This document shows positions 1 to 64,000 of a stretch of 64,000 nt of DNA, piece by piece. The position numbers were made by a program, and so were the translations under genes. Location: the NCBI GenBank assembly GCA_964017195.1, contig OZ024894.1:1488501-1552500 (forward strand), given 5' to 3'. The stretch comes from Siderastrea radians. Taxonomy: Eukaryota; Cnidaria; Anthozoa; Scleractinia; Rhizangiidae. How positions within the stretch are numbered: the stretch's first letter is position 1; every line of letters begins with the position of its first letter. Under the pieces are notes generated by a model. That model worked only from the letters and a program-made list of their open reading frames with translations. It did not search any database and was not told the DNA's origin.

Positions 1-1122
1 ATCTCTAAAATAGGGAATCTCTAAATCCACAAGCCCGAACTAAAATCTCATGTCTGTTTTTCTCTCTACCATAATTTGGAAAGGATAGATAACCCAAGGG
101 ACCCTATAAACGCGTTGCGTGACCAACTCGTCACACATCCCTTTAATAAGGCACCGTAATTGCAGATTGAAGAGAGGTATCTTTTTCGGTGTAATAAAAT
201 TGAGTGAACTGAAATAAATCACATCCTGCTGATTGTGATACAATTTATTTTTGTGTGTTGACTGCCGATACTACTTGCAACGCTTCTTTAAGTCTTATTC
301 CACGCTGCAGTTTCTCATTACTGTCACCTGTATTTTGAGTGAACTGGTTAGCATTTGTATTACAATAAGAAGATACTGCACAGCTAAGTCGCGGAAACGC
401 ACACAGGAACGTTGTTGGCCAGATTCCATCCCCACTTTCCTGTTTACCTTTCAAATAAAGAGTTTATGTTTGCTACACGTAGAAGAGAGTCACTACAACA
501 CCTCGACTTCTCATTCTGAACAGTGCGTAAGGTATTTGATGCAAACTGACGGACCCGTGAGGAAACCGAAACTAAAGAGGATCCAAACCCACCAATGGCA
601 GTTCACGTTTGTAATGGGAATTCTTTGGATAATTTTTTCATGGCCAATCAAAGAAAACGTAATGATAACTTTGTACAAGTGGCATCGGAACGGCGCGCAG
701 CACTGTAACAGAAAAGCGCTGCTTCGATTGCGAATTGCCGAGTCGACCAAGCCGTGTTCCACCGTGGAAAGGTAAGCAAACATCACCACCCGTGATACCC
801 TGCTAACAGAGACTTTTCGTTTTGTATTCACGATAAACAAAAGAACTAAGCGAAATACGAGAGACGCGAACATCATCATACATGCTAAGAAAACTTTCCA
901 GAAAGAAACACTCTGCTAGCAGGGTATACCTATAAACTGTAAACTGTTAAACACGTTTTCGAATTCTCATATGAACGGTAACAATACCTATGTTATATTA
1001 TTTTACTGTAAGCAAACGAAAAAAATGTACAACAGCCTCATTTTACCAATAACTAATAAAGGAGCCATTTACGCTGGCTTTGCGCCTCGAGCCAACAACA
1101 TGTGACTGTGATGTCGTGACCT
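1..1122 (+). repeat. Left arm of giant inverted repeat
   Basis: The arm opens already inside the 16-bp minisatellite, in reverse orientation, and ends at about 1122 where pairing with 1568 stops. It contains a nested 133-bp inverted repeat at 795-927 with ends ATACCCTGCTARCAGAG. Open frames of 122 and 174 codons occur but show no recognisable protein features. Confidence 0.85.
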
Positions 1123-1567
1123 GCTGAATACAGAGGTACATGAAAGCTCTTTACTAGGTGGAAAATGCTTGATGTTCGCTAAACCAACCAAAAGCCGTGT
1201 GCGTTTGTGTCTGTTCCCTAAACCAATTAAATTAAATTGCCATTGTTTGATTCCTTTGTTGTTTGTTCGCACGTAGTTACTTCAAGGTCAAACGAAAATC
1301 GCTCTTACATTTATTGATTCATATGTTGGATTATGTAAATTTCTCACGAGTGTATTACATTCTGCGTGTGTAAATTTTGAGAGGATTTTTTGTGCTGGCC
1401 TTTAATTTCTCAATTTTTTTTTCAATTCGCTAAAATTAAGACGCGCGAAAATAAGTAAAAATAAGGTATATCTGGAACAAGTCTAGACAATAACAGTCAC
1501 CGCTCAAAACGCAACATGTTTTTGGCTCAAGATGTCAAAAGTCACGCCATCACAGTCGAGACGTAAA

Positions 1568-2689
1568 AGGTCACGACATCACAGTCACATGTTGTTGGCT
1601 CGAGGCGCAAAGCCAGCGTAAATGGCTCCTTTATTAGTTATTGGTAAAATGAGGCTGTTGTACATTTTTTTCGTTTGCTTACAGTAAAATAATATAACAT
1701 AGGTATTGTTACCGTTCATATGAGAATTCGAAAACGTGTTTAACAGTTTACAGTTTATAGGTATACCCTGCTAGCAGAGTGTTTCTTTCTGGAAAGTTTT
1801 CTTAGCATGTATGATGATGTTCGCGTCTCTCGTATTTCGCTTAGTTCTTTTGTTTATCGTGAATACAAAACGAAAAGTCTCTGTTAGCAGGGTATCACGG
1901 GTGGTGATGTTTGCTTACCTTTCCACGGTGGAACACGGCTTGGTCGACTCGGCAATTCGCAATCGAAGCAGCGCTTTTCTGTTACAGTGCTGCGCGCCGT
2001 TCCGATGCCACTTGTACAAAGTTATCATTACGTTTTCTTTGATTGGCCATGAAAAAATTATCCAAAGAATTCCCATTACAAACGTGAACTGCCATTGGTG
2101 GGTTTGGATCCTCTTTAGTTTCGGTTTCCTCACGGGTCCGTCAGTTTGCATCAAATACCTTACGCACTGTTCAGAATGAGAAGTCGAGGTGTTGTAGTGA
2201 CTCTCTTCTACGTGTAGCAAACATAAACTCTTTATTTGAAAGGTAAACAGGAAAGTGGGGATGGAATCTGGCCAACAACGTTCCTGTGTGCGTTTCCGCG
2301 ACTTAGCTGTGCAGTATCTTCTTATTGTAATACAAATGCTAACCAGTTCACTCAAAATACAGGTGACAGTAATGAGAAACTGCAGCGTGGAATAAGACTT
2401 AAAGAAGCGTTGCAAGTAGTATCGGCAGTCAACACACAAAAATAAATTGTATCACAATCAGCAGGATGTGATTTATTTCAGTTCACTCAATTTTATTACA
2501 CCGAAAAAGATACCTCTCTTCAATCTGCAATTACGGTGCCTTATTAAAGGGATGTGTGACGAGTTGGTCACGCAACGCGTTTATAGGGTCCCTTGGGTTA
2601 TCTATCCTTTCCAAATTATGGTAGAGAGAAAAACAGACATGAGATTTTAGTTCGGGCTTGTGGATTTAGAGATTCCCTATTTTAGAGAT
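1568..2689 (-). repeat. Right arm of giant inverted repeat
   Basis: Mirror copy of 1-1122. The nested palindrome lies at 1763-1895. Identity to the left arm looks complete, which implies recent origin, gene conversion between arms, or an assembly artefact. Confidence 0.85.
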
Positions 2690-3236
2690 TCCCCGTTTTA
2701 GAGATTCCCCGTTTTAGAGATTCCCTATTTTAGAGATTCCCCGTTTTAGAGATTCCCTATTTTAGAGATTCCCCGTTTTAGAGATTCCCTATTTTAGAGA
2801 TTCCCTATTTTAGAGATTCCCTGTTTTAGAGATTCCCCGTTTTAGAGATTCACCATTTTAGAGATTCCCTATTTTAGAGATTCCCTATTTTAGGGATTCC
2901 CCGTTTTAGAGATTCCCTTTTTTAGAGATTCCCCGGTTTAGAGATTCCCCGTTTTAGAGATTCCCTATTTTAGAGATTCCCTATTTTAGAGATTCCTTAT
3001 TTTAGAGATTCCCCGTTTTAGAGATTCCCTATTTTAGAGATTCCCTATTTTAGAGATTCCCTGTTTTAGAGATTCCCCGTTTTAGAGATTCCCCATTTTA
3101 GAGATTCCCTATTTTAGAGATTCCCTATTTTAGGGATTCCCCGTTTTAGAGATTCCCTATTTTAGAGATTCCCCGTTTTAGAGATTCCCTATTTTAGAGA
3201 TTCCCTGTTTTAGATATTCCCTATTTTAGAGATTCC
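2664..3236 (+). repeat. 16-bp minisatellite
   Basis: About 35 tandem copies of GATTCCCYRTTTTAGA. The variable positions alternate between CTA and CCG/CCA, giving a higher-order pattern. The array abuts the palindrome arm on its left and the heptamer array on its right. There are no unique spacers, so it is not a CRISPR array. Confidence 0.9.
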
Positions 3237-3360
3237 CCATTCCCCATTCCCCGTTCCCCGTTCCCCGTTCCCCGTTCCCCGTTCCCCGTTCCCCGTTCCC
3301 CGTTCCCCGTTCCCCGTTCCCCGTTTCCCGTTCCCCGTTCCTCGATTCCCCGTTCCCTAT
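3232..3360 (+). repeat. Heptamer array (TTCCCCR)n
   Basis: About 17 copies of TTCCCCG or TTCCCCA. The same heptamer forms the ends of the foldback element at 34134-35460, linking the two elements. Confidence 0.85.
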
Positions 3361-3373
3361 TTTAGAGATAGCC

Positions 3374-5279
3374 TCAAATCGACCTCTCTGGACTCCGCAG
3401 TGTCGCCTTCTGCTTGTGGACAATCTCACTCAGCCTGTCCCCGGCTGAGGGACATTTTGTCGTCGAAACGCGGCTCGCAATGATTCATGTGTGCACTTCA
3501 AATGAAAACGCATACCAGGAAAGGCGAGTTTCGTATTTAAGAGGGATTTTCGACGGCTTAAAATAGGAACTGGAACCCACGAGAAAGAACAGAGGTATGC
3601 GCAAGACCCAAGAATACACCTTTGAAGTTGTAGGGCGATTCGTTTATTGTGATGGAATTTATCGAACCTCAAGTGAGGTGCAGTGTGAAACTGTTTCCTG
3701 CCTTTAATTAATTCTAAACGTTCAGTAACTGATGAAAAATATAAACCTCAATTTCTCGCCCAAAAAGCTTCCCACCAGTCCAGGATGCCCTCCAATAATG
3801 ACCAATAAAACAAAGAAATAAGACAAATCTTTTTTGTTTCGACTTCTTTCTGATTTGTGGCAATTTGAGACGTTTTGTATCATTTCCATACAAACTCTTA
3901 AATGTTGCCGATGTCATTATTATGCATAGCGTCGAAAAAACAGTCTAATTTATGCGCAGCTCTCAACCTTAGCTTGGGCTACCTGTGAATTCAATTGCGG
4001 TAACATCACACACTTCCCATATAAGGTATGATTGACGGAAGCGTATTGCAAAGTGCTCAGAGGTGTTTTGAAAAGAAAAGTCGCGTAGTAGTGAAAATGG
4101 TGGTAATCAACGAACGGAATCAATTTTCCAATAATGAATTCATTAGTCCGTTAACGACGGGGACACCTGACCGGCTTTGACTATAACACTTCCAGACTTT
4201 TAACTGGTTGAAATCTGTGTGCTCATTATGTAATTTCCGTAACAAAAATGTCCTTTCTTTCTTGTCTTGAGCAGGATTTAAGTCTGCTGGTTATATCACT
4301 TCTGCTGGTCTTTCAGTTCATTCAGGTTTGGTTAGTGCTCCATGCCCGGGGCTCCATGTAGGACTTCGTGAATTATCACAAAAATATCAAGGAGGACTTA
4401 CAAAGGTTTACAAATTTTTGTCAAAATCTTAGAAGGGATCCAGTCAATTAAAGCACAAACAAACCAAAATAGATGTACAAGATACTTTTTAGCACACTAT
4501 TTTGATGGTCAAATTCACAGCAGGTAATGTCCGTAGCGTTTTGTGTAATGTCCGTAACACAACAATTTCACAAATTGTACAAAACAGAATATACTTGGTG
4601 AAATTGACTTCATTTTAAGAGACTTTGACTAACTGTCAATCATCATAAATTACCTGTCGACTGAAAATGTCTAACAAATCACAGGAATTCACCTTTAAAA
4701 GTCAGAATTCAAATTGGTGGTTGTTTTAGTTGTAATGTCCGTAACAGACCTTTCAATCACAATTACAGGTAGCTAAGAATAAAAACTTAAAATTTGTTTT
4801 TACCAAATAAGAGATAAGTCTCTAAACTACATTGTGCTTAACAGCAAATAGCAAAACTGTGCATGTCCTTTGCACAGCAGGAGTCTTAAGTTGAAAAATG
4901 TTGTCTGAATGTAACGTCCGTAACGGTGGAATGGCCCTGTTGCGTTATGCGAAAATAGGCATTTCGTGAGAACGACAGAAAGCCAAATACCTGTAGGCTG
5001 TTTGGAAATGGTAGATGATAGAACTTACAGGATAGTACAGCATTTCCTGTTAGTTATTTAGCTTTCAACCCTCCCGAAAACAAAATAAGCATAAAAACGA
5101 ACAGGCAAACTTACATGCCATGCTGCTACCGGTTTATGGAGGCGTCTTTACAACTGATATCTGAAACAAACCTACAGCAACAATAAAATAAGAGAGTAAA
5201 ACTGTTTAGCAGGAGTCTGTAGTCCGCAGAATATATTCGTCTGCAGTTGAGAAGCATGCACTTCCCAAAAGGAAAAGGA
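3374..5279. other. No gene seen; cluster of a 13-15 bp motif
   Basis: I see no convincing coding exon here. The motif TGTAATGTCCGTAAC or close variants occurs five times on the plus strand at about 4229, 4524, 4545, 4731 and 4911, which is unusual for unique DNA and suggests a degraded repeat or a site cluster. Confidence 0.45.
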
Positions 5280-5542
5280 TCAATAATAATGATATACTGT
5301 GCATGGCCGGGCAGATTTATACGGTAAAACGTTTGCAAACGACTCAAATTTGTGGCCAAGATTTTGAACTCGCCACTCGACAAAATCGTATAGGTACGCG
5401 GCGTCAATCATTTCTAGAGCTAGAGGCATTTTTATGACCTGTTGTTCATAGTTATATAAGCCAATGGCGTGTCTTGCTCCGATACGTAAGAGGCTACCCG
5501 AGTAAATTGCGTTCTTTTGCCCCAGGTCATCTATCAAAGAAA
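5280..5542 (-). CDS. Unrecognised exon-like open frame
   Basis: On the minus strand a pyrimidine-rich stretch ending in CTTAG at about 5543 precedes an open frame that starts with two bases of a split codon and gives about 86 residues to a stop at 5280. The peptide begins SLIDDLGQKNAIYSGSLL and has ordinary protein composition (Tyr, Leu and charged residues mixed) rather than low-complexity sequence. I do not recognise the family. If real it would be a last exon; upstream exons were not found with matching phase. It could equally be a chance frame or a gene relic. Confidence 0.25.
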
Positions 5543-7415
5543 CTAAGGGAGAGAAGAGAACTGTAATTTTTTAGCGCAACATGGGTATTAATTGAAACAA
5601 GATATTAATAGTAACGGTTTGGAACCAGTGCATCTCTCGGGTAAGGGAGATCTTAGAACACGGACGTTGTTGTTTGCTGAATTTACGTCAAGATGAGTAG
5701 AAGTTATCTTTAGAGTCAAATTGCGATATTCTACTCGGTGTCTACTCGTTCACTATTTGCTCATACAACTGAAACTCTGGCTTCAGGGCTAATGATTAGG
5801 TAGCACATTATTTTAACTATTTTATGGGCTTCTAGTTGGTCAGTGAACGTTTTACTCGAAAACTGGGTCTGAGAAAAAAGATGTAAACTGGTAAGAATAA
5901 TAGCCTTAACTGCCCATGTAAGAACATACAAGTACATTTCGTGCATCAGCAGATGACCCTAACTGTTTCTAAGCAGTCTGGCTAGTTGCGAACGGTTGCC
6001 AACTAGAAACAAAAGCTAAGAACATTTCCAGTATTTCAAAACTATTAGCACGCAGGGGTTGTTGTGAAATCTGACTGTTTAGGTGGATTTCTAAGCTTGG
6101 AAGGTCACAAAGTTATTGTAGTTTATTGTGGTTTCGAGATAAAAACCTTTCGTCACAGTCCAGCGGCACGTTTTTTAAGTCGAGTATCAAATCTTAGCAA
6201 CAATGGAGAATTTGCGGTAAGAAGATGCAAACAAAGTACAAGTAGTGGATCCAGGCCGTTCTTTTGATGTATGAATCATACCCGACATACAAATCTACCC
6301 TATAAATCTTTCCAATTCCCTCCGCCGATGTACCAAAATCCATACGACACTAGATATACACCTGATTGATAAAACGTCGTCGGGTGCAAAGTATAAACAA
6401 TGAACGTTGCGACGGGATGGAATTCTGGGAAGACAGTACTGACAAGCTTGCTACTCAGTTCCATATATTGATATTCCTACGAAGGTTTTGAAGTAGATTT
6501 GGGTATACCGTGTTCAGTAATGTTATCTCCACGATGCCTGAGAATAGAAACAAGTTTTCCCACTTCCCAGAAAACCATTGGGTTGTATTGTTCATAATAT
6601 ATGCTTTTCACGCGACAACTTTTCTCCAATTAGGTGTATCTAAAACAAAGCAAACGAATATTGAGCTGTTTGACTTGTTTTACAAGAAAGCGTTTGATTG
6701 AGACATCATAACTATAGAAGGAAAGGCAGCAAAATTTGGTGATCATAGTCCAGAATTTAAGGGAAAACATGATGAGAATTCACATGAACGAAGTTTGGTT
6801 GTGTGGCAACTCTTGTATTTTTCTAAAGGAAAATAGGCATCTCATATATCATTCAGCAATGTTTTGTTCCCTACTTGTGACAAGTAACACTGCAGCCGTC
6901 TATCTCTAAAGGAAACCTCTTTTCTTTGGAGAATCAGTGTTACGTAGCAATTTACTTCTGGCTCTCTGGAGCGTATAGTTATATACGCGTATAGTTACAT
7001 ACGTAGACAAGCCCAACAACCCGGATTCATCCTCTCTTGACGTAGATGTATAGTTATAGTTATTGTTTTGGTGTTTGTTATTTTTGTTATTACAGTTTCC
7101 ACCCGCTTCCAAAAAAAACCTGTTCTTGTTATAATAAAATTGATGTTAGCGCTCGCTGTCTCGAGCAATATTTGCAAATAAATAACTGAGACCCACCTCC
7201 TCATTTGCAATTGGACTTTTATCGATGGGTAATGTTCAGTGTCTTTCAGCTAGCTACATACAATTGTGATCAGTGCCTATATTTACATTTCTCTAAAGGT
7301 GATTGAGATATATACGACATAAGAAGTATAAATCGTGAGAAAATACAGTTAGCGACCAATCATGCCACCCTTATGTGGTCATTGTCATGAAATCCCCTAG
7401 ACTCTGAACCAGTTT
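5543..7415. other. No gene seen
   Basis: Short frames only, with no domain, signal peptide or splice-supported chain that I can defend. The segment near 6960-7010 has a small repeat of ATAGTTAYATACG. Nothing else stands out. Confidence 0.4.
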
Positions 7416-7664
7416 TCATTCAAACAAGATATCTACATTCCCTCGTAGGAGACCATAGTTCCTGTAACCGTAGACCACCATTTCTTGGACAGTGGTTACA
7501 TCATTCAAAAACCTTGAAACACAAACGGAAGGCGTACAGTGTAAACTTACCTCTAGCTGTGTTTGTCTTGGTGGATGGTAAATAGATTTATTAATTAGAA
7601 ATGTAGATTCTATGTGTACACTGATCAACATTCTTGTCGATTCGTAACTTTTCATGGCAACCAT
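7416..7664 (-). other. Possible pair of coding remnants
   Basis: On the minus strand an open stretch starting at 7664 runs to a good donor (CTAGAG|GTAAGT) at about 7549. A second stretch after TTTCAAG at about 7516 reads FLNDVTTVQEMVVYGYRN in another frame. The phases do not join (the in-frame splice hits TGA), so this is at best a relic or a misread splice. No family is recognised. Confidence 0.15.
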
Positions 7665-7833
7665 TCTAGTAAAACCTTTATCGCTGTCAGTCTAAATGTA
7701 ACCAAAATCAGCTCAAGCATGCAAATGTTGCATTTTAACGTACCACAAAGCGTGTTTTATTGACCGATAAAACTATACTTAGATAAATAAACCAGGAAAC
7801 GTTACAAAGCCATTACAAAGCAAGATATGCACC

Positions 7834-8480
7834 TGTTACGAAAATTGTCTAGTTCTTGGAACTTTCCAGATCATTCTCTAGAACTCTCCAGATCATTTGC
7901 AAGACAATTGGTGTATTGTATTTTTTATTGTGTGGTAGGGTATTGTTTTCCCCGGCCTGTTCATTGTTTTGGGTCTTTGTGTTTATTGCTCAGCAAATTC
8001 TGTATCTTCTACCTGAAGTACGAGCAAGATCATTTTAGAATGCTGAGTCATTCAAATAATTATGTAATCAGTTCTTTGAATAGTAAGCAATTTAATATGT
8101 ACTGTTACTACTAAAATTGATTTCGATAGATTTCTTAGAAGTTTCTAGAACGTGTTATGATAAGCATATAAGTAAACCACTGTCAGTTTATTGAGAGGAG
8201 TTTTGAGAAGCAGTTTTCAGAAGCAAAGTAAGCAGTAAGTTTAGGGTTTGTTGAAGTGGCTATGTGCCGAAGTTAGTGAAGTGGCTGTGTGCAGGCGAGC
8301 TGTGTGATTTGTGAGAAGGAGAGTCTGTGTGACAAAGAAGTGCTGTAAGCTGTGAAGACTACTTTCGTCTTCACTGCGACTAAAATTTTGCAAAGAGAAA
8401 GCATCATTTTAAGAGATCTTTGAAGATGTCGTTTAAAGAGGAATATTACGAGGAGAGTCCCTTGACTTGTAACCAGAGTG
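7834..8480 (+). mobile_element. Possible LTR-like repeat remnant
   Basis: The stretch holds degenerate internal repeats (TCTAGTTCTTGGAACTTTCC and TCTAGAACTCTCC at 7850-7890, TTTCTAGAACGTGTTATG near 8140), a TATA-like CATATAAGTA near 8165, and a G-rich leader before an ATG at 8425. This resembles an LTR-plus-leader arrangement, but no matching second LTR, primer-binding site or pol sequence is present, and the downstream frame is interrupted by the TIR element at 8495. Confidence 0.2.
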
Positions 8481-8494
8481 TGTTAAACTTGTTA

Positions 8495-8902
8495 AGGCTG
8501 GTTTTCATTAGCGAGGGAGTCGGAGTCGGAGTCGTAAGAACGCTTCTGGCCCAGTAAGCGGAGTCATAAGCTCGACGAAATCGGAGTCGGAAGAATTGGA
8601 ACGTTTCCATTTCCGCGATCCGACTCCGCTTACGATTCCGTCGCTTACGATCTAGCGAAAACCAGATTGTCGGAGTCGGAGCAGAAGCGGAAGGATAAAC
8701 CAATCACAGTGCTTGTTCCCACGCTTTGTGATTGGTTTAGTTCTTCCGCTTCTGCTTCCGAATCCGACAACCTAGTTTTCACTAGATCGTAAGCGACGGA
8801 TTCGTAAGCGGAATCGGAGCGTTGTTTTCACTAGATCAAAACGCTCTGGCCTCTTCTGATTACGACTCCGACTCCCACTCTGTCGCTAGTGAAAACCAGC
8901 CT
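8495..8902. mobile_element. MITE with TTA target duplication (PIF/Harbinger-like)
   Basis: A 408-bp non-coding element with inverted ends AGGCTGGTTTTCAYTAGCG and imperfect palindromic arms rich in GGAGTCGGAGTCG. It is flanked on both sides by TTA (8492-8494 and 8903-8905), the three-base duplication typical of PIF/Harbinger elements. It interrupts the sequence that begins at 8425. Confidence 0.75.
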
Positions 8903-8917
8903 TTAGTCTTTCTCTGT

Positions 8918-8970
8918 TTTTTATTTATTTATTTATTTATTTTTCTGTTTTGTTTTGTTGTTTTTGTTGC

Positions 8971-9015
<45 letters not shown>

Positions 9016-9016
9016 C
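8918..9016 (+). repeat. (TTTA)n and (GTT)n microsatellites
   Basis: TTTA repeats at about 8920-8942 are followed, after T-rich sequence, by about 15 GTT units at 8968-9015. They sit directly downstream of the TTA-flanked MITE. Confidence 0.9.
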
Positions 9017-9956
9017 GAGCTGCGTTACAGTTTTCCTCCTGAGTACAATCGGGCTTGGGCTTAGCCTTATGTGGCTGGAATTTTATGAGATTTAATTTCT
9101 ATATGAAGGAATGACTGAACATTTGTTTGTCCCAACATGAAGTGGCCGAAACAATGAAGTGTCCGTAAGGTGGTGGGGGAGTTCTATTATACATTACCCA
9201 TTGAGCGGATGTTTGTCGGACACACTATATTCGGACTACAGACATGACCTCATGTGCGCAGAGTAGAACGAGGTCGGGGAAGAGGGATCTAAGTCATGTT
9301 TTACAAAAAATACAACATGCAGTCATTTCACGTACGCGTAGATTCTAATTCATTACCATCACGACATTTTGTTTGATGGCTAGGATCACATTTCACGACA
9401 ATTTTATTTTTTGAAAAACTTAGGCCTAGTTATGCGCCAAACCTAATGAAAATGACCTAAAATAATAGACTTTCTCGGTTCGTTTGCATTAGGTTGGGCA
9501 TTATTACTCGCTTCACGAGTAATGATAATGGAAAATCGCTTAGCAGAGCACTTTTCACGAGGGAGATAACAGCCATATGACGGCCACGAAAATAAGCTTA
9601 ACCCCCTTACCCCTTTAGTATCGCACTTCACTTTTCAGGGAACTTTTCAATATAATACGCTTTTGATTGATTTTATTGAAAGATACTAACAACACCATTA
9701 GCACTTTTATTATTTATGTTATTGTTTCCGTTTGATTTTTTCTCTTTCTTGCGAAACTCGTCTGCTCTTGATGTTCTCTCTTCTACAACGATGCTTTACT
9801 CTTGCAGCGCTCAATTTCAGCTCGCTGGTGTCGCCTGTTATGCGTGTGCAGTTATCATCTGTAGAAGTAAGTGCAGAGAACATTAATCCAATAATAGACC
9901 ACATAAGACTTTTTCGTAGATTTCGAATCGGAGAGAAAACTATGGACATTTATACT
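9017..9956. other. No gene seen
   Basis: Only short frames occur. One at 9732-9945 reads NINPIIDHIRLFRRFR near its end, which faintly recalls the end of a seven-transmembrane receptor, but the rest does not support that. Confidence 0.35.
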
Positions 9957-10190
9957 AGACTGCTAGCAGTCCCTTTTTGGATAGTTTAGATGGCGCGCGA
10001 AATAGCCGAGCGAAAAACCAGAAACCCTGAAGCAATTGTGGGGAGGGGGGCTGGCGGGGCCCTCTATCCTCTTCCCCAGTCTCTTCTAGTTTTTTCTTCT
10101 CGCTTCAATCTCGTCGCGCTGTCGATAGCTTCCGCTCTCGGTCATTTCGCGCACCCTCTCGACTATCCAGAAAGGGACTGCTAGCAGTCT
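9957..10190. mobile_element. MITE with 11-bp target duplication (Mutator-like?)
   Basis: A 234-bp element with ends AGACTGCTAGCAGTCCC extending to TGGATAGT. It is flanked by identical ACATTTATACT at 9946-9956 and 10191-10201. An 11-bp duplication fits Mutator-like or foldback insertion better than TA, TTA or TTAA classes. The terminal core CTGCTAGCAG is itself palindromic. Confidence 0.75.
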
Positions 10191-13100
10191 ACATTTATAC
10201 TGACTAAAAAGTGCACTGCAAAATTAGCAAACCTCATAAATTTGAACGTTATGTCTTGCCTACATGCAATATACATGTCAGTGAATTTCAGAATCAGCCA
10301 TTTCACCATTATTTTTTCCTCAGCACTGGCTGAAGCACTCAACAAGAAAATTGAAGCAATTACTTGAAATGTCGTTTTCTGCTATCTGAGATTGTCTTAT
10401 GGCTTTTCTAGGGGTATTCGATCTGTTCGGAGTTTTAAGCTGAAAATTTAATTGAGGCAACGGAAATCTATCCCGTGAATAGCTATTGATCGCAATTAAA
10501 TACTAACATCTCAAGGGATTTAGCCCTTCCGAACAGATACATCGCTGAAACGAACCATTGGGTGCCCCTGTATCGAATATGAAAGGCTTCCCTATCACCA
10601 CAAAAACCTCTGGAAAATGAAACGAGGAAAAATAAGGCGAAGTTGCTCCCGATGACTATGGTTTGAACCGCCCATACACACGATCAATATGATCCTCTCT
10701 TTAATTTGCCAACAGCGTGGATAAACGTCCGTGAAAAACTGAGGAGGGTAGATTTATTGCTGCTGAGCATGCCCATGTAGCTTTTGCATTTGTCTGTGCG
10801 AAGCACTCAATTTGTTTTTTGGCTTCAAAACTGAAAAAGAGTCTTGCATAAAATAATGCTTCGCACGGCTCTTTCCACGGGCAAATGCGACAACTATATG
10901 CGTATGCTGTAAGGAAATCCATTGTGGCACCCTCTGCCCTATTTATGAGACCTATTAAGTTTTGTTTTGTCTTTCTTTTGACGAAAAAGTATTAAAGACT
11001 ATAGAAATCGTTTAGCAACAACGTGAAGTTTTGAGTCGTACAGGAAGCAGGTGTTCGAGAAAAAAAAAACGAAACAAACTGGGAAAGCCAATCAGCTTTA
11101 TAAATCCTCCGTGTATCCGTCCATAATTGCCTTAAACGTAGTTGAGATACAAGTCAATTTTAATTGACCTCTGTTTAATTTCCTTTGGCTCAAAGTAAAT
11201 TGATTTATTTAATTTAAAAAATTCATTCTGCAAGAGACAGAATTCCTTACCAATTCTAAACTATTTGTGTATTTTCTTTACCTACCTTATTCTAGACAAA
11301 ATATGTATTCTTCAAAACTATGCATTCTTTAGCAAAACTCTTTTTTGTATCAAAATATTTAATTGGAATTGGATTAATATGGTGTGAGAAAGGGGGCATA
11401 TGCCAGTTTTGTTTGAATAGCTAGTCATCAATTTTTCATTTTTAGTTTTCAATTTATATTAATGCACTTTGCCAAAATACTTAAAATAATTAGTTTTTCT
11501 TGGAAAAGGAAGCTTTTTTAATTTAGTTCACTAATGCAGACCGAAATAGTTCACTACACTATATGAGTATCATGTTCGCTTTTTTCGCTAATGGAATGAG
11601 CATTGTTATACTTAAATGACAATAAAGCTGAATTGTTAACTTTTAATTGTAAAGAGTGAGATCAGTCGTGCCTTTCGTTCACTTCTAAGTACGTTTCAAT
11701 TCAATTAACTTTTTCCAGAGCTCGATAAATGATATTCTTACAAGGAAAGTCTAACACGATAAACTATTAACATATTTAACATTTCCGTTAGAAAAGTGTA
11801 TTTTCGCGTTTTCAGTATTGTTTTAAAATACTCTTCAAGGAAATTAAATTTAAATTGCTTTGACTAAATGGCACAAAGCTTTTCAACGAAACTCGTAGAT
11901 AGCCGAAAAATGTAAACTGCAGCCACAAAATCGTATAAGCTCGAACTCGATATCCAGAACTCGATAAATGATATTCTTACAAGGAAAGTCTAACACGATA
12001 AACTATTAACATATTTAACATGTCCGTTAGAATAGTGTATTTTCGCGTTTTCAGCATTGTTTCAAAATACTCTTCAAGGAAATTAAGTTTAAGTTGCTTT
12101 GACTAAATGGCACAAAGCTTTTCAACGAAACTCGTAGACATTCGAAAAATGTAAACTGCAGAAAATCGTAACAGGATCCCTCACAATGGATAGAAAAATT
12201 ACTGAAAAAAAAATCGGTTTTTTTCTACTTCTGCATTTAGGACACTTTCTATTTTACGATTGCGTGGAATGGTTTCTCACCTTAAAAATGATTAAATGCT
12301 ACTGAGATTACTACCGCAAAAATATCTTTTTGATCGGTTGGTAGAATTTTTTCCAGAGTTTAGGAAGCAAAGCTAAAGTGCCGAGGAATGAAAAGAGAAA
12401 ATTTTGGTAGTCGTGAGATGTTCCAGGTGTTGATGGAAAATTCTGGTTGTTATGCGAGGGAACTGAAAAGGAAATAAAGAGGTTTAATTTCCTCTGCAAT
12501 AATGAAATTTAAAATGTTTTGGAAAACTGGATAATGAGTTCTAGGACCACAATAATATAATGAAGACAATTAACAGGAATAAATAATCAGGAAAACCATG
12601 TTTCATCATTCGAATTGAACTTATTGAACGATGATGAAAGATCCTTTTTTATTATAAAACTTTTAGCATTGATCAAAGTGTTAGGCCCGTCTTAACAAAA
12701 ATGCGCCACGTTTATGCATATGTCTCCACTTCTTTGGCGAAAATAAGAAAATAAGTGAGAATTGCGCGCCTAGCATTTATCAATTTCGCTTGTATCTTGT
12801 AATTTTGTATTTTAAAAAACATCACAGCGTGAGTCCGGCCAATAACTCGACTCAAAAAGCGGTGTAAACTGATACCATTAATTTCAACTTTTTGTTCGTC
12901 CAACCTTAATAACGAATATTTCTTCTTTGTGTTAATGACGAAGCAACATTTAATAAGTAATTTGAAAAGAAATGATAGTATGCAAATATAAAGATTTGGA
13001 GGATGGAAGCATACTTTTACAGGCAATATCCTTATTAATTTTCCAACTATAAATATTCTTTTATTCGTCCAGTCCGCTATCATTGTCTCAATGGAAGTGT

Positions 13101-14053
13101 TTCAAAACAAAATCATCGTAAGTCTTCTTCTCTGGCCCGAAATTCAACGTTTCACATTAACCTTTTCGCTGATGAAAATCCAGCTTAAAATTTAAAACAA
13201 TTTATACTGTAACAAAACCACAACAAAGAACTTTACAAAGCTGTTTCATTTGAATGGTGTCAATCAACAGAACCCCATTCTATTAATTAAATTAAAATTC
13301 TTTTCCAACATCACCAAAAAGCGCGCGCTTCTTGAATTTCAATTGGGTATGCTCAACCACTTGAATGAACATAATTCAAAGATGTCAAAATTTATGAAAC
13401 GTGATCGATTGACAGAGGCACATCAGTTCACGGCATTACCAGTATCTACTCGGTAGTTAAGTTCAGTGTTTGGCAGTTCATGCCAAGACTTCAATATTCT
13501 AGAATAAACAATATGTTAAGGTTAATTTCAAGTGTTAAAACTGTACCTTAGTCGAAGGCGGAATAGTTTCTCTGTTAAAAGCAAAAACAAAAACCGCATG
13601 CCGATCTTTTTTTGTTGGAAGATAAGAGCGTCTAGTATCTCTTTTTTTATACCTCATTACATGAAATTTTCGCCATGTCTAGTAGTCTCGCTAGTAAGAA
13701 TAATTAGCAGAAAGTTCCAACAAATCAGAGAGTCCAAATTCGCGAAAACTCCGATTCGTGAAATATCGGACACACCCAAAATTGCGAAATTCATGATCAC
13801 TTGTCGGGAAAATTTCCTTTAATGCACTACTTAGTGACAAGTGCAAATGAAGTCATAACTATAAAACGAGTCGATCACCATGAGATTATCAAGACAAACG
13901 TGTCTGTTAGCTTAACACATACTTTCTCATTGTCGAAATGTTTCGTCTAACGTGACAAAAAAAAAAGGTTTCGCTATACATCATTACCTGACATGAATAA
14001 CAATCTTTTCTCACTAACAAATTCACAATAACAGAGAGTCTTGAAGAAAGAAA
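10191..14053. other. No gene seen (AT-rich intergenic)
   Basis: Apart from the tandem duplication at 11712-12165 this stretch contains only unsupported short frames. The longest (12712-13083, minus, 123 codons) is AT-rich, basic and low in recognisable features, and I do not call it. Confidence 0.45.
11712..12165 (+). repeat. 239-bp tandem duplication
   Basis: The block starting CTCGATAAATGATATTC at 11721 recurs at 11960 with a few substitutions and short deletions (for example near 12160). Two copies are present; there is no coding sequence in either. Confidence 0.85.
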
Positions 14054-14288
14054 TTAATTCAGTCTTGATTCAATTTTTTTTCTTGCCATCACTATCTTCA
14101 GTCTCAAGGTTGCGATAGGCAAATCGGCTGAAACACCTTCAGTTAAAAGCCTAACTGTCGCCTTATTGTCTTGATAGCCCAATGTTACTGTAGTACCACC
14201 CATAAAATAAGCGACCCAGTCTCGTATAGGTCCAGAAAAACCAAATGGAGTCAGTCTCACATGTTGCCTCACACTGAAAGTCGGCAAG
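14054..14288 (-). other. Candidate second exon or UTR of the secreted-peptide gene
   Basis: An acceptor (CTTGCAG) ends at about 14289 on the minus strand and is followed by an open frame to a TAA at 14054, including DWVAYFMGGTTVTLGYQ. The upstream exon's reading frame stops before its donor at 14372, so in the simplest model this is 3' untranslated sequence. An internal donor in exon 1 could make it coding. Confidence 0.25.
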
Positions 14289-14377
14289 CTGCAAGACATT
14301 CAATAGGAATTAAATGCAGCTTCATACTTACAGGGGTTATTTGACTACCCAACACATACTTATGTACTTACCGGTGT

Positions 14378-14659
14378 TCAGTAGTTATAAAACCTGGTTC
14401 TTGACCTTTTGTCAAACATAGGACCTTCTGGAAAGCGATCTGGCTTCCTTTGTGGAAAAGAGCCTAGGTTCACCCTTCCTTGATGTTTCTGGCTTGCTTG
14501 CTCAGCACGTTCACCAGAGCTTTGGTCGACATCAGGCTTCTCAACGGTCTTAAATCTTTGCCTTCCCAAAATACCTACAACTGAATCACTGTCGTCCACC
14601 AAGAGACAAACTACCAGAAAACTTATAAGAAGAACAGTGGCGATTGCTGTCTGCTTCAT
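14378..14659 (-). CDS. Small secreted protein, possible peptide precursor
   Basis: A 93-residue frame beginning MKQTAIATVLLISFLVVCLL, a textbook signal peptide with basic start and hydrophobic core to about residue 21, probably cleaved near DDSDS. The mature part is short, basic and without cysteines. It contains RK at 71-72 and KR at 84-85, and cleavage after the latter would release the C-terminal SRTRFYNY. Secretion is inferred from the sequence; a neuropeptide or toxin-like role is only a possibility. The stop lies eight bases before a good donor (ACCG|GTAAGT at 14372/14371), so the transcript may continue into an untranslated exon. A TATA-like box lies 130 bases upstream. I do not recognise a family. 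Confidence 0.5.
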   Translation of the reverse strand: MKQTAIATVLLISFLVVCLLVDDSDSVVGILGRQRFKTVEKPDVDQSSGERAEQASQKHQGRVNLGSFPQRKPDRFPEGPMFDKRSRTRFYNY

Positions 14660-14789
14660 TCTCTGTCTTGCTTCTGCTCCGCTGAGTTCTCTATGGTTTG
14701 TAATCGGGGCTAGCTTCCTTGTTTGTGTCGAGAAAATGCGATAAACGCTGTTTATAAATCTTCAGAAAACCGCATCCTACACTCGTTCG

Positions 14790-14800
14790 CATATATAATG
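14790..14800 (-). promoter_or_regulatory. TATA-like box of the secreted-peptide gene
   Basis: The minus strand reads CATTATATAT about 130 bases upstream of the ATG at 14659. A second AT-rich candidate (TTTATAAAC) lies near 14750. Both are consistent with a core promoter but occur in AT-rich DNA. Confidence 0.3.
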
Positions 14801-14830
14801 CACCGGAAGAAGGAGACAACAATAGTCCGA

Positions 14831-17800
14831 AATCAGTTATGCTGATTGTCGTCAACTCTCTTCAAAACAACAAAACACCTCCAAGATAAATCGTTCAGAA
14901 AGGCGTTTGCAATAGAATAGGGAACAAAAGGCCTCTTAGTTTGCTCCAAAATATAAAAGCATAAGATTCTTATGTTAAGGAGGTTGTCGATTGAGTGTCA
15001 GATAAGATGCCCGTAACACAAAAAATATATATTTTTTTTTGTGCTGTGTGGCGTACCACCACGTGCATTATTTTTAAAACATTCGAAATTATAGCAGAGG
15101 AAGAAGAGCTTAATGAGATCGGAGATGGCGTTAAGATGTGCGCGAAAACATGTGTTGAGGTCTTAAAACTCCGCTCATTAATGAAATATATGATACAGAT
15201 TACACTAATAAGGAAATAGGAGAAAAATTAAGTATTTTGTGGTCTCACGCCCAAGCCTTTCTATTAATATCGCTGTTGTCGTGTATTGAGTTCATAAGGC
15301 CAGCTTAAAGTATTCTTTTAATTAAATTTAGAACATCCGTCATCTATTGAGCACGTTAATGGCCTTAACGTTAAAGGTAATTAAAAATATCTGAATTTTC
15401 TTTCTCACGTTTTCGCTCGAAATGAAACAGACATCGTTGAGTCCCAATGATCTGGAAGCTACGCGACAAAAATCATCGAACAAGAAATTATTTATAGCTT
15501 TGTTTCCAAAACAAGAGGACTTAGTGCTTTTGTTGTTTTTAGTTTCCAACTAATATTTGTGACACTAAAATTTTTGCAGCTCTGAGTTTTAAATTTTTTT
15601 GTATGAAATGCATTGTAAGAGTTTGTAAATTAAGTGCTAAAATAAAAATGACTTAATATATATCATTAATTTTGCCTGATGAAGAAGTCAGCCCATAAAA
15701 TGTGTGGGAAATTGCGAATTATTTTATACAGGCACAACGTTGTTTTAACCATATCTAGTTTACACAAAGACATCGATAGTCTCGGCGTAGATTAAAACTT
15801 TCCAAAAAAGAAAAAAAGCGCTTGCTTTTTATTCATTTTCCTGCAATCATTTTTTCACTTTCCGCAATCTCGGCAGAGATTAAAACTTTCTGAGTGAAAA
15901 AAAGGCTTTTTATTCATTTTGCTGAATCATTGCAATAATTCATTGGGCAAATATACCAACAGTTTCTGTTAGTTTGTGTCGGCTGCCCTTAAAATAAAAT
16001 CTCTTTATCTTCCTTACATCATTTCTTTCGTATCTATCATTTCCTTTCATCTGACGTTTCATCAAAAGAACCGAAATTCATTGCTGAAAAAATTTGCAAA
16101 AACAAGCTTAGTTATGTATCCGCATTACGAAAAAAACATTTGCTCACAAAATATGCCGAAAAACAAATAGCGGCAAAGCCGCAACAAACAATTCTATGTT
16201 TGTGATGTTTCTACGTACACACAAAAACATCTCACGAACAGTTTTAACATAAAATCGCCCAAACAAACATCATCATGTTCTATACCGTTAGAAATATATC
16301 TGTTGTGATGCCTTGAAAATTTTATTTATTTCACCACATGACTTCTGTGTTTGATATGTAACAGATAATGTTCCTAAATATTGGGAGCAACTATCTCGGG
16401 AAATTATACCCCAAATCATATTTTCCCCCTGTCTCAGCACACAAATTGTTTACGGGCCTTTATAAGATTATATTTAAATTTGGCAACGAAAGGTGTTTTC
16501 AGACGGCTTAACATAAAAGTAAGAGAGAATTCTAGGGATTAATCAGGGGATGATCAATCCGTTTTAGCTCACGCGACCACAGTTGTGTGTAAAGACAAGC
16601 GATGGGCCGCCAAATAATAGACTCGCAAGTAGTCAGACGTTGGATGCAATTTGCAAAACGTCATTTCGACCGACAGCCTTAACTGTCAAACCAAAGAAAC
16701 CAATACTAAACTTGTGTCGACTTGCTATGAAGACGGATGAAAAATTTGAGCTAAGGTCGGTACGCGCGCATTTAAGCTTGTTGAATCAACGTGAATTAAC
16801 GCAAGTCGTCGCAACACACGCCCAAGTCGGGACAAAACGGAAAGCGAACACGTTTGGCCAAGGCCTATTTAAGTTTATTTCGTAAGCAAAAGAAGAATAT
16901 TTCTTTGTGGCTTTTAATGACGTATAATTGGTCGTAACATTTTGAAAAGATTCCTCTGAAAACGCTAAGAGGCACTGGGGTGACCTGGGTTAATTTCTTA
17001 CAAATTATTGATCTTTGTTCTCAGTTCGAAAACTTGAGTAATGAATGAATTTGTGTGAATTCTGACATTGCAAGTGATTTAAATCCACATTTTCAAAATC
17101 TTATTTACTATCAGAGTATTCGAGTTTAGGAGGGGTGTAACACAGTAACGTAAAGTAAGTTTCACTAATAACCGTGCGCCAGCGAGAGACTTCGCATAGC
17201 CGCATTTTTTAAAGCAAAAATTCAGTTTAGATGACCTAAAAATAATTTACCAACTTTGCCAAGATATATTGTTTACTTTGTACCAGCTTGGATATTTTGG
17301 GTGATTCAGTATAATGGTAAAATATTCCAAGCATCTCACCACGACGATATTAACGTGGCACGATGAAAAAATAATGCTAACATCACTTATCAACTATTAT
17401 CCTGATTAAGCCGGCTGTTTAGGACTGCCTTGCACCTGGCGAGGAAAATCTTCATTTTGAAAGCTCAAACAGCCAAAAAGGTTGTTAATTCTTCCCTTTC
17501 TTTTTCATCTAGATTGCAATTCGACATTGTCGTTTAATATATTATTCTGAACGACACTTTTAAATAACTATTTGCTATGACGAAAGGATTACTAAAAGAG
17601 AAGATGTGATCAAAGTGAATTTTAAAAAAAACTTGTGGCTTGCTAGGATGGCCAGTCTCTTCAGACTGCAAAGTCATGATTTGCCTGTGCCAGCTTGTAA
17701 CTTATTAACGTACGTACGTAACGTAACGCACGTTTCTCTTATCTTTGCATTTAGACTGTTTGGACTGACTGATCATGTTAGACTAAATATCAGTCTATAT

Positions 17801-19163
17801 CTCCCTTATCTTTTCAAGTTTAGTCATGCCGACTTAATATACTGACCTCAAACAATATACTCTTACTAGACAACATATAAGCCATTATGCGAGAGATGAC
17901 AGTTTTTCATTCGCCTATGACTGCAAAGTATACTAAAACGTCACGTTCGCTAGCTGACCTTATTTTGCACCCTGCAAACGACATATTTATTCCTCCAACA
18001 GAGAGAAATCAATGACTCTCCATGTTAAAAGAGTTTGAGGTGACGTTTCGTCAAAGAAAACTTAAGTTTTTCATCATAATTAAAAGGTTTTTTACGCCCT
18101 CCGAACAAATAATCTGCCGAAATGACCAATGGGCGCCCCTGCTGTTTAAACCTGCCTTAACAGGCGTTCATGTTTTTGCACGTATTTGTGAGCTTTCGAA
18201 AATATTCTCATAAACAAGCTTTATTAATAAATGTGGAGAAAAAGGCAGTTTAATTAAGCATTTTGCTAGCCGCACGTTCCTGTGATTGCCTTATAGATTT
18301 TTGATAATTCCCTCTAAATTTTGGGTTAATTGAATAATAGTATTCTAATGAGCGCTATTAATGACGGAAGAGATCAGACAAAGGCATTAAAGGTAAGCGA
18401 TATAATTTAATAAATAAGGTTGAGGTCTTCCATAATGTGCTCACTGTGAAGGGAATTTACAATGATCGGGTCCCAGAGGCAACGCTGAATTTTGTTTTTC
18501 GAGAACTGTCAATATTTGCCGAGCCGAAGTTTAGGGAAACAGAGAATCAATTCGACTTGCTTTGTGCTAAAAATTACAACAACTGAAATATTAACTAGAA
18601 TTTTAAAGTGATTCAAGAGTGAAAATAAAGACAACTTAAAATTGCCAGTACAAATGGGCATTCAAATGATCATAGCTCTGCTTAAGCATTTCACTATAAA
18701 TACAAAAGTTAGAGTGAGTCAACGTTTCGGTGTTGCCCACTCTAACGTATCACCATTATGTTAGTCTTGATCTGATCATGTTAATGACAACATCATCCCC
18801 TCGAATCTGGCCTCTAATATTATTGTTGCATGATAAATTTACGTGCAAAGGAAAAGTTGTACAGGAGGGGAAGACGAACGCTTTTTGTTTTGATTTTTAT
18901 TTCATCACCGTTTTCTCCTAGCTTTCTCGATGAATTTGCATCTTGATTTCACGGAATCCAAATTCCAGAAAATCTAAATCCAAAAATCCTGAATTCCTTT
19001 TTCAATTCTAAAATTTTTGTTTGTTTCTTCAAGGCGTCTCTCGCGCGGACGGCCTGGGCCATAGCAGGATTGGTTACCAAGTTAAGCCACCAGTTCGCCT
19101 TCTTCTTGGTCGTGAACTCGAATTTCTTCAACTTTATCGCGAAAAATTACCATCAGGAACATC
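14831..19163. other. No gene seen; intergenic to ALG11 start
   Basis: AT-rich sequence without a defensible exon or clear TIR element. Two related stretches at about 15780-15850 and 15865-15930 (TCTCGGCRKAGATTAAAACTTTC followed by purine-rich sequence and TTTTTATTCATTTT) form a small direct duplication. The ALG11 promoter must lie near the right end, but I see no clear TATA box. Confidence 0.4.
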
Positions 19164-20675
19164 ATGACTGCTTTGACAAGTGAAGAGATGATTTCAAATT
19201 TAATTGAAGCTTCTATCTGGGCGATCAAAATTCTGACTGTCTTTGCGGTAACCGTAGGTACAGTGATATTTTTTCTACGTTGGTACGTTCGTAGACGGTC
19301 AAACAACGCTCTCCCTCATCTTCGCTCGGTACCTAGCAAAGGACAAGATATTCGACCCGTTGTGGTTGGCTTCTTTCACCCTTATTGCAACGCAGGAGGT
19401 GGCGGAGAGCGTGTGCTGTGGACGGGCATTCGTGCTCTTCAGAAGCGCTACAACTTTGTGCGTTGTGTTATTTACACAGGAGATCCTTATGTGAGTGGAG
19501 AAGAAATCCTTCGTAAGGCCCGGCAACGGTTCAACATTATCCTGCCTCAACCTGTTGATTTTGTATTTTTAAAGAAAAGGCGCTGGGTAGAAGCGGACAT
19601 GTACCCATATTTCACTCTTCTGGGACAAAGCATTGGATCAATGATTCTGGGCTGGGAAGCCCTAAACTGTTATTTACCAGACATTTTTCTGGACACGATG
19701 GGTTATGCCTTCACTCTACCTCTGTTTCGCTATCTGGGTGGATGTCAAGTCGGTTGCTATGTTCACTACCCTACCATTAGCACTGATATGTTATCTCGTG
19801 TCGGTAACAAAACAATTTCGTACAACAACGCTTCCTTCATTAGCAACAGTCGCATTCTCAGCACAATAAAGCTGCTTTATTACTACCTGTTTGCAGTGAT
19901 TTATGGCTTAGCTGGTTCCTGTGCTCAAGTTGTCATGGTGAATTCAACTTGGACTTATGGGCACATTGTATCACTATGGAGGAAGAAAGAGCAAACGTCA
20001 GTAGTGTATCCACCATGTGACACAAAGGCTTTTATGGAGTTGCCGATCAAGATTGGCAATGTTGATATCAATGAAGATGAGGATGGCATTCGTTCCATAG
20101 TGTCGATTGGTCAGTTCAGACCAGAGAAAGATCATCCACTTCAACTGCGTTCCTTTTACGAGTTCTTGAAATGCAAAATGGCCAAAGATAGACACAAGTA
20201 CAAACTTTTTCTTGTTGGTAGCTGCCGAAATCAAGAAGACAGGGATCGCGTGAACTCTCTTAAGAAGTTAACATCTGAGTTAGGCATTCAAAGTTCTGTT
20301 GAGTTTGCTTTAAATGTTTCCTTTGAGCAACTCAAGAAATATCTCGCAGAAGCAACCATTGGTCTTCACACTATGTGGAATGAGCATTTTGGCATAGGTA
20401 TTGTTGAATGCATGGCTAGTGGCTGTATTATCCTGGCTCATGACTCTGGGGGACCCAAAATGGATATCGTTGTTGAATGGGAAGGAAAACCAACTGGATT
20501 TCTAGCCAGTGATCAGAAGAGCTATGCTGCAGCTATGGAGACGATCTTTGCTCTGACCCCAGAGGAAAGGAGTGTCATTTGTCACAACGCAAGGCAGAGT
20601 GTTATCAGGTTTTCTGAGAAAGCTTTTGAGAATGGATTTCTTCAATGCACTGAGCCCTTGTTCATGAATGTGTAA
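19164..20675 (+). CDS. ALG11: GDP-Man:Man3GlcNAc2-PP-dolichol alpha-1,2-mannosyltransferase
   Basis: A complete 503-residue intronless frame. ALG11 adds the fourth and fifth mannoses to the dolichol-linked N-glycan precursor on the cytosolic face of the ER. Visible features are an N-terminal membrane anchor (about residues 13-35), a glycine-rich loop [11 protein letters not shown] starting at residue 76, HYPTIS in the middle, a family-typical VGSCR segment, and the GT-B retaining signature E407-x7-E415 in [15 protein letters not shown]. Length is close to the human enzyme (about 490 residues), and both GT-B halves are present without frameshift. The ATG at 19164 directly precedes the anchor, supporting this start. 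An AATAAA lies 180 bases past the stop. The lack of introns contrasts with the split genes nearby; with an intact frame it is probably functional. Family assignment is very secure. Confidence 0.97.
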
Positions 20676-20855
20676 AGTACACATATACACAATTTATCTG
20701 ACCAGTTATTGGTTAATAATGTCATAATTTGTCACTGGTTTTATCACATATATACCGTTAATCTGAATAAGAAGTAAGTAAGTAAACTCATTGCATTTAC
20801 TGGGCATTAGTAACAGGTACATGAAAGAAGTCAAACTCCAAGTGATTTTCCCAAT

Positions 20856-20861
20856 AATAAA
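20856..20861 (+). terminator. Poly(A) signal of ALG11
   Basis: AATAAA 180 bases downstream of the ALG11 stop, in plain AT-rich sequence. It is the first canonical hexamer after the gene. Confidence 0.5.
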
Positions 20862-20907
20862 GTAACCAAACTACAGTATGCCTGATCAGCTACACAAGTG
20901 AAAATTA

Positions 20908-21243
20908 CCGTATTCATTCACTTATAAGACGCACCATTTTTTACGAGAAAATATACAAGTGTGACTTTTTTGCTATTGTCCATGGGTGACTTTTTTGCTA
21001 TTGTTTGTAACGTGTGATTTTTTTGCTTTTGTTTTGAGAATGAAAGCATCGCAATTAGTAACTTATGGAAGCAAATTTTTGTAATTACAACGAACGTGGT
21101 CAACAAAATTTCCCGTAATTCTGGGTGCGTCTTATAACAGGGTATTTAGGTGAAATTTTCATTTTGCTTACTTGTCAAAATCGTCTTTGAAAGTTTAGGG
21201 TGCGTCTTATAACCGAGTGCGCCTTATAAGTGATTAAATACGG
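20908..21243. mobile_element. MITE with TA target duplication
   Basis: A 336-bp element with ends CCGTATTYAWTCACTTATAA, flanked by TA at 20906-20907 and 21244-21245. Both ends carry repeated CTTATAAGRCGCAC motifs, and the interior has a GTGACTTTTTTGCTATTG direct repeat. TA flanks suggest a Tc1/mariner-type element; no transposase is present. Confidence 0.65.
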
Positions 21244-21245
21244 TA

Positions 21246-23142
21246 AATTCACACAAATTCAATTTATTTAGAGAGGGAAGCCTTTTAACACTCACAGGTG
21301 GTTTTCATTTACATGTAGGTTGTTTTTATCCAAATGGTATTGGAACTTGGAAATGTAAGCTTCTGTGGAGGGACAGAAATTGGAGAAACTGATGATTTGC
21401 ACTACTGGCGATGCAGGCTTCAGTAATCTGTGCAATCTCAGGCAGTGAGGACTTTTCCAACTTTTGTGTTGTAAGCATACAAGTAGCCCAAAAAGGCAAA
21501 ATTAATGACAGATGTGCATGCATGTTTTCTGAGGTGAATTAGGAAAAGCAGCACATTTTCAAATTTCAAGGCTATCTTTCACGATATCCTATCTTGGAAA
21601 AAAAATTGTTGGAGCAATTTCAGTTTCTAGTTACAAATAAATAGTGTGAAATTGCAAACCCTCCAAAATATTAGCCCAAAGCATTTTCACAAAAAAGTTG
21701 AGCTTACAAACATTTTTACCCAAGGAAAACTCAAAATAATTAAGCATAAAGATGAAATATTGCAGAAGATTGGCGATTCTTTACATGCTTTGTTGCCATG
21801 GCAACAACCTTTGTAACACGATCAAAAACAGTTAAATGCATGTGTTTGGAAGTATGTTGGAAATCTCAGGAACTACGTTTATAACCTGCATATAACTACA
21901 TCATGCATGGTTTTCATCAAAAACTCATGCCAGCTAGTATACAGGTGCTTTACTGTGGATCCTTTAGTGTAGTTTGTAATTAATACTGCAGCAAGTCGCC
22001 TCAAGGACAGCAAGTCATTGAGTCGGAGAAATAAAGAGAGAAAGATGGTAAAATTTATTTCTTTACTGAGCTTAATTAAAATTTACCATTAAGTCTTTAT
22101 TTATTATCACAGGACACTTTTACTTTGCTGATCATAGCAGTATGCAGGACACATGTACAAACTGGTATACAGGTCACTAGTTCGATTCCCATTTCCCATG
22201 CCTGTGACTTGTTCACTGAGCTTAAAATCTACCATCTTTTTCTAGTTCCCGACCGGAAATTCTGGAACATCGAGACTTATTCGCTTAAGGTTCCCATCAA
22301 AAATTGAGTTCTCCAAGGGCAGAGCGTGCATGTGTTTTCCATTGAAAGAGTAGTTTCTAAGAGTTCTTATTTGTAACAATACATATTAAAAGGGCTACCA
22401 ATGAAGATACCCGATTTGCTGTAAAATGCTGGTGTTAGAAATCAGTTGAATAAAATGAATTTTGTCGAACAGGGATGACCTTTTTGCCTCAAGGTGGCTA
22501 GAAACAGTTTTTTAATTGTGATAGTCCTTTTGAAACGAGGAAAGATTACAAAGAAATATTTCTGACCATGTGGGTAAACTACGAATATCTTGACAACTCT
22601 TTTGTTGGGCAATACTTCAAGGCTGATTGTGACGTCATAGCCATTACCATGGCAACACTAAAGGTCCACAAAAAGAACCTCCCAAATTTCAGTTTTCGTC
22701 AATTATCTGAAAAACTAAGATGGTGGCCTGCCCTTTTTATTGAATTTTTAGAAAACTCCTGAAGTTCTTCAACTTCTTTGACGGTATGGTAAAAAGTTAT
22801 TCAGTGGAACTTAAGTTATACCAAAAAAGTCATTTTTTTAATTACAAAAAATTCCAGTAAATAACTTTTCTCAAAACGCTTTTATTTGAATTGGCACACT
22901 TGATGTTACATGCATGCAAAAACTCAGGATAGGTCACCGAGCATAATTTCGAGCTAAAAACAAATGTTCCATGCACATCTTATTTCCGGTTTGCGCGATT
23001 TTACGTGGCATTTTAACTTCCTGAATTTTGCGCGCGCGACTTACATGTAAAATAGAATTTGAATTTACTCAGATGACATGTGCATTCTAGGTAAGTCATG
23101 TGTAGGCTACGCACAGCTAAAAACACTTTCACGCCTCTTTAA
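21246..23142. other. No gene seen
   Basis: Intergenic. A weak tRNA-like B-box (TTCGATTCCC, near 22170) hints at a SINE fragment at about 22130-22260. Nothing else is supported. Confidence 0.4.
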
Positions 23143-23342
23143 CTCTTTAAACCTTGATATAAAGATGCACATTCTTACTGTTCTCCATACATTTCTTACG
23201 GAACTAGTAAGGAGAATTTTTCTAAATATCAAGGTATCTTATCCTTAGTGATCACTTTCTTTATTCTCATCACTTGCATGTCTGAATAAGTATTGACAAT
23301 GTAAGGAGAAATTTCATTTTCATCACGTTAGGGCTTAAAGAG
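23143..23342 (+). mobile_element. TTAA-flanked MITE, family A copy 1
   Basis: A 200-bp element flanked by TTAA (23139-23142 and 23343-23346), with ends starting CTCTTTAA/CCCTTTAAGCCCTAA. It contains CTTACTGTTCTCCATA and ACTAGTAAGGAGAAT, which recur in the copies at 47915-48119 and 41963-42065. TTAA targets fit piggyBac- or Kolobok-type transposition. Confidence 0.7.
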
Positions 23343-23934
23343 TTAAAAACAATATTGCTTCAAATTGGCCCTATTGATGTGACACAAATGTAGATCGGTA
23401 CCTACGTATACATGTACACTGTCATCTGAATAGTTACTTACTTGCCAGGATTCCTTGGAAAAGAACTTGATTGTAGCCCATGGCTGACATGGGTTACTAC
23501 TGTACTAGCCTGTTTCATAGCTTGAACAGATCTTTATTCTTTAAGGACAGTGCCTTCTAATACAGGTGTATTTTTGCAAAGGTTATGACTGTGGGGAAAA
23601 AGTAGATCTTAGCCTTGTTGGAATCGAACAAGAAAAATGTGGGTAACCATGCATTTTTCAGAACGTATGTGCAGTGACAAAAGGATGCACTGTCCTTAAA
23701 TGGGTGGAATGGGGTGGAAGACTGTAAATCAGCCTAATTTAAGGAAGCATAATCCCAAAGAAACATTTAAACATGTCATTTCAACACAAGGCATTTAAAT
23801 TGTATTTTAGCCTCCGATGCAGCGACTGTCTTAGCAAGAAATTTTCTTCAAAAAAACTCTCCTTTTGTTTCTGTTAGGAACTCTTTTTGTCCAAAAAAAA
23901 ACAAGCAGTTTTCAAGGAGCAAAAAACAGCTTAA

Positions 23935-24365
23935 AGTGCACCTAACCTCAAAATATTTTTTCACTAAAATAACTCTTTGCACCTGTTCGAAAAGCATTAC
24001 GTCTTTTTTTTATGAACCCCCCCCCCCAGTCTTGACTTTTTATAGGCTGTAAAAGTTACGAAATCTAGCTATCATCTGGTACACGACCAAGCTAGTGAGT
24101 GCATGGGTCTATTCTGGATTTGACATCACAAACTGATTTGCACCTCCTTAAGTCTTTGTAAACATGCATGCAAAGCAGTTTGTGACGTCAAATCAAGAAT
24201 AGACCCATGCCCCTTCTAACTCGGTCGTGCGACAAATGGTGCTTAGTTTGTCGTAAGTTTTGAAGCCCATAAAAAAGTCAAAAACTGCAAATAATGGCGA
24301 AATGTTTTTAAAATAGGTGCAAAGATTTATATTAGCGTATAAAATATTTTGGGGTTAGGTGCACT
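23935..24365. mobile_element. TTAA-flanked MITE, family B
   Basis: A 431-bp near-palindromic element with ends AGTGCACCTAACCYCAAAAT, flanked by TTAA (23931-23934 and 24366-24369). The central arms pair at TGGGTCTATTCTGGATTTGA with its inverted partner near 24190-24210. Non-coding. Confidence 0.75.
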
Positions 24366-24369
24366 TTAA

Positions 24370-25404
24370 AACATTTACACCTAGAGTCCTCTCTTGATTT
24401 GTTAGCACTGTCTGAAGAAAACAATAGACCATGCGGTAATGTACAGGCATGTACATGTACATAGACATTTTTTTCGCTTTTTAATGCATGACATTAAATT
24501 AATACAATTAACTTTCTTTTAAATATATATTATGAATATATCAGGCAGCACTGCTTGAACATCTCTACAACTTTCTCTAAACAACCTCCCATGCAAACTT
24601 TTCTCTGTCTGTCAAAAAAAAAGAAAAAATGTGTAAATCAGAAATTTGAAAAATGCCTTTCTACAATAAGACACCCCTAAATAAACAAAAATCAGTAGAT
24701 GACCTGCAATTGAGTCACAGTTTAAGGGGGGGATATACCTGAATTTTGAGGAAATAGGATAAGGTTTAAGAAAGAAAGAAAAGGGGGATTGAATTTTTGT
24801 ACACACTCCCAGACAGGCCAACCCCACGTAAAAGCACTTGGGGTCATCTGTGGCCTGTTTTGGTATCCGTCTCTTAATTATTAACTTCAAAATTTAATTT
24901 TAACTCACCTTTAATTCGTAACAAATTTCAATTTTCTTAAAATTCATCAATTTTCCTCCACCTTCTCCTTCTTTACGTTTAATTTTAAAATCGCGAAAAA
25001 ATTTGTTCAGATTTATGGGAACTCGCACTATGTTCCTATAATAGCATTTTTGGATTGAGTGAAATCTCCTGTAGATAATTAAGAAAAAAGGCTAAAACGT
25101 TTGGGGAAAAAGGTATCCACATGTAATCCCCCCTTTAAAATAATTAAGTAAGCCAATCAACTTACATTCACAAACATTACCAGTCAAAGGCATTGAAGAA
25201 ATTATAATTTAGAGGATTATAAAAATTTTATAATTAAATTGATCTAATAGAAGATCACATGCATATTGCCATTGCCTAACCAATTGTCCTCAAAATTTTA
25301 TGTACATAGTTGCCCATTTTTTTAGAAACCCTTTAAACCTACATGTTCTTCTAATTTATTAGCCACTTGAGGGTGGTGGGGGGTCTTTTTCTTAATAATA
25401 TAGC
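24370..25404. other. No gene seen; 3' side of the ankyrin gene
   Basis: Intergenic, AT-rich. It probably contains the 3' untranslated region and polyadenylation site of the minus-strand ankyrin gene; I could not pick a single convincing site. Confidence 0.35.
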
Positions 25405-28400
25405 TTACTGGTCACCCCTAGGAACAGCACAAGGCATTTTGGCCAGCTGTCTGATGAAGGACTTACCACAGTTTGACAAGTAGTCTGCCACCTTGGGTTG
25501 ACAGTTTGCCTTAGCCATGGCCATAGCAGTATTGCCTTTCTTGGATTTCTTTCGGAAGTCTGCTCCTTGCAAAACCAAGTACTTAACACAAGAAAGGTGT
25601 CCATTCCTTGCCGCAACATGTAATGGCGTGCACCCAGATATATCAGGTAGCTCAACATCGCCACCATGCTGAACAAGGAGCTTCAAAACATCCAAGTGTC
25701 CATTGGCAGATGCTTTGTGTACTGCAGTTGAGCCGGACTCATCAAATGCTTTAGGGCTCTGAAAAAAAAGGCAAACAAAAATCAATTTCTCAAAAATAAG
25801 CACGGAGCTAAACTGGACTTCAGAGGGTTGGCAGGGAGGGCATCAAACCAAAACCCTTCCATGGGAAGGGGTATGAATTTTTTCTGGAATATCACATGTA
25901 GTCACTGAGACAGATGCATTAGTCCTCCCTCACAGACCATGCCCCTACATGTATTAGTCACACCAAGGAAGCAAGACCTTCTGGATAATTTACAGCTGAA
26001 GCTTTCCCTGTGCCTACACTGAGAAAGTGCCTCATTCCTAGGCTGTGGCTAAAGGTGGGATGGGGATGCAGGGACCCGTGTTTGGGGACGTGGGACGCAG
26101 GGACGCATGGGGAGGTGACATAGGGGACACGTGTATTTTCCGTGATTGGCAGGTATATGCAGATTGATAGGAAAATAGCCATATGATTACGGTTTCGCGC
26201 CCCATGAACTGTGTCGCCTGAAAAATGTGGGGTATCCATAATGCTGTGCGCGCTCACAAAGCACGCCGCCATTTTCAGGTCTCTTTGACTTCAATAGTAT
26301 TATACAGCATATTCCAAAAAGGGATTTATAAGGCTGTCCTTCCCGTCCGTGAAAAGACAATAGGAGTAATTGCTATTGTGGAAATGTGCGGAAAATGCTC
26401 TCACTTTAGATTAATGCTGGCTGTAGAGGAAACGAAAACTGTTGAACCAGAAATGCGCAAAAAGTATTTCGTTACAAAGAAAACTTTGAGCGACCGCCGC
26501 GTGGGAATACACTTAAGCTTACATGAGTCGTGTGGAAATCTACACAGTCATCTGCTGTTGTCTAAACAAAGAATTTTCTTTACGTGTTTGCGTACAGTAT
26601 TAACAAAAAAGAGAGGTTTTGATAATTCGAGTTTTTGTGGAGGCTGAGTTCCGGGAAAGAAATGGAGCAATCTCTTGCCAGCCCTGTGCCATTTGTCAAC
26701 TTAGTTGTTTACTTGCAAGGCCATGCAGATGTGTGTCAGACTTTCTGTAGTTTTCAAAGGTCACTGTTTTAGTCTGCTCAAATCTTCACTTGCAGTGTCT
26801 GGTTTAATTTGCTGTCAAGTATTTGGATACCTAGAGGATTTTGACGAAAAGATGGAAAAATTTTTTTCCTATATTTTGAACGAATTACATACAATGCTTT
26901 GCCTGCTGTTCTGTTACTTTTGGCGGTTGCGTTTTAATAATCGATCGATCGTTTGCCTGTTTTCCTAACAGTTTACCCGTTTATTCAAACTGAATTTTAA
27001 TAATCTACGGACTTCACACGACATGTTCATACTGCTTTCACGTTTATGTTAGTTTCAGGTGTGAATTATGTTTGTACAATAGAGGTTAAACTGCGATGAC
27101 CTTCCTAATTACGGGCATTGTTCCTTGATGAATAGGTCGATGATTCGAACGCTGAGAGCAAACACAATGGTTATGACATTGATATACGCTCTGGACTTAA
27201 ATGATTGACAGCTCTGCATCTTGTTACGCATGCCCTGTACATTTTTTTACAAGCTAATTTGCATGTTCAATCAACGTGTTTCATGGGCCACAAGACCGTA
27301 ATGCCGATGTTTGCACCACTTCTGGTTGGAAGAAATCAGCTTTTTCGATCTGTCCATAGCCACTTTTTTCTGCTTTTCTGCTATATAACCCGTGTCCCCG
27401 ATCTCACGACCCTGCGTCGCCGTTTTCACATACCCATGTCCCCCATCTCGTGTCCCCGATCTTGCCCCCCTATTTTGCATCCCAAAACATGCTCTTCTCG
27501 CATGAAATTCCCTAAGCAGAAGGGACTGTTAGTTTACAATCGCTATTTGTGATTACACAGAGCTTATATCTTTTACGATGAATTTATCAGTCAGTTTAAA
27601 ATCCCTCGACGGATTTCTGCAGATATTCCTGAATTTCTAAGTTAAATGTACTATTTCTAAGTTAAATGTACTATTTATTCATGCATTCAATGCTTTTGGA
27701 AAAAATTAGTTATTCACGTAATGCCGCGCATCACGTTATAACGTTTATTGAATCACCCGGTTGCAACGCGATATCATAAATTTAATGTCTAAGCAGAGCA
27801 AATCGCGCTCATAAATAAATTTATTTCTCCAAAATCTAAGTTCAATGTGCCATTTGAAAGTTTCAGAAACTTAGTTATCCCTGCATTCAACGATTTTGAG
27901 GTGATGTTCACTAACATTTTAAAATTTATGCCACGCGTCATGTTTATCTGCATGTGTTCCCGCGAAAGCATCCTGGGGTCAAGGTCAACCTTCCAGCCAC
28001 AAGTAGGAACACTGTGATTGGCTAAGCGGCGGAAAGGAATGTCGAACTTGGGTAAGCAGGCGTTTGTACAGAGGAGGGCGATACGACTCCCCTAAAAACG
28101 ACTGTGTGGGAGGCTAACCGTAAATAGGAACTTACAGAATCATGTAACATGTGAATATAAAACGAAGAAAGGCAAACTGTCAGGTAGAAATTACATGTAT
28201 ACAACTCAAGCTAAATGCAAATTTGATATAAAGGTATCCATCCACCTGTCCATCAGCAAGTGCCTGGGTAGTCTCTCGTATGTCACCAGAAAATGCTAAA
28301 TGAAAAATAATAATAACATAAGAAGAAAATATGGCAAATAAACGATTAAAACAAGCTCAAATGTCTTCAAGTGCATGTGTCTTAGACTGATCATGAAATG

Positions 28401-28825
28401 ATGGGAGTTTGAACACAGCTAATGAAATTTTTTCGAGGATATTCTCAAAATCGGCGAACACAAAATGAAATATAATTGAAAACTGACTTCGACTTGAATC
28501 AAACACAGACCTAATAGAAAGCTTCCATTTTATCCACTGATAATTTTCTAGCCAGTCTACTTTTGAATGAATAGTCTTTAAGACGCATTTTTAATAAGAA
28601 CAAAGATCGAAATAGCTGTTCTCTTAGCGATATAACATCTGCCGCATTTAGTCCATGAAATTGTCGATCAACATTTCGGATTTAAACTTGGCTTTCACTT
28701 TCTTCAAAGAATTCACATGCAATGATCGAAGTAAACGATCGAGCTAAATTCGAAACACACTCACACATACCAGCTTCGTGAAGGTTAGGCACGGTTCGAA
28801 CGGGAACACCGTTTTTACAGATCAT
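25405..28825 (-). CDS. Small ankyrin-repeat protein (three exons)
   Basis: Exons 28825-28771, 28295-28246 and 25758-25405 join in frame (55, 50 and 354 nt) with donors GCTG|GTATGT and CAG|GTGGAT and acceptors TTTAG and TTTTCAG, giving 152 residues from ATG to stop. Residues 14-35 (NLHEAAFSGDIRETTQALAD) look like the second half of an ankyrin repeat, followed by two full repeats (about 43-75 with TAVHKASANGHLDVLKLL, 76-108 with TPLHVAARNGHLSCVKYL) and a partial third (GNTAMAMAKANC...). The C-terminus SFIRQLAKMPCAVPRGDQ is unfamiliar. Ankyrin repeats bind proteins; no catalytic domain is present, so the role is unknown. The first exon is the least certain part. A foldback-like repeat sits in the second intron. 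Confidence 0.6.
26050..27485. mobile_element. Foldback-like element with GGGGACACG subrepeats
   Basis: The left end (26050-26140) and the inverted right end (27380-27485) are both built of GGGGACACG/GGGACGCAGG-type tandem units. Inside them further inverted similarity continues (ATTACGGTTTCGCGCCCCATGA near 26186 against the inverted copy near 27280-27305). Arms are diverged and no clear target-site duplication is visible. It lies in the second intron of the ankyrin gene. A 140-codon plus-strand frame at 26225-26647 lies inside and is not recognisable. Confidence 0.4.
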
Positions 28826-30556
28826 CTTGTGGCTACTTCCGACAGACTGGAAATCTTATATCAAAATGCAAATGTAAGGTATGACCAAAAACAAATCGTC
28901 CCTCAGGAAAACGTCAATTTGTCCGCCATATTGAAATGTAAATTAGAAACCATCGGTACCAGTCCTCCCTCTAATTTTTGTTCAGAAGGGTAGTCCTGGG
29001 GACAAACGGTTGCCGGTAAATACCTTCCTCTACAAGGTTCCATAAGCAAATTTGACGCAAAATAGAAAACAAGATACGAAAAAGATAAAGAATGGATTTT
29101 CTTCCTTGGGGAGGAAAGATAAAACACGAATAGCACCTGCACCGACGCTCACGAGAACTTCACTTAGAAGGAGGTGGGCTACTCAGGTGAGAAGGAGTTG
29201 AAGACGGCGCGGAGTATTTAGGGTATATTGCGCGAGATGCAAATCATTAAGTCTTCGAGCCAGCCACCATTTTGATTCACAACCGTCCTCCATAACCAGA
29301 ACAAGCGACTTAGAGCAAGTCTAGAATCTCGTACGTCTTTAGTTTTGGCTAGGGTCAGTGTGCGGCCAGAGCTAGTGCGAGCCAGTGCAGGTGATGGATC
29401 ATTTCACTTTTCTGGGAAACCCCCCACCTACCCCTACCCCAATCCAACATTTTGCTCTAAGTGATAATAATTAAAAAAATGTCAAGTTAGAGGGAGGGGT
29501 AGGTGGGGGGTTCCTGGTTACTGTTCCAGGTCACCTGATTGTAGAGTCCATGGGACAGAAGCAGCTTTTGTTCCCGGATTATTGCCTTGCTACGTTATAT
29601 CTACTTGGTGTGGATCGGTCTCAGAGGTTTCAAGTCGTTGTTAGCCTGGTAGGTTCAGGCTGTATGTCGTTTCTAGTCATGCATGGAAGGTCTGTTAACA
29701 TATTTTCCTGGCCGCTTGTGTCGCACTGTATGGTCAATGAAATATGTAAATATAGGGGCTTTTAATGGCCATGGTTCAGGAGTTGCTTCACTTTTCCAAA
29801 TGGTTTGTCGTGTACGGCATTCCATAACCTGTTCCAGGCTCTCAGATAGTAGGGACGTGACTGCACGAAAATTAGAAAGGGAACGCGAAAATAAGACACG
29901 CGGGATCCAGGAAGAGCCAAAAAGGCGCCTCTGAGTCTCTTCACAGCCCCCACGCATTTTTTTCGCTCCGTTTCTCATTTCGCGCTTTCCCTACTATCGC
30001 GGATAGGCATCCCATGGTAATTTATCTTCCTCGTGCGCCAGAGTGTTTATTGGTTTTACGACGCGAGCCTCGATACAAATTTGCACGAGGTAGTGCGCTG
30101 TTAAAAATGTATACAGGCGACTGATCCTTACGGCAGTTACAGAAAGATGCAGAATTCGAAAACAGAAAATTTGGATATATAAAGTAAAAACATATATACA
30201 CAACAAAAAATTGCCCGATATTTCTGAGCTGTTCCCGGGATTCTCTCGACTGCTGCTTTGTTTGTAAGCGGAATTATTTTCAGGATCGGTTCTATACCTT
30301 CGTTGGATCCAGCTTCGATCCCTCACTACTCACTACAAGGGATTTTTTAATAGCCCGAACTGACACGTTCCCAGTCCCAATCTCTCGACAAAATTTGAAG
30401 AGGTGGCATGCTCACGTGTTTTTTTTTCGTCCGCACTTCCCTATCCGATCGTGTGCGTCACCAGGGATGCATCAATCACCAGCCAGGCCTAAGAGGATCT
30501 CAATGGGGTTAACCGTTAGCCGTAAAACGACCAACTATTCACCTATTAAGATGAAA
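28826..30556. other. No gene seen; one strong hairpin
   Basis: No supported exon. It contains the hairpin repeat at 29418-29512 and, near 29940-30000, sequence that looks like a degraded repeat (TTTTTTTCGCTCCGTTTCTC). Confidence 0.35.
29418..29512. repeat. Short hairpin repeat
   Basis: AACCCCCCACCTACCCCT at 29418-29435 pairs perfectly with its reverse complement at 29495-29512 around an AT-rich loop with weaker pairing. The size and C/G-rich arms suggest a tiny foldback repeat rather than a terminator. Confidence 0.6.
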
Positions 30557-30673
30557 TTATGAATATATGAGATTCATATATTTGAACTGCGGAATGAAGA
30601 AATAAATGTAAAGAAGATCCTCGCAGTTATTAACGCAACTTATGCAGTTGCGAAAAGAAAGCCTGAAAAAATC

Positions 30674-30745
30674 AGGCTTGCCGGGATTCCAACCCTGACC
30701 TCTGCGATACCGGTGCAGCGCTCTAACCAATCGAGCTATCAAGCC
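30674..30745 (-). repeat. tRNA-derived unit A
   Basis: On the minus strand it has an A-box-like TAGCTCGATTGG, an anticodon-arm-like CTGCACCGGTATCGCAG and a B-box-like GGGTTGGAATCCC, with a six-pair acceptor (GGCTTG/CAAGCC). The T arm is mismatched and B-box GGTTCGAAT has become GGTTGGAAT, so I treat it as a tRNA-derived repeat, not a working tRNA. Confidence 0.55.
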
Positions 30746-30920
30746 AACTTGGAACTGGTCATTAAATTGGCTCGTAATATACCCGGGAAAGATGAAGATG
30801 AATTATGAATATACGAGATTCATATATTTGAACTGCGGAATGAAGAAATAAATGTAAAGAAGATCCTCGCAGTTATTAACGCAACTTATGCAGTTGCGAA
30901 AAGAAAGCCAGTTCCCAGTT

Positions 30921-30992
30921 GGCTTGTTAGCTCAATTGGTTAGAGCGCTGCACCGGTATCGCAGAGGTCAGGGTTGGAATCCCGGGAAGCCT
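30921..30992 (+). repeat. tRNA-derived unit B
   Basis: Nearly the same sequence as unit A but on the plus strand and with a poorer acceptor stem (GGCTTGT opposite GAAGCCT). The loop would place GGT as anticodon (Thr-like), but U33 is replaced by C. Repeat-derived. Confidence 0.55.
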
Positions 30993-31897
30993 GATTTTTT
31001 CAGGCTTTGTTTTCGCAACTGCATAAGTTGCGTTAATAACTGCGAGGATCTTCTTTACATTTATTTATTCACCTATTAGGCGTAAAAATTGAAAAAGATT
31101 TGACAGTTAGTCGTAAAAGAAGTTGACCATAAAACAATTTTTGTAGCCACGGTTTGTCATTTTGAAAGTGCCAAGACCTCTTGTTACGACTATTTATGGG
31201 TCTTGTCTTGTAGATAATGCAGTTACGACGGCTACGAATTCCGCCCTGGTAGCAAAAGAAAAGCAACATTACAATTCTTACGATAATTACTTGTTTGGGG
31301 GGAGGGGGTTGTTTGTTTTTTGCTACTTTTTTTTTCATCCCTGAATGGTCTTATGACCTTAAATGTGTATCACCAAAATGGAAATTAATTTTTAACTTTT
31401 CAAAAGAATGGAAATTAATTTTTAAGATGTCCCGCTTAACCGCAACGGAAAGAAATTAACCGCATGCCGTAAAAAAAAAAGCCAAACTTTTAGCCTTTAA
31501 CCGTTAACCCTCTCCTATAAGGTCTGTTGAAATATCCCACTGTTGAAATTCAGGCCAGATCGCAGACGTGGCTATCTGTACGTACAAGCAAAATGTTGCA
31601 GGGAAAGTGGTCAACAAGCTGGGACCATAATATAACATGGCAAAGAAGCAGTTCTTAATGATCACAAAGCAACAGAGCACACCTTTCTCTTTCAAGACCC
31701 TTTTTATTATTTGTTGTTTATTCCAAACGGTATGAAACAATACATCTGCACATTTCCGTTAAGGCTCTGCTATCATTATTTAATTTTTACCCTTAAGGCA
31801 TTGACTTGATTTTCATTTCACTACTAAGTTTGAAATTACAAAAACTTTACTTCTGATCACAGAACTAATTAACGAATTGTTCTGTTTTGACTCTTGC

Positions 31898-33040
31898 TCA
31901 TGCCTTTCGACAGCAACAGTAACCAAAGAAAGTGTTGGGAGCAGTCATGATGTCTCCGTCAGCGCCAGAGGCCTCTCTTCCCCCATTTCCTGCGTTTGGA
32001 ACCCTGTTGCAGCCATAGTTGTAAAACATGCCCACCACCTGACCATTTTTTGTAGCTTTCCCGGATGTTCCGTGGATGGAGAGCTCTGCGTCACAGATGC
32101 TGAACGACGTTTGGCCACAGATGTAACTGCAGTTTTTCTGGTCAGCGTTATCCCTCACCATCACCCGATTTGCGTAATTTCCAGTTCCTCCTGAAGGTGT
32201 GCTTCCTCTACAGGCAGCAGCGGCAGCCATGTGGAGGGCCTGCCACGCCAAGTCGTAATTTGGAGAATCCATCTAAGCCAAATTTTTGAACACAGTTGAT
32301 ATTAAATGCTCTTCTAATAATTTAACAATTATTATAATAATTTTTGAATTTGTGTAGGGCACTTTCCATAACGAAATAATCGAATGCGCTTTACAATTAA
32401 ACAATTATTAAAATAGAATTAAAAAATGACAGAAATAAGAATAAATAAAAACAACACCGTGAGTTAATTAGGAAAGGCTAACTTAAATAAGGAAGTTTTA
32501 AGAAAAGCTTTAAAAGAATCGACAGTTCTTGCATTCTTCTTCATTCAAAGATCTATGATATCGAACTAGTTCTCAACCGACTAACAGAAGATTGTTACAA
32601 TTAGTATCGCTTATATATACAGCCTACTACTTTTTTGAGTCCAAGAGTCAACATTAAAATCGTGGAATTATAATCATCGAATTTGCATGATTATTTCCGA
32701 AGTGAAGAAATTATTGTGAAAAGATCATCTCCTGCCACAAGGTAACCAATAGTAGTTGTTCTGTTTCATGGAATTCAGAGGAAAAAGCTTCTCAGACATG
32801 CATTATTCCTCAAATTAACAATTATTTTATAGACTGAAATCAAACCGCCATCCTCTCGATCCCCCGGAAAGCATTTCTTAGAGAAAGGAAAATTGAAAAG
32901 AAAGAAAGACCATCGCCACTGTAAGGTATCAAGAAAATCATATTATTTACCTCGATCGACCGAGCGTCCATCCCCGAAATGAGGCAGACAATATAAAACA
33001 GGAACGCAGTAGATTGGAATTTCATTTCAATTTGTTTCAT
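31898..33040 (-). CDS. Secreted cysteine-rich protein (two exons)
   Basis: Exons 33040-32951 (30 codons) and 32272-31898 (124 codons plus stop) join in phase 0 through donor CGAG|GTAAAT and acceptor GCTTAG. Exon 1 is a signal peptide (MKQIEMKFQSTAFLFYIVCL). Exon 2 is glycine-rich with eight cysteines, including NCSYICGQTSFSICDAE, VGMFYNYGCN and a terminal GYCCCRKA, so an extracellular disulphide-bonded domain is likely. I have an impression, not a certainty, that similar domains occur in uncharacterised anthozoan secreted or skeletal-matrix proteins. No catalytic motif is visible. An alternative start at Met6 would keep the signal peptide. Function unknown. Confidence 0.6.
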
Positions 33041-34123
33041 CAGCTTTCGATCTGGAAGAAAAATTGCATGTTTGACTCAGAGAACTAATTTCCTATAGCA
33101 ATCCCCTCGTTTCATGCACCTCTTGTCAGTGAAAATCGGAAAAAAAGCTGGCTGGTTTTCTATTTTTATAGTTGGGGCTCTTAGCGGTAAAGGATACATT
33201 TTAGAAGTTAATTATATGACATTATATTCAGTTACTTTTAAAAACGATAAAAAGGAAAACATCGACAATGAAATATTAACATGTATATTGCATTTTAAAA
33301 ATTCACAATTAAAAATTAAAATAAATGTTTTATTTTACACCGTAAATATTGGCTGTACTTTATGGTGAATAAATTGAAGACACCGACAGACAATACTCTT
33401 GTTGTTTGTGTCTAAATGAATAAAAGGAAAATTAATTTATTATTAAAAACAAAAAAATTCTTTTCAGCTTAAAAAATACCAGCAAAGCTACCCAGGCCCT
33501 CATATTAGTTTCCAATATTCACAGTTTAAATAAATATCCCGATAAAGGTATGTGCAATCGATAGTACCATTATTCATTCTAGTAATTGAAGCGCAGCATT
33601 CTCCAAGCTTCTTAGACATTTCTTTTCTGGTGTACATTGAGTTTGTCTGGGAATAGAGCTATCATTGTCCCATTAAACACGCCAAAAGATCTTGCGCTAA
33701 ATTGTTTTTCAGCCGCAGATTTTGTTTTTCTTGTCAACTTTCTTTAATCCCTACTCTAATAGACAAGGAAACTAGGTTGATCGCTCCCCAGTGGGAAAAA
33801 TATCCTTTTTGTAAAGGATTATCAACAAAATCGAAATTTATATAATGCATAAACAGAATTCAGGGGAACCCAACGGTTCGTTTCGGGGAATACCAGTCCT
33901 GTTCGGAAGGCCTAAAATGGCCTGAGATATTCGGATTTAATTGTAGTGAAAGCTATAGTTGGCGAAACATCACCTCGGACTTTTGTAACAAGAAGACTTA
34001 TTAGTTCCTATGGTCTTTGGAGGGACAAATCTGTCGTTTAGAGTGCAAAATAAGTTCAGCCTGGAATTTTTGGAGAGCCATCAGCAGCTCTGAAATTCGG
34101 CGGATAGGATTCTGTTTCCTAAA
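33041..34123. other. No gene seen
   Basis: AT-rich intergenic sequence with no supported exon, TIR element or RNA gene. Confidence 0.4.
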
Positions 34124-34133
34124 ATTTTCTGCG

Positions 34134-35460
34134 GGATGTTACTAAAAGGAGGAATGGGGAATGGGGAATGGGGAATGGGGAATGGGGAATGAGAAACAAT
34201 GGTCAGCGGTAATGTCTAAAAAATAAGTTGGAGTTTGCGCAGTACGGCAAAGAGATGATGACTGGACGTGGTAAGCGAAAGATGGAAGGTAAGAATATTT
34301 ATCTGTCAGTTTTTCCCGAGTTTTACAATTACTGAGTTTCGGTTTATCAAAATAAACCAAAACTGTTGTTTGGCAGGTAATGTGAGCGACGATAATGCTA
34401 AGGATCACGAGGTTTATAACGTTATCAACAGCTGCAGGTTGGTGTAAAAAGATTCGTATCACTTTGAGTACAGTCACTTCGAGTGTTATTATCAAAACCA
34501 AGAGTAAATGTTCTGTATATTTTGACGTTTTAGCGACGAACCAGTGACAGAAAATGATTCTATGTTTGCAAATGGCGAGAATGAATCTTTGTTTAAGGTA
34601 TGAAAACGTAGAATACGCCTTGAAAATTGAAACTGACCGCGCTAAATTATTTTTAGCACTTACCATCGAATTTTGAATTGATTTTAATTTAATGGCGTTC
34701 ATATTTGAGTTACAATGTAAATTGATTTATGGTTTGAGAAAGAACTCAGCGAAGTGACTAGAATATTGAGCTATTCTCCATAATTCGTCTCTGGGGTATT
34801 TTCTTTTTAATTGAAGAACAGCTTAATATTGCAGTCTCTTCACTCACTTCTTTCTGCAAACCATAAATGAATCTAGATTGTAACTCAAATATAAACGCCA
34901 TTAAAGTCAATTCAAAATTCGATGGCAAGTACTTTAACAGTTAAGCAGCCGTCGGTTTAAATTTTCAAGCCGTATTCTACGTTTTCGTACCTTAAACAAA
35001 GATTCATTCTCGCCAGTTCAAACATAGAATCATCCTCTGTCACTTGTTCGTCGCTAAAACATCAAAATACAGAGAACATGTAAGTTAAACTCGAAGCGAC
35101 AGTACTCAAAGTGATACGAATCTTTTTACACCAACCCGTCGATAATGATGACCTCGTGATCCTAGACATTATTGTCACTCTCATTACCTGCAATTCAATA
35201 GTTTTGGTTAATTTTAATAAACAGAAACTCAATAATTCCAAAATCTCAGGAAAAACTGACCGATAAACATTTTTACCTTCCATCTTTCGCTTACCACGTG
35301 CACTCCTCGTCTCTTTGCCGTACTGCGCAGACTCCAACTTAATTTTTTAGGTATTACCGCTGACCACTATTTCTCATTCCCCATTCCCCATTCCCCATTC
35401 CCCATTCCCCATTCCCCATTCCCCATTCCCCATTCCCCATTCCCCGTTTTAGTAACATCC
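34134..35460. mobile_element. Complete foldback element with 10-bp target duplication
   Basis: A 1327-bp imperfect hairpin folding almost to its centre near 34782. Ends read GGATGTTACTAAAA followed by GGGGAAT heptamers (about 6 at the left, about 11 at the right), and the arms match across for example GCGCAGTACGGCAAAGAG. Identical ATTTTCTGCG flanks it at 34124-34133 and 35461-35470. Long inverted arms with tandem heptamers and a 10-bp duplication match foldback/Mutator-type elements. No transposase is present; the 186-codon frame at 34142-34702 is an arm and not recognised as protein. Confidence 0.85.
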
Positions 35461-35639
35461 ATTTTCTGCGGCCAAAATTTGGAGCTAAAAACGCCGAACA
35501 GATCATTCTGTATTACCTTACACAAATATGCAGTTAAAAAGCTCTGAAACAATCTAAGAAGGCAGAAAATGATATTTCAGGTATTTTGCTAGAATTTTCT
35601 CGTTGGATGCCCCTAAGAATAGGTCTAATTTAAGGAGAA

Positions 35640-35880
35640 CAGCCGGGTGCGGCCATTGTGGCCCGGTTTCGAATCTCTGAGTAGACACCTTTTGTGTCGG
35701 CTCTCACCATTGCTCCTGCTGTTTTTCTCTGATTTCCCGGTTTTCCTCCCTTGACAAAAACCAGCGTTCGCATTTCTAAATGCCAATTCGATCTGGAATC
35801 CGAGGGCCGAAGGTTTTACAGTTATAAGCTAAGACTGTTGAGGCAGCTCAGTTAAATAAAGTCTATCTATTTCTCTATTT
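35640..35880 (+). repeat. SINE-like repeat
   Basis: A degenerate B-box (GGTTTCGAATC) is followed by GATTTCCCGGTTTTCCTCCC and ends in repeated TCTATCTATTTCTCTATTTATTT. The same body type appears on the minus strand at 54190-54394. This pattern fits a tRNA-derived SINE with a short tail repeat. Confidence 0.5.
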
Positions 35881-36155
35881 ATTTCCCGATTTTATATAAG
35901 CTTGTCTTTCTGATTTAAAACTAAAAGGAATTCAATGTTAAGCAAAGTTGAAGATTACCTTCAAGTCGCCTCCCTTTCGACAACACCCTGAAACACGACT
36001 GACCGCTTAATGGCAAAGTTAATAGAGATGTTCGTAGCTAGTTGTGGGTCTATTCAGCGCAAGGCCTCTGATCCCACAGAGCTCCCATGGAATCAATCCT
36101 CACTAAAGAGCCGATAAAGAGTTGCTTATTATTAACGTCCTCTATCTGTATATAG

Positions 36156-36326
36156 AAGGGGAAAGGTGGTTATGAGAATATCCTGGTTGTTACAGATAAC
36201 TTCACGAAGTTTTCTTGGGCCTTCCCGACTCACAATCAGGCGACATCCATAGCAATATTACTCTGGGGAAGTACTCATCAATTACTAGAAAGTCAGTTGC
36301 CCGTAATAAGCAGGCCAAACCCGTAG
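36156..36326 (+). pseudogene. Ty3/gypsy integrase fragment (retrotransposon relic)
   Basis: A 56-codon open stretch between stops reads GYENILVVTDNFTKFSWAFPT, the start of a retrotransposon integrase core: the D of VTDNFTK corresponds to a catalytic aspartate of the DDE triad. The rest of the domain is missing or frameshifted. It stands about 330 bases upstream of a polypurine-tract-like sequence, consistent with the 3' end of a decayed LTR retrotransposon on the plus strand. Confidence 0.7.
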
Positions 36327-36651
36327 ATGATCACTGTAGCCTCTTAACTGCGCCAAACTAGAGAGAAACAGCCTGCGACCAGACCACTAGAGGACTTTCC
36401 TGATCCCCTAGCCGCAGGGACAGAAGAAGGCGACACTGATCGCAAACCCCACCCACAGGAGGAAATGCTGGACGCTGTGGACACCCAGTCAGCCGAGGAG
36501 CTATCACCACAGCGGTTGATTTTGTGACCCATTGTGGTCACAAAGCTCTGTGCTGTTACCCCTTGCAAACATTCAAATTTCGGAACTTTTACACGTTGTA
36601 CTCCAGAACTGGCTCGTTAGTTAAGATAAAGTCTCTATCCAAGACATGACT

Positions 36652-36780
36652 GGGGGGAGGGGGGGGGGAATGTGTGGTATTGTTATGTTGCTCGCTGGCA
36701 TTACCCGGATGGTCACGCTATTTAGGCCTTGTCCAGCGACGATGGATGCCTTGTTGTGTGTATGAAAAAAAGGCTTTTTA
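36652..36780 (+). mobile_element. Polypurine tract and start of a 3' LTR (candidate)
   Basis: An 18-base G-rich tract ending GGAA (36652-36670) is followed by TGTGTGGTATTG, the usual polypurine-tract/LTR junction. The LTR end could not be located and no 5' copy is in the window. Confidence 0.4.
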
Positions 36781-38030
36781 AAGACGGAGTTCTGAAAAAG
36801 CTTCGAACAACAAGGTCATTCCAAATATGTAGGGAATAATTTATTCTTTGATTATTGGGAAATGGACTGAATCGTAATCATAGAAACAAGAGTTAAATCG
36901 ATGCCGTGATTGCACTTTTATCTTCCACAATAACTTTATTGACGCATCTTTTAAACCCAACATTAACAAATATAGGATAAACAAATTTCAACACTTAAGG
37001 ATGTAACTAAACAGGGTTGTTTTCCCTTTATAAACCGTAACTATACAATAAACGACAATATACTCTTGTTAAAAAAAAATACCTTTTCGGTTTTGTGAAA
37101 TAACTTGTATCTCTTATTTATAGCCCTTGTTTATAATTATAGCCCTCACCCCCGTCCTTTCACAAGGACAATCGAGATAAAGCCGTGCCTGCGCGCAGGA
37201 TTTGCCCTACAAGAAGCGACTCAATTTTGGCGCTCGCTCCCTTGCGCGTTTCGGTTTCGCTCAACTATCCTTGTATTGTCTCTCTTTGGGTAAAAAGGGA
37301 GTATTTATTCTATCAATAACAATATAATTATATTCAATTTTCCTGTCAAAACATACTTCAATTCACATCATATCATAATCAACCGATTTCAGCTTTTCTG
37401 TGGTCGTTTTGGGACATCCTTCGCAAAGCATTTTATTATACATGTTATAAATGTGTTTGCACACTTTGTAGTCAAAAAACTGAACATTGCCGCAGCTATT
37501 TCTGAGAAACTAAAACTCCCCTTCTGTTATGCCAACGCAAGAAGCTGTATTCCATTACATGCAATTGTGTTTTCTAACTTTTCGGAAAAAGTTTTTAGGA
37601 TGTCCAAAATGAATGAACGAGCTTTGTTAGAGCGAAAAAAAACATCAACCACAACAAAAACAAACAAACAAACAAACAAGCAAATAAAAACAGGTTGCCG
37701 ACGTGGTCGTATTGAGGGCGAAGTGCCACAGTATTTCTTCTTTGGTCTTTTCGCCACTTTGCTATCTGGGAGCCAGAGCCATGAGTAGACTTTGGAAATT
37801 CCAAAATCTCGAGTCAAACTAAAGCCTGTGCATGTGAACGATATCCGAGTGCTACCGGGGCAACCAGTGCGCTGTCGATCGTACACATACTGACAAAACG
37901 TTTCCTTCAAACAATTATACAGGGAACCACCGAGGGGCCATGAAAGTTTGATTGCATCAATGGGATAGTTAGATTAAGGGGTCCTGGCAAATAATGATAG
38001 CTTAAAAAAGAAATGATATAGATAGCTTAA
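36781..38030. other. No gene seen
   Basis: No supported exon. The minus-strand frame at 37527-37910 has cysteine- and proline-containing stretches but runs through low-complexity sequence and lacks splice support. Contains a short (CAAA)n tract near 37670. Confidence 0.35.
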
Positions 38031-38232
38031 CCCTTTCGTTCCCAGAGTCAGTTATGGAGATATTTAAAGCGGTTCTTTTTAGTCTATGGATGAAATCATA
38101 TGGTGTGACCATTTAAATGAAACCCCTTTAGCAGTAATTTCACATGGCACTATTTATATTTAACTATTTTACAAAATGAAATTTTGGACTTGTCTTGAAT
38201 TCTCATCTTGGGGACTCTTGAGAGTAAAGGGG
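38031..38232. mobile_element. TTAA-flanked MITE, family C
   Basis: A 202-bp element with ends CCCTTTCGTTCCCAGAGTC / inverted GACTCTTGAGAGTAAAGGGG, flanked by TTAA (38027-38030 and 38233-38236). CCC...GGG ends with TTAA targets suggest a piggyBac-like origin. Confidence 0.7.
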
Positions 38233-38462
38233 TTAAAAAGGAAGGAGGAACAGAAAGAAAAAGAACAGAGGAAGGCAGCATAAAAGAGAAGGTGAAGTGA
38301 CTTTAAATCGATCGCCAAAGATAGTATTATCTTTGTGAATTTACCCAGATTCTTAATTGAAGAATATTAACTGATTGAAGGTCTGGTTCCGGAAGTGAAT
38401 AGGTTAATAAACCCAGCTTGGCTTTTGACGTCCTGTTCGATTCCGATAAATCCTAAATCCTT

Positions 38463-38759
38463 TTACTGTCCAGGACGCACATTCCCTGAGTTTCCAACTT
38501 GCCTCGGTCTTTTGAATTCTCGTCTGACACTAACCGGGATAGGACTGGGGAGAGGCGAGAGTGGCGGTGGCTCAGCGATGTAGTCCAGCAATTTCCGTTT
38601 TGCTTTGCTCGACTTAACGTGAGTCGCGGCGAGATCTGAGTGCTCCTCCACTCTTGGGTGACGAAATCCGTGGGTCTCCTCTCTTCCATAGTTACAAACA
38701 GCTGACTGTGCGAATCCAACTAAGCGATCTTCTTGACCGTTGAAGCTTGAGCAGTTTTC
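38463..38759 (-). CDS. BRCA2: BRCA2 last exon
   Basis: Acceptor TTCTAG at 38760, then 98 codons to TAA at 38463. It contains [20 protein letters not shown], matching the basic and proline-rich block that follows OB3 in human BRCA2 (KKRRALDFLSR, then PPPVSP). The frame stops soon after [15 protein letters not shown], before any counterpart of the human C-terminal RAD51-binding site (around human Ser3291). A weak donor (GGACA|GTAAAA) overlaps the stop, so a further exon is not excluded. Confidence 0.75.
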   Translation of the reverse strand, partial: ENCSSFNGQEDRLVGFAQSAVCNYGREETHGFRHPRVEEHSDLAATHVKSSKAKRKLLDYIAEPPPLSPLPSPIPVSVRREFKRPRQVGNSGNVRPGQ

Positions 38760-41700
38760 CTAGAATTAGATCGAAGATGAATCACTAAAGTCTCATATCT
38801 TGTATTTTGTAGAACTGTTCAGTGTATCTCAAAAGAGTAATGAAATTCTCGTTATTATGTAGGAATTGTGAAGATATTTTGCTTGTTTTTATATTGGAAA
38901 TATCAATCCGTGGTTTTAAGGGGGGAAATATGAGTAGATTCTTTTTTTTCCCCAACGTTTTAGCCTTTTTTAATTATCTCCACGAGATGTCATTCAATGC
39001 AAAAAAAAAATGCTACCATCGGATCATACAGCGAGCTCCCATAAATCTGAGAGAATTTTTTCGCGATTTTTAAAGTGAACATAAAGAAAAAGAAGGGCGA
39101 GGGGAATTGATTGCGAAATTTCAATTTTACGAAAATTGAAAATTGTTAGGAATTAAAGGTGAGCTAAAATTAAAATTTAAAGTTAATAATTCATAGTTGG
39201 TCACCAAAACAGTCCACAAACAACCCTACATGCTCTTGCGTGGGGCTGGACTGACTGGGGGTGTGTACAAAAATTTAATCCCTCTTATTTCTTTCTTAAA
39301 TCTTCTCCTGTTTCCTAAAAGTTCACGTGTATTGCCGCCTTGAAACTGGGAGATTTCTATAACACATCATTACGATCATTAGTTTGAGGAGTTCTGATTC
39401 TCACTCCACAAAATGTGGCAAAGTATTCCTAATGGCCGCGATGTGAACCACAACACAATTCTTTATGCTGGTACTAACTTTCCCTGAAGAAGGTGACGTG
39501 TTCATGGCATCTGGTGATTGCTTATTTGCAGCAGAATCAAACTTTTGTATCCAGCCAGTGGGAGCCGTGTCTGCAGATTTTCCGTACATGCGCACTGTGT
39601 TAACTTTCACATCCGCTGACGGGGACGCTCGGTGAGGGCGCAGCATGGCAGTTAACTTCTCCTGAATACCAGCCATGAAAAGATTCAAATCCTGAAAACA
39701 AACAAACAAGGCCTGTTTACGCATCAATTTTGATAAGACTTTGGGTGCGATTTTTGTTGACATTGCTGCCTTATTATAAATAGTGGGAATCTCCAAGAAA
39801 CTTGGTGTATATTATGCTTGTATCGCACGAGCCTTTCTCTGGTCGATGCGCAACATTTCAAAATCGCGTTTAAATTGCCATGAAATCACTTCGAAATGAC
39901 CAGTAGTTTAGAAAGCGATTTAGGATGAAAATAGGTAGCTTATTCTGCGTAATAATTCATTTAGAGCGGTTTTCAATTGAGTGTCGTATAACTAAAACGA
40001 AAGTTATTACTCTAACCAATCACAAGTCGAATGAAGTAAATACAAGTAATTGGCGTCAAACACAGGAAAAACGCGTGCGAACAAATCACAATTGTTGTTT
40101 TTTTTGTTTTTGTTTTGTTTTGTTTTTTTGTTTTACATCGGGCTGGTAAAGAAAGTGAAGCGAGTACCTTTAAGCACAGAGCGTAGTGAAGCCACACCAA
40201 CACTCAATTGAAAACCGCTCTATTAAAGGGAAATTGCGCTTTGACATAAACCCACTTAAAAATACAGTAAAAGCACTAACCGGTATATCTTGCTGCAGCT
40301 TGTTCAGGGCTGATCGTAGGTGCGGCTCACGAGGTTTAAGAGTCAAGCTCGACAGCTCACTAAAGGACAGAGAGGGGCACTGAAGCCGTTCATCTGGACG
40401 AACCGACAGGTTACTACAGCAGATGAAGCTACGGGGCTTGACAAGATCCTCTACAGCCACCGCCTGTGGTAACAAAAAAAAGGTCAAGTTTCAAGTGACT
40501 AGAACCGGCGGCGCTTTTTAGGAGGGGGGGGGGAGGGGGATTTTAAGTTACTTACTATGTTTTCCAAACGTTTTAGCTGTTTTCTCAATTATCTCCTTGC
40601 TGTTTCATTTAATCCAAAAACGTCATCACTGGAGGAGAGGAAGATTATTTTCTCCAAATTCGGTAGCACAAGGCGACTAAATGATTACAACACCCCTTAC
40701 ATGAGATGCACGGTTACCGAAAGTTGAATTAAACCAATAACAACAACCACGACAAAAGCAACGACAAACCAAAACGCTATTTAAGTTCAATATCTCGTAA
40801 TTTTACGTGCGTGCGGGGGTAAGTTTACTGGCTTTACGTGGCTACAGAAAACAAGAGATTATACAGATTCAACATTTCAAGAGATTACGTAAATGTATGA
40901 GTGTCTTATGCATACGTGACAATCTGAGTGCGATTCAAGCATTTACGTTTAGGCAAACAATTCATACAACCGTCTTTTTCTCACATTACGATATTAAAAC
41001 TAACGCCCCTGTGCACCTAAAAATTAGGCGACAGAGTGAAAAACTACCATTACGGACACTTTACTCTGTTCAACGGCACAAGTTTACTGTTTCGACTGTC
41101 ACAAAACAAACAACTACAACATTTTATAATTAATCAATGCAGAATTTGTGATCTTTGGCCTCTAACAGCTGTAGAATTTTTCCCTTTCGATTACGTTCCC
41201 CACAAAACTACTGCACTTTACGTGATTATCTTTGAGCATTTGCTGTTTCACTCGGCTAAACAAGACAGTTGCCATTACTAAACACAGCCTCCCTTTCCGT
41301 TCTGTTTAGGGACTCCGCTATTAGGCTAGCTTTTCGATGTATATATAAAGTAAACTTGGGGCGCTTGGACCGTTACCGTTACAACGAAAGCTGACTGCAG
41401 AGCGTATAAACGTATAACCGACTAAACTGAAAGAACAGAGAAAGAAGGGAAGTTCGACTCAATACCTTCATTCCTCCCCAGAATTTTACTGCCACCAAAT
41501 TGCTGTGTTCGTCTGACAGGTAAACCGTTTGTATACTAGAGCTGAAACAAACAAAGTCGATTACCTTATTAGTATATAAACACTAAACATCTCTGTCATT
41601 CAATTTCTAGTTTTTTCATTGGTTCACCACACACAGGTTAGGGGGGAGGGGGCAGGGAGGTTTAAACCTCCCTTTAATCCCCGTTCCTGCGTTGTATCTG

Positions 41701-43716
41701 TTGGCTTCCGCCTCTTTGTGCTTTTTCGACTGCGAAATATTGCACAATGTTGTGTAATTTTTCCCTTTCTCTCCCGCTTCCCGCCACCTTGGAAATCCCG
41801 CTCCTCGCCCCTCTACTCCCGCCTCCCGTATACTTCCCGCCCCCTTTTCTCCCGGTCTCCCGCCTCCCTGTCCCTCTCCACACGTTCTAATTTCTCCTTA
41901 CAGTACCACTAATTAATTAAACATACAGATCATGAGATCAAGGAAATGATCGCTTAAGATGTGGTGTCTTGATGTTCAAGGTAATTCTCCTAACTAGTAC
42001 CATAAGAAATATATGGAGAACAGTAAGGAGAACATGTATGTTGATATTGGAGCTTAAAGAGTTAAGAAAACCGGATGCCACGTCAAGTGTCGCAGCATTA
42101 AAAAGTTTTCGCCGTGAAGCAAACGTATTGATTAAAAATACGGCAAAAAATATTAGCAACGATTCCAAAGTTGAGAATTAAATAAAACTATTATTCCACT
42201 CTCGTTTATTGGAAACGAATATCGGCGCTACGTACCTCGTTGATTATCAAGGCGTATCCGACGCACGCTCCTGTAATAATTGTTTGTTATTTTTAACCAC
42301 CAGGACCCGGTTATTCGTAAGCCGATTAAAGCTAATCCATGACGAAAAACTTACTCGTTCAAAATGTTTTTGAAAGATAATTTTAAGTCTACGGTAAAGA
42401 AAAGTCCAATTTAAAACTGAAGGGCAAAAATATTTTTGATCCTGGGTTAGCTTAATCGTGCTTTTAACAGCTGGGCCAAGAAGAGAAAATAAACACTTAA
42501 CCTCGAGGTGGAGAAGGAAGACAGAGGGCTGCAGAACACAACTAATCCGACAATGTCCACTTCTGAGCACTGCTGGGACGAACCACAACGCAGCTCACCA
42601 AAAGAACAGGCCTAGAAAGAGAAAAAAAATCGCTAAGCTGATGAACACTTGAGATTCTTGAGATTAGCTGATAAGCTAGGAAGTGTACAAACACGTGAAA
42701 AGATGCATATTAAGATTGCACTGTGTTACTGACACAGACTTTCACAACCATTTGACGAACGCGCCTCTGCGATATTGACAATACATTGCTTGCTCGTGTT
42801 ATCCTGAGTAGCAAGGCTCAAAATAAAGAGTTCAAACCTGGCGAGGAACGTAGCTCAGTCTTGCCACATCTGGGTCACTTGTTAACGTCTCATATCGAGT
42901 GGTTCGTGTTGCTGAAAGCTTTAAGAAGTAAGGATAAGAACTTGTTTGTTAATTAAAATGATGGCGGTCATACATGTACAGATGCCAGAGTAGAATCAGT
43001 CTTGTGTCCATTTGTCATACAGGTGTACAGTTGACTAATGATAACTCAAACCTTCAAGAGAAATCGTAAAAGGTTCAGTTGTCAGGAGTTCAAGTTATCG
43101 AAGGTAAAACTATAAAGAAAATGAGCTGAAGGCAAAAAAAAAAAAAAAACAAACAGCCATTTCGAGTTAACGGGAGGTTCGAGTTACTGAGGGTTCGAGT
43201 TACCGGGAGTCAACTGTAAGATAAATTGACAGCTACATTTTCTTGTCCTATACTTTGTTCATTGAAGTTATGAATATATGAAAATCATATATTTAGAATC
43301 ATTATTATTAATTTCGTTCATTATTAAGAATCAAGATTATTAAGGAACAAGAGAACTCCCGTTCACACTGTAGGGAAGGTGAATCGACAAAAAGAAAAAC
43401 CAAATTATGCGAATCGAAGTTTACTAAAGATTCGAATTTAGCAGTAAAAACTGAGTTATTGCACAAACAAAAAACAGCCCCACAGGATTGGAAGACACTG
43501 TTATCATTTGAGTGGCCAAATCTGACGGTTTCAATCCACAAACGCAAAAATTAACTTAATGGAGGATAGAGCACTGTTTGCGGCACATTTTCTATTTTCC
43601 TCAGTAATTCTGCTCACCTGTAATTCAGAAGTACCTTGTCGAAATCTGAGGAAAGAAATCAATTAATACTGAGTCACTTAGGAAATACACCCTTACATCC
43701 TCAAGCTGAGGGAACA

Positions 43717-43749
<33 letters not shown>

Positions 43750-46700
43750 AGTCAGTCAGTCAGTCAGTCAGTCAGTCAGTCGGACAGTCATTCCATCAGG
43801 CAGACAGTCAGCCAGTCAGTCATTCAGACAGTCAGTTAGTCAGGCAGACAGTCAGTCTGTCAGGCAGACAGTCAGTCAATCAGTCAGTCAATTGGTGTCA
43901 GTCAGACAGTCAGTTAGTGTCAGTTAGTCAGTCAGTCAGTAGGTCAGTGAAGTCAGTCAGTCACACAGAAAGTCAGTGATTCGGTTAGTCGGTGAGTCAG
44001 TTAGTCAGTCACAAGCTCGTCAGTTAGTTATTCGATCTGGTTTGCTCGTTTGCGTGCTCATCATCCACTGTCCAATCGATGCAATTACCAGTATCCATGG
44101 TTTTACACCAAGAGGGAAAACATTTCAATGAATGAGGGAAACATTCAATGACGTGTAAAATGGGACTAATGCAAAATGTAACATACCTTAGCCCGACTGC
44201 TGTGAGGTGGTATATTCTCAGCCGTGATCCCTCACTCAATAGATGCATAACTTCCTCGCTTGGTCGCCAAATACTCAATACTGCATCTGCAACGAAAAAT
44301 GTTGGACAAACGAAATGGAACCGTTGAGGACGTCAGTGTTTCGGATTTTCGACGAGACCCTTAATCGGTTCAGAGTGGTTCAGGGGCTGGCCCCTGCGTT
44401 GTGTCATGTCATTTCCTTACACAGGCAACCCAACTTCGCATTGCCTCTCTTCAACCATGTGTATAAACGAGTACCGGCGAAACGCCAGGGAATCCTAACA
44501 AAACGAATTTGGAGGGGGAGGGGAGACAACCTTGCAAACTAGCGTCTCATCCTCGGGTAAGTAGTAATGCTCCTAGCCACTTTATGCTGGGTATTTTGTG
44601 ATGGACTAGATTCCATCCAGGGAGGAGTAGTAATACTCCTAGTCACTTTATCCTGGGCATGCTGTGTTGGACTAGCATTTCATCCTAAAGTAAGTAGTAA
44701 TGCTCCTAGTCAATTTATGCTACGAAAACCGGTTTAAGCTAGGCAGTTTTAAGCCACTAGGCTTGCAAAGAATTCAGGTATCCAGTTGAATTGTAAAACT
44801 TCACGACAGACTTCAAAGTTAGAAGCACCTTGTACAGCATAATACAGCAACAGTAGCTTTCATTTGAATGGTCACACGTCAGGATTTCATCCACGGAATC
44901 GAAAGTTAGAAACAACTTCAAAGCTAATAATCCATGCCGTGAGCCGACTTTTACCATTGGTGTGTAGGCTAATAATATCGTCATGGATTACGTCTAGAAC
45001 CACTTACATTGCTTAGCCTGGCCTTTACACAAGTAGTCGGCAATTCGAACTTTCAACAAAGGCACCACATTTCTTTGGAGCTGACGCTGAAAAGTATAAG
45101 TAGATACAGAACAGATAATTTACAATGAGTTTGAGATTTTCTTGTATATAGGTTGTATTTGTTTCTACAGTTACCGTACCCAAATTGTGAATTAGCCAAT
45201 CAGAAGCCTTGTTTACTGATTTTCAACGATATCAAGTCACTGACCTGATATCCTACGATATCATGGACAGTTTGTGAAAATCGCATTTTTTTTGCAGACT
45301 TTAGAGGCAAAAATTACAACAGAAATACAACGAAACGTAAAACTATTACATTTGTTAAACGAGAAAGTAATTTGTTTAACGGTAAGAGAGGGGAAAAAAT
45401 ACAATTTCGCGCCAAAATTGGAAGCAGCTGCACTGGCGGGCGCTCGCGTGAACTTTACGGACAGCGCTGAAACTTTTTTGGTTTCAAAATGGAGCCAGAT
45501 TTTCCAAATTTCTTTCTTAACTTGGACTTCCAAGATTCAGAAAATAAAACTCCAAACAAAAGAATTAAATAAAATGGCAGATGAGGAGTTAGAGAAGAGT
45601 ATTGACGACCAGAAAAGTGTAAACACACGTCGCTCTACAACGCCTGACTGATCACGGTAACTGAAAAAAAAACGCCGGGTTTTAGGACGAATTTGGGTAC
45701 GGTAAATACCTAATCGCACCTTTTTTGGTACGCTTCGGCAGCATATCAAGCTCGTTTGGTCTCACCATGGGTATTTTGCGTCTCGCCAAAATACGAACCA
45801 TGGCTCGTCCAAACTCGCCTGATATGCCACCGAAGCGTACCAAAAAGGTACGATTAGGTATAAATATAATATGTCGGTAGTTGTGTAATTTTGGGGAATC
45901 AGCCAAAACGAGCTTCAATCCACTAAATCTGGTAATCTTATCACGAACTGTTTTATTTTTTCCTGGAAAAGAAAACGTAATTCGCGATCGAAGTGGGAAT
46001 CAAAAAGCAATCGCCCGTTACGGACATTATGCTGATAAGAGGACAAACAAAGCAGCCACACAAAGCCAAAATTCAACACCTTAAACCAGCAAGATACCAA
46101 GATACCTCTTCTTGTTGTTCCTTCCAAACGCGTTCAAATTTGCTTTGTAATTCTGCACATTTCCTCTCCTGTAACAAGCACTTGTACTCTTCAAGTGCGC
46201 GAATTTGGCGTTCGTCAAGGTAATCCTAGAAAAGCAGAAACACAAAGAACCACTCCTCTGTTACTTGTTATTCGGGTCAGTTAAACACTAAATCTAGAGA
46301 CGGTTAGTGTTCGAGGATGACGAAGCCTGGATATCTGAACGTCCACGCTGAACGTTCTGGAAATTGGCTTCAGGGTCCAAAGGGCCCCTTCGGAGATTTC
46401 AGAGAGTTTGATTTCACGAAAAGAGGACCCAAGATATTTGAATTTCCAGCATAAAAACGTAAGCGTTCATGTTAAATCAAGGTGGTGGCGTGCAAAATAA
46501 AGAACTACTCAGTCTGGTTTGCCCCGGAGGGAAACAACAGTAATACAAGAAGGAATGTCGATCAAATGCTCAGCTTTGTAATGAGAACATAAGCTTTCTT
46601 GGAAAAAATTTGAACGCTACGTTTGACGCGTTGCTACAAATTTACACTAAAATATATTGTTTTTATTTGCGATAATCCCTCATTGCCAAACTCTAGAGTA

Positions 46701-49700
46701 AACTCGTCTGGGGGATTTCACTGACATTCAGCGTCAAAAGTTAATTACATCTTGAGGTTGACACAGAGGAGGAGAAAAGTCAAGCGAGCAAGAGGCGTTG
46801 TTGCGGCGACAATCATTTGATTCCGCAACTTGTTCCAACAGTTGAAATAGTTTGGGTTGAGGGGGACAGCACAAGATAAAAGTTAAAAAAAAGCAAAAGG
46901 CGATTGTCACCTTGTTTGAACTCGTCTGTTAATGCAACATGTCCCTGCTCCAAACCGCTCAAAAATAAACCAAACACAAAGCGAATCACAGAGTAGCGGT
47001 CACACGAAGCAAAGCACAAGGGAACCATTCAAGTGTGACCAGTCCCTTTGTACAACAAGAGACATTTTCCCGTTTTATGTCCCTGAACCTTGCCCCTCGT
47101 GCGTCCTTCACCGCTGCGTCGAAATTGCAGCAACACAAACCTTCACTGCGTCAGGGTCGGAGGCCTGGGTCAAAGCTTCGAAAATCTCCTTCCCGTCATG
47201 CAGAAGTCGTAAATGATCTGATGAAAAAGAACGGCGGCGAAATCTTGCAGACCTTCTCCTTTCTGTCTCTGAAAAAAAACAAACAAACCGGGTGTCGTTG
47301 TTAATCTGCGAAAAACAAAAACTAAAGGTATGTCCCCCCAAAAAGGAAAATAGGTAATATGTTCTGCCCTGGGATGACATTGCCTTGAGTAAAACAGCCC
47401 TGTTTTGACTCAAAAAAGCAAATACTTGACGTAAAAATGGGGATCAAATGAAGTTTATTAAATCTTCTTGTCACAGAGAGTCACTTACTGACTATTCGAC
47501 ATATTTCTCTAACATGTGGGGCAAACTTGAGATCCAAACATATTGCCTGAGTGCCCTTAAAAAATTGGTTTCTTGTTTCCTAAAATGCTAAGGATTGTAA
47601 AATATTAACCTGGCTGTCGATATTCTTTCTCGAACTCTTCTTGGATCTTGAGGAAAAGTTTTTCTCTTCGCTGATGCCGATCCGCTTCAAACCTCTTGGC
47701 TTCTCGTTCCTCAAGTCGAGAGTTGCGAAAGATGTTTGTACCATCAGGCATCTTTTCCATCCACTGTGAAAGCAAATATTATTACTACTATATATCCTCT
47801 ATTAAAAGCCAGCTATAACTAAAAAATACGTCGTAGAAACATTTCCCTTTAAGGTATTCAGCCTGAACAATGTGTGAACGGAAACAAAACTTATGAACGA
47901 CTGAGGTCCTTTAACCCCTTAAGCCCTAATATAAAATGTGCATATTCTCCTTACTGTTCTCCATAGATTTCTTATGGAACTAGTAAGGAGAATTTGTCTT
48001 AATATCAAGACATGTTATCCTTGGTGATCATTTCCTTTATTCTCATCACTTGAATGTTTGAACAAGTAGTGACAATGTAAAGAGAAATTTCATTTTCCTC
48101 ACTGTTAGGGCTTAAAGGGTTAAACACAGGTTGTGTGGGTATTACTCGAATGAAAATGCCAACAACCCAACCAAACAAAAGGACGAACATTAGTTGTGGA
48201 ACCTCTGTTGTCGCTCGTGAAGTTTGCAAGTTTCATAACTTAACAACACCCAACCTTTACATAAACGGTTAACAACAATGGTCGGCTCAAAAAAAAAACA
48301 AAAAAACAAAAAAAAAAAACAAAGATTGAGTCCACATTCACATCCACAAGGTGCTTCAGTTATTGACCAATGAAAAGCAGTCGGTAACTTTGTCACCTGC
48401 ACAGGGTACTGTCTCAAGACGATGACATCCACACAGCCTGTGAATCCACCATCACCAAACAAAGAAGCCAGCGGTAGTGGAAACGCATGCGTGTGACTAT
48501 GGAATCCCAGTTTCGCATCCCATCGTGCACGTCGGGTAGAGTTGGCGTGAAGCCGTAGCATTAACGATGATGGGGCCTGATACGAAAGTGAAGCGTTAAT
48601 AGCGTCAATAGAATTTAATGGAAGAGAGGCTAAGCTTTAGGAAAAACTACAGACCTTACTTTACAGATCGTACTTATTTGAGAGATTTGTACGGCAAGAA
48701 GTGACTTAGGGCACCCAACTCGGTTGTTGACGACAATTTGTTTCTTGGCTTGCTTTGTGCAGAAATCTATGATATTTCGTAAAACGCTTATAAAAGATGG
48801 TGTCATGGGTTCGAGTGTTTTGGCATTGAGGCTGAAAGGTGAGGGATCGTACAATTTTGTGTGGAAAGAGTGTTTCTAACCCCCATCTTTTCCACCGCCG
48901 TTTAGAAGTTACTTTTCTACGACCCTATCACAATTATTCACTATGACTAATTCGCTACCTTGAGGTTTGCAAATTATTCTCGTGTATGATGAAAATCAAT
49001 GGCCTGCAATTTTTTTTTTTTTTGCAAGGTCTTTTTCTGGCTGGCGGAATAACTTATCAGACAATTCATGCCTCAGTGGGCTTGAAGCTTGGCTGGCTGC
49101 CGGACATTTTTTTTTTTTCAAACAACCAGCATACTATTCAAGCAAAATAACCGAAATAATTTTGTTTGCAAACACAAAACAACACACAAGTGTACCTCGA
49201 GAGGCGACACAGCCTGCTCAGATCCCACTAACTCAGCCCCATAAACACACAGCTTCTGTCCCACAACAAGCTTCCTGTCATTCAACAGTTTTGTGAGAGG
49301 TCTGTCCAATAAACATCTCATGCCGTACCACCCATCCGTTAATTCCATGACGGCGGAACTTTGCTGGAAATTTGATTGAAGATTTGGTAGAATAAGTAAA
49401 GTGGTATAGTACAGATATGAAGCCTAGCTGTGATCAGGACGTATGACGTGATTTTTGTTTACACAGGTGTGCTCTGATCTCCTCAATAACATGAATTTAT
49501 GGAGTATTAAATGTAGTCATAAATAGGTTGTCTATGGTCGTCCAGGTGAGTGTAGTTGTGAAAAGGATTTCGATAACCAGTGCAGAGGTCATCATCACAG
49601 TTGAAGTGAATTGTGTATCGTCAGTCGGTGGCATAAGTCTGATCAAATGTGCCGTTTATCAGCTGGAGCAAATATGACAAGAAGTCCTTGACCAGTTTTT

Positions 49701-51600
49701 TTTTTTTTTTTGATTTCCCTTTGAAGTTTGTAAAGCTGCGGTGCATTGAAACAGCTGAAGAGTTGAAGGAAGTTTGCACTGCTTTGGGTTGGAATCTCTG
49801 AGTCATTTCTACGACCCAAACTAATTTAAACGACAAAGCAAATTTAGTAACAGATACCTCAGTTTTCTTGGCGTTTCCCTGAGCATCATTTTCATCGTCT
49901 TGATCTTTTTTCTCTTGGGCAGCACTGTCACTTTGATTATCTATTACCGACACATTAGATACACAGAGCACCATAGTACGGCTGGACACATCATCTCGCT
50001 CCAGTATCTTCTTCAAAGCAGACCTAAGAAATTATAGCGAAAAATCGAAATCAAAATGAAGAGCACCGGGAAGAAAACGTCTCAAATGTAATACTTTTGA
50101 ATTTTTCATTGAAAATTTTGTCTTTTTGCACCTAACAAATAACTTTTTGTTTTCAAAATATTGCCTAGTTTAGGTTTATTTAACTTCAAGGCGTTCACAG
50201 GCCACCCAAAACGATAATTGCATGTTCAATGCATATTGGCATAAAAAGTCACTAAAGTATAGGATCGTTTCTACACGGAGCCTTTGAAATTGAAACATCT
50301 TCGATTACAGTTGCCCATCAACCCGGCACTTTTCCTTGGTTAATTCTGTAGCATAAAGGCGATTTTACACGACAAGCTACATCTTCCAAAATTGTTCTGA
50401 CATACTTAAAGTAAAAACCTGAAGTCTATTGTATTACCTGTTGCTATTATCAATTTCCCTGTCATATCTGTACTTGAGTTGGCACAAAACCCAGTCCGGA
50501 GTCAAGCATCTGGAAGAAAATGTCAAAATATTAATCAGTTATCTTGTCTAATTAAGTACACTACATTTAATCTGCCATGAATTTAAGCTTATTAGGAACT
50601 TGAAGAATGCCGACGTCCATAACCAAGTAAGCAAACACAAAACTTGCCTTCCAGCAAACTGTTGCGGAAAAGCTACCTCCATGGCGGCTAGTTTCCAAAC
50701 TATCCATCCGAAATGATTAGCGATCCATTCTTCACTGATCAACTGCCTGTCCACTCCAGGTGTACTAAGGAATGCGCTGAGGAAAAGAAAAACATTCTGA
50801 GCGTTAACTTATTTTCAGACTGTGACCAGCCAAGGAACACGTGCGTGAGCTATGACAGACCTCTAACAAGCTATGACAGACTTAATATATTTCCAGAGAG
50901 TCGCCACTAATTTACGTTTTACCCAGAGAACATTAACAGCGGTCGTATCACAGCTGCTTTTTTGGAGCATCCCACAGAAGACGGCGCAGAACGAGTGCCC
51001 GGCAACAACAGATGACGATCAGCTGGAAGTAACAAAGAGTTGTCACAGTAGGAGCTTCCTCCCGCTCGACCTGCTACAAACAAGCGCCCTTACGTTGATT
51101 TATTTTTTAAAAAATTGAAAATGATCTGACTTTTGTATCTTATTTGCTACCTTTGAATCTCTGCCAAGCCAACACTGCCATCTGTCCCGAGATGCAGTAT
51201 TCCGCCGTCTTCTGTCCTGACGCCTTCCTTGCTGGACAACACAGCTTCACTGAAATACTTTCTGCCGTCGAATCGGAAGGATCTCGCGTTAGAGGAAGTA
51301 ACAGATAGCAACTCTAGGGAGACGCCGAGTTCATTAAACTGAAATCAGAAGACGAAGCGAAACGTCTACGATTAGGTCGTACATTAGAGTCTCGATAATT
51401 CAGTAACTCAGGGTAGACACAATTTGACCGAGTGAGTTGGAACAGTTTTCATTTGGTCTACGTAATCATCTCTCAACCCAATCACAGCGAAACAATTGGA
51501 ACTCGAAGCAAATACATGTGAATGGCGCTAAACGCGGGAAGACCAATGCGAGCAGGTCATGGTTTTGTTTTCACTTCTAATTAGTTGAGAAAGTAGATTT

Positions 51601-51636
<36 letters not shown>

Positions 51637-51912
51637 CCAATCACAGAGCGTAGAAAAGCAAACCAAGAAAAACGCGAATTACTTTCGAAACTCAATTGAA
51701 AACCACTCAAAACAAAAGTTTGAGTTATTGGGGTTAAATCACTGTATTATGTAAACAACAACAACAACAACATTAAATCTACTTTCTCAACTAATTAGAA
51801 GTGAAAACAAAACCATGACCTGCTCGCATTGGTCCTGCTCGCATTGACCTGCTCGCAATGCGAGCAGGTCATGGTTTTGTTTTCACTTCTAATTAGTTGA
51901 GAAAGTAGATTT

Positions 51913-51954
<42 letters not shown>

Positions 51955-54104
51955 CCAATCACAGAGCGTAGAAAAGCAAACCAAGAAAAACACGAATTAC
52001 CTTCGAAACTCAATTGAAAACCACTCAAAACAAAAGTTTGAGTTATTGGGGTTAAATCACTGTATTATGTAAAGCAGGGAAATTGTTAAGATAGAAAGTA
52101 GTTCGAGTTAACGACAATTGAAAACACCTGTCGTAGACATCATGAATTAAAGAATAAATTTCTTGGACAAAACAACTTGGACATTCAAACAAATCGCACC
52201 TCAGTAGCGCTGAATCCTCCCGGCGTAGCGTTTCCAACGAATTCTCTTAGCTTGATCCTCTGATGGTGGCGACGGAGGGACGAAAGAAAGCCAGGCTGCG
52301 GTTTGACTCTACACTCGTTCTGAAATGGGAAAGTATCAAAAATTTTAGTTTTACACATTTCGTCTCACATCAGTTTCCTTAGTTTTGAGATGCTATCCTT
52401 TTTTCGATGTTGATTCGAAATAGGACTGAATGGGGAGAAATATGGGAAAACTTTTTGGGAGGGGAGGGGGCGACTTGGTTCAAGGTAATGGGGTTTTCAA
52501 GACATCCGGGATAAAATACATCCGGAGTAACAGTGTTACTCTGCATGATGGGGACCAGGAATCAAATTGGAGATAACGGGAAGCTCGAGATATTCGGGGT
52601 TCGAGATAACAGGACTTCACTGTACTAAAATCAAACCTGTTTCAAAATACGGACACCAAATGGACGCAGATGAGTGTCCGTATTATGGAGGTTACTGTAA
52701 CAATTTCGAGCGATACTCTAGGGGATCGTCGTGAATCGGGCCCCGGAGTAGTGATGGTAAGTGACATACAAACATGGGTCAAACTAACCTTGTTCAGCGT
52801 ATCGTTAGACACCGTAATCCTCGGCTTCTTTGAGGAAGGTTCCATTACGCCTGACTCTTGACCCTCCAACGAGTCACTAACTGACAATCTAGAAGAACTA
52901 CAACGTGCAAGGGGCGAGACTTTGCTGTTAGCTTCCTGCTTTCGGTAAGGCGTGATAAACTGCGGGCGTGGGCCGGGCGTTCTTCGGTTTAACGGAGTGC
53001 TTGTTCTTGGAAAAGAATCTGCTTTCGACTTGAAGCATCCAGGTGTCAGAGCCTGCAGAGGCCTGAGGCAGCGGTTGGAGTTTGAGATTCTCGATGAGTT
53101 TTTGGGGTCTGCATAACTGTATCGCCTAGAGCTGGGATTACAAAAATATCGCACAATAAACCTGCAGGTGGCGTGAAAAAAAAAGCAGTTGTGCTCCAAT
53201 CAGGCTTGTTATGTCGCACGCCAGGAACCTTAAGCAGCCATGACGGCAACACAAAAGAAAACTGAACGTATAAAGAAATTCACGTTTTGTGGTCGTTTCT
53301 AATACTATTCCTCCCTGGTATAAAAATATCCAGTAAATACCTTGATGCACACGAACCCTGTAAGTTCTCAACACTGGCCTGGCGAGCCCGCAAAGGGACG
53401 TGGAATGATCTTGCCCGCCGATCGTGCAAAACACCTAATACAAAAACCAGCAAAGTAAAATATACAACGATTGAAACAATCATAAGGCGAAATTATTCCT
53501 TTATTTATTTACCCAGATAACACATTTTTTACAAGTTGCAACTCAATCTCAATCCCATTACCTAAAAGTTTCTATTAATTTTGGCAAGGTATTAACGTGA
53601 AGGCCACTTAGAACTCTAGATGGGCCAACGCTCTTCAGTTTTCCTTTGTTCTTGTGAAACGATTTTTTTTTTGTTTCGTCTATGAATTTTGCATTACATC
53701 ACAACAACGGAAGTCTCGTAGTCTGAAGAAAGCATATACCTGATGGAGTGGTGGTGCAAGGTTTCATCCCATTCCTTGTCGCTGAGTGATTTGCCTTGAA
53801 CATCTCCTCGCTACAGCGCAACTGAGATACAATAAAATCAAATAAACAACAGGCAAGAATGGTTATAAGAGACCACAGACCTAAGTAATTAAATGTCGTA
53901 ATAAAAGTAAGCAGAAGTAAAAACGGCCGGTTCCGGTAGCACATAAGGCGGCAACAAGTTTATTCCATTCATAACGGTCTTCACTGAGCTAACAAGACAG
54001 CTTGAGCCCAGTTGAGATATCTTCTTGTTAATCTCTGGTCGTCAGTAACCTTGCATCAATTGAAATGTTACGAATAGTTGCACTTTAAGAGTCACTGTTT
54101 GTTC

Positions 54105-54135
<31 letters not shown>

Positions 54136-54509
54136 GTGGTTGTTTTGTTTTGTTTTTGTTTTTTTAGGGTGATTAACAGTGGCATATCCACAGTTTGTAG
54201 ACCAAATTGGAATTTAGACATGTTGGCTATCGTGGAGGGGGTAAACCGGAGAAACCGTTAAAAAAAAGTTCGGAGCAAGGACGCAAATCAACAACAAACT
54301 CAACTCACTTATGACACCAAAGTCCGGGATTCGAACCGAGGGCACGTTAGTGCAAGGCGAGTTCTCCCATCACTGTACCATCCCTGCTTCCCTAGTAAAT
54401 CCATATCTATTTTTATTCACTTACCGGGGTTGAGTGACGCCGTGCGAAGCCAATTTTACAACCAGAAACAACTCCTGTTTATTCCAAAAGAAATTAATAA
54501 TAATAAATA

Positions 54510-54562
<53 letters not shown>

Positions 54563-57500
54563 AAAAGGATTTCTATAGCGCCATATCCATAGGCTCATCA
54601 GTGATGAAAACGTAAATACATACAAATACTTACTGAAATTCATTTGATAATTAAACACATAAATATATAAAAATACTAACTAAAATTCATATCTTAATAT
54701 TTACACTGCAAAAATGTCGACAGCCATGACCCTTCAACTTGGCTGATGGTACTGTCAGGAGCTTCTTAGATGCAGATCTTAAGCTTCTTGATGGTCTCTA
54801 GGGTTGCAACATTTCCGTTATGTAAGAAGGTGCTAACCAATGTAAAGCTTTGAAGATTAACAAAAGTGTCTTGTGTTTGACACGGCTGTCAACGGTAAGC
54901 CAGTGTAACTGCTTTAGAAATTATGACTATTAATATTATTAATGCAATTTGTGCAGTTCTACTTCTCACCTCAAAAAAAAAAAAACGTGGACGAAAAACT
55001 TTGGTCCAAAAAAAGAAAAACATTTTACTTTCCGAGAAGATCTATCGGCGAATGACTATTGAGCCGATCAGATTTTCGTATTCGCAGTAGTTTAAGGTGA
55101 ATATCTACAAGCTAATTACATATCTTGTATTTTACCTGCATGGCTGTTTCCCTTATCCCTTTCCACCAATGAAACCGCAGGTCGAGGCGTGTTCAAGGAA
55201 CTCCTTAAAGCAACAGATCGCTCTTGCTTATCGTGTAGGTACTCCGACACATCCATAAATGACTCATCAGCGAGGAGAGCTTCAGAACTCTCAAGAATCT
55301 CACGAGATACCGCTTCATCATGCTCAACAAGACTTCTCCTCTCTTGATTACACTTGATTTTCCCCCGAGCCTCTACAGAAACTGCTTGTTCTGTGCACTC
55401 ACGCAAAGAAGCTCCAGTGCCCTGTTCAATTTTAAAGTCGCTAAGGTCATTGTCTGTCTCCAGGAAGAAGGCTCTTGCATTGCTAAGCACTTCCTCTGAT
55501 ACAGACACTTTCTGGCCTCCAGCAGTGAAAAAGCCTTTAAAATCTCCGGCATCTCCGTTATTTTTAACAAGAATAGTATTATTTTCAACACCTTCAATGC
55601 TGAACTTCGCTTGTCCTTTTGCCGTACTTGAAACGTGTTCGATTTTGTTTATACTCTCTTCCTTACTTGCAGTCTGAAATCCAAGAGTCTCGCTCTCTGA
55701 AGACAGTGAACTGATTTCCCTATCTATGCCAGCCATTGTTTCCTTTGCCTTGGCAAGCGCAGATTCCGAGATCTGCAGCGTTTTACCATCTGCTGTTTGA
55801 AAACAAGAGGAGGCTCCAAAACTTGTTGTGCTATGTCCTCCTTTGTCCACTTTATCCTCAAGCGACTTGTCAATGTTTTGCATTATGGCTGCTCCTTTCT
55901 CCAAAGATTCTTTTGATAGTTTTACGTTCTGTCCACTTGCGGTTTGAAAGCCAGAAAAACCAGTTGCACTTCGCGAATTAAATGGCTTGTTTCCCTTGCC
56001 CTCCGCAAGAGATTTATCTATCTGTTGCATTATCTCTGCTCCTTTCTCCAGAGAGTCTTTAGACAGTTTGACACCCCGTCCGCTTGCAGTTTGAAAGCCA
56101 GAAAAACCAGTTGCACTTCGCGAATTAAATGGCTTGTTTCCCTTGCCCTCTGCAAGAGATTTATTAACCTGTTGCATTATCTCTGCTCCTTTCTCCAGAG
56201 ATTCTTTAGACAGTTTGACACCCCGTCCGCTTGCAGTTTGAAAGCCAGAAAAACCAGTTTCACTTCGATTATTAGATCTGCTGTTGCCCTTGTTGTCTTC
56301 AAGAGATCGGTCAATTTGCTGCATTATCGCTACTCCTTTCTCCAAAGATTCTTTAGACAGTTTAACGCTCTGTCCACTTGCAGTTTGAAAACCAGAAAAA
56401 CCAGTTGCAAATGGTAAATTAAATCTTTTGTTGCACCTGCTTTCTTCGAGAGATTTGTCAATTTGCTGCATTATCGCTGCTCCTTTCTCCAAAGATTCTT
56501 TAGACAGTTTAACGCTCTGTCCACTTGCAGTTTGAAAACCAGAAAAACCAGTTGCAAATGGTAAATTAAATCTTTTGTTGCACCTGCTCTCTTCAAGAGA
56601 TTTGTCAATTTGTTGCATTATCGCTGCTCCTTTCTCCAAAGATTCTTTGGACATTTCAACACTCTGCCCACTTGCAGTTTGAAAAGCAGAAAAGCCAGTT
56701 GCACTCCGTGATTCAGATGGCTTTTGGCCCTTGCTCTCTTCAAGAGATTTGTCAATCTGTTCCATTATAGCTGCTCCTTTCTCCAGAGATTCTTTCAACA
56801 TTTGAACTTTTTGTCCACTTGTGGTTTGAAAACCAGAAAAGTCAGTTGTACTCCGATTATTAATTATGCTGTTGCCCTTGTTGTCTTCAAGAGATTTGTC
56901 AATTTGCTGCATTATCGCTGCTCCTTTCTCCAAAGATTCTTTAGACAGTTTAACGTTCTGTCCACTTGCTGTTTGAAAGCCAGAAAAACCAGTTGCAGTC
57001 CGTGAATTAGGTCTGTTGCCCTTGCTGTCATCAAGAGATTTGTCAATCTCTTGCATTATCGCTGCTCCTCTTTCCAGAGATTCTTCAGACATTTTAACGC
57101 TCTGTCCACTTGCAGTTTTAAAACCAAGAAACCCTGAAAGACTAGTTGTCTTTAAGTCTGTTTCCTTGCTTTGATCTAAAGATCTGTCAATCTGTTGTTT
57201 AACGCCTTTCCCTGCAGCTAGTAGAATACCACAGCATCCGGACAAACTACCACCGTCTGTTCCAGTGTTGTCCTCCCTCTGTCCCAGCGACTGGTCAACT
57301 TCTTTCATAATCTGCGCACCTTTACATAACGCTTCCTCGGACAACATCGAACTCTTTCCTGTGGCGTTGGTAAAGCCTGAAACGCTGACGTTTTGTCCGC
57401 CATTGACAATACCTTGTTTCAGAGAAACGTCAATTTGTTGCATGATCTTTGCTCCTTTCTGCAAAGCTTCCTCAGACATATCTACTTGTTTCCCAGAGGC

Positions 57501-60500
57501 GGTGTGGAATCCAGAAAAGCCAATCGATTTACTCTCCTTTTCTGCCTCCATAAAATGGTTCTCAACTAATGGCTGTGTGCCTGGCCCTTCTCCTCCTTTT
57601 ACACACCCTCTGTGGAATCCAGAACGGCAAACTCTAGCCCCTTCCGTTTTGATTTGGGCAAGTTTTCTTAAGTCTCCTTCACTCTCTTCGACGGCTTTTC
57701 GACCTCTCTTCAAACCCTGTTTGGAAATGGAAATGTTCTTTGCATCGGCGAAATGAGACCCAGTTTCAGTGAAAACCAATGAAGATGTTTCGTTATTTTC
57801 ACGAAGTTGATCTTCTGAAGCCGCAAGTCTTTTCATTATGTCCCTTCCAGTTTTCAATGCTTCCTCGGATAAAGGCACATTCTTTCCCCTCGCAGTTTGA
57901 AATCCAGAAAAGGACGAAAACCTAGCAGCTCGTTTGCATTGGCCTTCATTATAAACGCCTCCCTTCGCATTCGTTTCTGATTGCCTCCTTGTGTTCGAAG
58001 CTTCCTCTAAATTATCATCAGCTTCGTGAAATACCGACTTAAACCCGTGCGAGCTTGGGGAAACAAGCCTTGAATTGCTTTGGCCATCAGCAAAAATCTC
58101 GTCGTTAATTTCCTTCATGGTACTGTGAGCACGTTGCAAAGCACCTTCAGAAATCTCAACCGCTTTACCACCAGCAGTTCGAAACCCCGAGAAGTTTAGT
58201 GAATTTCCTATTGGTTCATTTCTGCCCCCTAAAATTTGCTGTTCTTCGATTTGATTCACATTACTTTTGCCAACGTTTGAAGAGCCTTCCAAGGTTTCAA
58301 CAACACTAGCTGGAACTGTGTGGAAACTACAAACTTCTGCACGGCCCATGTTTGGTAAAATGTCAGCTCCAATGGATGTAGGTTTTTCGTCAATTTTTTT
58401 CCAAGTATTTCTTGCCTTGATCAAAGCTTCTTCAGATACAGAAACAGACTTGCCACTTGCAGTCTGGAAACCGCTACAACCTAGCACGATCGGCGTTCTT
58501 TCGTCTCTAGACGTGGCGTCAAGACGCAAATCAGTCTCGATGCCTTCTCGTCGTTTCAAGGCTTCTGGACTGTCTGCGGCCAAGCGAAGATTATTCAATT
58601 TAGGACTAAATGTTTGATTTTCCAGTTGTTCCTCCATTCTTTCGTTCTCTTCAGAGATCATGTCCATTGAATCTCTACGTCTTCTCTTGCAGTCATTCAG
58701 CAAGTCTTCAAGTAACGAGTCGTTAACGCTGTCTTTCTTTTTAGTTCCACTTTTACCCGCGTTTTCTAAGACAGCGTCATTATTTTCCATCCCGGAATTA
58801 GCTTGAACGCAACTAGGCGCAACTGCTTCGCATAAACCCATATCTGAGAAGTCTGGCCGTGGCAAAACTTTAAATTCTTTGTTTCCCATTTTGCAAAGAT
58901 CCAAATCATCATCATCGTACTCGCGGTATTTCTTTAACCCATCTAAAGAACCTGGTAGCGAGCTTCCGAAATCATTTCCGATACCATTGCACGGTACTTC
59001 TTGAAAATGAATGACAGCACCAAGTTCTTTCTCCGAGGCACTGCGGTTTTTTTTAATCACATTAGATGGGTCTTTCTCCCCTGTATCAGCTTTCAACTCC
59101 GTGTCTATTTCACTTAATGTTTTCCTCGCTTGTTTCATCGCAGCTTCTGAAACGCGAACTTGTTTACCACTAGCAGTTGAAAAGCCACAAAATGCAGGCA
59201 ACCCTGTGTGTTGCTCTTTAAAGTCAGATAGGTTTTCCCGTTTGGAAATATAAAGTTCAGCTCTACCTTTCAAATCAAAGTCTTTGATTCCATTTCCAGC
59301 GCTTGACAAGCGGTTGACTTCAGTCTGCGTGATTGTTGGTAGAGTTGCTTCTTTGCCTATCTTAGTGCTGGACTCAAGGAGGTTACAAACTCCATTCATC
59401 TCAATCGTAGACGGGTCGGGGTCACATTCTTGTGAAACAAAGTTTATCGTGGAATTCTCCACTGGCTGGTCTAACTCCTCGAGTAAAGCTCGAGCATTAA
59501 TCAAAGCTTTTTCCGATATCTCAATTACCTTGCCTCCTGCAGTGTGAAACCCGGCATTGTTTGATTCAGAACGAAAGCATGACGAGTTCGTTCGCAAATA
59601 AGAACACGAGCCCGGCTCCTCAAACCCTTCTTTTTCCTCCCGTTCGTGAAAAGAATTGCCTTCATTCTGCATGGTTTTCTTATCACTAGGCACTGCATAA
59701 TTGCAAATTCTCGCATCGCCTAGTCCATGACTTGTCCGCGAGTCGATACTTTTAACAATCTTGTGTTTTTCTTTACTTGTAATCGTAAATGTGACGTTCA
59801 TTTCATGTCGCAACCTCGATGACGAGGTGTCAACATTCAAGGAGTCTGAATCATAACGTAAGGATGGAGGAGACAATATAGAGTCTACTGGAAACTGGCT
59901 GAGTGCATCCATATCGAAGAGAACTTCATCCTCTGTACACTCTCCATTTATCGCTAAAGACCCTGGAGCCGCTCCCGTCTCAGTACCACTACCCTGCCCT
60001 TTCTCATAGATCTTCGGTCTCTTTGCCGCCGGCATTTCGCCCTCCCCACCCTTATCACTACTCATATTGCACACTCCCTGATTATCAAGAGTTTTATCAC
60101 CGGATACAACGTCGTTCCCCTGGTTAATAGTAATTGACTTCTCTTTCCCCATAACAAGAGAATTGTTAACAGCTGCAGTGATCTCTTTGCAGCGCTTGCC
60201 TGTGTCTTGCTTGGCAACTTGGCTCGCAGTTGGATACAAGAATCGCTTGCTTTTGACGGAACGCCTTAATCCGGGAACTTTGCAGAACGACCCTGCCCTA
60301 GAGAACCTAACCCAGTCATTTGGCGATCCAGGGGATGAATCAGTCGCTTGGTTTCGGGGGGTTTCGCCGCTAGTTTCAGTGTTATCAGCGTGATTTATTG
60401 GGGTCTTTGTAGTCGTGGCTTGATTTAGTCGGATTCCTGTATAAGGTTCAGTGACTTGGTTAGTTTGGGTTCCTGCGGTGCTTCCTGTAACATTATCTTG

Positions 60501-62170
60501 GATTGTTGGAGTTTCTCTGGTACAGTGACGGACTTCTGTCAACTGAAATCCCTTCGTCCTGTTCAGCGCATCGTCAGTCTGTGGTGACTGGGCGATTAAA
60601 CTAGATGACAGTGACGAACCTGAAAAGAAAGATTAAGTTAAATTTCTTTAGAGTCCTAAAACGTTTATTCCTACGTAATGCAAGACCAATCATTAACACG
60701 AAAAATTGTCAAGCCTCTTGGAAATAAGGATTGAGAATTTCTGCGAACCGCATCACAAAAAAAGAAAACGGGTAAATACCTGTCAAATTTGACCTCTATT
60801 TTCCCAGCTGATTTTGAATCGAAACTGATTCTCACTTTACATGTTAGATGGCATGACAAATGCCTTTATGCAAAAGAATGATTGCTTTCAAGTGAAAGCT
60901 TAGTCAATAAGAGGAAACTCTAGCAGCGAATGCACTGAGACAACGGAGGTTTGAAACCGCAGAATAACTTATTCGTGGAATAATTTATTACCGTGGAATA
61001 ATATATTCTAAAGAACTGTGAAACAAGTCATACCCAGTCCGGAAGTTCGCGAATCTCTTTCTACTCTAGAACACAGCTTGTCCGCTTCACGAGCCATGGC
61101 AAGCTCAAAAGACCTTGATGGGGAGCCAAACGTCACATCAGACGAGAAAAGTTTGCAGTTTTCTTCCAATGCAAGACAAGTGACGCCGCACTCACTTTGA
61201 ATAATCCGCGCCTTATCGCAAAGCAGGCTAAGTGAATCCCTGTTTCTAGGGAGACTCGCATGACGTTCTTTAAGGAGGCTTTGGCCATTTTCCACCACGT
61301 GGAATCCAGCTGAAGTTGAAATGCTGGGTTTCGGGGTAGACTGTGCGAGAGCTTTTAGAGGAGCCCGGGAAGGCGGCGAAAGAAAGCTGTTCGAGAAAGG
61401 CGAATGTAACGGGCTTGGGTTAATAGATAGTTCCGAATTCTGAGACCTTGGCACGTTAACCATAGGTGTGAAAGTCACTTTCCCATCATAATCTTCCTCA
61501 GAAACGCTAAACTTGTTTCCAGACGGTGAAGCTACTATAGACTCTTCAAGTAAGTTCTTAGAGCAATCTTGGTCCCGATATTTGGTATCATTGTCACATG
61601 AATACTCGAGCAAGACTTCTTCCACTAAGCATGACTCTTCCGTTACCCCTGATTTTTCATCCGAGTCTTCCTTTGCTTCTTTTTCTACAAGGGGGTCTAA
61701 GGGTTGATAGTCTGTAATAGTATCGTCTAAGGACAACTCCAAAGGCTCCATGGACCGATTGGTAGTGCTGGCAGAAAACAATACTCGGGCAATGCGCTGT
61801 AGAAAAATAACAATCATATGAGTAATCAGCTTAAAATTTCCCCTTAACAACACAGTGGAAAGTGGGGAGGCCCGTTAATCGCGCCCCCCAGCAAGCACGA
61901 CAATCTCGCTGTATTGACGGCATGGCTGTATTGACATTTTGTCGCGGTAAAAACATCCATTGGTGGTTGCGATTTTAAGACCCTGTGCATGAAGTGAATA
62001 ACAAGTATTCAAAACAAGAAACTTTATAGAGACCTAAGAACTGAGCAGTGAAGTTCCATGAAGCTACAGCGTGAAAGAATGTGAAAGGTAAATTCATCTC
62101 ACCTTTGACGATGGTTGGCCCTCTTCCTCCAAGGATTCTTCGTTTGTTTCTCGCTCGCCGCCAGCTACCT
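38463..62170 (-). CDS. BRCA2: BRCA2 homologue, 26 exons (5' end incomplete)
   Basis: BRCA2 loads RAD51 on single-stranded DNA during homologous recombination in the nucleus. Exons: 62170-62103, 61796-61034, 60619-55136, 54474-54425, 53821-53740, 53434-53341, 53131-52789, 52319-52200, 51338-51151, 50776-50648, 50509-50438, 50023-49858, 49363-49196, 48576-48397, 47763-47610, 47268-47141, 46225-46106, 45086-45008, 44286-44187, 43645-43618, 42918-42838, 42611-42502, 41541-41466, 40463-40281, 39691-39479, 38759-38463. Every junction is phase-consistent and gives at least 3157 codons (human 3418 aa). Order: acidic N-terminus, BRC repeats, helical domain, OB1, tower, OB2, OB3, proline-rich C-terminus. 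All introns are GT-AG except one GC-AG at 50647. The start codon and first exon(s) above 62170 were not resolved, and a PALB2-binding motif was not found. The last two junctions are less certain than the rest. Confidence 0.93.
39479..52319 (-). CDS. BRCA2: BRCA2 DNA-binding domain exons (helical, OB1, tower, OB2, OB3)
   Basis: Eighteen short exons carry the whole ssDNA/DSS1-binding region. The helical domain starts near 52319 and includes [13 protein letters not shown] and [20 protein letters not shown] (50776-50648). OB1 includes [39 protein letters not shown] and VYGAELVGS. The OB2 entry holds [16 protein letters not shown] and [18 protein letters not shown]. The tower spans 47763-46106 with [32 protein letters not shown] and [20 protein letters not shown]2 resumes with [22 protein letters not shown]3 carries [28 protein letters not shown] and [20 protein letters not shown]. 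All correspond in order to the vertebrate domain, so DNA binding and DSS1 contact are expected to be kept. Confidence 0.93.
39964..40220. mobile_element. TA-flanked MITE in a BRCA2 intron
   Basis: A 257-bp element with ends GAGCGGTTTTCAATTGAGTG, flanked by TA (39962-39963 and 40221-40222). It has a T-rich centre. Related sequence (CTCAATTGAAAACCACTC) occurs at about 51700 and 52010. Confidence 0.7.
41963..42065 (-). mobile_element. Truncated family A MITE
   Basis: In reverse orientation it matches the left half of the copies at 23143 and 47915 (TTCTCCTAACTAGTACCATA, TGGAGAACAGTAAGGAGAA), with TTAA at 42062-42065 at its intact end. The other half is missing. Confidence 0.6.
43725..44015 (+). 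repeat. (TCAG)n microsatellite, imperfect
   Basis: About 290 bases of CAGT/TCAG tetramers, regular at 43725-43785 and increasingly interrupted afterwards. Lies in the BRCA2 intron between the exons at 44187 and 43645. Confidence 0.9.
44538..44730 (+). repeat. ~66-bp tandem repeat, three units
   Basis: Units start at ACTAG near 44538, 44605 and 44671 and share AGTAGTAATRCTCCTAGYCA and CTTTATSCTGGG. Intronic. It resembles the tail of a dispersed repeat and is preceded by a repeat-like open stretch at 44290-44530. Confidence 0.75.
45174..45702 (+). mobile_element. TA-flanked element with 5' remnant of a gene
   Basis: A 529-bp element with ends CCGTACCCAAATT, flanked by TA (45172-45173 and 45703-45704). 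Inside are two short plus-strand frames, one starting at 45489 ([18 protein letters not shown]) and one at 45574-45651 ([20 protein letters not shown]). The second resembles the N-terminus of DUF3504/KIAA1958-like, Crypton-related proteins (an NTxxxT motif after acidic residues). I infer an internally deleted copy of a coding element. Confidence 0.55.
45709..45858. mobile_element. TA-flanked hairpin MITE
   Basis: A 150-bp, nearly perfect palindrome with ends CCTAATCGCACC / inverted GTACGATTAGG, with TA on both sides (45707-45708, 45859-45860). It begins only four bases after the right TA of the preceding element. Confidence 0.7.
47915..48119 (+). mobile_element. TTAA-flanked MITE, family A copy 2
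   Basis: A 205-bp element flanked by TTAA (47911-47914 and 48120-48123). Ends are CCCCTTAAGCCCTAA and inverted TTAGGGCTTAAAGGG. It closely matches 23143-23342 throughout. Lies in a BRCA2 intron. Confidence 0.75.
51548..52073. repeat. Direct plus inverted duplication with (GTT)n
   Basis: The block 51548-51755 recurs at 51860-52073 and differs mainly in GTT copy number (about two more units). Between them, 51756-51859 is an inverted partial copy including AACAAC repeats and CATGACCTGCTCGCATTGG. The block carries the CTCAATTGAAAACCACTC end also seen in the MITE at 39964. Located in the BRCA2 intron between exons 52200 and 51338. Confidence 0.85.
54100..54135 (+). repeat. (GTT)n microsatellite
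   Basis: About 10 GTT units in a BRCA2 intron, next to a T-rich stretch. Confidence 0.85.
54190..54394 (-). repeat. tRNA-derived SINE in a BRCA2 intron
   Basis: On the minus strand an A-box-like GGTACAGTGATGGGAGA and a perfect B-box GGTTCGAATCCC lie about 40 bases apart, followed by TCCGAAC...TTTCTCCGGTTTACCCCCTC. This is the layout of a tRNA-derived SINE. A related body is at 35640-35880. Confidence 0.65.
54508..54562 (+). repeat. (GAT)n microsatellite
   Basis: About 17 GAT units, followed by a repeat-like TTTCTATAGCGCCATATCC. Confidence 0.9.
55136..60619 (-). CDS. BRCA2: BRCA2 giant BRC-repeat exon (5484 nt)
   Basis: The counterpart of human exon 11. The acceptor TTTCAG precedes GTTCGTC at 60619 and the donor is GCAG|GTAAAA at 55136. 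Reading from the N-terminal side, RAD51-binding BRC units with F-x-T-A-x-G cores are [36 protein letters not shown], then after a degenerate patch FKTASG, eight [12 protein letters not shown] units, FQTADG and FFTAGG: 17 clear units, with three or four degenerate ones between. Each clear unit has the second conserved helix (for example [13 protein letters not shown]) in place of the human LFDE region. Human BRCA2 has eight BRC repeats. The exon is fully open over 5.4 kb, arguing for selection on the frame. Confidence 0.95.
55855..57150 (-). repeat. Tandem array of nine near-identical BRC units (~147 bp each)
   Basis: The GCAGTTTGAAAGCCAGAAAA-type core recurs at roughly 147-bp steps near 55945, 56090, 56240, 56390, 56535, 56680, 56825, 56975 and 57115. 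Encoded units share [32 protein letters not shown] with few changes. Two neighbouring pairs share even their linkers ([10 protein letters not shown] twice, [11 protein letters not shown] twice), showing local duplication or conversion. Confidence 0.95.
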
Positions 62171-64000
62171 CTGTCAATACAAAGCAAAATAAACGAGAAC
62201 ACTCGAAACACGGTCGTCCAAGACCTAAAATGGTATACATATGCCAGTTTGACGAATCCATGAGACCGAGTCCAATCTTGTGGCGTTGGAGTTAATGAGA
62301 CCATGTCGCACGGATTTTGCTGGCGTTTTGCCGAAACTGCGCTTAAATTATGACTAAGTACCTGACTACCTGCGTTCACAAACAATTAAATATGCTCCTG
62401 GAATACCGAGAGGAAGAAATTTTATGTGAATGCTTGCAAGGAGAACAAACCATAATAAGTTTCTATTACAACCTTAGAATGCAAACGCACAAGGCTGTCA
62501 AGTTGTAATCCATTTTCATCCTGGCTATCCGTGACCAAAGACAATTATTAATTAGTTTCACTGCAATAGTAAGCGTCTTTCAACAAAACTGGACCATTGT
62601 GTTCCCCCAACACCCCACACAATCTATTACTTCGGTAAAACCAAAACAAGAAAACTAATGCGTCATCTGTACCTAAAAATAGTCATAATTCTTAAAATGG
62701 GGCCTAAGTAAGACGAAACGCTTACAGCAAATTATTCTTGAAAGATAAAAATACCGGCAAACGCATCACTAAGAGTGCTTTATTAAAGGCCCTATCGTCT
62801 GATTTTTTGCCCCCGGGTCTGTGTAGTTTCCGACAATTTCTTTCACGCGAGCCAGCGTTTACAGCTCTTGGGATATTGAGTGTGTGAATGCATTTTTAGT
62901 TTTTTTCTTCTCTTTTTTTTTCTCTCACCGTCCTTGTTCGCGGGCATTTAATATGTAACCTCAAATATCGATGGGAAACATAACAATGCTGCAAAAAAGG
63001 GTATTATTTCAGAGTAGGCTACTGCATATTAAAAGAAATAGGATTACTTCGAGTTCGTCTATGGTGTTCGGAAGTCTACCATTCACCCTTTCTTCATACG
63101 TTAATCCCTACGGTGTGTATAGCCAACGTAGTATAAAAAAAGAAACATTTTATCATCTTTATGTTTACTGCATGCATATGAAAATGACAATTTTAAATGT
63201 TCCCTAGAACTGAATTAACGCTTTTACGGATTAAGCGCAATAAACAAATAATTGAAGATTGCAAAGAAGATTTGAAAAGCGGGAAAAGAGGTTTAAGATA
63301 AAGTTGAAACGTTAAGTATACCAGGTGCAATGTTTAAAGAAAACAACCACCCACGAAGATGCATATTTACTGTAACCTCGATGTAACGAGTATCAGAATT
63401 TACAATATATATTACACGCGCTCTGATTGGCTAAAAATCACGCCTTATCAGAGTTAAGAAAATAACTTTTTGTAAGCCCGCACGGTGATTGGCTCAAACA
63501 TGGCTGTTCTTCTATACTTGTATAACTCCATAACAACACTCGCAGAAATTTTGTCCGCTCGAAAAAACCAGCAAAAACACTCGTCTACGGCTCACGTTTA
63601 AAATATCCGTTTCTCGTTCTCCCAGGCTTCTATTCCTGTTTTTAAAACCCTACAAAAACTGCTTTCTCTGTCTAAATATACTGAAAACGATCGAAAAAGC
63701 CAGGAAGAGCGAACGTTCGAAAAGAGCTTCGAACGTAGGGACTTCTGAAAACGCACAGCGTTTTATTTACGTATCGTTTTCGGTGTGGACAGAGAAGGAA
63801 CGCATCGTTTTGAAAACTGTGTGGACGCCAACATCATTTTCGATCGCGAAAGTGGGGCAATAGGCAAAAACGCGTGGAAGAGATACTCACTTTAAACGAA
63901 AACGCGTTAGGGTGGATAGCCGGTGAAAACGATGCGAAAAGGCCTCAGTACACGTCTAGTAAATATTTCCTTAAAAATGTGCTCAATATTTATCGAACAA
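62171..64000. other. BRCA2 5' region, unresolved
   Basis: The first coding exon(s) of BRCA2 should lie here, because the exon at 62170 starts with two bases of a split codon. A candidate is the open stretch after GCGCAG near 62337, with FGKTPAKSVRHG in one frame, but its phase does not join cleanly. Further right (63740-64000) the sequence looks repetitive, with several inverted GAAAACG/CGTTTTC motifs. I see no other gene. Confidence 0.35.

What the first reader, a model, noticed from the sequence alone, without database searches (positions are those of the whole stretch)
55136..60619. BRCA2 with about 20 BRC repeats
Seventeen clear F-x-T-A-x-G units plus three or four degenerate ones are encoded in one exon. 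Human BRCA2 has eight; the highest counts I recall are around 15 in Trypanosoma brucei. This would be among the most BRC-rich BRCA2 proteins and suggests heavy RAD51 loading capacity or selection on repeat number.
Basis: partly seen in the sequence, partly recalled or inferred. Interest (0 to 1): 0.8.

Follow-up and report, generated by a model that had tools for sequence, protein, structure and literature searches.

The report
Coral BRCA2 with many BRC repeats

Summary
Minus-strand exon 60619-55136 encodes a BRC array: Pfam PF00634 finds 16 units, a tuned profile 18, with no hit in 200 shuffles; three relics seen by eye make 21. The gene is a real BRCA2: 23 exons chain by GT-AG into one 3,131-codon frame, with helical, OB1, Tower, OB2 and OB3 domains above Pfam cut-offs. 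Nine central units form a tandem block of 48-49-residue period. Among eight of them the RAD51-facing core is conserved (dN/dS 0.18) and the linker is not (0.88), at similar synonymous divergence. So the cores look functional, while the number is labile: 10-23 in 49 putative anthozoan proteins, some of them fragments. The window beats the counts I saw in print (up to 15), but 18 of 52 invertebrate rows found by their DNA-binding domain score 18 or more; Owenia (annelid) has 35 and Branchiostoma floridae 28 by Pfam. It is an ordinary BRCA2 with a long, partly homogeneous BRC array; nothing here shows selection on the number itself.

The parts
55136..60619 (-). BRCA2 BRC exon, open throughout
   Evidence: ORF; acceptor TTTCAG, donor GTAAAA; PF00634 330.6 bits
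55858..57131 (.). 147-bp tandem array (8.7 copies, 84% matches) that codes the homogeneous block
   Evidence: Tandem Repeats Finder
59445..59549 (-). BRC unit 1, FHTA
59079..59183 (-). BRC unit 2, FSTA
58365..58469 (-). BRC unit 3, FQTA; holds the best-scoring Pfam stretch
58080..58184 (-). BRC unit 4, FRTA
57798..57902 (-). BRC unit 5, FQTA
57648..57752 (-). relic BRC unit (FADA, two residues short)
   Evidence: read by eye; not found by the profile
57405..57509 (-). BRC unit 6, FHTA
57270..57374 (-). BRC unit 7, FTNA
57123..57227 (-). relic BRC unit (no FxxA, middle missing)
   Evidence: read by eye; not found by the profile
57018..57122 (-). BRC unit 8, FKTA, first of nine tandem units
56874..56978 (-). 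BRC unit 9, FQTA, tandem block
56727..56831 (-). BRC unit 10, FQTT (FxxA lost), tandem block
   Evidence: P0002 has FQTA here
56580..56684 (-). BRC unit 11, FQTA, tandem block; 93% identical in DNA to unit 12
56433..56537 (-). BRC unit 12, FQTA, tandem block
56286..56390 (-). BRC unit 13, FQTA, tandem block
56139..56243 (-). BRC unit 14, FQTA, tandem block
55992..56096 (-). BRC unit 15, FQTA, tandem block; 97% identical in DNA to unit 14
55845..55949 (-). BRC unit 16, FQTA, last of the tandem block
55698..55802 (-). BRC unit 17, FQTA
55575..55679 (-). relic BRC unit (FQTA kept, second half lost)
   Evidence: read by eye; not found by the profile
55428..55532 (-). BRC unit 18, FFTA
61034..61799 (-). 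upstream BRCA2 exon; its 5' edge is only the start of the coral match, its acceptor was not modelled
   Evidence: tblastn to coral BRCA2; chained
52774..53880 (-). three exons between the BRC exon and the DNA-binding domain (53880-53740, 53434-53341, 53089-52774); the edges at 53880, 53341/53089 and 52774 are weakly supported
50438..52319 (-). exons of the helical domain (52319-52200, 51338-51151, 50776-50639, 50509-50438); the edges at 52319 and 50639/50509 are weakly supported
   Evidence: PF09169 174.8 bits on the spliced model
48397..50023 (-). exons of OB1 (50023-49858, 49363-49196, 48576-48397); the edge 49858/49363 is weakly supported
   Evidence: PF09103 147.1 bits
46106..47763 (-). 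Tower exon (47763-47610) and the next two exons (47268-47141, 46225-46106); the edge 47141/46225 is weakly supported
   Evidence: PF09121 51.6 bits
42838..45086 (-). exons of OB2 (45086-45008, 44286-44187, 42940-42838); the edge 44187/42940 is weakly supported
   Evidence: PF21318 44.6 bits
39479..42611 (-). exons of OB3 and beyond (42611-42502, 41541-41466, 40463-40281, 39691-39479)
   Evidence: PF09104 108.3 bits
38463..38759 (-). last exon with stop; C-terminal motif resembling the TR2 RAD51-binding domain
   Evidence: PF22687 21.3 bits, below its cut-off of 27

Best explanation
This is the BRCA2 gene of a stony-coral relative (Hexacorallia). Its large central exon codes a three-part array: seven diverged, unevenly spaced BRC units on the N-terminal side, a block of nine similar units at a 48-49-residue period, and two diverged units on the C-terminal side, with three decaying units interspersed. 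By analogy with known BRC repeats, each intact unit docks one RAD51 through FxxA and a second hydrophobic patch, so the protein is a multivalent RAD51 carrier that the DBD delivers to single-stranded DNA. The tandem block behaves like a coding minisatellite: unequal exchange adds and removes whole units, single units lose FxxA, and purifying selection keeps the RAD51-facing core of the copies while the linkers drift. Shown here: identity, domains, count, tandem structure, the core-versus-linker contrast, number differences among relatives. Inferred: RAD51 binding, unequal exchange as the cause, any effect of the number.
For: Domains: helical, OB1, Tower, OB2, OB3 all above cut-off on the spliced model; one open frame of 3,131 codons over 23 chained exons. 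Relatives: proteins of Porites, Stylophora, Acropora and Montipora with precomputed BRC and DBD domains; two of the four carry the name BRCA2. The best of two weak PDB matches is chain B of 1n0w, a BRCA2 peptide (E 0.089; that this entry is human RAD51 with BRC4 is recalled). Count. Tandem block; nine units 67-97% identical in DNA. Constraint: dN/dS in core and linker 0.18 and 0.88 for 8 units, 0.21 and 0.82 for 7, 0.23 and 1.00 for 4, 0.18 and 1.08 with a shorter 15-codon linker; 0 of 20,000 column permutations reach the pN contrast. Same plan elsewhere: the window's first unit matches P0004 unit 1, and its last unit matches the last unit of P0003, P0004, P0006, Acropora and Montipora. Turnover: P0002 lacks one unit and has lost FxxA in two units intact here, while the window lost it in one intact there. 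In T. brucei the BRC expansion was crucial for efficient recombination and RAD51 localisation (PMC2408642, passages).
Against: No expression, binding or read data. P0001 may come from the same animal, so it does not prove the array length. P0002 is a protein from an 8-kb JGI contig and could be a chimera. Comparisons among units are not independent, and exchange among units can distort dN/dS. The N-terminal units of Porites, Acropora and Montipora match the window's poorly or out of order in several cases, and Porites lacks a good match to the last unit. In the same T. [quoted passage not shown] 7 of 22 splice junctions had a second choice within 8 score points. The N-terminal PALB2-binding region was not found in the window.
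Confidence: 0.82

Rival explanations
1. The unit number is neutral: the tandem block expands and shrinks by unequal exchange, a few units suffice, and twenty bring no gain over eight.
For: Number ranges from 10 to 23 in 49 putative anthozoan proteins and from 0 to 38 in 52 invertebrate rows. Single units lose FxxA. One BRC repeat supports mouse ES-cell viability (PMC12803100, abstract and passages). Short alleles persist in Drosophila yakuba (PMC2882388, passages).
Against: Cores of the tandem units are conserved while linkers drift, so copies are not free to decay. Multiple repeats mattered under oxidative stress in mouse cells and for recombination in T. brucei.
Confidence: 0.5
2. Long arrays are selected in this lineage for high RAD51 capacity, for example against oxidative or light damage in symbiotic corals.
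For: Core constraint; PMC12803100 links multiple repeats to resilience under oxidative stress (abstract).
Against: Acropora (11) and Montipora (10), also corals, have little more than half as many, and some clams, lancelets and an annelid have more. The symbiosis link is my speculation; whether this animal has symbionts is not known.
Confidence: 0.15
3. The array length is an assembly error (collapsed or expanded repeat).
For: A 147-bp repeat with two units 97% identical can be misassembled; the 15 units predicted for T. brucei TREU927 were 11 on mapping.
Against: 33 of 36 pairs of tandem units are 88% identical or less, so reads can be placed. P0001 has the same array in a sequence differing at two internal residues, and P0002 has 17 units by my profile, 15 by Pfam. 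The reading frame stays open.
Confidence: 0.07

Closest known systems
Human BRCA2 (BRC1-8, helical-OB1-Tower-OB2-OB3)
   Same: Domain order, BRC FxxA core, one large BRC exon followed by DBD exons (human layout recalled)
   Different: 8 non-identical units in mammals against 18 plus 3 relics here, nine of them in tandem; the second RAD51 patch, LFDE in human repeats (PMC9162458, abstract in listing), reads IMQQ or similar in the block
Trypanosoma brucei BRCA2 tandem BRC array
   Same: Head-to-tail coding repeat (44 residues there, 48-49 here) with a diverged C-terminal unit; number variable
   Different: T. brucei units are virtually identical and number 15 predicted, 10-12 measured in T. b. 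brucei strains; here units differ by 3-33% in DNA and are flanked by diverged units on both sides
Porites lobata BRCA2 (P0015)
   Same: Same plan: diverged units, 49-residue tandem block, diverged end
   Different: 15 units (Pfam 14) against 18 (Pfam 16)
Owenia fusiformis BRCA2 (P0256)
   Same: Homogeneous tandem BRC array plus full DBD
   Different: 38 units by my profile, 35 by Pfam, mostly at a 33-residue period with almost no linker

Membership tests
BRCA2 | BRC repeats (PF00634) | tested here: met
   330.6 bits against a cut-off of 20.3; 16 stretches
BRCA2 | helical domain (PF09169) | tested here: met
   174.8 bits, cut-off 25
BRCA2 | OB1 (PF09103) | tested here: met
   147.1 bits, cut-off 25.6
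BRCA2 | Tower (PF09121) | tested here: met
   51.6 bits, cut-off 25
BRCA2 | OB2 (PF21318) | tested here: met
   44.6 bits, cut-off 27
BRCA2 | OB3 (PF09104) | tested here: met
   108.3 bits, cut-off 24 on the spliced model; one exon alone scored 15.2
BRCA2 | C-terminal TR2 domain (PF22687) | tested here: inconclusive
   21.3 bits, below the cut-off of 27
BRCA2 | N-terminal PALB2-binding segment | tested here: inconclusive
   the first 215-280 residues of three coral BRCA2 proteins gave no consistent match upstream of 61802; exons may lie beyond the window end
BRCA2 | binds RAD51 and DSS1 | not testable with these tools
   needs protein work
homogeneous tandem BRC array (T. brucei type) | fixed-period head-to-tail units | tested here: met
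   nine units at 48-49 residues
homogeneous tandem BRC array (T. brucei type) | near-identical units | tested here: not met
   [quoted passage not shown] brucei

The most novel reading that the evidence does not exclude
In many animal lineages outside the vertebrates the BRC array of BRCA2 is a coding minisatellite in continual birth and death, reaching 15-38 units, so the recombination mediator's own RAD51-binding capacity is reset by unequal exchange. In my survey 28 of 52 invertebrate rows have 15 or more units and 18 of 52 hold four or more adjacent similar units, against 0 of 169 vertebrate rows with even three. This contradicts the 2008 statements that, T. congolense apart, other organisms' BRC repeats are unevenly spread and degenerate, and that some T. 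brucei strains have the greatest number described in nature.
Probability: 0.6. Interest if true: 0.55.

Novelty: new member of a known kind. Interest (0 to 1): 0.42.

Why it matters
Why BRCA2 keeps several BRC repeats is unsettled. Natural arrays from about 10 to 38 units in otherwise ordinary BRCA2 proteins give a ready-made dose series, and the contrast between conserved cores and drifting linkers suggests that the extra units are kept as binding sites. It also corrects the idea that about 15 is the upper limit.

Tried and rejected

Set aside: plus-strand ORFs across the exon (five of 103-193 aa), which I take as antisense shadows of the array and did not test. Weak Pfam hits in the array (SNRNP27, PARP_reg, Mu-like_gpT, Cuticle_1, IDEAL): no stretch passes on its own, although the whole-protein SNRNP27 score (27.6) exceeds its cut-off (23.1). 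Rejected: that the window holds the record count.

Limits of the survey. The one search list (120 of 142 shown) favours repeat-rich proteins because the query was the array, so it was not used for rank; P0001-P0049 are called anthozoan by similarity, only five bear a species name, and some are fragments (Oculina's 10 units in P0048 and 3 in P0067 are neighbouring gene models). The DBD lists show 120 of 528 and 120 of 632 proteins; I sorted rows into invertebrate and vertebrate by name. The 52 invertebrate rows include seven amphioxus rows, second rows for Crassostrea gigas and Pomacea canaliculata, and one row with no units (P0258). My profile was trained proteins; it finds 5-7 units in 101 of 104 and 52 of 65 vertebrate rows, 7 in dog as does Pfam, and can exceed Pfam (Mactra 21 against 14). 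The biased one search list holds 14 teleost rows with 9-13 units, so vertebrates are not uniformly low.

Literature: ten searches. No title or abstract opening that they listed reports a cnidarian BRC array or an animal count above 15. They cover open-access papers only; two searches were too loose to be useful; known counting papers such as Lo et al. 2003 (recalled) did not come up. Outside the passages of three papers I saw listings only.

Full report
WHAT IS THERE. The minus strand holds one long open stretch, 60632-55116. Pfam PF00634 scores 330.6 bits over it with 16 stretches at E<=1. A profile seeded on window units and rebuilt three times over the window and the 120 listed proteins finds 18 units, all at 15 bits or more, and none in 200 shuffles of the near-identical protein P0001. 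F-x-T-A occurs 17 times against 0.32 expected from shuffling. Of the 18 units, 17 keep FxxA; the one at residue 1268 reads FQTT. Three more stretches, at residues 961, 1136 and 1652, are worn units seen by eye. So '17 clear plus three or four degenerate' is a fair reading.

IT IS BRCA2. Downstream exons on the same strand match coral BRCA2 proteins. Chaining 23 exons by GT-AG sites gives one frame of 3,131 codons with a single stop at the end. The spliced C-terminal 863 residues hit helical, OB1, Tower, OB2 and OB3 above their cut-offs, and TR2 below its own. In 7 of 22 junctions a second choice scored within 8 points, and the gene's 5' end was not found. Named relatives nearest the top of the list are Porites lobata, Stylophora pistillata, Acropora palmata, Montipora capricornis and Oculina patagonica, so the source is most likely a hexacoral; the species is not known.

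ANATOMY. Units 1-7 are diverged and spaced 45 to 238 residues apart. Units 8-16 form a block at 48-49 residues. Units 17 and 18 are diverged again. The block's DNA is a 147-bp tandem repeat at 55858-57131; its nine units are 67% to 97% identical in pairs. Units 14 and 15 (97%) and 11 and 12 (93%) look like recent single-unit duplications; units 9 and 13 are 92% identical though not neighbours. Several other putative coral proteins show the same plan, with a block of 45- to 49-residue period of varying length; in Acropora and Montipora the units are fewer and less alike.

SELECTION. For eight block units, synonymous divergence is similar in core and linker (0.35 and 0.34), but amino-acid-changing divergence is 0.08 in the 30-residue core against 0.31 in the 19-residue linker. 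dN/dS is 0.18 and 0.88; none of 20,000 permutations of codon columns reached the contrast. Leaving out the last unit, whose linker differs, gives 0.21 and 0.82; four more distinct units give 0.23 and 1.00. The units are related and may exchange sequence, so these are descriptions rather than a formal test. They suggest that the copies have been kept as core motifs.

TURNOVER. P0001, an ENA protein, equals the window but for two internal residues and its start residue. P0002, from a JGI contig, is 83% identical, has 17 units and lacks 49 residues of the block. P0002 has lost FxxA in the units at 1042 and 1219, which are intact here, and keeps it at 1268, where the window lost it. It differs from the window at 152 of 1,253 aligned residues before residue 1412 and at 10 of 404 after (Fisher p about 3e-10), while the divergence of three other relatives falls only by 0.07 to 0.10 across that point. 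The switch falls in the array at the missing unit. That is what unequal exchange between two haplotypes would leave, and also what a metagenome chimera would leave. The first part is patchy: residues 250-369 differ at only 4 of 120.

HOW RARE. In print I saw: most vertebrates 8, Anopheles 10, Trichomonas 14, T. brucei 15 predicted but 10-12 by mapping in T. b. brucei strains (PMC2408642, passages); Drosophila up to 11 (PMC2882388, passages); 1 to 15 for trypanosomes (PMC12803100, passages). To rank the window without favouring repeat-rich proteins I searched with DNA-binding domains alone: Acropora (120 of 528 listed) and Ruditapes (120 of 632 listed). Of the 52 invertebrate rows, 18 have 18 or more units, 21 have 16 or more, and the median is 15. 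Vertebrate rows cluster at 6 by the same strict profile (94 of 104; 30 of 65), with a gar row at 17 confirmed by Pfam. Pfam agrees at the top: Owenia 35, B. floridae 28, the amphioxus hybrid P0126 28, Macrosteles 27 and Ruditapes 22, Lytechinus 23 (that row has only a partial, sub-cut-off helical domain and FxxA in 7 of 24 units). Pfam was lower for Mactra (14 against 21). The window is therefore high but not exceptional. Homogeneous blocks are also not unique to it: 18 of 52 invertebrate rows have four or more adjacent units at 70% identity or more (the near-identical P0001: nine), but other rows with many units have none, such as P0051 and Mactra with 21 each; none of 169 vertebrate rows has even three.

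MECHANISM AND VERDICT. The most likely reading is a normal BRCA2 that carries many RAD51 docking sites, with a tandem block whose length is set by exchange and whose cores are kept by selection. Whether twenty sites do more than eight is open: T. brucei data favour an effect of number on recombination and RAD51 localisation but not on VSG switching, and mouse data show that one can suffice except under stress. RAD51 binding of these units is inferred from the motif, not shown.

Noticed in passing
window 1-1122 and 1568-2689: A perfect 1,122-nt inverted repeat with 445 nt between the arms, the left arm starting at the window edge; a fold-back element or an assembly fold.
   Followed up: partly
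window 19116-20675 (+): Open frame without introns for an ALG11 mannosyltransferase (ALG11_N 308.9 bits).
   Followed up: partly
window 51544-51755 and 51856-52073: A tandem duplication 312-318 nt apart, 98-100% identical in its two matched parts, in a BRCA2 intron, carrying TTG microsatellites.
   Followed up: no
window 30672-30747 (-) and 30921-30992 (+): Two tRNA matches on opposite strands in Rfam; ARAGORN calls the first tRNA-Thr(GGT) and does not report the second.
   Followed up: no
P0002 against the BRC exon, window residue about 1412: Identity jumps from 88% to 98% inside the array, at a one-unit deletion: a recombinant allele or a metagenome chimera.
   Followed up: partly
protein P0256, Owenia fusiformis: 35 BRC stretches by Pfam, most at a 33-residue period with almost no linker, beside a complete DBD; above any count I saw in print.
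   Followed up: partly
protein P0268, Lepisosteus oculatus: A gar BRCA2 row with 17 units by my profile and by Pfam, where most vertebrate rows have 5-7; its units are dispersed, with no run of similar neighbours.
   Followed up: partly
proteins P0263, P0264, P0320 and P0069 (crinoids and sea urchins): Many BRC-profile hits but few keep FxxA (2 of 15, 3 of 12, 6 of 16, 7 of 24), so these echinoderm units may dock RAD51 differently, or my motif window misses them.
   Followed up: no
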